From Rouxiella silvae (GTDB taxonomy: Bacteria; Pseudomonadota; Gammaproteobacteria; Enterobacterales; Enterobacteriaceae): a stretch of DNA of 47,222 bases. Below are positions 1 through 47,222 of this stretch, one piece after another. The stretch lies in assembly GCF_002093625.1 (NCBI RefSeq), contig NZ_MRWD01000047.1, positions 1 through 47,222 on the forward strand. The letters run 5' to 3'. The first letter of the stretch is position 1, and every line of letters starts with the position of its first letter. The translations under genes were made by a program, and so were the position numbers. The notes under the pieces were generated by a model, which was not told the DNA's origin, made no database searches, and saw only the letters and a program-made list of their open reading frames with translations.

Positions 1-163
1 ATCTTATCTAGGTACTAAAAACCTGTATTTTTATATACATGTAATTTATAGATATCTCCAGTAACAATAAAACCCTACATTCTATGATATTTCTTCATCA
101 ATTTGAGATAGATAGTTCCTTGTTACGCTATGCTTAAAAGGATTATTTATCTTTCGAGCCATC

Positions 164-1123
164 ATGAAAAACCCCAATGTACGAGATAGTTCCCACATTA
201 AGAAACCTTGGTGGAAAAAGTTAGGGCCTGGGCTTATAACAGGTGCGGCAGATGATGACCCGAGTGGTATAGCAACTTATTCACAAAGTGGCGCACAATT
301 TGGATTTTCAATGTTATGGACCTTAGTCCTAACATATCCGTTAATGGTAGGAATTCAATTAATTAGCGCTAAGATAGGCCGTGTAAGCGGCAAGGGCTTA
401 GCCACCAACATTCGGCTACATTATCCAATGCCACTGCTTTATATAATAATTTTCTTACTATTCATCGCCAATACAATAAATATTGCTGCCGATGTTGCAG
501 CAATGGGTGAGGCATTAAAATTACTTATTGGTGGCTATACTCACCTTTATGCATTCATGTTTGTTGTTATTTCTCTATTACTGCAAGTTTTCATTTCCTA
601 CAATAGCTATGTTCGTGTATTAAAGTGGCTAACTTTAGTCCTCTTTGCATATGTAGGTATTATCTTTGTTGTCCATATTCCATGGGGACAAGTGGTTAAG
701 AAAACGCTCATTCCACAAATATCATGGAGTTCAGACTACATCACTGTTGTAGTAGCTATTTTTGGTACCACTATCAGTCCCTATCTTTTTTTCTGGCAAG
801 CATCCCAAGAAGTTGAAGAGTTACGAGAAAATCCAAGTGCTAAGGCTTTGATAGTCGATGCAAAAGGGTCAAAAACCATTTTTAATCGTATAAAAATAGA
901 TACAATGATAGGAATGGGTATTTCCAACGTTGTCGCATTTTTCATAATGTTAACAACAGCAGTAACTTTGAATTTGCATCACGTGACTAACATTCAAACT
1001 TCTGCGCAAGCAGCTTCTGCGCTTCGGCCTGTTGCTGGCCAATTTGCCTTTTGGTTATTTAGTTTTGGTATCATTGGTACTGGTCTTTTAGCGATCCCAG
1101 TACTGGCAGGCTCAGCTGCTTAA
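164..1123 (+). pseudogene. Nramp-family divalent metal transporter, C-terminally truncated
   Basis: The 319-residue product is an inner-membrane Nramp-fold metal ion transporter that has lost its C-terminal end. The family runs to roughly 420 residues, and this copy stops abruptly after LAGSAA, in a helix that normally continues into the last two or three membrane segments. The first-helix motif reads DDDPSGIATY instead of the classic DPGN. The sixth-helix motif reads GTTISPYLFFWQASQE instead of MPHN, so it belongs to the Nramp-related branch rather than the MntH branch. At least eight hydrophobic segments are visible. The sequence past the stop has no continuation in any frame that I can see, which suggests a deletion or recombination joint rather than a point mutation. 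The gene is AT-rich compared with the operon at 4.4-10.4 kb. I judge it a non-functional remnant, although a truncated protein could still be made. Confidence 0.8.
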
Positions 1124-1159
1124 AAAGCAGGTGTAAGGATTTTAGGTTTTAATATTCAA

Positions 1160-1194
1160 AAACAGCCGGTTAAGTCACTTTTTCCGGCTGTTTT
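1160..1194 (+). terminator. Rho-independent terminator after the Nramp fragment
   Basis: AAACAGCCGG at 1160-1169 pairs with CCGGCTGTTT at 1184-1193 across a 14-base loop, and a short T run follows. The hairpin lies about 40 bases past the truncated transporter stop and probably belonged to the original gene end or to the flanking joint. Confidence 0.7.
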
Positions 1195-1779
1195 ACTACC
1201 TCCCTGAGTACATAACTCCTTTCAATTAGATCAAATACTTACCATTCGTTTTGGGGAATGATTTCTCTTCATAAATCCAAATCTGTGCATTCCAGATGAC
1301 GCAGCAGCAGGCGGCAGTCATGACGTTAATTAATTGAATTAAATAATAAAATCACCGGTAATGGCATCGAACTAAGTACAAAAAAAGCAGTTTGTAACCA
1401 ACTGAATTAACAAGGAATAAATTTAGTTTTGCAGAAGGCTTTTAGTGCGCAGCTCCGCTTATTTTCTTAAATAGGTATTCGCATTTTGCTTGACTGCTTG
1501 TTCGCAAATTATTTTTTCGTTTCCAACAAAATTTTAAACAGATGAGGGGAAGTTGACAGGCAGCTTTGAGCGAGGAGCGGACATTGAGCACTTCGATCCC
1601 ATGGTTTTAGTCAGTCGGAATAAATAAGTAATTCAGAGTGAATTACTGCATTTCCCTGGAACTTACGAGTTTCGTTTTAACCGTAAGCGGATTAGCTTGT
1701 CTGTTGCAGTACCGGCAAGTAACCAATATTTATAATAATTCTTCTAATTACAGAGGATTCTTGCCGGCAAGAATAATGT
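1195..1779. other. AT-rich gene-free stretch with decayed sequence
   Basis: No convincing gene is visible. An 89-residue plus-strand ORF at 1638-1907 runs into the antisense strand of the GntR gene and has no family features. A short motif, CTTTGAGCGA followed by a variant of GGAGCGGACAT, lies near 1566-1590. It recurs in altered form near 11840-11862, so the stretch may hold remnants of a dispersed element. Confidence 0.4.
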
Positions 1780-2538
1780 TTATGAGAAGTTTTCCAGGAC
1801 CGACAGGAACGAATTTCTGTCTCCATGCCCCTCAGTCAGTCTCACTCGCCCTTCAATATCGGCCAGATGGTGATCCATTAACTCACGGGCTTTTATTAAA
1901 TCCTTAGCTTTGAGGGCGGTGACAATCATGCGATGGTGGTCAGCACCACAGTCATCCTTTCTTTTTTCCTCGTAAAGTGACATCACGAGAGAGAGTCGCG
2001 CCACAATCTTGGCCAGCATTTCAGTCAACACCGGATTACCTGCCAGCTCGGCCAATACAATATGAAACTTGCCAGAAAGCACCGTCTTGGATTTTTCATC
2101 GCCATGATGATGGGTTTGCTCTTCTTCGTCAGCCAGAATTTCCAGCGCATTTAGCTGCTCCGGCGTTGCGCGCGCAATGACGAACTCCAATAACAGTGAT
2201 TCAATCCTTCGACGTGCTTCAAAAAGATTTCTGGCCTGCTCAATGCTCGGCTCTGCAACAAAAGTACCTCGATTGCGCTTTCGCTCCAGAAGATGATCGC
2301 TTTCCAAAACCCCCAAGGCGCCGCGCACTACCGTTCTGCTGACACCAAAATGTTCGGCAATCGCTTCTTCCAGTATTTTGGTGCCAGGAGTCAGTGCGCC
2401 TTCTCCAATCGCGGCGGCTAATGTCATACGAATACGTTCTGAAACATCATCGTGACTGTCAGCGCTGTTTATCGCCTTATTGGCGGCTGACGTCGCTTTA
2501 TTGCTCGTGCCGCGCGATTTTTTGATTATCTTTTCCAC
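1780..2538 (-). CDS. GntR/FadR-family transcriptional regulator
   Basis: This is a DNA-binding repressor or activator of the FadR subfamily, 252 residues from the chosen start. The N-terminal winged helix-turn-helix carries the usual signature: initiation block ALTPGTKILEEAIAEHFGVS, then SRTVVRGALGVLE and a wing ending KRNRGTFVAEP. The all-helical FCD ligand-binding domain follows, with conserved histidines in FHIVLAELAGNP, DHHRMI and DHHLADIE that normally bind a metal and a carboxylate effector. The GTG at 2538 was chosen because AAGAGG sits six bases upstream; a TTG at 2571 gives a longer form with no ribosome site. The gene is next to the TIM-barrel enzyme and ABC operon, so it probably controls them in response to an organic acid made or imported by that pathway. 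The target and effector are inferred, not seen. Confidence 0.85.
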   Translation of the reverse strand: MEKIIKKSRGTSNKATSAANKAINSADSHDDVSERIRMTLAAAIGEGALTPGTKILEEAIAEHFGVSRTVVRGALGVLESDHLLERKRNRGTFVAEPSIEQARNLFEARRRIESLLLEFVIARATPEQLNALEILADEEEQTHHHGDEKSKTVLSGKFHIVLAELAGNPVLTEMLAKIVARLSLVMSLYEEKRKDDCGADHHRMIVTALKAKDLIKARELMDHHLADIEGRVRLTEGHGDRNSFLSVLENFS

Positions 2539-2580
2539 CACAAACCTCTTAAGCACACATGCAGATAACAACGGGTTTTT

Positions 2581-2598
2581 TTATTATCTCGATAATAA
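2581..2598. promoter_or_regulatory. Palindrome upstream of the GntR gene, candidate autoregulatory operator
   Basis: TTATTATC-TC-GATAATAA has perfect 8-bp arms with a 2-bp spacer and lies 43 bp upstream of the chosen GntR start. Its size and symmetry fit a site for a dimeric winged-helix regulator. I do not see an exact copy upstream of the ABC operon, so its role in controlling that operon is uncertain. Confidence 0.45.
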
Positions 2599-2712
2599 TA
2601 TTTATACGCAAATGTTGATAGCGGCGGTAAATTTTCACGCAGACTGACGTGAGTACTCGCGCCATTATGCTACAGCTTTAGATTTTGCATCCCATCCATA
2701 AGATCCGTTCCA

Positions 2713-3816
2713 TTACGAAAGGCCAATGCCTTGTTTATTACAAATGTGCCGAATATGGCGGGACGATTTATTGATGAAATTTATGGCTTCCTGAAAACCA
2801 TAAGGTTGATGCTGGTAATCTGGATATCCGTAATTATCCCTTTCGTAGACTTCCCAATCGGCTATCTCGCCGGCGATGACTCTCGTTTCGAACGCATCGA
2901 CCATTGACAGGTAAGCCTGCTCCTCATCTGTCGATAAATCAGGATGGCCGGCACGCCATAACGGATCGTTGAGCTGAATGCACTGCCTTGGATACGCACG
3001 TCGAGGATTATCCGCAGTGGATTGTGCAATCTCCAGAGAGAGATTAAGTTGCGGCTTTACTGCTGCCAAAATATGCAAAATGGCTGTGAAATCAACGATA
3101 CCCTCCCCACAAGGTCGTGGCTGAAAGTCAAAACCGCCGGCCGCTCTTCCGATATATGCATCCTTGATATGCGTTTGGCGGACGTAAGGGGCAAGACGTT
3201 TGGTCGCCCACACAGGATGTTCGGCGCGTTGCAGCATGTTTGCCGTGTCGAGCACGACGCCTGTACAATCTTCACCCACGGCTTCTATCAGGCGTAGAAT
3301 TTCGAACGAGGTGATTTCATCATGCGTTTCGATATTCATGTGGATCCCGAGCGCACGTGCTGCGGGTGCAAGTTTCTTAAGCACTTTTTCGGTAGCGAGC
3401 AGCTGCTCTTCCCACGTGACATCGGTGCGGAATCTATCCACCGCCAATCGTCCCCGATAGGCAGGCTTAAAATTTCCCGGCGATACCCAAAGTTCATGAC
3501 AGCCAATTGCCGCGCTGGCCTCCATCATTTTGGTGAGGCCTGCAATGATATCGCCCTCGCCAATTGCACGCAGCTCCGGAGACTCTGCGCTGCAATAAGG
3601 GTTAATTTTGCCTAGTCCGCTCTCCAGATAAAGTCCCAGCTCGTCGGCTTTACTGCGTATTTCTCGAAGCCGGCCGAGGTCGAGTGTCGGGCTCATATCC
3701 AGAACGGTACTAAAGAAAACTCCTCCTAGACCGAGCATCTTTACGTGGTCAAGGCTAGCGAGTGGGCCGCGCTTTTTGACTTCGGGTAATTTCAACCCAT
3801 CAATGCCTAATCTCAT
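2713..3816 (-). CDS. Sugar phosphate isomerase/epimerase-like TIM-barrel protein
   Basis: The 367-residue protein has the xylose isomerase-like (AP endonuclease 2) TIM-barrel fold. Four metal-ligand candidates sit at the ends of successive strands: E163 in NIETHDE, D190 in VVLDTANM, H216 in QTHIKDA and E262 in LSLEIAQ. This is the usual Glu-Asp-His-Glu set for isomerases and epimerases acting on keto or hydroxy sugars and polyols, with Mn or Mg as cofactor. A proline-rich linker and a C-terminal helical tail follow the barrel. The ATG at 3816 was chosen because GGAG lies six bases upstream, where the longer TTG start has no such site. The gene is divergent from the ABC operon and downstream of the GntR gene, which suggests it acts on the imported compound or a product of it. 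The exact substrate cannot be read from the sequence. Confidence 0.8.
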   Translation of the reverse strand: MRLGIDGLKLPEVKKRGPLASLDHVKMLGLGGVFFSTVLDMSPTLDLGRLREIRSKADELGLYLESGLGKINPYCSAESPELRAIGEGDIIAGLTKMMEASAAIGCHELWVSPGNFKPAYRGRLAVDRFRTDVTWEEQLLATEKVLKKLAPAARALGIHMNIETHDEITSFEILRLIEAVGEDCTGVVLDTANMLQRAEHPVWATKRLAPYVRQTHIKDAYIGRAAGGFDFQPRPCGEGIVDFTAILHILAAVKPQLNLSLEIAQSTADNPRRAYPRQCIQLNDPLWRAGHPDLSTDEEQAYLSMVDAFETRVIAGEIADWEVYERDNYGYPDYQHQPYGFQEAINFINKSSRHIRHICNKQGIGLS

Positions 3817-4442
3817 TACTGACTCCAAGTTTTATAAATGTCGAAAAAACCGTGCAATCGGCATGCCACTCTTTACTCTCAAGCAAGAAAGAAAAATATA
3901 ACAATTTGATTTTAATGAATAAATTAAACTAATTATATTATTAATAACTTTCGAAAGTATTTACGAAAGATAGTTTATCAACTGCTTCTGCTTCATTTGC
4001 CTGGTTAAATGATATCCTGAATAAATTCAGGAACAGACAAGAAATACTTAACTTATTGAAAATAATAACTTTCTCAGAGTGACTCTCGTCTTCTTGCTAC
4101 CTTTTCCTTTACCTACTCCCCTTAATCGATGAAAGTTTTGGTATTTGCTGCACCAAAATGATGACGAATGCGCACCAAAATAACAATAAAAACAAAACAT
4201 AAAGATTCGCATATTTATTATTATTCTTTTAAAAACAAATGTTCGGATGTATTTTTAAATTAAAAATGTTTTAAATCAGTTAGATAAAAACTCACTCTCT
4301 ACGGAAAATCATATTGGCATGTGGTTTGCTACCTGCTTCCTATGACTCATCATGACTCAATCACTTACTACTTGGTCTCACTCATTTCTTAAGTTTATGG
4401 GTTAACAACGGTCCTTGGATACGACTTGAATCAGGAAGCTAT
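3817..4442. promoter_or_regulatory. Divergent control region between the TIM-barrel gene and the ABC operon
   Basis: This AT-rich gene-free stretch must hold promoters for both directions. It contains several symmetrical elements: ACTTTCGAAAGT (3947-3958), CCTGAAT-AA-ATTCAGG (4016-4031), and TTTTGGT (4136-4142) facing ACCAAAA (4152-4158), with a second GCACCAAAAT copy exactly 22 bp farther on (4172-4181). The last set, two direct copies two helical turns apart plus one inverted copy, is the best candidate for the GntR or another regulator binding site. No consensus promoter stands out clearly. Confidence 0.45.
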
Positions 4443-5555
4443 ATGCCAGATATGCAGAACAACTCGCAAAAAAAACGATTAACTGTTCAGGGGCTTACAC
4501 ACAGTTATGGCGGAAAAAATGCCATAAATGATGTGTCATTCCATATTGAGGCAGGCGAAATCGTTGCCTTGCTGGGCCCAAGCGGCTGCGGCAAATCAAC
4601 CGTACTGCGCGCCATTGCTGGCCTGATCCAGCCAAAGGCCGGGCAGATAGATCTGGGAGGGCAGAACCTTGCGGTCGTCTCTGCCAGAGCGCGTGGTATT
4701 GGGATGGTATTTCAAAATTACGCGTTATTCCCGCATCTGACCGTTGCTGAAAATATTGCCTATCCTCTGGCCTGCCAGCAGATTTCACGCGCCGAACGCA
4801 AACAACGCGTAGAAGAGATGCTGGCGCTGGTCAGACTGAATGACTTTGGCAATCGACTGCCCCGCGAGCTGTCGGGCGGACAGCAGCAGCGCGTCGCCGT
4901 AGCTCGCGCCATCGCCGGTCGCCCTTCACTGTTGCTTCTTGATGAACCCTTTGGTGCATTGGATCGTGCGCTGCGCTTTGATCTACAGGTTGAACTGCTG
5001 CATCTGCAAAAAACGCTGGGCATCACCACGCTTATCGTTACCCACGATCAGGAGGAAGCCCAAAGCCTGGCTAATCGTCTGGTGCTGATGAATAAAGGTC
5101 AGGTTGAGCAGATTGATACCCCGATGGCCGTCTACGACAAGCCGAAGACCTTGTTCGTTAACACATTTATTGGTCAAGCTAACATGCTGCACGGCACGGT
5201 AGGCCAGCTAGAAAATGACAGCACGCTGATTACCCTGACCGATAATAAAACCCTTCGCTTGCCTCGACGTTTGAATTTCACACAGGGTTCCAGGGTCACT
5301 GTGACCTTCCGACCGGAGGAGGTTCGCCTTATTCCCCAGCATGGTGAAAACACGCAGCCCGTTCGTATGACCGTGTCCGTCCCGCTTGGCCCTTCTCTTG
5401 TGCACGATCTGGCGCTTGAAGATGGTACCAGCCTGCGCGCATCGGAACTTCGCGGGCCTTCCACCTTTATACCCGCGCCGGGAACTCAACTTTTCGCAGA
5501 AATTGACACCACTCGGTGCCACGTTTTTCCGGCTGAACCGGAATTTACCCGCTAA
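4443..5555 (+). CDS. ABC transporter ATP-binding protein, PotA type
   Basis: This is the cytoplasmic ATPase of a spermidine/putrescine-type importer, 370 residues. Visible motifs are Walker A GPSGCGKST (45-53), Q-loop Q91, signature LSGGQQQR (143-150), Walker B LLLLDEP (163-169) and H-loop H201. The C-terminal third is the TOBE beta domain typical of PotA, FbpC and related ATPases, containing TFRPEEVRLIP. An AGGAAG ribosome site lies four bases before the ATG. It is the first gene of an apparent operon with binding protein, two permeases, an M24-fold hydrolase and a flavin reductase, all in the same direction with short gaps. Family members carry polyamines, 2-aminoethylphosphonate, thiamine or ferric iron, and the partner proteins here look closest to the polyamine-like group. 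The substrate is not settled. Confidence 0.93.
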   Translation: MPDMQNNSQKKRLTVQGLTHSYGGKNAINDVSFHIEAGEIVALLGPSGCGKSTVLRAIAGLIQPKAGQIDLGGQNLAVVSARARGIGMVFQNYALFPHLTVAENIAYPLACQQISRAERKQRVEEMLALVRLNDFGNRLPRELSGGQQQRVAVARAIAGRPSLLLLDEPFGALDRALRFDLQVELLHLQKTLGITTLIVTHDQEEAQSLANRLVLMNKGQVEQIDTPMAVYDKPKTLFVNTFIGQANMLHGTVGQLENDSTLITLTDNKTLRLPRRLNFTQGSRVTVTFRPEEVRLIPQHGENTQPVRMTVSVPLGPSLVHDLALEDGTSLRASELRGPSTFIPAPGTQLFAEIDTTRCHVFPAEPEFTR

Positions 5556-5580
5556 TAACAGACTCTCAGAGGTAGGCATA

Positions 5581-6630
5581 ATGAAGGACTTTGAAATCAG
5601 TCGTCGTCGGTTCGGTTATTTGGTTGCAGGCGTTGCGGCGTCAACCATGCTGCCGTTTTCCCTGCGCGCCGCTGCTGCGGCTCAAAGCAGTGCGATTGCC
5701 GCAGCATTTCCAGGCAACTGGGAAGATGCGTATCGCAACATCCTGACCCCGATGCTGCAGAAAGAAGGCTTTGGCCTGACCATCGCCCCGGTGATGGCGC
5801 AGGATCAGTTAGCCAAAACGATGGCCAGCCCGGGCCACCCACCCTATGACACGCTGCTAATGTCGCCGGGGCAAACCACCGTAGCGATACAAAACAACCT
5901 GATCCAGAAAATTGATCCCAGCCGGCTCAAGAATTGGTCATTACTGGATCGCTCTTTTCAGGGTGAATATGGCCCAACGGTCACGGTTGAAGTAAACGGT
6001 ATCGCCTACAACCCGGATCTAGTTCCGCGGCCTAAAGGCTACCGCGATTTGTTTGAAAATCCGGCCTATAAAGGGTTGGTTTCCTGGACGGGCTTTGAGT
6101 CAAACACGGCGGTCATGGCCTATACGGAAATGGCCAAAATCTTTGGTACCGGCCCGGAAGATATGCAGGCCGTCTTTGAATTATTCAAAAAACACCCGGA
6201 CCAGCTCAAGGGCATTGTTGACAGCACCAATCACCAGATGACGCTGTTCCAGCAGGGCGAAATTGCCGTCTTCATGTGCAGCACCAACAACGTTGCCCGC
6301 CTGAAAAGCCTGGGGATGAATGCCGAATTTGTTCATCCACAAACCGGCTCACCGGCCGCGCCTGTCAATATCCATTTAACCAAGGGATCGACTAACCTCG
6401 ATGCCGCTTATGCCTATATGGATGCAGCCATTTCGCAAAGCGTGCAGCAGCAGCTAATGCTGCCGCCGACCGACATGTTCCCGACCAATCAAACGGTGGC
6501 ACTCTCCCCTGCGATTGCCGCCTATGTCACCCGTGACCAGATTAAGACGCTGGTTTACCCCGACTGGGCGTCGATTAACAAAAATCGCGATAGCTGGATC
6601 CGCCAGTTCGACACGCTGGTTGCCGGTTGA
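5581..6630 (+). CDS. Periplasmic solute-binding protein of the ABC importer, Tat-exported
   Basis: The 349-residue binding protein is of the PotD/SBP class II type. It begins with a twin-arginine signal, SRRRFGYLVAG, followed by a hydrophobic core and an alanine-rich cleavage region, so it probably crosses the membrane folded through Tat. The lobe motifs YDTLLMSPGQT, VNGIAYNPDLVP and GEIAVFMCSTNNV have the usual spacing for a clamshell fold. The ATG at 5581 follows AGAGGT by seven bases. An upstream in-frame extension from 5386 would overlap the ATPase gene and lacks a ribosome site. The gene sits 25 bp after the ATPase and 10 bp before the first permease. A Tat signal is uncommon for a polyamine-type binding protein in enteric bacteria, where Sec export is usual. 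The ligand is unknown. Confidence 0.9.
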   Translation: MKDFEISRRRFGYLVAGVAASTMLPFSLRAAAAAQSSAIAAAFPGNWEDAYRNILTPMLQKEGFGLTIAPVMAQDQLAKTMASPGHPPYDTLLMSPGQTTVAIQNNLIQKIDPSRLKNWSLLDRSFQGEYGPTVTVEVNGIAYNPDLVPRPKGYRDLFENPAYKGLVSWTGFESNTAVMAYTEMAKIFGTGPEDMQAVFELFKKHPDQLKGIVDSTNHQMTLFQQGEIAVFMCSTNNVARLKSLGMNAEFVHPQTGSPAAPVNIHLTKGSTNLDAAYAYMDAAISQSVQQQLMLPPTDMFPTNQTVALSPAIAAYVTRDQIKTLVYPDWASINKNRDSWIRQFDTLVAG

Positions 6631-6640
6631 GGAAATAAAG

Positions 6641-7468
6641 ATGAAGCAGAGCGGTTTTCCTTATGTCATTCCGATGCTGGTACTTTCCATCGTGTTTTTT
6701 GTCACCCCTCTGGCAGTGCTGGTTGGCTACAGCTTTGCCGGTCCGAGTGGCGCAACCCTCGGCCACTATGGGCAATTTTTTGGCGACGATTTTAACTTTC
6801 GCGTCCTGATCAATACCGCCCGTCTTGGCATAGAAACGGTGATCGGTACCACCGTGCTTGGCGTACCGATTGCTCTGCTGTACTGGCACAGTGGTAAAAA
6901 TGTGCGTCAGGTTTTAGTTTTCCTGACCCTCATTCCGATGCTGACCAGCAACGTGGTTCGCACCTTTGCCTGGATAGTGATCCTCGGTCGTCAGGGTCCC
7001 ATTAGCGAGGCGTTATTCTCACTGGGTATTACTGGGACGCCTACCAGCCTGATGTTTACCGAACTCGGACTGGTGATGGCCATGTGCCAGATTGATCTGC
7101 CGCTAATCATCCTGCCGCTGATTGCCGTGCTTTCGCGCACGCCTTTTCAACTCACGGAGGCCGCTCAGGTCTCCGGGGCGGGATCGTGGCGAATCCTGAC
7201 TACCGTGCTGCTGCCGCTGATGCTGCCGGGCCTGCTGGCCGGCTGGATCCTGGTGTTTGCCAGCACCAGCAGTTCGTTTGTCACCCAGGCGGTGATTGGC
7301 GGAGCGCGTAACGTCTACGTGCCGCAGCTGATTTATCGCGAAGTCGGCACGCTGTTTGACTGGCCGCTAGCCTCCGCTATTGCCGTGGTGTTGTTGCTGA
7401 CTACCGGCTGTTTACTGGTCGCACTGACCATGATCTCACGCCACAGGAGACTGGTCGGCCATGCCTAA
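6641..7468 (+). CDS. ABC transporter permease, PotB type
   Basis: This 275-residue inner-membrane subunit is of the PotB/HisM-like binding-protein-dependent transport family. About six transmembrane segments are visible, starting at residues 8-30. The cytoplasmic coupling loop has the EAA motif EAAQVSGAGSWRILTTVLLP, which docks on the ATPase. The ATG at 6641 follows GAGGAAATAAAG; a longer in-frame start at 6515 lies inside the binding-protein gene and is not credible. Its stop overlaps the start of the next permease by eight bases, which indicates translational coupling. It would pair with the PotC-type permease to form the heterodimeric channel. The gene is intact and of normal length for the family. 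Confidence 0.92.
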   Translation: MKQSGFPYVIPMLVLSIVFFVTPLAVLVGYSFAGPSGATLGHYGQFFGDDFNFRVLINTARLGIETVIGTTVLGVPIALLYWHSGKNVRQVLVFLTLIPMLTSNVVRTFAWIVILGRQGPISEALFSLGITGTPTSLMFTELGLVMAMCQIDLPLIILPLIAVLSRTPFQLTEAAQVSGAGSWRILTTVLLPLMLPGLLAGWILVFASTSSSFVTQAVIGGARNVYVPQLIYREVGTLFDWPLASAIAVVLLLTTGCLLVALTMISRHRRLVGHA

Positions 7469-8285
7469 TCATCGTGATAACCCTATACCGGCCGTGCTTT
7501 ACAAGATCTTTGTTTACGGCTTTGGCACGCTGTGCGTCATCTATCTGGTTGCGCCGATCGTTATTGCATTGATGATGTCGTTCACCTCGGGGCAAACCTT
7601 GAAGTATCCGCCGCAGGGATTTTCTCTGCGCTGGTATGAAGCGCTGCTCGACCCTGTCAGGTCAGGCACCGAGCATATCGCGGCTTGGAACTCGCTGAAA
7701 ATTGCCGGATGGGCGGTATTCGGCTCGCTGCTGTTTGCGGTGCCCGCCACCATCGGCATGACCCGCATGAAGCGCCGCAGCGTCAACGCCATTGAGCCGT
7801 TGCTTCTGGCACCGCTGGTGCTGCCGAGCCTGGTCTATGGTCTGGCCGCGCTGATCGTCGCCAACTTTATCGGCTTTCAGCCTTCGCTTGGGTTAACGGT
7901 GATCGGCCATGTTGTGGTGTTTGGCCCGCTGATGTATCGCGCCGTTTCGGTGGTGGCTCAGGGCATGAATCCTTCTTTGGCGGAGGCCTCTACCACCATG
8001 GGCGCCAGCTGGTTTATGACGCTGCGTCGCGTAACGCTGCCGCTGCTGACGCCGGGGATCCTCGCCGGGGCCTTCCTGGTATTTATTCAGTCGCTGGACA
8101 ACGTCACGGTCTCGCTGTTCCTTGCTGATGCCCGCACCACGGTGCTGCCGCTGCGCATGTTTGCGCTGATTGAAGAGTCGCTCGACCCTCGCGTGGCGGC
8201 GATTGCCGGAATATTAATCGCCGTGACGCTGCTTGGACTGCTGGTTGCGCGACGCGTGCTGTCGCCCGCGCGACAACAGCCATAA
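7461..8285 (+). CDS. ABC transporter permease, PotC type
   Basis: The 274-residue second permease has six predicted membrane segments, the first near residues 19-40. Its EAA loop reads EASTTMGASWFMTLRRVTLP, close to the family consensus. It starts within the last codons of the PotB-type gene, so the two proteins are probably made in equal amounts. The stop is followed by a 46-base gap and then the M24-fold enzyme gene, which has a good AAGGAACAACCC ribosome site. With the ATPase and binding protein it completes a full four-part importer. Nothing is truncated. The transported compound is likely processed by the next two enzymes. Confidence 0.92.
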   Translation: MPNHRDNPIPAVLYKIFVYGFGTLCVIYLVAPIVIALMMSFTSGQTLKYPPQGFSLRWYEALLDPVRSGTEHIAAWNSLKIAGWAVFGSLLFAVPATIGMTRMKRRSVNAIEPLLLAPLVLPSLVYGLAALIVANFIGFQPSLGLTVIGHVVVFGPLMYRAVSVVAQGMNPSLAEASTTMGASWFMTLRRVTLPLLTPGILAGAFLVFIQSLDNVTVSLFLADARTTVLPLRMFALIEESLDPRVAAIAGILIAVTLLGLLVARRVLSPARQQP

Positions 8286-8331
8286 AAGTTAACTTAAAAC
8301 CTCTTATTATCCGATTTAAAAGGAACAACCC

Positions 8332-9756
8332 ATGAATACTCACGCGACCCCCGCCGCAGGCTATCGCATCGGCTCGCTGCTGTCCGATTTTCAGCCAGAT
8401 TTCGAATTCTCGGCCCCTTTGCCGCTGCCGCTGGAGGAGTTCGAGGAGCGCCTGCGCCGCATCAGACGCCAGGCCGTCGAAGCAGGACACGACGCGATGA
8501 TTGTGCATGCGGGCAGCGTCGGCTGGTTCCACGTCTCTAATGCCTACCTGCGCTATATTTGCGACTGGATGCGTGAAGGCGTGCTGATCGTGCCGACCGA
8601 CTCAGATAAGCCTCTGACTCTGCTTTCATTTTTTACCCAGTCCGTTCTGCTGCCGCCGGGTGGCGAGCCGCTGTTAGTTGACGAAATCTGGCAGATTGGT
8701 CCTATTGGCCGTGAATATGCCGACCGCCCGGGCGATTCGGTGATTAAAACGGCTGAGAAGTGTGCTGAAATTTTGGCGCGTTCAGGATTAGCCAATGCGC
8801 AGATTGCTCAAATTGGCGATAGAACTTCTCTGACCTTCTGGGCTGCGCTGAATGCACTGGCACCGAAGTGCAAATTCGTTGCTGACAACGGCATTCTCGA
8901 TCGGCTGCAAAAAGTCCGCTCAGCGCGAGAAATCGCGATGCATCGCGCCGCCGCACAGCTGATTAGCATTGGCACTCAGGCGGCCTATCACGTTGCCAAA
9001 CCGGGCGTGACCGACCACGAAATCTTTGCCGCCTTTACCGCCGCACAAATGGCCTTCGGTGGCGAAACCGGTGACGGCTACCAGATCGGGATTAACGAAT
9101 TTGGTACCCACTGCGGCAAGCCCTATGGCCACGTTGTCAGGCCGGGTGACCTGATTAACCTGTATATCTCCAACGTCACCTGGCGCGGCTATACCGCACA
9201 GACTGCCCGCATGATTGCCATCGGGGAAATCACCTCGCATCAGGAAGAGGTGCTGGCCGCCTGTACCGAGGGCGTGAAGCGGGCCGAAAAATTGATTAAG
9301 CCGGGTGCGTTGATGCGCGACATTAATAACGCCGCCTTTGAGCCGATGATCGCACGCGGCATGCTGAACTCGCCCGAGGCCCGCACCATGCCTTATAACT
9401 GGGCACCAGAGGACGACGGTTCGGCACGGCTTATTCCGCGCCAGTATGTCAAAGACATTGACTGGGAAGCCCAGGGCAGAAAACTGATGCACGTTTATCC
9501 GGCAACTCACGGCCCGCACAACCCGAATCTTGGCCATTCTGTCGGTATGGCGGGCGGGCAAAACAGCTTTAACATTTCTTCCCATAACTACGATCGTCTG
9601 GAAGAAGGCATGGTTTTTGTGCTGCACACCCAATGGCTGGAGCCGCTTGCGGCCGGATGCAACATCGGCGACTGCTATGTGGTAACCGCCGACGGATTCG
9701 AGAACCTCAGCCGCCACACGCCGCTTGAAACACACCGTATTCGAACCGGAGCCTGA
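8332..9756 (+). CDS. M24-fold (creatinase-like) hydrolase lacking most metal ligands
   Basis: The 474-residue protein has the two-domain architecture of creatinase and prolidase: an N-terminal creatinase domain (about 35-190) and a pita-bread catalytic domain (about 200-460). Aligned by eye to E. coli MetAP, the five metal ligands become Y278, Q290, H402, H432 and G446, so only the histidine of the GHSVG motif remains. The histidine region H260-H267 (GTHCGKPYGH), matching the catalytic histidine of creatinase, is present. Creatinase is the known metal-free C-N hydrolase of this fold, so I infer a non-peptidase amidino- or amidohydrolase rather than a peptidase. The gene is in the importer operon and directly before the flavin reductase, which suggests it opens the imported compound. 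An ectoine-hydrolase-like role is another option. The reaction is not proven. Confidence 0.82.
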   Translation: MNTHATPAAGYRIGSLLSDFQPDFEFSAPLPLPLEEFEERLRRIRRQAVEAGHDAMIVHAGSVGWFHVSNAYLRYICDWMREGVLIVPTDSDKPLTLLSFFTQSVLLPPGGEPLLVDEIWQIGPIGREYADRPGDSVIKTAEKCAEILARSGLANAQIAQIGDRTSLTFWAALNALAPKCKFVADNGILDRLQKVRSAREIAMHRAAAQLISIGTQAAYHVAKPGVTDHEIFAAFTAAQMAFGGETGDGYQIGINEFGTHCGKPYGHVVRPGDLINLYISNVTWRGYTAQTARMIAIGEITSHQEEVLAACTEGVKRAEKLIKPGALMRDINNAAFEPMIARGMLNSPEARTMPYNWAPEDDGSARLIPRQYVKDIDWEAQGRKLMHVYPATHGPHNPNLGHSVGMAGGQNSFNISSHNYDRLEEGMVFVLHTQWLEPLAAGCNIGDCYVVTADGFENLSRHTPLETHRIRTGA

Positions 9757-9757
9757 T

Positions 9758-10432
9758 ATGACTAAGCCAACCGCACATACCTATTTTGATTTTGCGTCCT
9801 TAACCGAGCGCGAGCGCTATAAAATTCTGATTGGCACGGTGATCCCTCGCCCAATCGCGCTGGTCACCACGCTCAGCAAAGAAGGTTTACCCAATGCCGG
9901 TCCTTTTAGTTTTTTTAATGTTCTGACCCACGATCCGGCAATAGTCGCGGTTGGGGTAGAAAATTACTCTGATATGCGCTTCAAGGACACGGCACGTAAC
10001 ATCCGTGAGACCGGCGAATTTACCGTTCATATCGTGGATGACGCCCTCGTCAATCAGATGGAAATCTGCGCCATCAAGTTTGGTCCAGAAGTCGATGAGC
10101 TGAAGGAAGCCGGCCTGGAAACCGTGCCCGGCGAAAAGGTGCGCAGCCCACGTATTCTTGCCGCGCCCGCTGCCCTGGAATGCCGCCGTCACACCATTCT
10201 TCAGGTAGGGGCCGCCCGCGAAATTATTCTCGGTGAAGTTATCGGCGTCTATGTTCGCAGCGATGCTGTCAATCCCGAAAATCTGCACATCGATCAGCAA
10301 TTAATGGATGCCGTTGGACGTATGGGAGGTAATACCTACTGTCGAACGCGGGATCAGTTTGATGTTAAAACAATGACCAAAGCACAATGGGAAGCCCGCG
10401 AAATGACACAAAGAAATAAGGAAACCGATTAA
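9758..10432 (+). CDS. Flavin reductase-like, FMN-binding split-barrel protein
   Basis: The 224-residue product carries the flavin reductase-like domain. Its signature strands are IPRPIALVTTLSKEG, NAGPFSFFNVLTHDPAIVAVGVE and ETGEFTVHIVDD. Such proteins bind FMN and either supply reduced flavin to a monooxygenase or act as flavoenzymes themselves. The start at 9758 was chosen because GGAG lies six bases upstream and the previous gene ends two bases earlier; a TTG at 9725 would overlap that gene. No partner monooxygenase is encoded nearby, so it either works with an enzyme elsewhere or carries out its own reduction. It is the last enzyme gene of the importer operon before the porin. Confidence 0.88.
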   Translation: MTKPTAHTYFDFASLTERERYKILIGTVIPRPIALVTTLSKEGLPNAGPFSFFNVLTHDPAIVAVGVENYSDMRFKDTARNIRETGEFTVHIVDDALVNQMEICAIKFGPEVDELKEAGLETVPGEKVRSPRILAAPAALECRRHTILQVGAAREIILGEVIGVYVRSDAVNPENLHIDQQLMDAVGRMGGNTYCRTRDQFDVKTMTKAQWEAREMTQRNKETD

Positions 10433-10548
10433 TGGCTAAATAAGTAAAACGCTGAGGAATTTATTTGTAAAGTCAAAATCGTTGCGTTAATTGTGGAAAA
10501 GTATAACCCCGCAAAGGGGATAATAATATTTACTGACAGGGTAAAAAA

Positions 10549-11622
10549 ATGATGAAGCGTTCAGTCGTGGCGATAGCAATATCACTACTGCTCGGCATGT
10601 GCTCCGCACAAGCTGTCGAAATCTATAATAAAGACGGTAATAAACTCGACTTAAATGACAGAATAAAAGTTTCCCATGTTATATCTGATAATAGTGAGAA
10701 TAGCGGCGATGCCTCATCAAATATTCAGGGGGGGTTTATCGGTGAAACGAAAATCACCAATAAACTGACGGGTTACGGAACCTGGTCTTATCAATTCAGT
10801 TTACGTGACTCAGAGGGGAGCGATGCACAGAATGGCAATGCCACCCGCCTTGGCTTTGCAGGCCTAAAATATGATACCTGGGGTTCCGTTGACTATGGAC
10901 GTAATTTTGGCCTGATTTACGACGTGATGGCCAATACGGACATGTTACCCTACTTTGGTAGCGACTCTGACTATAACGACGTCTTTCTGGCTGGCCGTTC
11001 TTCCGGTTTACTGACCTGGCGTAATAATGGATTTTTCAATCTGGTCAAGGGGTTGAATATTGCCGCTCAGTATGAGGGCAAAAATGACCGCAGCGGCAGC
11101 GACAATGGCGTTACGCGTTCGAACGGCGACGGATTTGCCTTATCCGCCTCTTATACCTTCGATTCCGGGATAAGTTTTGGCGGTGCCTATGCCAGTCTAG
11201 ACCGGACCGAAGCGCAAAATTCATTTGTCCACGGAAAGGGCAATAATGCTCAAAACTGGGCAACCACCGTGAAATATGATGCTAACCAGATTTATCTGGC
11301 GGCTGTATATGGTGAAACGCTAAATGCAACACCGATCAGTGGCGGATTTGCCAATAAAGCCAACGTTTTTGAAGCGGTTGCGCAATATCAATTTATTAAT
11401 GGATGGCGCCCCTCTCTGGCCTATATCTCCTCCAGAGGAAAAGACATTGAGAATATTGGTGATGCCGATATTCTCAAATATGCCGCCCTCGGCACGTATT
11501 ATTATTTTAATAAAAACATGTCCCTTTTTGCAGAATATCGTCTTAATCTGCTAAAAGACAATAATCCTCTCAATGTTGCTACCGACAACATACTTGCTGC
11601 AGGTCTCGCGTATCAATTCTAG
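10549..11622 (+). CDS. OmpC/OmpF/PhoE-type trimeric outer-membrane porin
   Basis: The 357-residue precursor has a Sec signal peptide cleaved after AQA at about residue 22. The mature start VEIYNKDGNKLDL is typical of enterobacterial general porins. Family landmarks are LGFAGLKYDTWGSVDYGRNFG, the constriction-loop region following YDVMANTDMLPYFG, and a C-terminal phenylalanine in GLAYQF that the BAM complex recognises. The barrel should have sixteen strands. The first strand has diverged: NDRIKVSHVIS stands where the usual YGKVDGLHYFS occurs, so this is a specialised paralogue. It lies 116 bp after the flavin reductase gene in the same direction, which suggests it admits the pathway substrate across the outer membrane. 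A second ATG three bases on is equally possible as start. Confidence 0.9.
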   Translation: MMKRSVVAIAISLLLGMCSAQAVEIYNKDGNKLDLNDRIKVSHVISDNSENSGDASSNIQGGFIGETKITNKLTGYGTWSYQFSLRDSEGSDAQNGNATRLGFAGLKYDTWGSVDYGRNFGLIYDVMANTDMLPYFGSDSDYNDVFLAGRSSGLLTWRNNGFFNLVKGLNIAAQYEGKNDRSGSDNGVTRSNGDGFALSASYTFDSGISFGGAYASLDRTEAQNSFVHGKGNNAQNWATTVKYDANQIYLAAVYGETLNATPISGGFANKANVFEAVAQYQFINGWRPSLAYISSRGKDIENIGDADILKYAALGTYYYFNKNMSLFAEYRLNLLKDNNPLNVATDNILAAGLAYQF

Positions 11623-11676
11623 TCAGTTGGCAAAGAATTTTCGATATTACGCAATGCGCTTTACCTCGATAGGTCA

Positions 11677-11702
11677 CCCCCTATGGCGTATGTCATAGGG
11701 GG
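11677..11702 (+). terminator. Strong hairpin after the porin gene
   Basis: CCCCCTATG (11677-11685) pairs perfectly with CATAGGGGG (11694-11702) across an 8-base loop. It is 55 bases past the porin stop. The following bases are TTCAAA, a poor U tract, so it may act as an mRNA 3'-end stabiliser as much as a terminator. Confidence 0.55.
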
Positions 11703-11878
11703 TTCAAACCTGCGCGGACCAAGCTCCAATACTGATGGATCATCACGAAGAAGTCGCCTAGCTTGGTTTACTGATATTCATTTTATATTAGAATTTTCGC
11801 TTTTTGAACATGGCAGCCGAAGCAATACTCGGGGCTACTTTGAGCGAACAACGGACATGCCATTAAATGAATAACTGG

Positions 11879-12109
11879 TTAAAGATACTGTTCGTCCTCC
11901 ACAGCTTCTCGGACTTTAAGCAACGCTTTTTGTAAGCTCTCAATTGTGACAGACCCAAGAGCAATCCTGAGATCCTGTGGAACGACCAGTGACGTGCTAA
12001 AGGGTTCTGCAGTTGAAACGGAAATATTGCAGCCCATCAAATCCCTTGCGACCCGGTCCGCTCTTGCTTCATCTGGTAAAGTTAACCCATCCTTTGGGAA
12101 ACGGCGGGG
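11879..12109 (-). pseudogene. C-terminal remnant of a MocR-type (PLP aminotransferase-like) regulator gene
   Basis: Directly after the TetR stop, and in the same frame, about 76 codons remain open to a stop at 11879. The peptide has FPKDGLTLPDEARAD, then STAEPFSTS, then PQDLRIALGSVTIESLQKAL ending in a KVREAVEDEQYL tail. The LRIALGS and TIESLQKALLKVREAV pattern is the typical C-terminus of the aminotransferase-like domain of MocR-family GntR regulators. There is no start codon of its own, no ribosome site and no upstream part of the domain. I read it as the 3' end of a gene whose rest was replaced when the TetR-SDR-MFS module arrived. The family assignment rests on pattern memory and is moderate. 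Confidence 0.6.
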
Positions 12110-12697
12110 TTAGCGTGCCTCTACACATGCATTAATAGCCAATGCTGCAATTTGTTTCGCTTCCTTACAAGAAAGCACCTTTGATGCCAGCCTATGACGC
12201 ATCGTCGCCAGTCCAATGACATAGGAAGCGATCAACGCTGCGCGAGCTTCAGTATCCTTTCCTGACAAAAGTTTGGATAAGGGACTGATAAACTCTGCGT
12301 GAAAAGAATCAGCGATTAGCATGGCAATCTTAGGATTTACTGTTTGGTGAAGTAGCATGCCCAGAGCATCAAATGGATGTTGCTCTTCATCATCCTCTAT
12401 GTCGTCTTTCAGTATCTGGTCGACAAGATAGGCGCCTAAGTTGTCAAGCTCTGGCGGCAAATGCGCTGCCACATCAAATCCGCCTTTGATAGCAGCGGCA
12501 AAAAGTTTTTCTTTACTGCCAAAGTACCGATTGATTAATGCAGCGTCGACCCCGGCATCTGCTGCAATGTCACGGGTACCCACACTGTCATAGCCGCATA
12601 AGGAGAAGCGGGTTTGTGCAGCAGCAAGGATGCGTTTCTGTGTCTGAGCTGCGTCCCGTACGCTTACCCCTCTCTTTTTATTGCTAATCTCATTCAT
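12110..12697 (-). CDS. TetR/AcrR-family transcriptional repressor
   Basis: The 195-residue protein has a TetR-type N-terminal helix-turn-helix: the first helix starts at QTQKRILAAAQTRFSLCGYDSVG, followed by RDIAADAGVDAALINRYFGSKEKLF. The C-terminal three-quarters is an all-helical ligand-binding and dimerisation domain with no special motif. AGGAGG lies five bases before the ATG. The gene is divergent from an SDR oxidoreductase and a DHA2 efflux pump, and two operator-like palindromes lie in the shared intergenic region. This is the standard layout of a self-regulated drug- or solvent-efflux module. The inducer is not known. Confidence 0.9.
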   Translation of the reverse strand: MNEISNKKRGVSVRDAAQTQKRILAAAQTRFSLCGYDSVGTRDIAADAGVDAALINRYFGSKEKLFAAAIKGGFDVAAHLPPELDNLGAYLVDQILKDDIEDDEEQHPFDALGMLLHQTVNPKIAMLIADSFHAEFISPLSKLLSGKDTEARAALIASYVIGLATMRHRLASKVLSCKEAKQIAALAINACVEAR

Positions 12698-12729
12698 CTT
12701 GGCCTCCTGACTTTGATATTTTCTACATT

Positions 12730-12749
12730 ATGTCATCACGCGTTGACAT
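12730..12749. promoter_or_regulatory. Probable TetR operator 1
   Basis: ATGTCATCACGCGTTGACAT is a 20-bp imperfect palindrome with eight of ten base pairs matched. It shares the half-site TGTCATCA with the stronger operator whose centre lies 44 bp away, about four helical turns, so both would face the same side of the DNA. It overlaps a TTGACA-like -35 element for the SDR gene. Confidence 0.65.
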
Positions 12750-12771
12750 TAACTATCTTTGTGTTGAACAT

Positions 12772-12795
12772 GCTTGTCATCAACTGATGACAAGC
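12772..12795. promoter_or_regulatory. Probable TetR operator 2, perfect palindrome
   Basis: GCTTGTCATCA-AC-TGATGACAAGC has perfect 11-bp arms around a 2-bp spacer. It lies 13 bases before the SDR start codon chosen at 12808, so a bound repressor would block either promoter clearance or early elongation. Its symmetry and TGTCA half-sites match operator 1 and fit a TetR dimer. Confidence 0.75.
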
Positions 12796-12807
12796 GTGGG
12801 TATAGCA

Positions 12808-13557
12808 ATGAACGAGAAAAAAATGATGGGTAAGGTTGTTGTTGTTACAGGAGGAAGTAGCGGTATTGGTCTGGCGGCAAGTTCCTTGTTTATTAAGGAA
12901 GGTGCAACGGTGGTAATTGCGGCTCGAAGCAGCGAGGGGCTTAGAAAGGCAAAAGAAAAGCTAGGAGAAAATGCTAAGACCTTCCCTGTTGATGTAGCTG
13001 AACCCGAAGAAATCTGTGCCTTGATGGAGCATGTTGGCACCACTTTCGGACATATCGATGTGCTGTTCGCTAATGCAGGGATATCTGAATGTCCTGATAT
13101 TTTGCAAACTAATGAGACCTTCTTTGATGATCTTATGAACACCAACGTCAAGGGTGTTTTTTATGCTTTCACATATGCGCTGCCTTGGATGTCAGTTGGC
13201 GCCTCAGCTGTTTTCACCAGTTCAGTGATCCAACAACGTGGTAAACCAGGTGATGCGCTTTATGCCGCAAGTAAAGCTGCCGTGCGTAGCTTCGCTCGGA
13301 CATTCGCCGTCGACTCGCATGTTATCCAAAAGAAAGTCCGCGTCAATGTGGTAAGCCCTGGAGCGATCAAGACCCCTTTGACAGTTCAGGCTACTGATAA
13401 CCCGGAAATATCGGTCTGGGTCAGCGACCAGGTTCCTCTAGGACGCTGGGGAGAGGCGGATGAGGTAGCTCGCGCCGTATTGTTCCTTGCTTCCACTGAT
13501 GCATCCTATCTGACCGGAAGCGAGATTGCCGTTGACGGCGGTCTTGGTCAAGTTTAG
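12808..13557 (+). CDS. Classical SDR-family oxidoreductase
   Basis: This is a 249-residue NAD(P)-dependent short-chain dehydrogenase/reductase. The cofactor motif TGGSSGIG is at residues 14-21, the NAG motif at 89-91 and the catalytic pair YAASK at 152-156, with SS at 138-139. The C-terminal GSEIAVDGG is the usual family end. The ATG at 12808 was chosen because it gives the standard family length; the longer frame from 12730 runs through the TetR operators and would add 26 residues unlike the family. The gene begins right after operator 2 and is followed 33 bp later by the efflux pump, so the two are likely co-induced. Related TetR-SDR-MFS sets handle toxic aldehydes, ketones or quinones. The substrate is not known. 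Confidence 0.9.
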   Translation: MNEKKMMGKVVVVTGGSSGIGLAASSLFIKEGATVVIAARSSEGLRKAKEKLGENAKTFPVDVAEPEEICALMEHVGTTFGHIDVLFANAGISECPDILQTNETFFDDLMNTNVKGVFYAFTYALPWMSVGASAVFTSSVIQQRGKPGDALYAASKAAVRSFARTFAVDSHVIQKKVRVNVVSPGAIKTPLTVQATDNPEISVWVSDQVPLGRWGEADEVARAVLFLASTDASYLTGSEIAVDGGLGQV

Positions 13558-13590
13558 TCCCTTAAGGCTCTTAAAGGCGCATAAATAATT

Positions 13591-15030
13591 ATGCAGGGTT
13601 CCTCTATTTCCCCTTCGGGCACAACGCAGATTGGCAAGGTCATGCTGCCTTTACTGCTCGTGTTGTTTATCAGCACGCTAGATCAAACGATTGTTGCTAC
13701 GGCCTTGGGGCCAATTAGCCTTGTTTTGGGAAACCAATCGCTGGCACCCTGGGTTGCCACCGCCTATCTGTTGACCAGTGCGGTAACGACACTACTTTTC
13801 GGTAAACTAAGCGATATTACTGGGCGAAAATTAATGCTTCAGGTCAGTATTGTTATTTTTGTTGTGGGGTCCTTGCTTTGTGCCTTCGCGCCGACCATGT
13901 TGTGGTTGATCGTTTTCCGTGCCCTACAGGGAATTGGCGGCGGCGGATTAAACTCACTGGTCATGACGGTCGTTAGTGAGTTGATTGCTGCTCGCGAACG
14001 AGCACGTTACCAGGCTATTTTGGGGATGGTGCCTGCACTGGCAGTCATCGCAGGGCCGGTAATGGGCGGCTTTATCGTCGCACATTGGGATTGGATGTGG
14101 ATTTTCATGATAAATATTCCAGTTGGTGTGCTGGCATTTATGTTATTGGCCGCTCGTTTGCACCTCCCTCACCTCCGCGTGCCGCGTAAGCTCGATATCA
14201 GTGGTGGTTTGCTTGTAACGATCTTCACGACAGCTATTCTGCTTTTGGCTACAAAGGATGGTAAAGGTATATGGTCCTCCTGGATTTTAGGTCTTATTGC
14301 TGGCTTGTGTTTTTTCGCCTATTTGTTCGTCGAGTCACGTGCTGTTGAACCTATAACTCCGTTGCATTTGTTTAAAAACCGTATTTTTTCTATCGCATCC
14401 ATTTTATTTTTCCTCTCCACTGCAGTGCTTTTTATATGCATGATCTTTGTTCCTCTTATGCTCCAACAAGTGTTTGGGTTAGGGAGTTTGGGAGCTGGCG
14501 GCAGCATTGTCCCTTTGTTACTTGGCCTAATTTTTGGAACCATAGTCAGTGGCGGTGTGATTACTAAAACGGGTTGCTATAAAATATTCCCGGTTCTCGG
14601 CGCAATATTCTCCGCTTTGGGGCTTTATGCCATGAGCCTTATCAAACTTCATACTTCGTTGACTATGATAATGCTGTCGTTGGGATTGGTCGGTATCGGC
14701 CTGGGTTTTTTCATTCAGGTCACTACTCTGGCCGGGCAAAACGCAGTATCACACCGTGAACTCGGGGTAGCTACCGGGGCGCTCAACTTCTTCAAGACGT
14801 TAGGCGGAGCCGTTGGCACGGCGGTTTTTGGTGCCATCCAGACTTCAGCCATGCAGAGTCTGTCGGGAGTAAAGCCTGAACAAATGATTTCTTCTTTCCA
14901 CGCGGTGTATTTTTGGGCATTGCCGCTTATGGTAATAGCATTAATCCTGGCATTGTTGATGCCGGAGAAACCTCTCTCAGAAAAGGTGTTAGAAATTGCA
15001 GAGGGGAAATTCGATGTGCCTGAATATTGA
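13591..15030 (+). CDS. DHA2-family MFS multidrug efflux transporter
   Basis: The 479-residue inner-membrane protein resembles EmrB and QacA-type proton antiporters with a probable 14 membrane segments. The first-helix motif reads LDQTIVATALGPI (30-42). Motif A is GKLSDITGRK (71-80). The antiporter motif C is around AVIAGPVMGG (151-160). No EmrA-type adaptor gene is next to it, so it probably works as a single-component inner-membrane pump. It follows the SDR gene by 33 bp and is likely under the same TetR control. The C-terminal tail is short and ends normally before a clear terminator. Substrates cannot be inferred beyond the family range of lipophilic drugs, dyes and antiseptics. Confidence 0.92.
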   Translation: MQGSSISPSGTTQIGKVMLPLLLVLFISTLDQTIVATALGPISLVLGNQSLAPWVATAYLLTSAVTTLLFGKLSDITGRKLMLQVSIVIFVVGSLLCAFAPTMLWLIVFRALQGIGGGGLNSLVMTVVSELIAARERARYQAILGMVPALAVIAGPVMGGFIVAHWDWMWIFMINIPVGVLAFMLLAARLHLPHLRVPRKLDISGGLLVTIFTTAILLLATKDGKGIWSSWILGLIAGLCFFAYLFVESRAVEPITPLHLFKNRIFSIASILFFLSTAVLFICMIFVPLMLQQVFGLGSLGAGGSIVPLLLGLIFGTIVSGGVITKTGCYKIFPVLGAIFSALGLYAMSLIKLHTSLTMIMLSLGLVGIGLGFFIQVTTLAGQNAVSHRELGVATGALNFFKTLGGAVGTAVFGAIQTSAMQSLSGVKPEQMISSFHAVYFWALPLMVIALILALLMPEKPLSEKVLEIAEGKFDVPEY

Positions 15031-15083
15031 GAAAAAGCAACACAAAATGGCCGCATGGAGCAGGAAGACGATATCAGCATAGG

Positions 15084-15118
15084 TCAGTCTCGGCCTGAGA
15101 AACCGGAGACTGATTTTT
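15084..15118 (+). terminator. Rho-independent terminator after the efflux gene
   Basis: TCAGTCTCGG (15084-15093) pairs with CCGGAGACTGA (15103-15113) with one bulged base, and TTTTT follows at 15114-15118. It ends the TetR-regulated SDR-MFS unit. Confidence 0.8.
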
Positions 15119-15433
15119 ACAGCAAACCCATTTCTTGGCGGCTTCAATTACCATTATTGTGCGCCGCATTGCGCATTACCTGAGCACAGGGGTTGAAATA
15201 GAGAAAGCTAGTTGATTCCGGCCTATTAACTAAACCCTGAATAGCCGACTGTTCAACGATACTCCCTCAAACGGCTAATGTCCGCACTTGGCACTTAGCA
15301 GTCAGCAATGCAGGTGGCGAGAAGTCCGGTTTACTGCTAATTTTCTGCTTGAGGTGGTCAAATTGTTTGTGTACAGACAGTCAAGTAAGATACGAAATGG
15401 AGCCTATGTTAGATGAAATTACGCACTTAAACC
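15119..15433. other. Gene-free stretch upstream of the tmRNA-like fragment
   Basis: No coding region of any length is supported. The segment includes ATGTCCGCAC near 15280, the reverse form of the GCGGACAT motif seen near 1580. Otherwise I see only unstructured sequence. Confidence 0.4.
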
Positions 15434-15465
15434 GTCTGGGGGTTCAAATCCCCCCAGCCCCACCA
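15434..15465 (+). other. tmRNA/tRNA 3'-end fragment, probable attachment-site scar
   Basis: The segment holds a complete T arm, GGGGG-TTCAAAT-CCCCC (15438-15454), then the 3' acceptor strand CAGCCCC, discriminator A and CCA (15463-15465). This matches the 3' end of tmRNA or tRNA-Ala, whose 5' end would be GGGGCTG or similar. No 5' half lies at tRNA distance upstream, so it is not a working gene. The base at acceptor position 70 is C, where alanine tRNAs and tmRNA need U for the G3-U70 identity pair. Integrative elements that enter tRNA or ssrA genes leave exactly such a duplicated 3' end, so I read this as an att remnant. Confidence 0.6.
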
Positions 15466-15493
15466 AAATAGAAAAGGCAGTTACAGATAAACT

Positions 15494-15519
15494 CAGTAAA
15501 ACCAGTAAAACCAGTAAAT
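15494..15519 (+). repeat. Three-copy 9-bp tandem repeat
   Basis: CAGTAAAAC begins at 15494 and again at 15503, with a third partial copy at 15512. It lies just after the tmRNA-like fragment. It is short and may be incidental, but such repeats are also seen next to integration sites. Confidence 0.45.
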
Positions 15520-15644
15520 TATGAGCACGGCAAGGACTACACAACGACACCATCGAGACAGAAAAGCTCGTGAGTGGGAAAAGACTGGCCTATGCTAATG
15601 TCGGATCAGTCTTTTCATGATCTCCTCTGTATAAAAAACTACCG

Positions 15645-16541
15645 CTAATGACGCGGTTTTAATAAGTCACCAAGGCCGATCCGCTGTAGAAACTCTTTAC
15701 GAATACGATCGGCAACTGCGTTAACCACCTCAGCGCCATCGTCAGAGGGATCGACATGAACACGAAACGGACGTTTGCCGTAAGGAGTATTGACAATGTC
15801 AACCATCGCAGAGGCAACTGCGGCAACATCGGCATCTTCCGGCTCACAAGCAGCAAGCCCTTTAAGCGACTCGTCACCCAGACCAGCAGTTGGACCATTT
15901 TCGGTATACTCTATTTCGCGATGAGTATCGGCAGGTTTACCTGAGTGCAGAAAGTGGTTCGTGCCTTTGGTAAAGGCACCCGGAACAATAATCGATGACT
16001 CGATACCCCAGCGTGCCAGTTCCGCTGCGTAGCTGACGGCAATAGCATCCATTGCGGCTTTAGCAGCGAAGTAAGGTGCCAAATACGGCGGTGTGCCACC
16101 TCGAGTGCTGCTACTACCGACCCACAATAACAGCCCATTCTTTTGCTTGCGCAACAGCGGAAGGGCGGCACGGTTGACACGCTGGGTACCCAAAACGTTG
16201 ATGTCATAGATTTGGGAAAACTGTTCCGGAAGGAACGCTTCGGTCGGCCCGTAAACCATATGGCCAGCGTTGTGCACGACAACATCCAGATGTCCCTGTT
16301 CTGCTATAATCTGCGCGACGGCCGCATCAGCAGAATCCTGAGACAAGACATCCAGCTCAATGGTTATTAAATCAACGTGATGTTCTTTGGCGTAATCCAG
16401 CGTACTGGTTACCTGCGGAGCATTACGGCCAGTTGTATCACGCATGCTGGCGTATACAGTATGGCCCGCATGGGCAAAGGCACGCGCAGACAGTGCACCA
16501 AAACCACTGGATGCGCCGGTAATCAAAATCACCTGTTTCAT
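15645..16541 (-). CDS. SDR-family oxidoreductase, extended-length classical type
   Basis: The 298-residue NAD(P)-dependent reductase has cofactor motif TGASSGFG near residues 8-15, HNAGHMVYGPTEA in the middle and catalytic YFAAKAAMD with a preceding SSS. It resembles the group of SDRs annotated as retinol or 17-beta-hydroxysteroid dehydrogenase-like in bacteria, about 50 residues longer than minimal SDRs. AGGAAG lies five bases before the ATG. It is downstream of another SDR gene at 16593-17330 in the same direction, with a 51-bp gap, and both are divergent from a LysR gene. The pair may form one detoxification or redox unit controlled by that LysR. The substrate is not known. Confidence 0.88.
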   Translation of the reverse strand: MKQVILITGASSGFGALSARAFAHAGHTVYASMRDTTGRNAPQVTSTLDYAKEHHVDLITIELDVLSQDSADAAVAQIIAEQGHLDVVVHNAGHMVYGPTEAFLPEQFSQIYDINVLGTQRVNRAALPLLRKQKNGLLLWVGSSSTRGGTPPYLAPYFAAKAAMDAIAVSYAAELARWGIESSIIVPGAFTKGTNHFLHSGKPADTHREIEYTENGPTAGLGDESLKGLAACEPEDADVAAVASAMVDIVNTPYGKRPFRVHVDPSDDGAEVVNAVADRIRKEFLQRIGLGDLLKPRH

Positions 16542-16592
16542 GATAGCTTCCTGGGTATGCGGGTAGCCTGACTATCCGCACTAAATGTAAAA

Positions 16593-17330
16593 TTAAGCAA
16601 AACCACCGTTAACGCGAATAACTTGGGAGTTCACCCAGCTACCATCAGGCCCAGCAAGAGTAGAAACTATGCCGGCAATTTCCTCTGGTGCTCCGATACG
16701 TTCAAGCGGAGCCAGTTTTGCGATCGTATTGATTTGCTCTTCACTCTTGCCATTGAAGAACAGATCCGTGCCAGTAGGTCCTGGCGCAACAGCGTTAACC
16801 GTGATGTTACGACCACGCAGTTCATTGGCAAGAACATGTACCAGCCCCTCTACACCGGCTTTAGAGGCGATATACGGGCCATAAGCAGGGAAGGATTTCG
16901 CGATGACGCTGGTAGAAATTGCGATGATCCGGCCATTATCACTTATGGATTCTGCTGCGTTTGCTAGCACCAGGAAGGCCCCACGCAGGTTGGTATAGAT
17001 CACTTTATCGAAATCGGCGAGACCCGCTGTAACAATTTTAGCCATCGGCATAATTCCGGCGCTATGCACCACTACATCTATCTGCCCGTTAATCGATTTT
17101 GCTTCTGAAAACAGGCGACTCACATCGGTTTCGCTGGCAACATCTGCCTGAATAGCGACGGCTTTTCCTCCTTGGGCAGTGATCGCAAGAACGGTTTCTT
17201 CCGCACTTGAGAAATTGCCAGCATAGTTGACGATAACCGTAAACCCATCTTTTGCTAGGCGTTCTGCGATCGCGCGGCCAATCCCGCGAGATGCTCCTGT
17301 GATCAGAGCTGTTTTGTTTGATGTATTCAT
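16593..17330 (-). CDS. SDR-family oxidoreductase, FabG-like
   Basis: This is a 245-residue classical SDR. Motifs are TGASRGIGRAIAE near residues 10-22, HSAGIMP in the middle and catalytic YGPYIASKAGVEGL, with STS before it. The C-terminal SQVIRVNGGFA is typical of FabG-like members. GAGAGTAACA precedes the ATG. It is the first gene of a two-SDR minus-strand unit and diverges from the LysR gene across a 144-bp intergenic region, the usual layout for LysR control. It is more likely a xenobiotic carbonyl reductase than a fatty acid enzyme, since no lipid synthesis genes are nearby. The role remains inferred. Confidence 0.9.
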   Translation of the reverse strand: MNTSNKTALITGASRGIGRAIAERLAKDGFTVIVNYAGNFSSAEETVLAITAQGGKAVAIQADVASETDVSRLFSEAKSINGQIDVVVHSAGIMPMAKIVTAGLADFDKVIYTNLRGAFLVLANAAESISDNGRIIAISTSVIAKSFPAYGPYIASKAGVEGLVHVLANELRGRNITVNAVAPGPTGTDLFFNGKSEEQINTIAKLAPLERIGAPEEIAGIVSTLAGPDGSWVNSQVIRVNGGFA

Positions 17331-17423
17331 TGTTACTCTCGATATTATGTTGAAGCACTATCGTGCGAGGTATGTTCAAGTCATATATTAGTGTTTATCT
17401 CAGAAGGATAAAGAGTGGTAATT

Positions 17424-17445
17424 TGATATAATAATTCCAATATCA
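17424..17445. promoter_or_regulatory. Candidate LysR-regulator binding palindrome
   Basis: TGATAT (17424-17429) and ATATCA (17440-17445) form a 6-bp inverted repeat with a 10-bp spacer. It lies 29 bp before the LysR start, inside the region shared with the divergent SDR gene. It fits the size of LysR recognition sites, which carry T-N11-A at their core. Confidence 0.4.
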
Positions 17446-17474
17446 TTAACAATCGGGATTGTAGAACTAGGACT

Positions 17475-18413
17475 ATGGATAAATTTGACACCTTACAACT
17501 CTTCGCCCGTATTGTTGAACTCGGTAGTTTCAGCAGAGCGGCTGACCAGATTGGGATCCCCCGCGCTACGGCAAGTAACGCCATTAAGGAGCTTGAAAAT
17601 CATCTTGAATGCCGCTTACTGGAACGCACTACCCGCCATGTAAAGCCTTCACTGGATGGTCAGGCTTTTTATGAGCGGTGTATTCATATACTTTCTGAGC
17701 TTGATGATGCCGAATCTTCGCTTCGGCATATGGTCGTTAGACCACGTGGTGTTTTACGAATTGATTTACATGGTGCACACGCCACACGCATCGTTTTACC
17801 AAATATAGACGAGTTCCATACGAGTTATCCGGATATTGAATTAGTAATCAGTAGCGGTGACCGAATAGTGGATTTGGTTCGCGAAGGGATCGATTGCGTG
17901 ATCCGCGCAGGTACATTAAATGACTCATCATTAGTGGCTCGCCACTTGGCTGTTATGCCGCAGGTCATTTGTGCCAGTCCAGAATACTTGCGCCGGTATG
18001 GCATCCCTCGTCATCCTGAAGAGCTGGGGGCTCATCAGTGTGTGAACTTTTTCTCTACCAATGGTGGAGTGAACTATCCGCTTGAGATAATCATAAATTC
18101 TGAGGTACATGAATATTATCTAAAAAGCTGGATGACCGTTAACGATGCAGAGAACTACGTACTATGTGCGCTACGCGGTGCTGGCTTGGTACAATTACCA
18201 CGTTATCACGTGAAAGACTTGTTGCGTGACGGGGATCTGGTGGAAGTTTTGAGCGGGTGGCAAAGTCCGGGACTGCCAGTATCGGCATTGTATCCGCATC
18301 ACCGTCAGTTATCTCCGCGAGTGCGTGTTTTTATTGACTGGCTTATAAACATTTATAATGACCAGTTTCCCACTGAATCTAAAGCTAGTAGTACCCACAA
18401 ATACAATCAGTAA
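17475..18413 (+). CDS. LysR-family transcriptional regulator
   Basis: The 312-residue regulator has the N-terminal winged helix-turn-helix FARIVELGSFSRAADQIGIPRATASNAIKELE, with the substitution of proline after IGI that is common in the group that regulates SDR or quinone-related genes. The C-terminal periplasmic-binding-protein-like effector domain starts near residue 90 with RGVLRIDLHGAHATR. A short AGGACT ribosome site precedes the ATG. The gene diverges from the SDR pair at 15645-17330 and probably controls that pair and itself. LysR proteins of this subgroup (CrgA or YafC-like) often respond to electrophiles or aromatic compounds. The effector is not known. Confidence 0.9.
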   Translation: MDKFDTLQLFARIVELGSFSRAADQIGIPRATASNAIKELENHLECRLLERTTRHVKPSLDGQAFYERCIHILSELDDAESSLRHMVVRPRGVLRIDLHGAHATRIVLPNIDEFHTSYPDIELVISSGDRIVDLVREGIDCVIRAGTLNDSSLVARHLAVMPQVICASPEYLRRYGIPRHPEELGAHQCVNFFSTNGGVNYPLEIIINSEVHEYYLKSWMTVNDAENYVLCALRGAGLVQLPRYHVKDLLRDGDLVEVLSGWQSPGLPVSALYPHHRQLSPRVRVFIDWLINIYNDQFPTESKASSTHKYNQ

Positions 18414-18671
18414 AATTTATGCTTCTGTAATAAGAGGAGTGGGTGTAAGTATCCCGGCTTTGTTCCAGCGACTCCCAGTTTCAGTCTGAAACTAGTACAT
18501 CCAGGTAAAGTGTCCTAAGCTAAGGCTATTTTCAGATAATTAAATATCAATAACTAAATGAATTGCCTACTTGTATCGTTTCTGCATCCGATAGTGAAGA
18601 GGTACATAGCACAGTGCAACACCGGCTCGTGCCGAACATATATTCGGACCTTATCCGGATTTAGCGTAAGT

Positions 18672-19313
18672 TTACCGACCAACTATATTTCTCGACGTAA
18701 GCAAGTAAGTTCCTTTTTCTTTGTATAAAATGCTATCAATCAGAGCGTTGGCAATTTTTTCGGGCGGATTCATGCGCAATCCCAGTGGCAGGATTGGGCG
18801 AAGTCTTCTGGCAATGGGGAATATCAATCTTTCAGCCAAGCGAAATTCTTCACGGTGACCGCCAATCATTCCAGGCCGAATAATGGTAAGTGAGCGGAAA
18901 CCGAGCTTCTTGATGTCCCGCTCAACCTCACCTTTGGTCTGACAATAGAATAGGGGTATTTTCAAAGATGCGCCGGGCGAAGAGATCAAGGCTAATGCGG
19001 ATGCTCCCTGGGCCAAAGCTGTTTCCGCGAATTTGATAGGCAATACGTAATCAATCTGTCGGAACGCTTGCTTCGAGCCCGCTTTCGCGATTGTTGTTCC
19101 AATCGCGCAGATCATCGCATCAATGCTCATGCTTTGAATGTCGTGAAGAGTATGCCCTATATCTTCTGATACAGGGTTACAGAGTTTGGGATGAGCAGGA
19201 AGAGCCCGCCGAGTGGGGGCAATTACTTGGGCTATATTCTCATGTGCCAATGCTTGGGTTAGTACGTGTCGCCCCACTTGGCCAGTAGCTCCGAGAATCA
19301 ATACCTTCATCAT
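18672..19313 (-). CDS. NAD(P)-binding Rossmann-fold protein, atypical SDR
   Basis: The 213-residue protein begins MMKVLILGATGQVGRHVL, the glycine-rich dinucleotide motif of atypical short-chain reductases. It goes on with IGTTIAKAGSKQAFRQIDY, ALISSPGAS, and a YCQTKGEVERDIKKLGF stretch with the Y-x-x-x-K pair. It belongs to the group of small NAD(P)H-binding proteins similar to the human HTATIP2/TIP30 fold, common next to redox genes in bacteria. The start at 19313 was chosen because AAAGGA lies upstream and the longer start at 19352 has no ribosome site. It lies 41 bp after the binding-protein gene in the same direction. Its exact reaction is unknown. Confidence 0.82.
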   Translation of the reverse strand: MMKVLILGATGQVGRHVLTQALAHENIAQVIAPTRRALPAHPKLCNPVSEDIGHTLHDIQSMSIDAMICAIGTTIAKAGSKQAFRQIDYVLPIKFAETALAQGASALALISSPGASLKIPLFYCQTKGEVERDIKKLGFRSLTIIRPGMIGGHREEFRLAERLIFPIARRLRPILPLGLRMNPPEKIANALIDSILYKEKGTYLLTSRNIVGR

Positions 19314-19354
19314 AATTTTTATATTCCTTTTGAATGAACTAAAAGCGCTCATAT

Positions 19355-20503
19355 CTATGGTGTGTTGTTGGTCACGCTGTTTATCTGCGTTATCTTACTA
19401 TCCCGCAAGCCAATTATCTGCAGATTCGTATGTGGATGGTTATGAATGTCCATGGTGAAATTTCCTCCAAGAAGGGATGCCATGTGGGTTGACTTTAACG
19501 CATGGTGAATGTCGGCAGGTGTATCGTTTCCAGCCCGTCGTACTGCATCGACGATAAGCAATACAGCCTCATAGGCAAAGATAGATCGCTGCGTTGGTGC
19601 TGTACCGTAATTGTGTTGGTAGTTCTGAATGAATGCTGCCAAACCATCTTTGGCCACTGTGGGCATGAATACTGAGATACCCATGGCTTGATCAAATTTT
19701 CCGGAGTTGATGAATTTGGGTGTGAGCGTATTGAGCGCCGCAGTGAAATCTATACGCCCGGAAATGGGGATGTCTGTAGCACTCTTCTCATAAGCTTTAA
19801 AAAAGGCCTGATTGGAGCGACCTAGCAAAGTTACAATCCTGTCTGGATGCGCTTCCTCCAGTCGCTTTATGGGTGCCGACAGATCAACCTCTCCTTCAGT
19901 AATCTCCTCACGCGCGATGACTTCAATACCTACTTCTTTTGCTGCTTTTGCCATTGCGATAGTATTGGCTTGATTGAAAGTATCGCCGTCGGACAAAATA
20001 GCGATACTGGTTACATCATGAGTCTTTAGCCACTGCATCATTGCAGTGGCTACATCCCAATCGGATGGGCTTGTTTTAAAAATATAATCGAAACCGCCTA
20101 CGCCTGCTGCATCTACGAATTCCTGGCCTGCTGAGATATCTATAACTAAGGGGATCCGCGCGGCATTGGCTACCGGCATGATGGCACGGGTGACAGGTGT
20201 AGCTAGTGCCCCAATCAATACCGAAACGTGGTCTTTGTCGATGAGTTGTCGCGCAGCCGCAATGCCCTTGTTTACATTAGCCGCATTATCAACATAGATT
20301 GCTTCGACCGGCCTACCGAGAACTCCTCCATTTGTATTGATGTGCTTCAGGGCCATTTCGATGGCATTACGTTCACTTAGGCCGCGTTCAGCATTGGGAC
20401 CGCTGAGAATGGTTGTCACACCGAGCCTTATCGGCTCTGCAGCAACCGCTGTCTCAGCCATGAGTGTAAATGCGTATAAAAATGCAATGAAGGGCAGGCG
20501 CAT
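19355..20503 (-). CDS. Orphan periplasmic binding protein, Leu/Ile/Val (Peripla_BP_6) type
   Basis: The 382-residue precursor has a Sec signal peptide ending near AVAAE and then a class I periplasmic binding fold. Typical blocks are IRLGVTTILSGPNAERG, NTNGGVLGRPVEAIYVDN, AARQLIDKDHVSVLIGALATPVTRAIMPVA and IAILSDGDTFNQANTIAMAKAAKE. Such proteins deliver branched-chain amino acids, amides, urea or aromatic acids to an ABC importer. No permease or ATPase gene is present within the surrounding 8 kb, so it is an orphan. It may use a distant transporter or act as a sensor. The ATG at 20503 was preferred over the TTG at 20515, which has a weaker ribosome site. Confidence 0.87.
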   Translation of the reverse strand: MRLPFIAFLYAFTLMAETAVAAEPIRLGVTTILSGPNAERGLSERNAIEMALKHINTNGGVLGRPVEAIYVDNAANVNKGIAAARQLIDKDHVSVLIGALATPVTRAIMPVANAARIPLVIDISAGQEFVDAAGVGGFDYIFKTSPSDWDVATAMMQWLKTHDVTSIAILSDGDTFNQANTIAMAKAAKEVGIEVIAREEITEGEVDLSAPIKRLEEAHPDRIVTLLGRSNQAFFKAYEKSATDIPISGRIDFTAALNTLTPKFINSGKFDQAMGISVFMPTVAKDGLAAFIQNYQHNYGTAPTQRSIFAYEAVLLIVDAVRRAGNDTPADIHHALKSTHMASLLGGNFTMDIHNHPHTNLQIIGLRDSKITQINSVTNNTP

Positions 20504-20580
20504 ATGTTTATCCAATATCTATACTTGGGTTTATAAAAAGAGCCGGGAAATTGATAGGGATTATCGGAATTCAGCAGAAA

Positions 20581-21600
20581 TTACTGGCTGAAATCAATGA
20601 CGGTTTTGCCGAAGTGCTGCCCATGGGCAACATAGTCGTATGCCTCGCGCGCCTCACCAAATCCGAAAACTTTGTCGATCGCAGGGTTTATCGAAGCGGA
20701 ATCGACGAATCGCACCAAGTCTTCCAACATGGAGCGGCTACCGGTGGTGATACCGGTCAGTCGCTTAGCGCCACCGATCAAGGCACCGGGTTCGATCGAT
20801 ACGCCCCCTCCACCGGATACTCTACCAATGACCACCACGGTTCCCCCAGCGCGAGTGGCTTCTAGGGATAGAGCCAATGTTCCCTCACCGCCGACCTCTA
20901 CGACGAGATCGGCACCCTGGCCTTGGGTGAGCCCGATGACTTCTTTTTGCCACTCAGGCGTATTGCGATAGTTAACGGTAGCACGTGCTCCCAGCGAAAC
21001 GGCGCGCTCCAGCTTGTCATCCTGAGATGAGGTGATGATGGGGAAAAGACCGGCAGCCGACGCGAGTTGCAATGCCCAAATCGAAACGCCACCCGTTCCC
21101 AGTAATAGTACGTTGCTCCCTGGCTGCAGAGTAGAAACGCCGAACAGTGCGTGCCATGCTGTCAGACCCGCGCATGACAGCGTTGCCGCTGCGCAGTCAT
21201 TGAGTGAGTCGGGGGCTCGCACCAGTCCCTCCTGATCCGTGACCAATTCCTCGGCTAAAGTCCCATTAAGTTGAGCTCCGAATGACAAAGCGGTCTTGGC
21301 CTTAGTTATCCCCCCGTCGATCCAGTGTGGGTAGTAGTTGGTGATCACACGTTCACCGATATAGAATCGTGTGACTTCGTTACCCACCTCCACCACTTCG
21401 CCGCATCCGTCGACAAGTGGCACGATCGGATGCGATGGTGCGTTGTAGAATGCACCGCGAGCAAAAGCCAGGTCGCGGGCATTGAGTGCAGCGGCTCGCA
21501 TCCGCACTCGAACGTCATGAGGGCCGAGGGGGCGGGAAGGTAGATCTTTTTGTACTAAGGCGTCGATGCCGGCGCCGGCCTGCAATTGATAAGCTTTCAT
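20581..21600 (-). CDS. Zinc-independent medium-chain (MDR) oxidoreductase
   Basis: The 339-residue protein has the GroES-like and Rossmann domains of medium-chain dehydrogenases. The cofactor loop GTGGVSIWALQLA starts near residue 168. The active-site block reads AAALNARDLAFARG, where zinc-dependent alcohol dehydrogenases have cysteine, and the four structural-zinc cysteines are absent. This places it with quinone or enone reductases of the QOR group. AGGAGA lies six bases before the ATG at 21600. It follows the Tat-exported serine hydrolase by 26 bp and is probably co-transcribed with it. The substrate may be an unsaturated ketone or quinone. Base composition here is clearly more GC-rich than in the left flank. 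Confidence 0.88.
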   Translation of the reverse strand: MKAYQLQAGAGIDALVQKDLPSRPLGPHDVRVRMRAAALNARDLAFARGAFYNAPSHPIVPLVDGCGEVVEVGNEVTRFYIGERVITNYYPHWIDGGITKAKTALSFGAQLNGTLAEELVTDQEGLVRAPDSLNDCAAATLSCAGLTAWHALFGVSTLQPGSNVLLLGTGGVSIWALQLASAAGLFPIITSSQDDKLERAVSLGARATVNYRNTPEWQKEVIGLTQGQGADLVVEVGGEGTLALSLEATRAGGTVVVIGRVSGGGGVSIEPGALIGGAKRLTGITTGSRSMLEDLVRFVDSASINPAIDKVFGFGEAREAYDYVAHGQHFGKTVIDFSQ

Positions 21601-21626
21601 GGTGGGTCTCCTAAGTGAATTAGAGG

Positions 21627-22886
21627 TCAACTCGAATAAGCAGCATTACGCGTTGCTAGTGAGAAAGCTCCGGTCATACCGGCTACTGCCGTATTGGTCA
21701 GAACAACTACAGACAACTGTGCTGTGGGATCGACCCAAAAGTGGGTGCCGTACACACCAGACCAGCTCCAGGTACCGGACGAGAGAGGGAGATTCGCTGC
21801 CTTTGGATCATTGAGAATGGCTACACCAAGCCCCCATCCATAACCGGGACCAGCAGCGCCAATGGTGAGACCTCCCACGGCATTGCGCGTCAGGGCCGCT
21901 ACGGTCTCCGGCTTGATGACGCCACCGCCCCCAGTGCGCATCGCTTCGACAAAGCGCAGATAATCAGAAGCAGTACCTACCATTCCGGTACCGCCTGAGG
22001 GGAAAGCGTTTGGATCGAATGCACGGCTGGGCGAATAATTGATGGCACTTTTGCCGAACGTCAGCGCGAACGGGTCGCTCATTTTCACTGGTTCCGGTGT
22101 TGAGTCTCCATAAGCTGTCACCAGCGGAGCACCATAAGTAGCGACGAATCGGACGCTATCCAAGCCTAGGGGGACAGTGACCACGTCGCGCACCACGTCT
22201 GCTAACGGGCGCCCGGTTGCCTGTTCGATAACAGCTCCAAGTACGTCAATGGCAACCGAGTAGTGCCAGGCGGTACCGGGTGCGAACAGCAGCGGAGCTT
22301 GAGCAATACGACGAACATTCTCTACTAAACTCAGACCAGATGCGTCCATACCATCGGACACACCTAAGCGATGGTATGGGCCGTCTTGCTCTTCCAGAAA
22401 TCCATATCCCAGCCCCGATGTGTGCGTGAGTAAATGGCGCAGCGTTATCGTTGGGGATCTGCCATCGGCAAGGCGAGGTTGGAAATAGGGAAGCCAATGT
22501 GTCACTGGGGCATTGAGTTTTAGAAGACCTCGTTCCGCTAGTGCCAGTACGGTAACGCAGATGATTGGCTTGGTCATGGAGGCCAATCGGTACAAGGAGT
22601 CAGCCTGCATGAGTTGCCCGGCCTCACGGTCTGCAAAGCCGAACGCTTTCTTGAAGACAACCTGACCAGCTTGGGCAACAACGGCGGTTACTCCCACGAT
22701 GTGCTTACTGGAAACAGATTCCCTTAGGACGGCTTCAAAGGCTCTTGCAGCACGCCAGGATCCATTTGGAGACGAGGCTGAAGCCCGAGCAGGTCCGAGC
22801 GCAAGCGCAGCGCTGCTTACTGCTGCTCCCATGACTAATTGACGCCGGGAAATCTTGTTTCCGGAAAATATAGGATGCTTGGACAT
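21627..22886 (-). CDS. Tat-exported serine hydrolase of the class C beta-lactamase fold
   Basis: The 419-residue precursor starts with a twin-arginine signal, SRRQLVMGAAVSSAALALG, and would be exported folded to the periplasm. The penicillin-binding-like catalytic domain follows: SMTK (103-106) holds the nucleophile serine and the base lysine, and Y209 in WHYSVAIDVLG provides the second motif. The third box, around VYGTHFW near the C-terminus, has no KTG. The YS form and absence of KTG fit EstB-type esterases or D-aminopeptidases better than true cephalosporinases. GGAGCGAGCC precedes the ATG. The gene is divergent from a LysR gene and followed by a quinone-type reductase, so it may release a substrate for that enzyme. 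The real substrate is unknown. Confidence 0.87.
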   Translation of the reverse strand: MSKHPIFSGNKISRRQLVMGAAVSSAALALGPARASASSPNGSWRAARAFEAVLRESVSSKHIVGVTAVVAQAGQVVFKKAFGFADREAGQLMQADSLYRLASMTKPIICVTVLALAERGLLKLNAPVTHWLPYFQPRLADGRSPTITLRHLLTHTSGLGYGFLEEQDGPYHRLGVSDGMDASGLSLVENVRRIAQAPLLFAPGTAWHYSVAIDVLGAVIEQATGRPLADVVRDVVTVPLGLDSVRFVATYGAPLVTAYGDSTPEPVKMSDPFALTFGKSAINYSPSRAFDPNAFPSGGTGMVGTASDYLRFVEAMRTGGGGVIKPETVAALTRNAVGGLTIGAAGPGYGWGLGVAILNDPKAANLPLSSGTWSWSGVYGTHFWVDPTAQLSVVVLTNTAVAGMTGAFSLATRNAAYSS

Positions 22887-22996
22887 AGGCTCGCTCCAGG
22901 ATTAAGAAATTAGGTGCTATCTATGATGCATTTAATTCCCCTAGTTGATAATGTGTGATTTAGGATAATTAATTCCAACCCTAGGTGTGAAATGAA

Positions 22997-23905
22997 ATGC
23001 TAGATCGAGTGACAAGCATGGAAGTCTTCTGTCGAACTGCACGCGCCGGTAGCTTGTCGGCAGCTGCCCGGCAAATGAACCTGTCTCCCACCATGGCCAC
23101 AAAGCATGTTGATGCACTGGAGCTGCGATTGGGTGTGAAATTGATCCAGCGTAGTACGCGCCGGTTGACGCTGACCGAAGCGGGACAGCAATACCTTGAT
23201 ATGTGCGTGCGTCTATTGCCTGAACTGGAAGAAACAGAGGCGCTTATCGTGGCTCAGGGCACTGAGGTGTCTGGATTACTTCGTTTGAATGTACCACTAT
23301 CGTTTGGCGTCCGCTATATCGCTCCGTTGCTGCCAGTGTTCCACGAACGTTATCCTAGAGTCAACGTGGAGCTGGAATTCAACGACAGAGTTGTCGACTT
23401 GCTCGAAGAAGGGTGGGATCTAACCATTAGGGTCGGGCATTTGAAGGACAGCAGACTGTTAGCTCGGAAACTTGCCGATAGCACCATGGTAGTGTGCGCT
23501 GCACCAGAATATTGGCTGCGCCAGGGGCGTCCGGCCGCCTGGAAAGAGCTGGAGGATCACAACTGCCTCCGTTTCATGCTTTCACCTCTATCATGGCCCA
23601 ATATGTGGCGCTTCGGCAAGCAGGCAGATCAAAGCGTAGCGATTCGGGGATCACTGTGCACCAATAATGGCGATGCCCTTGTCGCAGCGGCGGTGGCAGG
23701 GATGGGAGTGCTCTACGAGCCGGACTTCATAGTTGCTGATGCATTGCGAGCAGGCAGGCTTGAGGCTGTGACTTTGGATAAGCCAGCCGCAGATGTAGGT
23801 GGCATTCACTTGCTTCGTTTCGCTGATAGGAAGCCGCCAGCCAAGGTGCGCGCAATGACTGATTTTCTTATTGAGATCTTCACGCAAGGTGCACCTTGGC
23901 AATGA
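22997..23905 (+). CDS. LysR-family transcriptional regulator
   Basis: The 302-residue LysR protein has an N-terminal helix-turn-helix FCRTARAGSLSAAARQMNLSPTMATKHVDALE. The effector domain starts near residue 90 with SGLLRLNVPLSFGVRYIAPLLP. It diverges from the serine hydrolase and MDR reductase genes over a 110-bp region, so these are its likely targets. Within that region TTAATTCC followed by CTAG occurs twice in direct orientation, which may be a recognition element. It is the last chromosomal gene before the prophage, and no phage sequence is seen between its stop and about 24.06 kb. Confidence 0.9.
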   Translation: MLDRVTSMEVFCRTARAGSLSAAARQMNLSPTMATKHVDALELRLGVKLIQRSTRRLTLTEAGQQYLDMCVRLLPELEETEALIVAQGTEVSGLLRLNVPLSFGVRYIAPLLPVFHERYPRVNVELEFNDRVVDLLEEGWDLTIRVGHLKDSRLLARKLADSTMVVCAAPEYWLRQGRPAAWKELEDHNCLRFMLSPLSWPNMWRFGKQADQSVAIRGSLCTNNGDALVAAAVAGMGVLYEPDFIVADALRAGRLEAVTLDKPAADVGGIHLLRFADRKPPAKVRAMTDFLIEIFTQGAPWQ

Positions 23906-24064
23906 CGGTGTACCTTGAGTCAGTACTCAGCATTGAAAATGACTTTTGTCATGAACCATGTAGCCGCGCGATTTTTTCTTGCATAAAATTGCGACATTAT
24001 TTGCATAGAGGGTGGAGATAAGTATTTGCATTGTACAAAATAAATCGCGCAATTAAAATTTTAT
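23906..24064. other. Chromosome-prophage boundary region
   Basis: This 159-bp gene-free AT-rich stretch separates the LysR gene from the most distal prophage gene, so the attachment site should lie here. TTGCAT occurs three times (23980, 24001, 24027), and GCGCGATT near 23965 faces AATCGCGC near 24043. No tRNA gene is present. The matching att core would have to be found beyond the right edge of the window. Confidence 0.45.
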
Positions 24065-24442
24065 TCAACTCTCAGTTTTACTATCACTGCTTGTAGCTGC
24101 ATCATCAGTATCTCCTTGTAACGTTGGGAATAATGCAGTTGATCGCGAGGATATAACGGGCTGAACAATGACCACCGTTTCCTCCTTAATAAAGCCAGGG
24201 AACGAATCGCTAGCCAGCGCGGCCTTTTCAAAGTAATCCCACGGTGCTGACGTGCCGTCATAGACAAAGCTCATCATAAAATCGCTGACCGGTAACATAC
24301 CGATACTGTAGGCCTCTTTAGAGGAGTAAACCGCCAGGGAAACTATTGCGGTATATTGGGTCTTGAACTCCACTGCCTTGATCACGACGTACGCTGCCGC
24401 AATCTCCTGGCCGTTAAACGTGTATTTTCCAACAAGTGCCAT
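24065..24442 (-). CDS. Distal tail-region protein of unknown function
   Basis: I do not recognise this 125-residue protein. It is the last gene of the late operon. It contains a beta-rich N-terminal two-thirds (GKYTFNGQEIAAAYVVIKAVEF and IVSLAVYSSKEAY) and a polar tail rich in D, S and T. No signal peptide or membrane segment is seen. Lying directly after the tailspike and a second small gene, it could be a tail-fibre assembly protein or a small structural part of the tip. The start ATG lies eight bases after the preceding gene stop, with AGGAGTC upstream. Confidence 0.6.
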   Translation of the reverse strand: MALVGKYTFNGQEIAAAYVVIKAVEFKTQYTAIVSLAVYSSKEAYSIGMLPVSDFMMSFVYDGTSAPWDYFEKAALASDSFPGFIKEETVVIVQPVISSRSTALFPTLQGDTDDAATSSDSKTES

Positions 24443-24450
24443 AATGACTC

Positions 24451-24867
24451 CTAAGTTTTCGGGGCGGTATACGGGATAAGCGCCTTCTCGTTATGAGCAT
24501 AGGCAAAGTAGGTGTTGAGCTGGCGAATGATAATGTTTGTCACGATGCTAATGCGGTTAATGGCTTCGGCATGATTCGCAATAATCGTCACCACTTTTGC
24601 ATCGCTGATCGTTGGGTCGTTAAGTGGTAGGTCATTAATATTGACCAGGTCGATAGAACCCAGCGCTATCTCGCCCGCCTGCTCGTGAATCTTGCTCGCA
24701 ATACCGTATAATTCACGGAGAATGGAGGGGTCATAAGTCCGCATGGATTTTTGCATCAGTGATGACATCAAAAGTGGCTCCCCCTGGTCTCCCTCCACAA
24801 TTACCGATACGTTATCTACTGGCTCGTAGGTGTCCTCTGAGTCATATAAAATTCTCGGTTCTGCCAT
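24451..24867 (-). CDS. Small tail-associated protein of unknown function
   Basis: The 138-residue protein is not recognised. It begins with an acidic segment (YDSEDTYEPVDNVSVIVEGDQGEP) and then appears mainly helical. Its ATG overlaps the stop of the tailspike gene by one base, TGATG, which couples the two genes. This position after a tailspike is often taken by a chaperone or a small trimer-cap protein, and I infer a helper role on context alone. No enzymatic motif is visible. Confidence 0.6.
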   Translation of the reverse strand: MAEPRILYDSEDTYEPVDNVSVIVEGDQGEPLLMSSLMQKSMRTYDPSILRELYGIASKIHEQAGEIALGSIDLVNINDLPLNDPTISDAKVVTIIANHAEAINRISIVTNIIIRQLNTYFAYAHNEKALIPYTAPKT

Positions 24868-27047
24868 CAGTTTGCCCTCACGATGTTAATTAAAAAATTG
24901 ATACTCGGCTGCGCCTGCTGGCGAAGCTGGAGCATGATGCCTACCGGCGTCACCCCATCGGAACCCAGTATCTCTACCCAGCGGAATTTAAACGCGCGGT
25001 TGAGCATAGTGCGCTTGGTCACTGAGACATTCCCTTCCCCCTTGAGCCAGATATCAAAGGATGCGCCGCAGCCTTGATAGTTTGACTCAATCTCTATGCG
25101 ATACTTGCTGCCCTCGTCGGCGGTCTTGTCCGTGCCCAGGTCATGAACGGCCAACACGTCAAGGTAGGCGCTGTCGCTGCTCGCCACTGTCGCCAGGACC
25201 TCGCTGCCGGTGTATTTACGCTCCTTCATGTAAAATTTGCGGTCGAAGTTGACCCACTTACTGCTCAGGTTGAAAAACGGGTCATCGGAATGCGCCAGAT
25301 TATGCAGCGACATCACCTCGCCCGAGTTACCGACAGCAAGGCCATTCGTGGAGCTTGAAATACGGTTAAACGAGTTATGGAATCGAATGTCATTGGTGTG
25401 CAACATGCTGCCGATAACCGTCGAAAGGTAACCGCAATCAATAGTCATCGCAGAAAAAGGCTGGCCGTCAAAGTCATGAAGGATGTCAAAGAAGTTTGTG
25501 CCAGAAGGATTATCTGCACAGACGCTGACGCCATCGAGCGTGAGACTTACTGCAGGCATCGTGGTGCAGGTCAGGACGTCACCGGCCTTATAGCTGCTGC
25601 CGCTGCTCTCACCAATGGAGACGTTTCTCCCTTCGGCCAGCACCACATAGATACGGCCCTGAAACGTGTAACGGAACAGGAATTCAGACTGCGTGGTGCC
25701 ATTGGTAATGCGCAGACCCTTGAGGCCGTCCATCGTGCCAAGATTGGTCTCTGCCGACAGGCGACCTACTGACAGCCAGCGGCCGTTAAAATCAAGGTCT
25801 CCCCGGATTTGAGCGTAATGGCCGGATTTACGCATCCATATACCGCCGTAACGGTTGGCGGCCATAAAGCACACCTCAATCTTCCAGCCCTCAACAATCG
25901 GTGAGGTGCCCGTCGATAAGCCATTCTCTGCGATCATGCCAATCCAGTTATTCACCCAGTAATAACCGGTGAACTTAATGGAGGCATTCGGCCACAAATG
26001 CTGTCCCGAGGCGATAACTCGCACACAGTTGACCGCATAGCCGACATGAATGTGAGAGAGCGCGTAGCCAAAGCCAAAGTTAGCGACCCCGTCTGCACGG
26101 TTGTTGCCGTCCAGGTAATCAATGTGAAGATTAACGTTGGCCATGTTGGATGCGTTGTCACCAATGCGCACGGTTGGAGGGGCGTTCCACAGCCCAATTT
26201 CTTCTACATTTCCGTCGGCATCCTTGGGTGAAATAAAGGAATCCATGACCTTTAGCTGCATCAGCCGGACGGTTACACCCTGTACTCCCGCGCCAGCAAT
26301 GAGCAGCGAGTCGCTGATGTTGTAGGCATTACACCCCACCACGGTAGAAATTTTGTTGGCTATCGCAAAATCAATGGCGTTCTGAATCGCCCCCGTATCA
26401 TCTCCCGTTTTACCTGCGCCAAACAGCTCAGGTGTCACATAGGTTAGAGCCTGGGCAGCGTTCCCGCCCGTAAAGTGACCCAGTAGACTCAGGCCAGTAT
26501 TTTGCGCCATTTGCGTTTTAAGTTGGCCGTCGCCAATGGCGTAAAACTTGGGTAAGTCCGTCGCCGGCACGCCCGTTAACACATAAGGTATTGGCGTGGT
26601 TGGCATGGGCTTATACACCACGCCTTCAACGACAACCACTTTGTTGAAATCAGAAATGACGAGACCGGCGGCGTAAGTGCCCGCCACCTGATATCCCGAA
26701 GCTTGGATCATCGAGTAATAATTTAAGGCCTGCTGCTGAAGCGCGCCGGCGGCGGCCAGACGCTGAGACTCGTTCTGAATACGCCAGTCTCTATCCTCTT
26801 GTTTGATTTGTGTGTCAAACTTTGCCGCTTGCTGCGTAATTTGGGTGTTGAACTGCAGCGCCTGGCTGACCATCTGCGCAGAGAACTTGACCTGCATACC
26901 ATTGATAGTGGCCCGTGGGACACCGAAACGGTCTGGATATTCATTAAGGCTTTGACTGTTAGCCAGGTAATCGAGATTTTGAGCATTGTCGAAAAAATCT
27001 TTAGCGGCTCCAGAGCCTATAGGATTTCTGGTGTTATATGTGGTCAT
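24867..27047 (-). CDS. Phage tailspike, pectate-lyase-like beta-helix
   Basis: This 726-residue receptor-binding protein carries a common enterobacterial-phage N-terminal module: NPIGSGAAKDFFDNAQNLDY followed by an RFGVPRATINGM element (residues 8-51). A predicted coiled coil rich in Q and A follows (about 52-115). The DDTGAIQNAIDFA block at 216-228 is the start of a Pectate_lyase_3-type right-handed beta-helix, which continues with many short strands. These proteins trimerise and usually cut or bind capsule or O-antigen. No catalytic residues can be named with confidence. AGGCCAGC precedes the ATG. A terminator hairpin separates it from the J-like gene, so it may also be transcribed separately. 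Confidence 0.87.
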   Translation of the reverse strand: MTTYNTRNPIGSGAAKDFFDNAQNLDYLANSQSLNEYPDRFGVPRATINGMQVKFSAQMVSQALQFNTQITQQAAKFDTQIKQEDRDWRIQNESQRLAAAGALQQQALNYYSMIQASGYQVAGTYAAGLVISDFNKVVVVEGVVYKPMPTTPIPYVLTGVPATDLPKFYAIGDGQLKTQMAQNTGLSLLGHFTGGNAAQALTYVTPELFGAGKTGDDTGAIQNAIDFAIANKISTVVGCNAYNISDSLLIAGAGVQGVTVRLMQLKVMDSFISPKDADGNVEEIGLWNAPPTVRIGDNASNMANVNLHIDYLDGNNRADGVANFGFGYALSHIHVGYAVNCVRVIASGQHLWPNASIKFTGYYWVNNWIGMIAENGLSTGTSPIVEGWKIEVCFMAANRYGGIWMRKSGHYAQIRGDLDFNGRWLSVGRLSAETNLGTMDGLKGLRITNGTTQSEFLFRYTFQGRIYVVLAEGRNVSIGESSGSSYKAGDVLTCTTMPAVSLTLDGVSVCADNPSGTNFFDILHDFDGQPFSAMTIDCGYLSTVIGSMLHTNDIRFHNSFNRISSSTNGLAVGNSGEVMSLHNLAHSDDPFFNLSSKWVNFDRKFYMKERKYTGSEVLATVASSDSAYLDVLAVHDLGTDKTADEGSKYRIEIESNYQGCGASFDIWLKGEGNVSVTKRTMLNRAFKFRWVEILGSDGVTPVGIMLQLRQQAQPSINFLINIVRAN

Positions 27048-27060
27048 GCTGGCCTCATAA

Positions 27061-27084
27061 AAAGAAAAACCCGCCGAAGCGGGT
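27061..27084 (-). terminator. TTCG-loop terminator between the tip gene and the tailspike
   Basis: On the minus strand ACCCGC-TTCG-GCGGGT is followed by TTTTTC and more Ts. It lies 8 bases after the J-like gene stop and 14 bases before the tailspike start. It is one of several near-identical hairpins in this late operon. Confidence 0.75.
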
Positions 27085-27091
27085 TATGTAT

Positions 27092-30000
27092 TCAGGCGAC
27101 ATCGCCGGGATAAATGGCATCGTCATAATCGTAAAAACTCGCCTTGTACTCTCTGGCGGTCACCTCACAGGTTCCGTCCGATGAAGGCGTAATTTCTGTC
27201 ATCAACGCGTCATAGCCCTGGCGTTCTGAGGAGCAAAAAATAAGACGAGGCGGCTCAATCGATGCATCTTCCATTTCCCAACTGTCAAAATTAAGCGTAT
27301 CGGTAAGTGGGAGAAACAGAGTGTATTCGTCCACTTTTGTCGGCGTCAGGAGGGGTGAGGCGCTACCGTCCTGAAAACGGATGAGGCAACGCGGGTTAGC
27401 AAAGGACCAGTCGAGCGGCTCGCCGCTGACCAATCGAATATTATTGCCTTCCCTAGCAGCTTCAATGATCAAACTGCTGATTGTGTTATGCCCCGGAATA
27501 TCGTCAGTGAGCACCAGTCTGTCGCCATAGTTATAGCAAAGCGCATCCATTTCCGTCGTGGTTGTGAAGGTAAGGCGTTGCTGTCGATATTTCATTAGCC
27601 GGCGCATCCCGATACGGTAAGCACGGTTACGGTCTGTGACGCCGTAGAGGGTATATGCTTCAATCTTTGAAGGTGTTGGATTTTCCGGCGTACGGCATTG
27701 CACAGTTTCTGATGCCCAGGTTGTGCCATCGATATAAGTCACGTCTACACCACCGTAATCATCCTGAGACGGTGCAGAAAACGCTGTTTGAAGATACTCT
27801 GTCGTCTCTTGTGGACTGATGATACCCGTCCAGTTTTTAACTCCCTCACGCCCGGCCGAAGCCAAACCATCCGAAAGAAGGAAATAGCTCATTCCAGCAT
27901 TGGTAATCATCTGTGCCGTTTCAAGCGCCGATTTATCATCGCTGTCCGCTGAAAAGTCAAACGTCTCACCGCGCGGCGTCCAGTATTTTATTTCGAGTGC
28001 ATCCATCGCCTCCCTGTCAATTTCTCTCGACTTGAACCCCAGCGAAGTAAGGATATGATAAATCGCGCCGCTGATAGTTCGATCACCGCCATTGTCATAA
28101 TTACGCGTGACAACCATATTGATACGTCTGTCTGACTGCGCGGCAACCTTGCTGCCCGTGACGAACGTAATCCCGATGGTTGTCACACCCGCATAGGATT
28201 TAGGCCGAGCCTGAAGACGCGAGCGGAGCGTTTTCCAGTACATGCTGTCACGGGCATTATTGCTTCCCTGATCGTTACGGCGACGACAACGCACCTCCAC
28301 CAGCCCGGGGGTATCCAACTGGAAATTTTCATTGAACCCCATGCCGTTTGGATTTTGTTCCGCATAGATTCCCTTGCGGCTTTTCCACCCATTACCCTCG
28401 GCATAGTTACGCCACTGAATTTCCCATTCAACGTGACGTATACGTTTATTTCCTTTACTGTCGAAGCCACACACACCGTTAGGAAACGAAAAATCCACCT
28501 CAAACATGTCGGTTATTTCGTTCTCAGGGCAGGCAAGAAAAGGGCCTAGCCATTTCTCATCGTCGTTGATACCCGATACAACAAAGTCCAGCACAGTACG
28601 CGTGTTGAACCCCTGCCACGTATCATCCACCACACCGCTGTTTAATCTGGAAACGGTGATGGTCAACGCGTCCGTGGAAGTTATGCGGTACTGGTTATCT
28701 TGCAGACCAATCGCTAGTCTTTCAGAACCCACTGGGAGACCGCTGAATGGCGTGCCAGTTGCTGAATCGTAAGCAAGGGTAATGCTTGTCTTGATCCCAG
28801 CTGCTCCCCCGCTTGATGCTGTTCCGCTGATATATTCTGGTGATGCGCCAAAAACGGAAGACGGCAGCGCACTGCTGTTAAGCGAACCTCCAATATATGG
28901 ACTTGATGCCTCTATAATCGATAGCCGACCAGAGTTATCAACGGCCACCAGTCCAGAATTTGACAGTTGGGTATTCACTGAATCGACCAGGCTGCTCATG
29001 TTGGCGTAATTGGCCAGAAGAGAAACGGAATAAGTCGCGCCATCCCATACTAATGTGAACGTCTCTGTGTTCACCGAGAAGTCATAAGTTGATGGTGCAG
29101 CACTGGCTTTGATCATTGCTGCACTTCCACCCACACCGGGAATAGGTTCCACAGCAGGGCTATAGCTGGCAATGTACAAATCATAGTCCGAACCGTTGTA
29201 ATTCAGCGTCACGGGCATGCCAACGAAAGCCTGTAGCTCAGAAAGACTCCCTCCTGAAATCAGGCTAAACAATCCCGTGGTTCCAACTGTGAAAGTATCA
29301 GGGGCAATAATGGTTAAGATTGTGCCTTCCGCCCAATTTTTCGGAAGATCGCTTGTTTCATTATCACCCATCGTCGCAGCAATTAAAGATACAAACGTAC
29401 CCGAGAATGTTGCCGCGTCGGCTGAAACAGTATCTTCGTCAGGTGAAGAAGTTCCCATATCCAAACCCGTGCCGCCGCCAGACGTACTGCCCACTTCTGT
29501 ACTGTTAAACCAATTCTCAGAACGTTCGTCACTCGACACGTCAGCGCCAGGAGGATAAACGGTGTAACTGAAATCATTACCGAAAGATGAAATCGGCGTT
29601 GATCCAACTTTTATGTCACCGTTCGTTAGAGAAAATTGGCCACGGCCTAAACACAGAAACATTTTTGTTTCATAGGACGTCTTGTCTACGAAACGAGAGA
29701 CTGGCTGAACGATATAGTCGGGGAAAATTCTATAGCGCCCAAAGACCTCACGAATGGGATCACCAAGTTTGGCAGTATTGGCCTGCGCCGGATTAAGACT
29801 CAGAGCATCACTGCCTGATGCAGTCCCGCCTCCCGTATCTAGCGTGCTCATCATATATATAGAATATGCTGCCGAGGCGACGGCAACGGCGATAGCTGCC
29901 CATGCTGCAAATTCAAGACCAGTGCCGTAGGGTGTAGGATAAATTTTTATCTGACTGTCTGGCTTAAGAAAGCAAAGTGGCCACTCATTACCCGATATCC

Positions 30001-30154
30001 TTTTCCCGTTTACCTCTGCAATAACTGGCTGACGGATATCCTGTTCATATCCCGCTACATTTTTACTAAACCACTCATGCAGAGTCATCGCGCCGTGTTC
30101 ATGCACTTCCAGCGGCTCACCAGGCAGATGTGAAGGAAATATTTTAACCGTCAT
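27092..30154 (-). CDS. Tail tip attachment protein, lambda J / TipJ type
   Basis: The 1020-residue tip protein forms the distal end of the non-contractile tail and contacts the host receptor. The first 75 residues (up to IKIYPTPYG) form a small beta-rich module resembling a fused gpI-like or ubiquitin-like domain. A hydrophobic segment, EFAAWAAIAVAVASAAYSIY, follows. The family block NTAKLGDPIREVFGRYRIFPDYI begins near residue 125. Later parts have fibronectin-like and baseplate-hub repeats. The gene starts four bases inside the K-like gene and ends with a terminator hairpin. It is the last gene of the tail module proper, since the receptor-binding function seems shared with the separate tailspike downstream. 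Confidence 0.88.
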   Translation of the reverse strand: MTVKIFPSHLPGEPLEVHEHGAMTLHEWFSKNVAGYEQDIRQPVIAEVNGKRISGNEWPLCFLKPDSQIKIYPTPYGTGLEFAAWAAIAVAVASAAYSIYMMSTLDTGGGTASGSDALSLNPAQANTAKLGDPIREVFGRYRIFPDYIVQPVSRFVDKTSYETKMFLCLGRGQFSLTNGDIKVGSTPISSFGNDFSYTVYPPGADVSSDERSENWFNSTEVGSTSGGGTGLDMGTSSPDEDTVSADAATFSGTFVSLIAATMGDNETSDLPKNWAEGTILTIIAPDTFTVGTTGLFSLISGGSLSELQAFVGMPVTLNYNGSDYDLYIASYSPAVEPIPGVGGSAAMIKASAAPSTYDFSVNTETFTLVWDGATYSVSLLANYANMSSLVDSVNTQLSNSGLVAVDNSGRLSIIEASSPYIGGSLNSSALPSSVFGASPEYISGTASSGGAAGIKTSITLAYDSATGTPFSGLPVGSERLAIGLQDNQYRITSTDALTITVSRLNSGVVDDTWQGFNTRTVLDFVVSGINDDEKWLGPFLACPENEITDMFEVDFSFPNGVCGFDSKGNKRIRHVEWEIQWRNYAEGNGWKSRKGIYAEQNPNGMGFNENFQLDTPGLVEVRCRRRNDQGSNNARDSMYWKTLRSRLQARPKSYAGVTTIGITFVTGSKVAAQSDRRINMVVTRNYDNGGDRTISGAIYHILTSLGFKSREIDREAMDALEIKYWTPRGETFDFSADSDDKSALETAQMITNAGMSYFLLSDGLASAGREGVKNWTGIISPQETTEYLQTAFSAPSQDDYGGVDVTYIDGTTWASETVQCRTPENPTPSKIEAYTLYGVTDRNRAYRIGMRRLMKYRQQRLTFTTTTEMDALCYNYGDRLVLTDDIPGHNTISSLIIEAAREGNNIRLVSGEPLDWSFANPRCLIRFQDGSASPLLTPTKVDEYTLFLPLTDTLNFDSWEMEDASIEPPRLIFCSSERQGYDALMTEITPSSDGTCEVTAREYKASFYDYDDAIYPGDVA

Positions 30155-30531
30155 TGCCAGAACTCCACCTTAATAAAACGTCGCTGAAATCGAACGAGTG
30201 GGAGAAAGGTCACATTCGATTTAGGATTGCACTCGGCAACAAAAAGCTCGCCATTCAACAGCACCACAATGCCAACATGTGTGACCAGACTTCCTGCATA
30301 ACAGGCTACGCCAGCGCCCTCATGGGGTGTGCAGGCGGTCAAATCCTGCATAAATCCGCGTGCCTCTTTATCCAGCCCGTCTCCATCTTTGGTGACACCG
30401 GCAAAATCAGGCCAGGCGGGAAGACCCAAATCACGCCTTATTTCCGTAATGACTCCATAACAGTCCAATTCAGGATATGATCTGCCGCCCTTCAGCCAAG
30501 TGACCGAAAGGTATTTATCAGGGTTGAACAT
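30151..30531 (-). CDS. Tail tip peptidase-like protein, lambda K / NlpC-P60 type
   Basis: The 126-residue protein resembles the C-terminal peptidase domain of lambda K. A cysteine in ELDCYGVITEIR and a histidine in LVTHVGIVVLLNGE are spaced as the Cys-His pair of NlpC/P60 hydrolases. It probably locally cuts peptidoglycan during DNA entry or processes the tip. It is much shorter than lambda K and lacks the N-terminal JAB-type domain. AAGGA precedes the ATG, and the stop overlaps the J-like start. It fits the usual M-L-K-J order, so I am fairly sure of the role although not of activity. Confidence 0.75.
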   Translation of the reverse strand: MFNPDKYLSVTWLKGGRSYPELDCYGVITEIRRDLGLPAWPDFAGVTKDGDGLDKEARGFMQDLTACTPHEGAGVACYAGSLVTHVGIVVLLNGELFVAECNPKSNVTFLPLVRFQRRFIKVEFWQ

Positions 30532-30540
30532 AATTGTTCC

Positions 30541-31032
30541 TTATTGCATATAACGCAGACCAGGGTACTCAGGGAGGGTGTAACGGTGACGCGGCCAGGC
30601 TGTATCAAGAATGTTCATGTAGCCTGCAGTGATCTGCACTTCTGGTGCAGTCCAATAGCCCGATTTTATGTTCAGTGTAAAAGGAGGTTTTGCCGGGGCC
30701 GTTAAATCCTTATCAAGGTAACAACGATAAGTCAGCGAGGCATTCTCAAGGTTATCGAGAGATTTTCGGATTGCAGTCGAAACTACACCATCAATATTCC
30801 CAATGGCGAATTTCAGATCTTGCGTACCGTCGGCGTTTCTTGCGGGTAGCGCAATATCACATCCCGAAGCCGTAAATTCATGCATAGTCCCATCTTCCAA
30901 CCTTGCCGTGATGTCATCCCAACCATTTGCAAGCCGATAAGTCGTATCACCAACATTGATTTCAAGAGTCTGAATAAGCACTTCTTTACCGCTTGATGCA
31001 TAGATTCGGTTAAGAATCGTTGAGGTTGTCAT
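30541..31032 (-). CDS. Tail tip protein, DUF1833-like, lambda L position
   Basis: The 163-residue protein matches the pattern of DUF1833 phage proteins: YASSGKEVLIQTLEINVGD, then a NGWDDITARLEDGT stretch, and the end IKSGYWTAPEVQITAGYMNILD. It stands between the M-like and K-like genes, the place of lambda L, and so is probably part of the tail tip hub. The ATG at 31032 overlaps the previous stop as ATGA, which marks translational coupling; a GTG 12 bases upstream is less likely. No catalytic motif is seen. Confidence 0.75.
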   Translation of the reverse strand: MTTSTILNRIYASSGKEVLIQTLEINVGDTTYRLANGWDDITARLEDGTMHEFTASGCDIALPARNADGTQDLKFAIGNIDGVVSTAIRKSLDNLENASLTYRCYLDKDLTAPAKPPFTLNIKSGYWTAPEVQITAGYMNILDTAWPRHRYTLPEYPGLRYMQ

Positions 31033-31499
31033 GACTGTGGCCACTCCCTATTGGCTGCAATATCAATGATATCTGCATTGACAATGTAGTCAGGAAACTC
31101 AGTAGAACCAGGCGGAAGAACAGGCCTTTCCCATAGTTCAAGAGTGGCCGTGAACTGCCAATATTTCCCCCCCACGAGTACCGGCCCATCATAGATATCT
31201 GTAAACCGGCAAACGTAGTCACCGAGACCAAGCGGCGTTCTTAATGGCATATTGAACCAGGAAACACCGTCTGTTAGCCCCTCGCTGAACCAGGCTTCAA
31301 AAAGCTGTGACTCACCTTCAGTAAATAACCATGTTACAGCTGCCTGCGTTGGCGTCGATTTATAAAGGCGTCGCTGCCGGGCGCGGCCTGAAGTGAACTG
31401 CGTTCGTAAAAGTGGACTTATTGGGGTTAATCCGAAACCATCTTGCAGCGGCGTGGGTAGATAGTCAGCTGGATAATTTATATTCGAGGTTTTAGCCAT
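31029..31499 (-). CDS. Minor tail protein, lambda M position
   Basis: The 156-residue protein follows the tape-measure gene and precedes the L-like gene. This is the place of lambda M and of distal tail proteins. Recognisable blocks are NYPADYLPTPLQDGFGL, RARQRRLYKS and a tryptophan-rich beta region with LELWERPVLPPG at its end. Its start ATG shares a base with the tape-measure stop (TAATG), so the two are coupled. The longer frame from 31526 would overlap the tape measure gene and is not needed. It probably forms a collar at the end of the tail tube. Confidence 0.72.
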   Translation of the reverse strand: MAKTSNINYPADYLPTPLQDGFGLTPISPLLRTQFTSGRARQRRLYKSTPTQAAVTWLFTEGESQLFEAWFSEGLTDGVSWFNMPLRTPLGLGDYVCRFTDIYDGPVLVGGKYWQFTATLELWERPVLPPGSTEFPDYIVNADIIDIAANREWPQS

Positions 31500-33919
31500 T
31501 AACCTGTCTTCCTTTTGGTATTCCAACCCATGCCAACTGCTTTGCCGACATGTCCAGTTCCAGTGGCAATTTGATACCCGGCTTTTTGAAGCGCTTCGTT
31601 AACAGCAGATTTCTGAGTTTCTTTCAGCGCACGAAGAGTCCTGGCATCAAGATCACCATTTACTGTCATTGGGATATTTATTTGAGTCGGCATGCTCGGA
31701 GCAGACTGAGTGCTAACGCGGTCAAGAGTGGCATCAAGTTTTGCACTTGTTTGAGCCGTCGTAACACGCTCACCTTTCTGCAACAACCAAGTGCCGGTTT
31801 CCGGAACAGAGTCGATACCGTCGTGCGCCTGACCTTTCAGCGCCGAACTAACGCCGAGCATCAGCACTCCGGCGCCTGCCGCTGCGGCAGTTGCTGCAGC
31901 TGGTGCAATCGCAGGACCCACATAAGGTACGCCAATCATTCCTGAAAAAGCTTGAAGAGCAGCCATCGCAACTTGTGCAGCGGCATACTGTAAAAGAGCG
32001 GCACCCATTGACTGCAGGAAAGTAGCGGCAAAATCTTTAACATTCATTTTGCCGGTTTCTGCCCACTCGATGATCATGTCTGTAAGGCTACTAAAGGCCT
32101 GACTTCCCACCTGCTGCATATTGGCATAGAGATTGGCTGATGCCTCAATCTGAGTCTGCAAGCCAGACATAAACCCAGCGGTCCCATTATTTTGAAGGTC
32201 GTCTACATCCTTATAATGCTTTTTCTGAAGCTCAAGCCGCTCTTCTAAAGAATCGCTTAGCGCCTGCGTTTTTCTGTCATAAATATCTTTATCAATATCA
32301 CCGCTATCAAACTGCTTCTGCAAGTCAGCTTGTTTATCCAAATAATCCTTTTGGATACCCAACAACTCCTTCATTCGGCTTCTTGTATTTTCCCCCTGAG
32401 AAGCCCCTATGATATCTATATCCAGTGTTTGCTTAGCGTTTGAGTTTTCTTTTTGAAGATTGGCGACAAATTCAGCCACCTTGATATTATCCTCATTGGC
32501 TTTCTTAACAAAATTTAAACGGTCTACTTCTTTTGCGAGTAATTCTAATCTCTGTTTTTGCTTGTCATTAAGGCCAGCTAACTTACCATCAGCAAAATCA
32601 AAGGCGAGTTTCTGTTGCTCAGTAACTATTACGGTTTTTTTACCGGTAGTGTCAATTAAAGCAATTTGACGCTGATAAGCCATCTCCGTGGCTTTGAATG
32701 AATTCTCTAACTTTATACCAGCTGTATCTTTTTTAGCATGTGTTTTTTGGTTGCTTTCACCTGGGGCTAACTTGTAGTCTGAATTTCCACTTAGCGTCGC
32801 TAAACCCGTCGGTAGTTGGTGGCGTTCGCTAAAGTTGGATATCAATTTCTCATTCTTGGCTATTTCGGCCTGAATTTCTTTTGAACTACGGACAACCCCC
32901 GCAGCTGCATCAATTTTTCCAAGGAATGACTCTGAGTACGCGAGGGATTCGTTAAGCTCATTTCTTTTTGCCAGCAAATCATTAAGGTTTGAATCGTTCG
33001 TTGTTTGCGCAGTTTTATTCCATCCATAGGCGATATCGTTAGCGAATTTGGCCCCTTGGGCCAAAAGTGCAACCATTTTAGAAAGGCCGGTAATTATATT
33101 AGATATACCCTGCAGTACTTGAGGGTCTGTGAATACTTTCTCAATGTCGTTTAAAGAACTGACCAGACCACTGAGGTCAATTTGTGAAAGTCCCACTGCC
33201 ATTTTATTTTTAAAACCATCCCAGGAAGTCTCAATATCCTGAATGATTAAATTAAATTTCAACATCTTATCGATATCATCTTGAGGTAATGCTATACCTG
33301 AGTCAGCAGCTTGTTTAGCCAACTTCTGAAAACCAGCAGCGCCATTATCGAGCAAGGTAATTAATTTTGATAAATCATTACCGAGAGCTTCATAAATCGT
33401 CGTTTTCTGGGCCGTATTCATGCCTGCCATCGCGCCTGAAATCGCTAACAACTGTTTATCAGGTGATAAATTTTGAAGCTTTTTAGCCGACAGCCCAAGC
33501 GTATCCAATGCCTGCGCAGCTTCCCCACTCTTATTGAGAACTGCATCACCTATCTTGTCATTAAGGTCTTTGAATATATCAGCAATTTTATCGCCTTCGA
33601 CTCCAGCCTTACTGGCGGCATACTGCCATTTTTGCAGCTCCGTGGTGCTTAATCCAAGCGACTTCGCCCAGCGGTCGGTCTCTGTTACAGAGTCGGAAAC
33701 GCTTTTAGTTATTGCAAAAGCAGACACTCCGATCCCTATCGCGGCAGCGCCCAAAGCAACAGTGGCTTTACCTATAGCAGCACCTACAGCTTCGGCATCT
33801 TTTTCGACCTGCTTACGCCACTTATCAGATGACCTTTCCGCCTGATTCATGCCTGATACAAATCCGCCAACTTTTGCAATTAAATCGATAGTCAAAGTGC
33901 CGAGTGATTTGCTGGCCAT
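31499..33919 (-). CDS. Tail tape measure protein
   Basis: The 806-residue protein sets tail length and enters the cell envelope during infection. The N-terminal region SLGTLTIDLIAKVGGFVSGMNQAERSSDKWRKQV is the usual family start. Long helical parts follow, with a hydrophobic segment near AAIGIGVSAFAITKSVSDSV and another rich in A and G near residues 650-690. The end has a G-rich region, as in lambdoid homologues. At the accepted ratio of about 1.5 angstrom per residue the tail should be roughly 120 nm. The ATG at 33919 follows CGGAG by five bases. The gene starts just after a strong terminator hairpin, so either the late operon is antiterminated or this gene has its own promoter. Confidence 0.9.
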   Translation of the reverse strand: MASKSLGTLTIDLIAKVGGFVSGMNQAERSSDKWRKQVEKDAEAVGAAIGKATVALGAAAIGIGVSAFAITKSVSDSVTETDRWAKSLGLSTTELQKWQYAASKAGVEGDKIADIFKDLNDKIGDAVLNKSGEAAQALDTLGLSAKKLQNLSPDKQLLAISGAMAGMNTAQKTTIYEALGNDLSKLITLLDNGAAGFQKLAKQAADSGIALPQDDIDKMLKFNLIIQDIETSWDGFKNKMAVGLSQIDLSGLVSSLNDIEKVFTDPQVLQGISNIITGLSKMVALLAQGAKFANDIAYGWNKTAQTTNDSNLNDLLAKRNELNESLAYSESFLGKIDAAAGVVRSSKEIQAEIAKNEKLISNFSERHQLPTGLATLSGNSDYKLAPGESNQKTHAKKDTAGIKLENSFKATEMAYQRQIALIDTTGKKTVIVTEQQKLAFDFADGKLAGLNDKQKQRLELLAKEVDRLNFVKKANEDNIKVAEFVANLQKENSNAKQTLDIDIIGASQGENTRSRMKELLGIQKDYLDKQADLQKQFDSGDIDKDIYDRKTQALSDSLEERLELQKKHYKDVDDLQNNGTAGFMSGLQTQIEASANLYANMQQVGSQAFSSLTDMIIEWAETGKMNVKDFAATFLQSMGAALLQYAAAQVAMAALQAFSGMIGVPYVGPAIAPAAATAAAAGAGVLMLGVSSALKGQAHDGIDSVPETGTWLLQKGERVTTAQTSAKLDATLDRVSTQSAPSMPTQINIPMTVNGDLDARTLRALKETQKSAVNEALQKAGYQIATGTGHVGKAVGMGWNTKRKTG

Positions 33920-33933
33920 ATAAACTCCGGGCA

Positions 33934-33958
33934 TAAAAAAACCCCGCCGAAGCGAGGT
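33934..33958 (-). terminator. TTCG-loop terminator after the lipoprotein ORF
   Basis: Minus-strand ACCTCGC-TTCG-GCGGGGT is followed by seven Ts. The 18-base hairpin and its flanking T/A runs are identical to the hairpin at 47103-47126. It lies 22 bases after the lipoprotein stop and just before the tape measure ribosome site. Confidence 0.78.
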
Positions 33959-33980
33959 CTTTTTTATAATTTAGCAATAA

Positions 33981-34655
33981 TTATGATTTAAAATTGCTCA
34001 ATAATTTATAAGTTATACTTTGATTGGAAGCTTCTATCACTTCAATCCTAGCGCCCTTATAACCAATAATTTTTGACTCAGATAGATCATACTCAACATC
34101 ATTATTAAAAGCAGGACGAGCCATATTGTTAGACAGCTCCCTGTATCCAATGTTTATCTTATTTCCCACCCTTCCGTTATATAACAATGTTTGCTGAAAA
34201 CTGTTATCGCTTGATATGGTTAGCACCGTCTTCTCAAAGGGCATATTATCTGCACAGCTGGACAAGTTGAAAACGGTCACGACACACAATGTGTGTGTGT
34301 TCTTCTTCACCATTACGGCCTGCCAGGGATCAGCGAAAAATGACTTATCTATGCTTGCTGAATCAGCACCACCCGTAGGAAGGTAAAATTCGCCCTTTTC
34401 ATCATCCCCTTTCTTTGCTAAAAATCCAGGAGTAATAGTGTAGGCAATACCAAGCTTGGCGGGAGATTTGATTTTTATACCTTCATATTGGCTTGTATTA
34501 CCCTGCCTAACCAGTTCATCGCCGACATAAGCAGTGTTGGTACTTCCGATTGCTGGCTTGCTGACAAACTCTGATTTTGGCAAGTAGTTATACTTTGGGA
34601 CAGCACACCCTGCTAGGACTGCAGAAATCAAAAGAACTGTAATTATTTAAATCAT
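33981..34655 (-). pseudogene. Phage moron lipoprotein gene with nonsense codon at codon 3
   Basis: From the ATG at 34655 the frame reads ATG ATT TAA and then continues open for over 200 codons. Restoring a sense codon in place of the TAA (for example AAA) gives the perfect lipoprotein signal MIKIITVLLISAVLAGC, with lipobox LAGC. The open remainder begins only at a TTG at 34631 and would leave a signal of eight residues with no positive charge, too short to work. The mature part, about 208 residues, is beta-rich with no domain I recognise. Its own candidate promoter (34672-34701) and terminator (33934-33958) frame it, and it interrupts the standard chaperone-tape measure neighbourhood. This is the typical layout of a lysogenic-conversion moron, perhaps for superinfection exclusion. 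It is probably inactive here. Confidence 0.75.
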
Positions 34656-34671
34656 TAAATATAATCCCAGA

Positions 34672-34701
34672 ATTTTACAATAAGACTAATCTTATCCACA
34701 A
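34672..34701 (-). promoter_or_regulatory. Candidate promoter and operator of the lipoprotein moron
   Basis: Minus-strand TTGTGG (34701-34696) and TAAAAT (34677-34672) are separated by 18 bp. The spacer holds an inverted repeat, ATAAGA-TTAG-TCTTAT (34695-34680), placed where a bound repressor would block polymerase. It lies 16 bases before the ATG at 34655. The -10 match is good and the -35 match weak. Confidence 0.5.
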
Positions 34702-34720
34702 GAGCGCCAAAATGGAAGTA

Positions 34721-35367
34721 TCACACCCACTGTTCCATTGCCTGTTCGAGGCTAACAGGGGCTTCTTGAAGGTGCGGCGCAAAATCAGAAATTCTGAAAG
34801 GCGGGGAATTTTTGGTGCGATTGACGTTGGCTATAGTGCTGGCCACGACTGCTGCAGCCCACTCCGTTCGCATCATAGAATTAAGGCCACCATACTTTTC
34901 ACGGTATTTTAGCCAGAGCTCAAATTCTGCAACGCTCATTCGTTCTTGCGCCTCAGCAATGGTTCTCCCACCAATACCGTTCATTACCAACTCACACCAG
35001 ATTTCATCCTCTGCTGTTAGGGCTTCTCCTTTCCCAGGTTGTTTACCTCCTGAATAACCACCAACAAGGCAATAGTTAAATTGCCATCAAGGGCACCGCG
35101 CTCAGGGTCGGCTTCACCGGTAATATCTTCTGGCGTGAAAACAGGGTGACCCGCTTCATCACAAACCGATGCCGCGATGCGACCTGCAACATTATCGACC
35201 TTTCCGGCATGTGCCAGAATGTCAGACTTTGCCGAGTGATATCCCAATGGCCGGATGAACACCGTTGCGGTAAATTCTTTGTCACCTTGCTTCCAGGCCA
35301 CTTCTTTTTCAATTGGGCGGCCCGTGAATGCGCCGGTAGTTTGCAAAGCTTCAACGGTTAATTTCAT
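34721..35367 (-). CDS. Tail assembly chaperone GT fusion made by -1 frameshift
   Basis: The GGGAAAG slippery heptamer near the end of the G-like gene lets ribosomes shift to the -1 frame after codon 113 and add 102 residues, giving a 215-residue GT protein. In the -1 frame the added part is open through to 34721 and includes GGRTIAEAQERMSVAEFELW, typical of lambda T-like domains. In lambda the G:GT ratio is set by the same heptamer and is essential for loading the tape measure protein. The 34721-34990 frame has no credible start codon or ribosome site of its own, which fits expression only by frameshift. The -1 junction and the stop of G lie only 10 bases apart. Confidence 0.88.
35017..35367 (-). 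CDS. Tail assembly chaperone, lambda G type
   Basis: The 116-residue protein is the unshifted product. Family features are an N-terminal KLTVEALQTTGAFTGRPIEKEVAW beta region, FIRPLGYHS and the block GRIAASVCDEAGHPVFTPEDITGEAD ending in a helix NLTIALLVVIQEVNNLG. It holds the tape measure protein in an extended form during tail assembly and is not in the virion. It follows the tail tube gene by about 50 bp, which is the lambda order V-G-T-H. The downstream T-like domain is reached by frameshift at 35029-35035. The ribosome site is modest (GGTG). Confidence 0.87.
   Translation of the reverse strand: MKLTVEALQTTGAFTGRPIEKEVAWKQGDKEFTATVFIRPLGYHSAKSDILAHAGKVDNVAGRIAASVCDEAGHPVFTPEDITGEADPERGALDGNLTIALLVVIQEVNNLGKEKP
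35029..35035 (-). other. Programmed -1 ribosomal frameshift site, G GGA AAG
   Basis: The zero frame reads CTG GGA AAG GAG AAG CCC TAA. The heptamer G GGA AAG is in the correct X XXY YYZ phase for tandem slippage and is the same sequence used by lambda. Shifting here opens a 102-codon frame ending at 34721. No strong downstream pseudoknot is evident by eye, as in lambda. Confidence 0.9.
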
Positions 35368-35420
35368 AGTTGCACCAAAGTTCAGATTAGTTTCGGGGGG
35401 AATTCACCCCGGTGATAAAT

Positions 35421-35912
35421 TTAGGCGGGCGCTTTTGGTACCCATACTGCAGGACCAGAACGCTGAATCGTGGCCGTAGTGCTGACAACGGTGTTGGCCT
35501 GGAAGTCAAACGGGAAGTCTGAGACGTAACCCTGAAAAACAAACCAGGTTCGGTCTTCTGGAAGCGTCAACCCATCCACAGAACCCGCACCGCCATTCGC
35601 CGAAACTGTTGGCAAAGACTCGCCATCCGCCCAACCAACAGCAAAGCTCAGTAAGGTGTCATCGTCCAACTCAGCCAGGTTATGTAATTTAAGATGGCTG
35701 GCATTTTTCGGATCGGCATTGAGCGTTACAGAGGCTGACGCTGGTGTGCGGAGCCCCTTCTTATAAGTGCGGCTGTTACGCTCGCTCAGGCAAGTATCTT
35801 CAATCTGGTCGGCGGGGTTGCCGCCAGGGGTAAAGGAGGTGATGCATTCAACTTCGATGACGACGCCTGAGGCGAGGACAAAAAACTGCGTGCCTTGGGT
35901 TAATACAGACAT
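35421..35912 (-). CDS. Major tail tube protein
   Basis: The 163-residue protein is the likely tail tube subunit (lambda V position). It is beta-rich and begins [30 protein letters not shown], with later blocks [18 protein letters not shown] and [28 protein letters not shown], which fit the shared tube fold of siphoviruses. GGAG lies seven bases before the ATG at 35912; the frame from 35945 would read through the upstream terminator. It is of normal length for HK97-type tube proteins without the C-terminal Ig-like domain found in lambda V. It stands directly before the G/GT chaperone pair. Confidence 0.85.
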
Positions 35913-35929
35913 GGGCTTTCTCCGGGCAT

Positions 35930-35951
35930 AAAAAAACCGGCTCATGGCCGG
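35930..35951 (-). terminator. Terminator hairpin between tail completion and tail tube genes
   Basis: Minus-strand GCCGG-CATGA-... pairs GCCGG (35951-35947 complement) with CCGGC (35941-35937 complement) and is followed by a run of at least six Ts. It lies just before the tail tube ribosome site, the same position as the hairpins before the tape measure and other genes. Confidence 0.65.
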
Positions 35952-35971
35952 CGGGTTAAAGTTTCGGTGTT

Positions 35972-36337
35972 CTAACGCTTCACTATCCAGTCAACGTCGA
36001 AAGAGTAGTGATAGCGCTTTGTATCGGGGTCTCGGTCCTGATTGCCCCACCGCGTGATGTACGCATGAGGCTCAATGGCGTCACGTAGCGCTTTTGCCAC
36101 TGCAAGCACCTGAACCGGCGTATCTGCATAGACATCGATCTGAATGGAGAAGCTGTCCACGTCGGGGCGATTGCCGAGGAACATGGCAGGCAGGCCACCA
36201 ATGTTTTGCCACACCGCGTAGGGGTAGATAACGTCGTCGGTATTCTCACCAAACGGATAAAGCCTGACATCATCGCCGCCCAATATCGCCATGACGGCGG
36301 GTGAGGTGGCACAGACAGAATAAATCGGCGCTATCAT
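35972..36337 (-). CDS. Tail completion protein, DUF3168 (gp17-like)
   Basis: The 121-residue protein has the DUF3168 pattern: [21 protein letters not shown] at the start, then [24 protein letters not shown], and [27 protein letters not shown]. These proteins (SPP1 gp17, lambda U analogues) cap the tail and join it to the head. Its ATG overlaps the gp10-like stop as ATGA. It lies just before the tail tube gene, the normal place for the tail terminator. I am confident of the family. Confidence 0.87.
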
Positions 36338-36819
36338 GGTTTTACACCTCGCTTCTGCGCTCTGGAAATAGCACGATCAATGGCCCTTTCATATTCCGTC
36401 ACAAAGGTGGTTACCACCTTGTCCACCGTCGAAGCGATTGCCGGTCGCATAATTGGCTGGGCGGCCATTTTTTCGGTACCAAACTCCAGCAGACGCCAGT
36501 GCGGCGTGGGCGCATTTTTTGCCTTATCCGGATGGTTTTTCAAAACAGCACCGTGGAGCACGCCTACCCGAAACGCCAGGTCACCCGTTTGCTTGAAAAT
36601 CTTTCCGTTCCACCGTAACGCAATGTTATCCGCAATACTCCGGCCGGTATGGGCGTCGTCCACCCTTTGAGCGTTTGTTTTGGCCTGCTGCACGATAACA
36701 TTGGCCGCCCTGCGAAGCGCCGCCCTACCCCCCTTTTTACGCAAGTCGAGACTGATGGTATCCAGCTTTCCTAGCAGGGAATCAATACCAATAAGAGAAA
36801 AATCAACGCCGTCAGCCAT
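36334..36819 (-). CDS. HK97 gp10-like head-tail protein
   Basis: The 161-residue protein has the typical start VDFSLIGIDSLLGKLDTISLDLRKKGGRAALRRAANVIVQQAKTNAQ seen in HK97 gp10 family members (here given by its blocks GRAALRRAANVIVQQAK and HWRLLEFGTEKMAAQPIMRPA). The family takes part in tail completion or head-tail joining. GGGGGC lies seven bases before the ATG, which overlaps the preceding gene by eight bases. A basic C-terminal tail ([13 protein letters not shown]) ends the protein. The order adaptor-gp10-DUF3168-tube is the common one. Confidence 0.87.
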   Translation of the reverse strand: MADGVDFSLIGIDSLLGKLDTISLDLRKKGGRAALRRAANVIVQQAKTNAQRVDDAHTGRSIADNIALRWNGKIFKQTGDLAFRVGVLHGAVLKNHPDKAKNAPTPHWRLLEFGTEKMAAQPIMRPAIASTVDKVVTTFVTEYERAIDRAISRAQKRGVKP

Positions 36820-37144
36820 CGTTAGCCCCCTCTGAACAGGGCAGCGTAAGGTATTCCAGCCCGCTTACTGGATCCGGAAGCACGCCCTCTATGTTGTAAA
36901 CCTGCCCCCTGAAAAGAATGCGGTGTTTGTTCGTCACATCACTTCGTTTTCGGATGGTAATGCGCGTGGTCACTTCGCTTTGAACGGCCTGGGATGCAAC
37001 AAACTCTCGTGCCGAAAGCGGCACAACGTCGGCCCAGATTTTTTTAACGTTTTCCCAGCCAGGGATGGCGGCGCCCGTCTGCGGATCGCGATGGTTAACA
37101 CGCTTTTGTAGCGTGACGCGATGGCGGAGTTTTCCGGCCTGCAT
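36812..37144 (-). CDS. Head closure / head-tail joining adaptor
   Basis: The 110-residue protein starts MQAGKLRHRVTLQKRVNHRDP and has GAAIPGWENVKKIWADVVPLSAREFVASQAV, the pattern of the phage head-tail joining (SPP1 gp16-like) family. It probably closes the connector after DNA packaging. A GGGGG ribosome site lies four bases before the ATG at 37144; the longer frame from 37180 would overlap the next small gene. It ends inside the start of the gp10-like gene. Length and layout are normal. Confidence 0.85.
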   Translation of the reverse strand: MQAGKLRHRVTLQKRVNHRDPQTGAAIPGWENVKKIWADVVPLSAREFVASQAVQSEVTTRITIRKRSDVTNKHRILFRGQVYNIEGVLPDPVSGLEYLTLPCSEGANDG

Positions 37145-37145
37145 A

Positions 37146-37328
37146 TTACCCCCTGGGTTTACCGCTGAGGTAATTACCACCTAAAGAGGTAGTATCAATG
37201 CCTTCCTCTTCTTCCAGCGTCTGAACAATTATGGTGACAAGCGCCTCATTTGACTCCGCCAGGCGGTTCATTGCTTTTGTCTGTGCTGCCATCGCCTGCA
37301 GCAGCTGGCTTACCTGTTGCTCGTTCAT
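37146..37328 (-). CDS. Small helical protein in the connector cluster
   Basis: I do not recognise this 60-residue protein. It looks like one long amphipathic helix (EQQVSQLLQAMAAQTKAMNRLAESNEALVTIIVQ, read as heptad-like blocks QLLQAMAAQ and RLAESNEALV) followed by a short acidic and glycine-rich tail. Either the ATG at 37328 or a TTG six bases upstream with GGAG five bases before it could be the start. It stands between two connector genes and ends one base before the adaptor start. A coiled-coil scaffold or assembly helper is possible. Confidence 0.6.
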   Translation of the reverse strand: MNEQQVSQLLQAMAAQTKAMNRLAESNEALVTIIVQTLEEEEGIDTTSLGGNYLSGKPRG

Positions 37329-37403
37329 AGGCAATTTTACTCCACTTTTTTAGCCACTCTCGGCGGCGTTCACATCCTGAACAAGCCATAGCATCTCTCC
37401 TGA

Positions 37404-37742
37404 CTAAACCACACTCGGCTGGCGCAGATCGTAAATCAGCATCGTGACCGCAAAGGGAAGATTACCCTGACTCAGTTTTTCCCCGTCCTCTCCACCTCGG
37501 TTCCGGTCCATATACCCCAGCAAAACCAGCAGCGCCGATTTCATTCGGGAAAGCTCGTTCGTTTCCTCAATAAGTTCACCAGCCGAGTTAACGATCAAGT
37601 CGCGACTGCCCTGAATGTATGAAAGTAAAGCTGCGCTGGCGCCCTGGATTTTTAGCGTCAAATCAGGGTCACCGTCGTCTTCATCAATACGCAGGTGATC
37701 TTTAGCTTCCTGAAGCGTGACAAGCATGATTGGGGTTGCCAT
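37404..37742 (-). CDS. Head-tail connector protein, gp6-like
   Basis: The 112-residue protein begins MLVTLQEAKDHLRIDEDDGDPDLTLKIQGASAALLSYIQ, here noted by blocks EAKDHLRIDEDDGD and GASAALLSYIQG, the clear signature of HK97 gp6/SPP1 gp15-type adaptors. The family forms a ring under the portal. AAGGA precedes the ATG by six bases, and the start codon overlaps the stop of the repeat protein by one base. It is of normal size. Confidence in the family is high. Confidence 0.88.
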   Translation of the reverse strand: MATPIMLVTLQEAKDHLRIDEDDGDPDLTLKIQGASAALLSYIQGSRDLIVNSAGELIEETNELSRMKSALLVLLGYMDRNRGGEDGEKLSQGNLPFAVTMLIYDLRQPSVV

Positions 37743-38737
37743 TATTTATCCTTGCCGTCTCGGCCTCGTTTGGCGGCCAACGTCCAGCCTTTGGATCCAA
37801 TCTCGCCAGGCTTGTCCGCCGTTTCATCGTCACAGTGCCAGAGCGAGCCACCCCAAGTGACGGTGTCGCCCGGTTGATACCCTTCACCATTTTTAAACAC
37901 ACCACGGTAAATAAGCACCGGCACGGAAAAGGTTTTTTCAACCATGACACCATCTGATAGGGACAGGTTGATGCTAAATTCCCGTTGTGCGTTCTGGATG
38001 ACATCAATGCTGTGTACACCAGAAACTACGCATTCCCACCCAGATAGGCCCATCGTTTTCTGATAAGCACGCCATAGACCACCTTTGAACAAGGCATAGG
38101 TGCCACGAGGGTATGATTTTTCCTCGTTGATACCCGGGAGAACCTCAAGTTGCAGCGCGTCTTTGCCGTCTGCGCCGTTATGAACCTCAGGCAATGCGCT
38201 GACAGAAGCAGATACCTGTTCCTTTACCATTTTTTCTATATCGGGCAATTCAGGCAACTCAATACGCCCAATCGCGTCGGCCACCATTTTTTCAATATCA
38301 GGTAATTCCGGCGCAACCGGTAGTTCGATCCGCGACACGGCGTCCTGCACCATCCTCTCGATATCCGGCAATTCCGGCGCAACAGGCAACTCAATACGCC
38401 CAATCACGTCGGCCACCATTTTTTCAATATCGGGTAATTCCGGCGCAACCGGCAGTTCGATCCGCGATACGGCGCCCTGCACCATCTTTTCAATGTCGGG
38501 AAGCTTTGGCGCCGCTGGCTCCGGCAAGGTTGATACAGCAGCTGCAATCATGCCTTTGAAATCCGGAGGGGTCGCTTTAGCAAGAACATGCAGTTCTTCC
38601 CCCATGCTGGCCAGCTTCTCACCCACCAGCGTCATATGCTCCTGCAAGGCTTTATTGAACTGAATATTAATGTCAGAAATATGCGAGAAAAAGACCTCAC
38701 CCATATGTTTTATAAGGGATAATTCACGCTCGTTCAT
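37742..38737 (-). CDS. Repeat-rich helical protein with possible carbohydrate-binding end, next to portal
   Basis: This 331-residue protein is not a standard HK97 head gene. Residues 1-55 are a helical N-terminus. Residues 57-180 hold six 22-residue repeats around the block LPDIEKMV (at 79, 101, 123, 145, 164, with a weaker first copy at 58). The middle copies alternate between two forms, QxAVSR and ADxIGR. A GADGKDA linker follows, then a beta-rich C-terminal module with YRGVFKNGEGYQPGDTVTW, GGSLWHCDD and KGWTLAAKRG, the pattern of small chitin/carbohydrate-binding (CBM5/12-like) modules. It overlaps the portal stop by four bases and the connector start by one. A head-surface fibre or decoration that sticks to sugars is the best guess. 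Confidence 0.7.
   Translation of the reverse strand: MNERELSLIKHMGEVFFSHISDINIQFNKALQEHMTLVGEKLASMGEELHVLAKATPPDFKGMIAAAVSTLPEPAAPKLPDIEKMVQGAVSRIELPVAPELPDIEKMVADVIGRIELPVAPELPDIERMVQDAVSRIELPVAPELPDIEKMVADAIGRIELPELPDIEKMVKEQVSASVSALPEVHNGADGKDALQLEVLPGINEEKSYPRGTYALFKGGLWRAYQKTMGLSGWECVVSGVHSIDVIQNAQREFSINLSLSDGVMVEKTFSVPVLIYRGVFKNGEGYQPGDTVTWGGSLWHCDDETADKPGEIGSKGWTLAAKRGRDGKDK
38256..38519 (-). repeat. 132-bp tandem repeat inside the portal-adjacent gene
   Basis: The stretch starting AACTCAATACGCCCAATC at 38256 recurs at 38388, exactly 132 bp later, with only scattered third-position differences. Each unit codes for two 22-residue protein repeats of types B and A. This shows recent duplication by slippage or recombination at DNA level. 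Confidence 0.85.
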
Positions 38738-40104
38738 GGGTTTATTATTCCTTTAAGCATGCTCTTCAGAATAAAGGCTTCTGTTTCAGACAGGGCCTTA
38801 CGGCCCGAATTGTCTTCTGGCTTCACGGGTTCATTTTGTATTTCGGGGACTGCCGCCGGCGTACTGCTGCCCGTCTTAAACGGGTCGTCTTTAGCATCGC
38901 GCTTGGCCAGTGCTGCAAGGCTATAATTTTGCTGCTGAATGAGCGGCGATCCGCCACCGGTAACCGGCGGAAGATTCTCTTTTTTACGGGCCTCATTCGG
39001 TGCAAGCCAGCCACCACTGATCCCATCGCTGTGCGATTTGTAGCGGGCGCCGGTATCCATTCGAAGCAAAACGTTAAGGTCAAACTCGACGCCTACCTTA
39101 CTGTCTAGGTCGAGGCCCTCATCGAGAAGAAGTTCTATTGACTCGATGTGTGTCTGCAAACACTGGGAGTAGTACTGCTGATCCAGCGCTTCAATATTGT
39201 TGTACGTTGGGGCACTGCCCAGCCCTACCTTATAGAGCGGGACATGAAAGGTGGAACAGACTATTTCAGCAGTGAGCTTGAGTTGCTCGACAACCTGAGA
39301 GTCGGTTGCACTCATGGCAAGGGGCACATATCCGGCACCGTCGGAAAGAACGGCTGTACGTCCTGCATTCTCTCCGGCATAGCCCGCCTCCCAGCCCTGC
39401 TTTAGCTCTCTCGCTTTATCAACACTTAATGAGCCGGGCACCGTTATGACGCCTGCCGGTTTTCCACCGTTCTTAAAAAAGTTGGCATTGCTGTTTTGAA
39501 TATAATGCCCGTGCATCGCCGACACGCCGCAGGCGAAGATGGGAGAAAGCCCCACGAGGGGATGAAAGAGACAATTAAAACGGTCGTGGATAATTTCTCG
39601 CGCCGGTACCGTGACGGGCTCCAGCAGCCCGGCCACGTTATCAGCCATCAGTTGGTAAAATATTGCACCATCATCAGAAATGAGGGGCTGCACTCGGCTG
39701 GGGTCGAGAATTCTTAACTGTTCAATATCCCCGGCTGCATTCCTGATTTTCAGAACGTAGGTATTGCCATTAGTCAGTTTTGACACCATCCAGTTTTCAT
39801 AAAACTGAATGCGCGTCTGAATAAAGTTTGGCTTTAAAAGCAGGCTGGAGACGGTCTTTTTTTCGATATCCTGCCAGGTGCCGTCGGAGTTTTTCCCCTT
39901 GAGCAGCACGGGCATCTTGCCAATATCGCCCGCAATCAGGCCTATCGACGAGAACACGGCATGTGAGGCAAGGACCACATCTTGCTTTACCTCAATATTC
40001 TTTTGCCAGGCCCCGGTAAAAGCCTCGCGAATTATCGAGACCCAGCCGCTCCCAGATGAAGGAGGTTGCATGGCTTTTTCTTTTCGACGAAACCAGTTAC
40101 GCAT
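38734..40104 (-). CDS. HK97-family portal protein
   Basis: The 456-residue portal forms the dodecameric DNA gate. Family blocks are ASHAVFSSIGLIAGDIGKMPVLL, PNFIQTRIQFYENWMVSKLTNGNTYVL, GLSPIFACGVSA, NANFFKNGGKPAGVI and VCSTFHVPLYKVG followed by YNNIEALDQQYYSQCL. The ATG at 40104 was chosen since it overlaps the stop of a small upstream ORF (ATGCGTAA) and AGGG lies eight bases before it. The earlier start at 40173 would add 23 residues that are the shifted reading of that small gene. The gene lies after the capsid gene, where HK97 itself has portal before capsid. The C-terminal tail is rich in P, E and S. Confidence 0.92.
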   Translation of the reverse strand: MRNWFRRKEKAMQPPSSGSGWVSIIREAFTGAWQKNIEVKQDVVLASHAVFSSIGLIAGDIGKMPVLLKGKNSDGTWQDIEKKTVSSLLLKPNFIQTRIQFYENWMVSKLTNGNTYVLKIRNAAGDIEQLRILDPSRVQPLISDDGAIFYQLMADNVAGLLEPVTVPAREIIHDRFNCLFHPLVGLSPIFACGVSAMHGHYIQNSNANFFKNGGKPAGVITVPGSLSVDKARELKQGWEAGYAGENAGRTAVLSDGAGYVPLAMSATDSQVVEQLKLTAEIVCSTFHVPLYKVGLGSAPTYNNIEALDQQYYSQCLQTHIESIELLLDEGLDLDSKVGVEFDLNVLLRMDTGARYKSHSDGISGGWLAPNEARKKENLPPVTGGGSPLIQQQNYSLAALAKRDAKDDPFKTGSSTPAAVPEIQNEPVKPEDNSGRKALSETEAFILKSMLKGIINP

Positions 40105-40267
40105 TGCCGTTGCCCTTTTTATTACTGCCTCTGGCGCGTGCTCGCCTAGGTCGGTGATATTCCGCATAACCAAGAATCACCAATATTTCGGCGTCTCGCG
40201 CTGACAAAGTTCTGACCCGGCCTACGTGGGAGTCGTGGGTTTTTTTAAGATATTTAATTTCTTTCAT
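40097..40267 (-). CDS. Small basic protein between capsid and portal genes
   Basis: This 56-residue ORF reads MKEIKYLKKTHDSHVGRVRT, then LSARDAEILVILGYAEYHRP, then a strongly basic RRARARGSNKKGNGNA tail. It begins just after the capsid terminator and its stop overlaps the portal start by eight bases. Tight coupling and the uniform gene direction make it credible despite its size. A basic tail suggests nucleic acid contact or head assembly, but no function is known to me. Confidence 0.62.
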   Translation of the reverse strand: MKEIKYLKKTHDSHVGRVRTLSARDAEILVILGYAEYHRPRRARARGSNKKGNGNA

Positions 40268-40282
40268 ATCACGCTCGATCCC

Positions 40283-40305
40283 AAAAAGAGGGGCCGAAGC
40301 CCCTC
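40283..40305 (-). terminator. Strong TTCG-loop terminator after the capsid gene
   Basis: Minus-strand GAGGGGC-TTCG-GCCCCTC has seven perfect pairs and is followed by TTTTT. It lies 16 bases after the capsid stop. Partial termination here would give more capsid than portal mRNA, which fits the copy-number need for these proteins. Confidence 0.88.
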
Positions 40306-40320
40306 ACGTTTTACAGGGTA

Positions 40321-42288
40321 TTATTCGCCCGCTGGCGCAGTGGTTGTGGTTGTGCCTGAGCTGGTCGTATAGGCAACCGCAGTAATGACCGCAACGGCCG
40401 CCGTGCGGCGACGCTTCCAGTTAATCCAGCGTTCGGCACGGATAGCCACGCTGTTGGTCTGGAACATTGAGACCATTTCAGTTGCGCCAACCCCTGTGCC
40501 ACTGTTACCTACCGGATCGCTGAGCATTTCCAGCGATGCTTCGCGAGACATATCGACCGCAACGCCTCCATCATCGGCAAGATAGATATCCGAGGCGTTT
40601 ACCAGCACGAGAATGTTGCCCACATATTGAGAAACCACTGCGGGTAACCCCTGGAACGTACCGCCGAGCAAGGTCATATCCGGGTATTCTTTCTGTCCAA
40701 GCGCGTTCTTTCTCATCGAAAGAGCCAGCGCCGTTGATGCAGACATCAGCCAAACGGCACCTGTTGGTTGCAGATCATTATCAACAAACTGCTGGAATGC
40801 CGCTGCTGCATCCGTATCTGGGTCCCCTGTCGATGCAACGCCGACAATGCCATTGGTAATTGATGCCGGAGAAACATCGGCTACTGCCGCCTTAGCCGGA
40901 TTAACAAAGTCCGTATCCAGACGGGCAATCACGGCCTCGGCCAGCGCATTACGAACCAGTGCATCAGCTGCAGGATTTGAGAAACGGATCAGCTCGTCGG
41001 TCAACACCGCAATTGCTGCCACCTTGGAAAAGCCGAACGTGACAGATTCGAAATCAAACTTGGTTAGTGGCTTGGCCTTTCCCTGCCCAACCCAGTTCGC
41101 CGAGCCGCCGGACGTCTGCGCCGGAATGCGCACGTTGAACGGTACCTGACGCAGGGAAGGAATATTGCCCTGTCCAAAGCGCCCGATAATGGTCTGCGGT
41201 CGCAGGAATTCGATAAAGTCGTTGGCATACTCCTGATACTCCACCAGACTTCCCGCCCACTTCGGATCGGTTGTGGTGCCCGCACCTACCGCGGCTTTCA
41301 GCACATGGTGAAGTTTGGCGTCATTGGGATATTGTTTACGCGCGATTTCTAAAGCCTCTGAACGACTGCCATTAGCAGCGGCAAGGGATTTCGCGAACCG
41401 CGCAAAGGCGATCCCTTTCTCCAGCTTTTGTTCGACGTGAATGATGCCAGGCGCGCGACTTCCAATAACTGGAACTTCTCCACCTGCAGCCTTAGTAACA
41501 GGCTTGGCTGATTTTGCCTGGTTATTTTCCATTTCATGCAAGCGGCCCAGATGCACGTCTACAGATTTGATTTCAGAAGAATTCAGGTCGTACTGTTCTT
41601 CTTCTTCAGCGTCTAGCGTTCGACCATCTTCTGCCGCTTTGGACATCACAGTATCTAATGCCGCTGCCAGCGCCGCGCGTTTTGCTTCAAAGCTTTTAAT
41701 CTGCTCTGCGATATTCATGGTTTTTCCTTGAGTTTGAGGTGTTTTTTTTGCTGTAGCGCCAGCGGGGGATGGTGTTTTTACAACCGGCTTCTCTATACCT
41801 GACGCGGTTTGAGGTCGCAGATCGTATGATTTAATGGTTTGAATTGAACACTCAGCGTTAGCCGGAATAGTGACTGCTGAAACCTCAAGCAGGTCCCAGG
41901 TCAGAAAGCGAATGCCGGCATCGTCGAGAAAGGAATACTCCAAAGGCTTAAAGCCAATGGATAAGCCGCGAACAAGGCCTGATTTAATCGACGCCCAGGC
42001 TTCGTCAAGTCGTGCTGCTAGCTGTGACGGCATATCCGCCGTGGGCTTGACCAGTGTTGCGACAATCTCCAACCCGTTCTTTACCCGCTTGGGGGTGCAG
42101 GTGCCAATCGGCTGATTGCTGTCGTGCTGCCAGAGAAACGGCGTCTCTGCGTTAAACTTGGCCCCGTCTGGCTCCATGACGTCACCGTAACGATCGGGTG
42201 AAGGCGTCGAGGCAATGCCGGTTATGACCCGCTTGTCCTCATCAACGGCCTTTATCGTCATGAGGCTATAAGCACGTTGCTTTGCCAT
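40321..42288 (-). CDS. Fused prohead protease and HK97-fold major capsid protein
   Basis: The 655-residue polyprotein joins two functions. Residues 1-150 are an S78-type prohead protease, with histidine H55 in FLWQHDSNQPIG and serine S110 in RGLSIGFKPL, and the block EVSAVTIPANAE. A linker rich in T, P and K (150-190) follows. A delta-domain-like coiled coil (about 190-260) then leads to the HK97 capsid fold, with blocks SGGSANWVGQGKAKPLTKFDF, AAIAVLTDELIRFSNPAADAL and ALSMRKNALGQKEYPDM. Fusion would require self-cleavage during maturation. AGGAGG lies seven bases before the ATG. The gene directly follows the large terminase gene, and a strong terminator follows it. Confidence 0.92.
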   Translation of the reverse strand: MAKQRAYSLMTIKAVDEDKRVITGIASTPSPDRYGDVMEPDGAKFNAETPFLWQHDSNQPIGTCTPKRVKNGLEIVATLVKPTADMPSQLAARLDEAWASIKSGLVRGLSIGFKPLEYSFLDDAGIRFLTWDLLEVSAVTIPANAECSIQTIKSYDLRPQTASGIEKPVVKTPSPAGATAKKTPQTQGKTMNIAEQIKSFEAKRAALAAALDTVMSKAAEDGRTLDAEEEEQYDLNSSEIKSVDVHLGRLHEMENNQAKSAKPVTKAAGGEVPVIGSRAPGIIHVEQKLEKGIAFARFAKSLAAANGSRSEALEIARKQYPNDAKLHHVLKAAVGAGTTTDPKWAGSLVEYQEYANDFIEFLRPQTIIGRFGQGNIPSLRQVPFNVRIPAQTSGGSANWVGQGKAKPLTKFDFESVTFGFSKVAAIAVLTDELIRFSNPAADALVRNALAEAVIARLDTDFVNPAKAAVADVSPASITNGIVGVASTGDPDTDAAAAFQQFVDNDLQPTGAVWLMSASTALALSMRKNALGQKEYPDMTLLGGTFQGLPAVVSQYVGNILVLVNASDIYLADDGGVAVDMSREASLEMLSDPVGNSGTGVGATEMVSMFQTNSVAIRAERWINWKRRRTAAVAVITAVAYTTSSGTTTTTAPAGE

Positions 42289-42307
42289 TTACTGACCTCC
42301 TGAAACG

Positions 42308-42328
42308 AAAAAACCCGCCGAGGCGGGT
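42308..42328 (-). terminator. Terminator hairpin between large terminase and capsid genes
   Basis: Minus-strand ACCCGCC-TC-GGCGGGT (or six pairs with loop CTCG) is followed by six Ts. It lies 48 bases after the terminase stop and 20 bases before the capsid start, with the capsid ribosome site in between. Confidence 0.8.
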
Positions 42329-42375
42329 ACATGGGTGAAGCTTTTATTCAAAGGAGTCACTGATTACCAGGACGC

Positions 42376-44037
42376 CTAAATAAAATGAATTTGATAATCT
42401 TTTTTGGTCGATTCCGGATTGAGCGCCATAAGTGACACGGCGTTAAAAAGCGCCATCAGCGGATCAATCTTCCCGGCACCGCTGACCTGCTTGGTGATCA
42501 ATATGGCATTTCCCCGAGGTTCGACCCTGGCATTGCCTACGCACCAGTTCATCATTGCCTGCCCACCGTGAACAAGCCCCCCTTCTGCGAGCTTCCTTTC
42601 CGTGGTTTTTATAGCACCACCCAAACGCCATCCCTGACTGATGCCGACCACTTTCTCCTGGTCAATGTCGGCGGCCACCAACTCGTCAAGGATCGCGCCA
42701 ATTCCCGAGGGGTCAATACCGATTTTATCCAGCAACTCAGCATCTTTTATCATGCACACAATCTCTGCAATTTCTTCAGTGTCCTGGCCGATGTATTGCA
42801 CCAGCGTCAGATTGCCGGCAGCTGCAAAGTCATTAAGCTTTGAGGCTTCGCTCTTACGCCGCTCAAGCACAGACTCATGCGCCCAGGCGTGCGTCCAGGC
42901 CAACCACTTTCGCGTGTCTTTTTCACGACCGACAATGGCCAGCCCCAATAGGTCATCAAGGCCGCCACCGTCAATGCCGACGGTTATCACTTCGGCACGG
43001 CGGATAATGTCCTCCAAACTGACATTTTGAACGGCCTGCCCTTCCCAATAATCAACGCCTGCCCAGCGATCGCTGCGCAAGTTCATACCGATTTCGATAT
43101 TTAGGTGTTTAGCCAGAAACTGCTGCAGCGCCCCGTCTATTTTGGGCAAGTTCTTTCTCAACTGATCCTCAAGCCACTCATTGCTGACAGAGCGACCAAG
43201 GTTGGGATTCGTTATGTAGAAATTTTTGGCTTGCAGATAACCTTTATCTTTAATCATCTGCTCGGGGAATTCGTAAAGAATACCCAGCGTTTTCGGGTCG
43301 TGAATTTTACCGTCACGCACGTCTCGCCAGTATTGAAGCTTTTGTTTGAAGATGCCTGCCGGCGGCTCATCACTTTGCGTGGTGAGGTAAATTACCCATC
43401 CCTCATCGCGTGATACCTGACCGCCCAGCGCTTCCATAAACATGGCTTCGGCTTTTTGCCGCTTACCGAATAACCAAAGCTCGTCCACGAGTACGCGGCC
43501 CGCTTTTTTACCCGACACAGTATCCGTATCGGCGGCGACCACTTTTAAGGTATTGCGCGTCACTCGGTGGGTAATGGTCCTGATATGGTCCTGAATCTGG
43601 AACATATCCATTAATTCTTCGTCAGCGCGGATCATGCCTGCAGCCGGTTTAAAGCTGTTGTCGGCGACTTCCTTGGTGGGTGCGAGGATTAAGTGCTCCT
43701 CATCTTCTCGCCAGCAAATTATCAGCGCCGTGAGCATAATTCCCGCTGCAATGGTAGATTTCGTGTTCTTTTTTGAAATAAGCAGCCCGTATTCACGGAT
43801 CAGCTGCTTACCCGTCTCGGCGTCATATCCGCCGAAAATAGCATTCACGAAATCGAATACGAACTGGTCTGCACACTCACCAAAGGTGGGTTTGCCTGGT
43901 AAGTCAGAAACGCGCAATTCTTTAAATATAGAGAGTGCATGTGCAGCAGTTTCTTTAAAAATAGGTTCGGGGATGATGGATTGGCGATTGACCAGCCGTT
44001 TTTCCCAGTCGAGACATGCCGTCGCCCAGCTCACCAT
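42376..44037 (-). CDS. terL: Terminase large subunit
   Basis: The 553-residue packaging motor has an N-terminal ATPase and a C-terminal RNase H-like nuclease. The Walker A-like stretch is SKKNTKST (88-95) and Walker B is VLVDELW (182-188). ILAPTKEVADNSF and YLTTQSDEPPAGIF are family blocks. The nuclease part carries aspartates in VGIDGGGLDDLLGLAIVG and in KIGIDPSGIG. It belongs to the HK97-type group that works at cos sites, often with an HNH protein as is present here. The start follows the small subunit stop by four bases, with GGGGTAAAAAT as ribosome site. Confidence 0.93.
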   Translation of the reverse strand: MVSWATACLDWEKRLVNRQSIIPEPIFKETAAHALSIFKELRVSDLPGKPTFGECADQFVFDFVNAIFGGYDAETGKQLIREYGLLISKKNTKSTIAAGIMLTALIICWREDEEHLILAPTKEVADNSFKPAAGMIRADEELMDMFQIQDHIRTITHRVTRNTLKVVAADTDTVSGKKAGRVLVDELWLFGKRQKAEAMFMEALGGQVSRDEGWVIYLTTQSDEPPAGIFKQKLQYWRDVRDGKIHDPKTLGILYEFPEQMIKDKGYLQAKNFYITNPNLGRSVSNEWLEDQLRKNLPKIDGALQQFLAKHLNIEIGMNLRSDRWAGVDYWEGQAVQNVSLEDIIRRAEVITVGIDGGGLDDLLGLAIVGREKDTRKWLAWTHAWAHESVLERRKSEASKLNDFAAAGNLTLVQYIGQDTEEIAEIVCMIKDAELLDKIGIDPSGIGAILDELVAADIDQEKVVGISQGWRLGGAIKTTERKLAEGGLVHGGQAMMNWCVGNARVEPRGNAILITKQVSGAGKIDPLMALFNAVSLMALNPESTKKDYQIHFI

Positions 44038-44041
44038 ATTT

Positions 44042-44530
44042 TTACCCCTTGTTATTCACAACGAGCTTTGGCGCGGCCATTGCCCCGAATTTACTGGCCG
44101 CGACTTTCGCTGCGGCGTTTTGGGCAACCTTCTTCCCGCCCTCACCTTTTTTCGGATGAACATAAGGCAACATGGCCTTAGCAGCATCTTTTCTCACTTC
44201 TATCTCTTTTTGCGGGTCGTTCATGATTGATTTCAGGAACTCCAGCGGGTCGTCATAATCATCCGCTTTTGCACTCTCACTGGTCGGGCGTTCAGCGGGG
44301 ATGTTTACCGTTGGGGTATTAACATTTCGGCGATATTCAGGAACGTCATCTACTTCTACTTTTTCATTCTTTTTACGCTCAATAAATGCGATGACCTCCG
44401 CGTCCTTTGAAAGCTGCGAACCCTTGGAGCGTGCGGAGTTCTCAGAATATCCTGCTTCAATGGCTGCATCTTTTTTAGACCTGCCGGACATCAGCGCCAG
44501 AGCGAACTTTCGCTTCTGGGCTGTTAACAT
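44042..44530 (-). CDS. terS: Terminase small subunit
   Basis: The 162-residue DNA-recognition subunit starts MLTAQKRKFALALMSGRSKK and has the helix-turn-helix DAAIEAGYSENSARSKGSQLSKDAEVIAFIE typical of the family (blocks AAIEAGYS and GSQLSKD). A central linker with many P, E and D residues and a basic alanine-rich C-terminal tail follow. The ATG at 44530 follows GGAGG by eight bases. The long frame from 44677 reads through the probable cos region and is not credible. It would bind the cos site just upstream of its own gene and load the large subunit. Confidence 0.88.
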   Translation of the reverse strand: MLTAQKRKFALALMSGRSKKDAAIEAGYSENSARSKGSQLSKDAEVIAFIERKKNEKVEVDDVPEYRRNVNTPTVNIPAERPTSESAKADDYDDPLEFLKSIMNDPQKEIEVRKDAAKAMLPYVHPKKGEGGKKVAQNAAAKVAASKFGAMAAPKLVVNNKG

Positions 44531-44690
44531 GTTAATACCCTCCAAATGGGATTTTTTCTGCGCGTGAGAGGGGGCGAGGTTTCGTAGGCAAGGGCACCGG
44601 AAACTTTTTGATACCCCCCACCCCTGACGATGCAAATGAGAATCAATATCACCTAATCCAACAATGAATAGATACAAACGAGAACTAATA
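44531..44690 (-). other. Probable cos (DNA packaging) region
   Basis: This 160-bp gene-free stretch lies between the HNH gene and the small terminase gene, where cos is found in HK97-type phages with an HNH protein. It contains a G-rich run on the minus strand, GGGGTGGGGGG (44624-44614), and CGTGAGAGGGGGCGAGG-type sequence near 44566-44580. The cut point cannot be set by eye. Confidence 0.55.
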
Positions 44691-45002
44691 TCATTTCAAT
44701 TGATTCATGTCGTCTCGCGTCTTCTTGCCGTGGCACCCTTCAGGTCCGTTGCACAAAATCTGGCAGTTGCCGTCAGCATCTTCACCACCCAGATAGAGTG
44801 GCACAATGTGGTCCAGCTCAAATCCATGAGGGTACTCGGTCACGCGCCCACACTTCACACAGCATGGATTGTGGCGCCAAAGGCGCATACGTCGCTGCTG
44901 CAACTTATAGCCAGTCATTCGGTTATCAGCGATCACCATAGGCTTGACGATGCGCACGTCCATTGTCTGCACTCTTGGCCGTAGTGTCTTAAGCTTACCC
45001 AT
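44691..45002 (-). CDS. HNH endonuclease of the packaging module
   Basis: The 103-residue protein has a full HNH motif: CCVKCG, then ELDHIVPLYLGGEDADGN, then CQILCNGPEGCHGKKTRDD. The two cysteine pairs should bind structural zinc and the DH..N..H set the catalytic metal. HNH proteins next to terS are needed for specific cos cleavage in HK97 and related phages. The gene starts three bases after the preceding small ORF, with only a weak ribosome site, so it may be translationally coupled to that ORF. Confidence 0.9.
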   Translation of the reverse strand: MGKLKTLRPRVQTMDVRIVKPMVIADNRMTGYKLQQRRMRLWRHNPCCVKCGRVTEYPHGFELDHIVPLYLGGEDADGNCQILCNGPEGCHGKKTRDDMNQLK

Positions 45003-45005
45003 AGG

Positions 45006-45203
45006 TCAATCCAGATGGATAATGATAGGGTTTTCAGCCTGCTGCTCTTTGAGGTAGAACTGAGCATTAATCTTTGGAAGCTCGTTAGGGTTGGTGCTGA
45101 TGGTCGTGCTTTCCTGCTGGTTGAGCAGTTCGCCATCAACGGCTAGCCCGTAACCAAAGAACTGGCCTTGCTTATACAATTTCGCTAACTGAATATGTTT
45201 CAT
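45006..45203 (-). CDS. Small phage protein of unknown function
   Basis: This 65-residue protein is not recognised. It reads as one beta-rich domain (KQGQFFGYGLAVDGELLNQQ, then INAQFYLKEQQAENPIIIHLD). GAGGAAGC lies before the ATG, a good ribosome site, and the gene sits between the Rz1 and HNH genes with gaps of ten and three bases. Small ORFs at this place are common in lambdoid phages. No function can be given. Confidence 0.65.
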   Translation of the reverse strand: MKHIQLAKLYKQGQFFGYGLAVDGELLNQQESTTISTNPNELPKINAQFYLKEQQAENPIIIHLD

Positions 45204-45213
45204 GCTTCCTCAC

Positions 45214-45516
45214 TTAACGTTTGGCTTCAACTCTTCGAATGCCATCTATCTGGCTATTACAGTTCTGCAGGTCGGTCAGCAGCAACTCATTCCACAGCAC
45301 GCTAGCGCCGTATGTGATCGGGTCACTTGGCGGGGGTGATGGTCGGCACTGCTGTAGAAGACTTGCTGGTATCGGCGTTACCGGAACCTGAACGTATTGC
45401 GTTGTAGTGTGAGTACAGGCTGTCAGAAGCGGCAGAAGGAATATTAACCACAGCGCACGACTCTTTCTGAAGAACCGTTTTAATGATGAGCTGCCTGTTC
45501 TGACTTGCAGCTTCAT
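45214..45516 (-). CDS. Rz1-like outer-membrane spanin lipoprotein
   Basis: The product (100 residues from the ATG at 45516) has a basic start, a hydrophobic segment ALWLIFLLPL and lipobox LTAC, so it becomes an outer-membrane lipoprotein. The proline-rich part PVTPIPASLLQQCRPSPPPSDP is typical of Rz1. It is nested out of frame in the end of the Rz gene and extends past it, a partially embedded layout. It is longer than lambda Rz1, which has 60 residues. Together with Rz it fuses the inner and outer membranes at lysis. An alternative start a few codons upstream (MTRKR) is possible. Confidence 0.85.
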   Translation of the reverse strand: MKLQVRTGSSSLKRFFRKSRALWLIFLLPLLTACTHTTTQYVQVPVTPIPASLLQQCRPSPPPSDPITYGASVLWNELLLTDLQNCNSQIDGIRRVEAKR

Positions 45517-45742
45517 TCTTTTTCTGGTCATTGAGCGTGGCTCCGGCAATGAGATTGAATATGCCGACACTCAGCGCCTGTGATTTGGTGATGAATTCGG
45601 CTTCGTTCTTCTGTTTGGTCAGCGTGGTTATCTCGCCCGCCAGGACGACAGATTTGCCGTGATAATGCAGCGCGGCCCAAACCAGAAGCGATAAGAGGGT
45701 TACCCCAACGATTGCGGAAATTACCGCCACTTTGTTAATCAT
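45323..45742 (-). CDS. Rz-like inner-membrane spanin
   Basis: The 139-residue protein has an N-terminal membrane anchor, VAVISAIVGVTLLSLLVWAAL, and a periplasmic helical part with TLTKQKNEAEFITKSQAL and NDQKKNEAASQNRQL. This is the i-spanin layout. Its start codon overlaps the endolysin stop as ATGA. The C-terminal part overlaps Rz1 in another frame, as in lambda. It forms a complex with the Rz1 lipoprotein across the periplasm and completes lysis after the endolysin acts. Confidence 0.87.
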   Translation of the reverse strand: MINKVAVISAIVGVTLLSLLVWAALHYHGKSVVLAGEITTLTKQKNEAEFITKSQALSVGIFNLIAGATLNDQKKNEAASQNRQLIIKTVLQKESCAVVNIPSAASDSLYSHYNAIRSGSGNADTSKSSTAVPTITPAK

Positions 45743-46371
45743 ACCGCCGCCAGCGCTTTGGTTGCGATAACCAGCCGGGCTTTGCGGTCTGCTAATCCGT
45801 TTGTGCCACCGTTAATACGTTGGGTGAGGCCGAGAAAATCACCGGAATCGGCAAAGCTGTTGCAGTTGTTTGCCTTCCAGAACCAGCCCGCCGAACGTGC
45901 TGCATATTCATCTTGCAGCAGCAGATCGGGATTAGTGATCAAATCAATGCCGAGCGCGCGGCCGCATGCCAGATAATTATCCAGGAAGGTGATTTGCTTA
46001 AGCCCGCGACCACGGAATTTATAACCATCACCTGCAGCCTTATTACCATAGCGGCCACCGTAAACCAGATTAGCTATGGCGCGCTGGCGCTCTATAGGCA
46101 GTGCACTTTCGCCATTACGGCGGCCGAGTTGTTCGCGCTGTGATGCAGTGAGGCGGCCACCAAAGGTAGAGAGCCCTGCAATTGAATAATTGAATGACTC
46201 TGAGAGGGTTATAAATCCACCAGATTCAGTACCGATCTGCGCAATGAATGCTGCCTGTCGCGCTGGCGTCGTAATGCCAAACTCGTTCATGGCTGCATAG
46301 ACGTGCGGAAACCAGCGTGCAGCAAGCTCGGCGCTTATACCAGCCGCCTTTTGAAAGGTTTTTTCATTCAT
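45739..46371 (-). CDS. Endolysin, glycoside hydrolase family 19
   Basis: The 210-residue lysozyme-like enzyme cuts peptidoglycan glycan strands. Catalytic candidates are E49 in AQIGTESGGF and E58 in ITLSESFNYS, in the standard GH19 arrangement. Blocks NLVYGGRYGNKAAGDGY, FRGRGLKQITFLDNY and TQRINGGTNGLADR are characteristic of GH19 phage endolysins. No signal peptide or anchor is present, so release depends on the holin. It is preceded by two holin-like genes and followed by the spanins, a complete lambdoid lysis cassette. Confidence 0.93.
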   Translation of the reverse strand: MNEKTFQKAAGISAELAARWFPHVYAAMNEFGITTPARQAAFIAQIGTESGGFITLSESFNYSIAGLSTFGGRLTASQREQLGRRNGESALPIERQRAIANLVYGGRYGNKAAGDGYKFRGRGLKQITFLDNYLACGRALGIDLITNPDLLLQDEYAARSAGWFWKANNCNSFADSGDFLGLTQRINGGTNGLADRKARLVIATKALAAV

Positions 46372-46373
46372 TG

Positions 46374-46655
46374 TTAATGTCTCAGCGCACTAATGAGTTT
46401 TGCGACATTTCCCCGCACTGCAAATACTGCAATACAGATCACGATATTCAATAAGAAGATTGCCCAGCGCGTCCCATCGTAATGATCAAACAGGAAACGC
46501 AGCGGAACATGCCCATAAATTAGGATAAGCAGGTAGGCAAGCCATGATGCCCAGCGGCGGTGCGTGGCACCGTTTTTACGAAAGAAGCTCAGCCGGATCA
46601 CAACTAGCGTGCACACCACCACGTTCATGATTACCAGCGGGTTATTTATTTCCAT
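46374..46655 (-). CDS. Holin-like membrane protein, DUF754 type
   Basis: The 93-residue protein starts MEINNPLVIMNVVVCTLVVIRL and shows three hydrophobic segments (about 8-22, 39-55, 63-80) separated by a basic FRKNGATHRRW loop. The pattern of NPL, RLSFFR and RGNVAKL fits the phage holin family also known as DUF754. A GGAGGGGG ribosome site precedes the ATG at 46655. The gene overlaps the upstream membrane protein by 14 bases and ends two bases before the endolysin. Either this or its neighbour is the holin, and the other may be the antiholin. Confidence 0.78.
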   Translation of the reverse strand: MEINNPLVIMNVVVCTLVVIRLSFFRKNGATHRRWASWLAYLLILIYGHVPLRFLFDHYDGTRWAIFLLNIVICIAVFAVRGNVAKLISALRH

Positions 46656-47022
46656 TTTGCCCCCTCCACCGATCAATCAGTGACGTTGGGTTCTTTGCCC
46701 GGTTACTGGCGAACGTAAGCAGCTGCACTGCCAGTGCGGAGATAATCACCGCGCCCAGGGCGTCCAATGGTTTATCAGGGTAGCTGAGCCAAGCGGCCAG
46801 TTTAGCGCCAGCTACTCCGGCACCCAGCAGGCCGCACATGAATGACACGCCAAAATAAGAAATACGACGCCATGCGGACAGGTCAGCGGCGGATGTGACA
46901 TAGAAGACTGCGCCAGCAAAGGCACCGAAGACTACACCGTAATCCAGCCCAGTGAACCAGCCGAACAGACCCACCGTGGCGAGCGCCGTTGAAGCCGCAG
47001 TAGCTGATACCGGCTCGGACAT
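46642..47022 (-). CDS. Second holin-like membrane protein
   Basis: The 126-residue protein has four hydrophobic segments (about 10-28, 34-48, 60-82 and 90-108) and a polar C-terminal tail KNPTSLIDRWRGQNGNK. Its start MSEPVSATAASTALATVGLFGWFTG (blocks SEPVSATAAS and GLFGWFTG) is like a group of proteobacterial phage holins. An AAGGGG ribosome site lies eight bases before the ATG at 47022. It heads the lysis cassette. The overlap with the next gene suggests that both are made together, and the pair may act as holin and antiholin. Confidence 0.75.
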   Translation of the reverse strand: MSEPVSATAASTALATVGLFGWFTGLDYGVVFGAFAGAVFYVTSAADLSAWRRISYFGVSFMCGLLGAGVAGAKLAAWLSYPDKPLDALGAVIISALAVQLLTFASNRAKNPTSLIDRWRGQNGNK

Positions 47023-47072
47023 TGATAAACCCCTTATCGCTGTAGGTGTCCTCACAACCGAATTGAGGGCAT

Positions 47073-47095
47073 AAAAAAAGCCGCCTAAGCGACCT
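47073..47095 (-). terminator. Hairpin upstream of the lysis cassette
   Basis: Minus-strand AGGTCGC-TTAG-GCGGCTT forms seven pairs, two of them G-U, followed by a run of Ts. With the next hairpin it forms a double terminator just upstream of the first holin-like gene. The late promoter transcript would need antitermination to pass it. Confidence 0.6.
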
Positions 47096-47102
47096 TTAAA
47101 CG

Positions 47103-47126
47103 AAAAAAACCCCGCCGAAGCGAGGT
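47103..47126 (-). terminator. TTCG-loop terminator, copy of the one at 33934
   Basis: Minus-strand ACCTCGC-TTCG-GCGGGGT followed by seven Ts is identical, flanks included for several bases, to the hairpin at 33934-33958. It lies upstream of the lysis genes at the prophage late control position. Confidence 0.78.
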
Positions 47127-47222
47127 CTTTAAATTGTGTAAGCTACGTGACTAAGTAACCAATCTTAACAGATTACAATAGTTTTTGCGTACGCGTTAAC
47201 TTTTTTGTATTGTGGATAAAAT

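Follow-up and report, generated by a model that had tools for sequence, protein, structure and literature searches.

The gene at positions 8,332 to 9,756 of the window (the whole stretch of Rouxiella silvae DNA analysed here, 47,222 nucleotides in length) encodes a member of a real, conserved and non-canonical enzyme family, which is built on the M24 fold and keeps one of the five metal ligands of the M24 metallopeptidases. Its fold, its altered site and the genes that accompany it suggest, with somewhat less than even confidence, a non-peptidase hydrolase of the creatinase/EutD mechanistic type, probably metal-independent, that would act on an imported compound of the ureide or hydantoin type. 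The features of the window on which the argument draws are the following:

1780 to 2571, minus strand: GntR regulator with an FCD domain, divergent (domain profile)
2713 to 3828, minus strand: AP_endonuc_2 protein, a sugar-phosphate isomerase/epimerase-like TIM barrel, divergent (domain profile)
4443 to 5555, plus strand: ABC transporter ATPase, PotA/PhnT-like, with a TOBE_2 domain, in the block upstream of the M24 gene (domain profiles)
5581 to 6630, plus strand: extracellular solute-binding protein, SBP_bac_8 (domain profile; ATG placed by hand, searches run with 5575 to 6627)
6641 to 7468, plus strand: first ABC permease, BPD_transp_1, PotB-like (profile; ATG placed by hand, searches run with a longer ORF from 6515)
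7461 to 8285, plus strand: second ABC permease, BPD_transp_1, PotC-like (domain profile)
8332 to 9756, plus strand: M24-fold enzyme lacking the metal-ligand set, 474 amino acids (ORF with ATG; Pfam profile, alignments and structure model)
9758 to 10432, plus strand: Flavin_Reduct (FMN split-barrel) protein (profile; its ATG lies one base past the M24 stop)
10549 to 11622, plus strand: OmpC/OmpF-type porin (profile), adjacent and no part of the conserved operon

The ABC ATPase, the solute-binding protein and the two permeases precede the M24 gene in this order and on the same strand. Domain profiles bear out the first-pass annotation in its description of the surroundings, namely an importer upstream, a flavin reductase and a porin downstream, and the divergent AP_endonuc_2 and GntR-FCD genes. 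The N-terminus of the solute-binding protein (MKDFEISRRRF) resembles what we take to be a Tat signal. The stretch running from the ATPase gene through the flavin-reductase gene has a GC content of 55.4%, the M24 gene one of 57.5%; elsewhere in the window the other measured gene stretches have 39–51% and the intergenic stretch before the ATPase 31%. A scan for promoters and terminators gave 17 and 15 sites compared with shuffle means of 12.2 and 14.2, with nothing clearly above chance. The solved structure nearest to the flavin-reductase-like protein is the 2-nitrobenzoate nitroreductase 4z85 (E 6e-41), and therefore a missing monooxygenase is not necessarily implied. PDB searches with the solute-binding protein and the TIM-barrel isomerase returned weak matches only, and the AP_endonuc_2 gene matched no NCBIfam family.

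Membership of the M24 protein in the Peptidase_M24 superfamily (PF00557) is established by the profile, which matches residues 203–453 (E 3e-25; 89.5 bits vs. a gathering cut-off of 23), and by structure comparison (Foldseek E 8e-22). The ligand columns were placed by alignment to solved prolidases and to the genome's own PepP, PepQ and MetAP, and the joint alignment took in these three proteins together with two plasmid-borne creatinases and three EutD proteins. At the ligand columns the 474-residue protein carries Y278, Q290, H402, H432 and G446, with the histidine alone retained; the same assignment had been made at first pass, and the prolidase, PepP, PepQ and MetAP alignments all return it. 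The ligand table consists of nine reference rows (own_L001, L003, L005, L006, EUTD_L101, L102, L104 and the two creatinases) and is without rows own_L002, own_L004, own_L007 and EUTD_L103. The columns read D D H E E in MetAP, PepP and PepQ of the genome, N A H E H in the creatinases (L105, L106), E P Y M T in the EutD proteins (L101, L102, L104) and Y Q H H G in the family described here.

The five altered residues are identical in 88/88 aligned sequences, a set made up of the window, 7 plasmid loci and 80 genome loci kept from the 141 relatives found. Because all five positions are invariant, the altered site is a maintained one, and gene decay is ruled out. The D, D, H, E, E set of an M24 metallopeptidase occurs in none of the 88 sequences, and the invariant replacement of four of the five ligands likewise rules out a canonical dipeptidase. 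A catalytic-type histidine is kept: H260 aligns with the histidine of creatinase GAHNP, EutD APHLT and MetAP VCHGI, corresponds to the catalytic histidine in the GAH motif of creatinase and is retained in 87/88 sequences, as is Y265. The first-pass annotation had matched the whole H260–H267 region to the creatinase catalytic histidine; H260 bears this out, whereas H267 takes no part in the match, being histidine in 81/88 sequences and arginine in the other 7. Further invariant residues are H59, Y250, Q251, C261, K263, P264, A292, H387, H396, N399, Q434 and W435.

The AF2 model, built from 49 of the 88 family sequences (pLDDT 81.5, pTM 0.84), supports a creatinase/EutD-like fold. Its best PDB match in Foldseek is creatinase 7yto, with the E value given above, in agreement with the creatinase-like M24 fold proposed at first pass. 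The prolidase entry 5giu, titled 'metal-free active site', is also among the best matches; EutD/DoeA stand at ranks 8 and 10 (EutD with a TM score of 0.79 by target length), and DddP at ranks 32, 35, 36 and 45, below the prolidases and EutD/DoeA. By sequence, the best PDB matches are prolidases. The pita-bread fold is described in passages of PMC8438212.

Linkage was counted by tblastn in the 87 loci other than the window; ORF calling in GC-rich loci missed the M24 gene in some of them (at least L014, L077, L079, L085 and L086). At most 10–14 kb of flank was covered, with less than 17 kb in total for L017, L035, L082 and L088, and absences hold within these stretches. The ABC ATPase, solute-binding protein and two permeases lie directly upstream of the M24 gene in 72/87 loci, the flavin-reductase gene lies directly downstream in 71/87, and both linkages occur in 69/87. 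Absence of the importer linkage in relatives would have counted against the first-pass reading, and the linkage is upheld. A GntR match is present in 71/87 loci and an AP_endonuc_2 TIM-barrel match in 64/87. The porin, which had been counted as part of the operon, does adjoin the flavin-reductase gene in the window, but only 5/87 loci have a match (among them L023, at 38% and on the opposite strand), and it is ruled out as a required part.

Other genes accompany the M24 gene in smaller sets of loci. An amino-acid-type permease together with a binding protein is additionally present in 53 of the 87. Directly behind the M24 gene are found an amidase (L012 and L077), a gene of the ornithine-cyclodeaminase/mu-crystallin family (L085), to which EutC belongs, and a ProC-family gene (L014). 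EutA/arylmalonate-decarboxylase-like genes stand near the M24 and flavin-reductase genes in L042 and L080, with an EutA score of 37 bits vs. a cut-off of 318. On pAtC58 of A. fabrum C58, a gene of the octopine/nopaline dehydrogenase family was observed about 1 kb past the flavin-reductase gene (L010:17122-18204).

The recurrent partners in a minority of the relatives, namely UGHY, hydantoin-racemase, PuuE-like and amidase genes, point to a putative ureide- or hydantoin-type chemistry. Matches to (S)-ureidoglycine aminohydrolase (UGHY) occur in 10/87 loci, the L033 copy having an in-frame stop and the L035 copy being a fragment; none was found in the fetched flanks of the other 77. In seven loci (L020, L022, L030, L032, L033, L042 and L056) the UGHY ORF overlaps the flavin-reductase ORF by four bases, and such an overlap usually signals a shared operon. 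UGHY begins about 80 bases past the M24 stop in L083 and lies about 1 kb further in L027, and the L035 fragment starts 148 bases on. The two linked copies that were scanned reach 513 and 525 bits, above the curated cut-off of 445. In the UGHY tree, drawn without the linked copies of L033 (in-frame stop) and L035 (fragment matched), seven linked copies group in a single clade that excludes the four further copies included for comparison. The L083 copy is placed elsewhere, which implies at least two recruitments. Outside L083 the linkage may represent a single gain with losses, because the linked copies form one clade and their loci are mixed with UGHY-lacking ones within the Rhizobiaceae.

Among ten other genomes tested, those of L042 and L056 each have one UGHY above the cut-off, which by its coordinates is the M24-linked copy, and both have an allantoicase; to judge from the known pathway, their normal purine route should therefore not need UGHY. 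Genes of the hydantoin-racemase family are found in 10/87 loci, all of them among the 16 loci without the flavin-reductase gene, with PF01177 in those scanned. Around L083, the racemase-family gene and the UGHY-type cupin each have a second representative (the second cupin at 261 bits vs. a cut-off of 200), and an M20 hydrolase and two PuuE-like genes are present as well; the PuuE-like genes of the L107/L083 region score 71–74 bits, far below the PuuE cut-off of 425. Inspection by eye of this region of Agrobacterium sp. AGB01 (L107, L083) showed a ureide-type supercluster that also includes a PotABCD-type importer and a GlcD-like oxidase, along with the two racemase-family genes, the two PuuE-like genes, the M20 gene, the two UGHY-type cupins and the M24 gene.

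The identity of the substrate has to be viewed against the remaining purine genes. In 11/11 genomes tested, that of the window included, a PuuE allantoinase scores above the cut-off, so allantoin itself does not call for the M24 enzyme. Searches of the window's genome found neither UGHY nor allantoicase, and no UGHY was found in two of the ten other genomes tested; on these grounds the idea that the window operon is the allantoin route of the organism was not adopted. Nor is there an obvious step for the flavin-reductase or the isomerase gene in the degradation of allantoate. Since PuuE is present in all genomes tested, UGHY was not found in most of the flanks and the FMN and TIM-barrel steps are unplaced, the compound acted on may be another ureide, a hydantoin or a cyclic amidine, or none of these.

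According to the preferred reading, the ABC importer would bring in a small nitrogen-rich carboxylate, most likely of the ureide/hydantoin type and of plant origin. H260 would activate water for attack on a carbonyl or amidine-type carbon, and the C–N bond would be broken with no need for the dinuclear metal centre typical of the fold; creatinase and EutD, both metal-free, provide the precedent. The polar replacements Y278, Q290 and H432 could hold the substrate or the transition state. In creatinase an arginine from the partner subunit holds the carboxylate, and R81, which aligns with an arginine in the N-terminal domain of creatinase, may do the same. Further conversion of the product would fall to the FMN split-barrel protein and the TIM-barrel isomerase, joined in some relatives by a hydantoin-type racemase, an amidase or ureidoglycine aminohydrolase. 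A bolder version would make the family the third metal-independent C–N hydrolase specificity of the M24 fold, besides those for creatine and ectoine; it would act on an imported ureide or hydantoin (e.g., converting allantoate to ureidoglycine, or acting on a related cyclic ureide) and define an unrecognised, horizontally spread form of ureide scavenging in plant-associated bacteria, Agrobacterium fabrum C58 and Rhizobium johnstonii 3841 among them. This version is possible but unlikely.

Several other explanations have to be weighed against a metal-independent ureide hydrolase. Six histidines are invariant or nearly so (H59, H387, H396, H402 and H432 in 88/88 sequences, H260 in 87/88), which would suit a remodelled metalloenzyme with a His-rich ligand set composed of H402, H432 and one of H260, H387 or H396, perhaps with Q290. 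H396 has no counterpart histidine in any of the nine reference rows, H432 stands in place of a ligand glutamate, and metal-free EutD has no histidine at the five ligand columns. However, all nine reference rows share the H260 histidine, and PepP and PepQ have a histidine at the H387 column, so neither is new here, and creatinase, although metal-free, likewise carries histidine in two of the ligand columns (N A H E H); a rebuilt metal site is regarded as unlikely. The guanidino or cyclic amidine substrates favoured at first pass would imply a function close to that of creatinase or EutD, and this would accord with creatinase as the best Foldseek match, with EutD in the top ten, and with the EutA-like genes (L042, L080) and the ornithine-cyclodeaminase-family gene (L085), which recall eutABCDE clusters. 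The columns of creatinase Glu262 and Glu358, which we take to be the guanidinium-binding glutamates, are nevertheless occupied by A292 and H432, both invariant in 88/88 sequences, and the guanidino part of the proposal is weakened. EutD also lacks both glutamates, so their loss does not count against a cyclic amidine. Against the reading as a whole, the protein scores far under the cut-offs of the EutD/DoeA models (31.6 vs. 613 bits for TIGR02993 and 45.7 vs. 575 bits for NF038259), which rules out an ectoine hydrolase, and no EutE deacetylase was found among the neighbours put to domain search, in part of the 87 neighbourhoods. A guanidino or cyclic amidine hydrolase thus seems rather unlikely, and the earlier interpretation is partly supported, having moved from guanidino towards ureide-type chemistry.

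The M24 fold also serves proteins that are not hydrolases, such as the DMSP lyase DddP and the non-peptidase Ebp1. The presence of DddP among the Foldseek matches and the absence of the canonical hydrolytic ligands would be compatible with a lyase, isomerase or binding protein, but the catalytic-type histidine and many other domain residues are retained and several recurrent partners belong to C–N hydrolase or racemase families, and a non-hydrolytic role is considered improbable. The current annotation in the records is 'Xaa-Pro peptidase family protein', mostly so among the annotated rhizobial and agrobacterial plasmid copies looked at. This name and the prolidases as best PDB matches by sequence speak for a metal-dependent Xaa-Pro dipeptidase; given that four of the five ligands are invariantly replaced and that linkage with the importer and the flavin-reductase gene is conserved, such an activity is very improbable, and those plasmid copies are almost certainly not Xaa-Pro peptidases despite their annotation.

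The M24 gene occurs in 3/6 genomes of the window's genus (the window's own included), in 1/295 sampled genomes of the order, which is the window's own, and in 2/398 sampled genomes of the phylum at E ≤ 1e-40, i.e., the window's own and one other; both phylum matches span residues 1–472 or 2–472 with more than 930 bits. In the plasmid collection, 127/72,556 records match the M24 protein, 48 of them at 80–90% identity, and in 60 rows spread down the ranking the identity drops from 63% to less than 30% with no intermediates except one fragment of 7% coverage. The close plasmid matches, among those listed, are from Rhizobium and Agrobacterium and include pAt of A. fabrum C58. A hand count of genus names among the 80 genome loci gave 42 Rhizobium, Neorhizobium, Agrobacterium, Allorhizobium or Xaviernesmea and 14 Rahnella, Pantoea, Erwinia or Tatumella, and the gene is also carried by two model strains, R. 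johnstonii 3841 (L025, with an orthologue 86% identical to the window protein) and A. fabrum C58. The family tree comprises 76 of the 88 sequences (the 12 left out are mostly close relatives of kept rows), and its 14 enterobacterial rows, which include the window, cluster together (97/87) next to the Rhizobiaceae, with the window adjoining Rahnella victoriana. This arrangement, in a tree that is midpoint-rooted only, fits a transfer of the gene into the Enterobacterales. In Erwinia aphidicola JCM 21238 the operon was found on two contigs (L064, L065) with identical match coordinates and identities, which suggests a duplication or an assembly artefact.

Some side observations concern other M24 genes. 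The genome of the window contains a second ligand-less M24 gene (L112:4574-5761, contig C62) with the columns E A Y P S, which is EutD-like but under the cut-off (299 vs. 575 bits); by eye, it sits in an amino-acid ABC cluster alongside genes for an enolase-superfamily protein, a DapA-like protein and an M20 hydrolase. A further cluster of transport genes, on contig C32 of the same genome (14000-28500, L111), contains two PuuE-like genes in tandem; by eye, it also has MmgE/PrpD and nitrilase genes, ABC genes of the NMT1 type and a short M24 gene seemingly keeping two aspartates. With a creatinase sequence as query, 424 plasmid records match, of which 265 are Klebsiella and 103 Acinetobacter and 417 have 60–80% identity, and most annotated rows among the 15 listed say just M24 family metallopeptidase.

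A search of the openly licensed literature returned no title naming this M24 family, which is weak evidence of novelty, and in the same literature no paper was found on a metal-free M24 hydrolase beside an ABC transporter, nor a creatinase paper for the residue roles. Guessed old locus tags for the operon genes of A. fabrum C58 led to no paper. For the R. leguminosarum 3841 transcriptomes, guessed tags and product words retrieved nothing attributable to the operon from passages of PMC3333776, and a term search gave no occurrence in PMC6421345. If the preferred reading is true, root and leaf bacteria would possess an overlooked, importer-linked route for taking nitrogen from a plant compound, and the family would add another case in which nature has converted a metallopeptidase fold into a hydrolase that works without metal. 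As two model strains carry the gene, the question is directly testable.

Among known systems, EutD/DoeA (6twj, 6twk, 6yo9) resemble the M24 protein in fold, catalytic-type histidine and ligand loss, whereas their ligand columns (E P Y M T) and operon partners differ. Action behind a dedicated importer is a further shared trait: EutD is so described in sections of PMC8739950, which also describe how it opens the ring and call the EutABC steps uncertain, and the eutABCDE cluster is described in part of PMC13188858. Creatinase (1chm, 1kp0, 7yto) has the same two-domain pita-bread fold, the [FY]QxGINxxGxH segment with the catalytic histidine and the N-terminal-domain arginine of the R81 column; it differs by its low identity (18–19% in Foldseek alignments), by its ligand columns (N A H E H vs. 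Y Q H H G) and in having no counterpart to the segment around H387–H396. The prolidases or Xaa-Pro dipeptidases (5cdl, 1wy2) likewise place an M24 domain behind an N-terminal domain, but the protein described here is without four of their five metal ligands. Finally, genes of ureide catabolism or their relatives (UGHY, PuuE, hydantoin/allantoin racemase family) adjoin the M24 family in part of its range; we know of no M24 enzyme that serves as a step of a known ureide pathway, and in this setting the family would represent a different protein fold for such a step.
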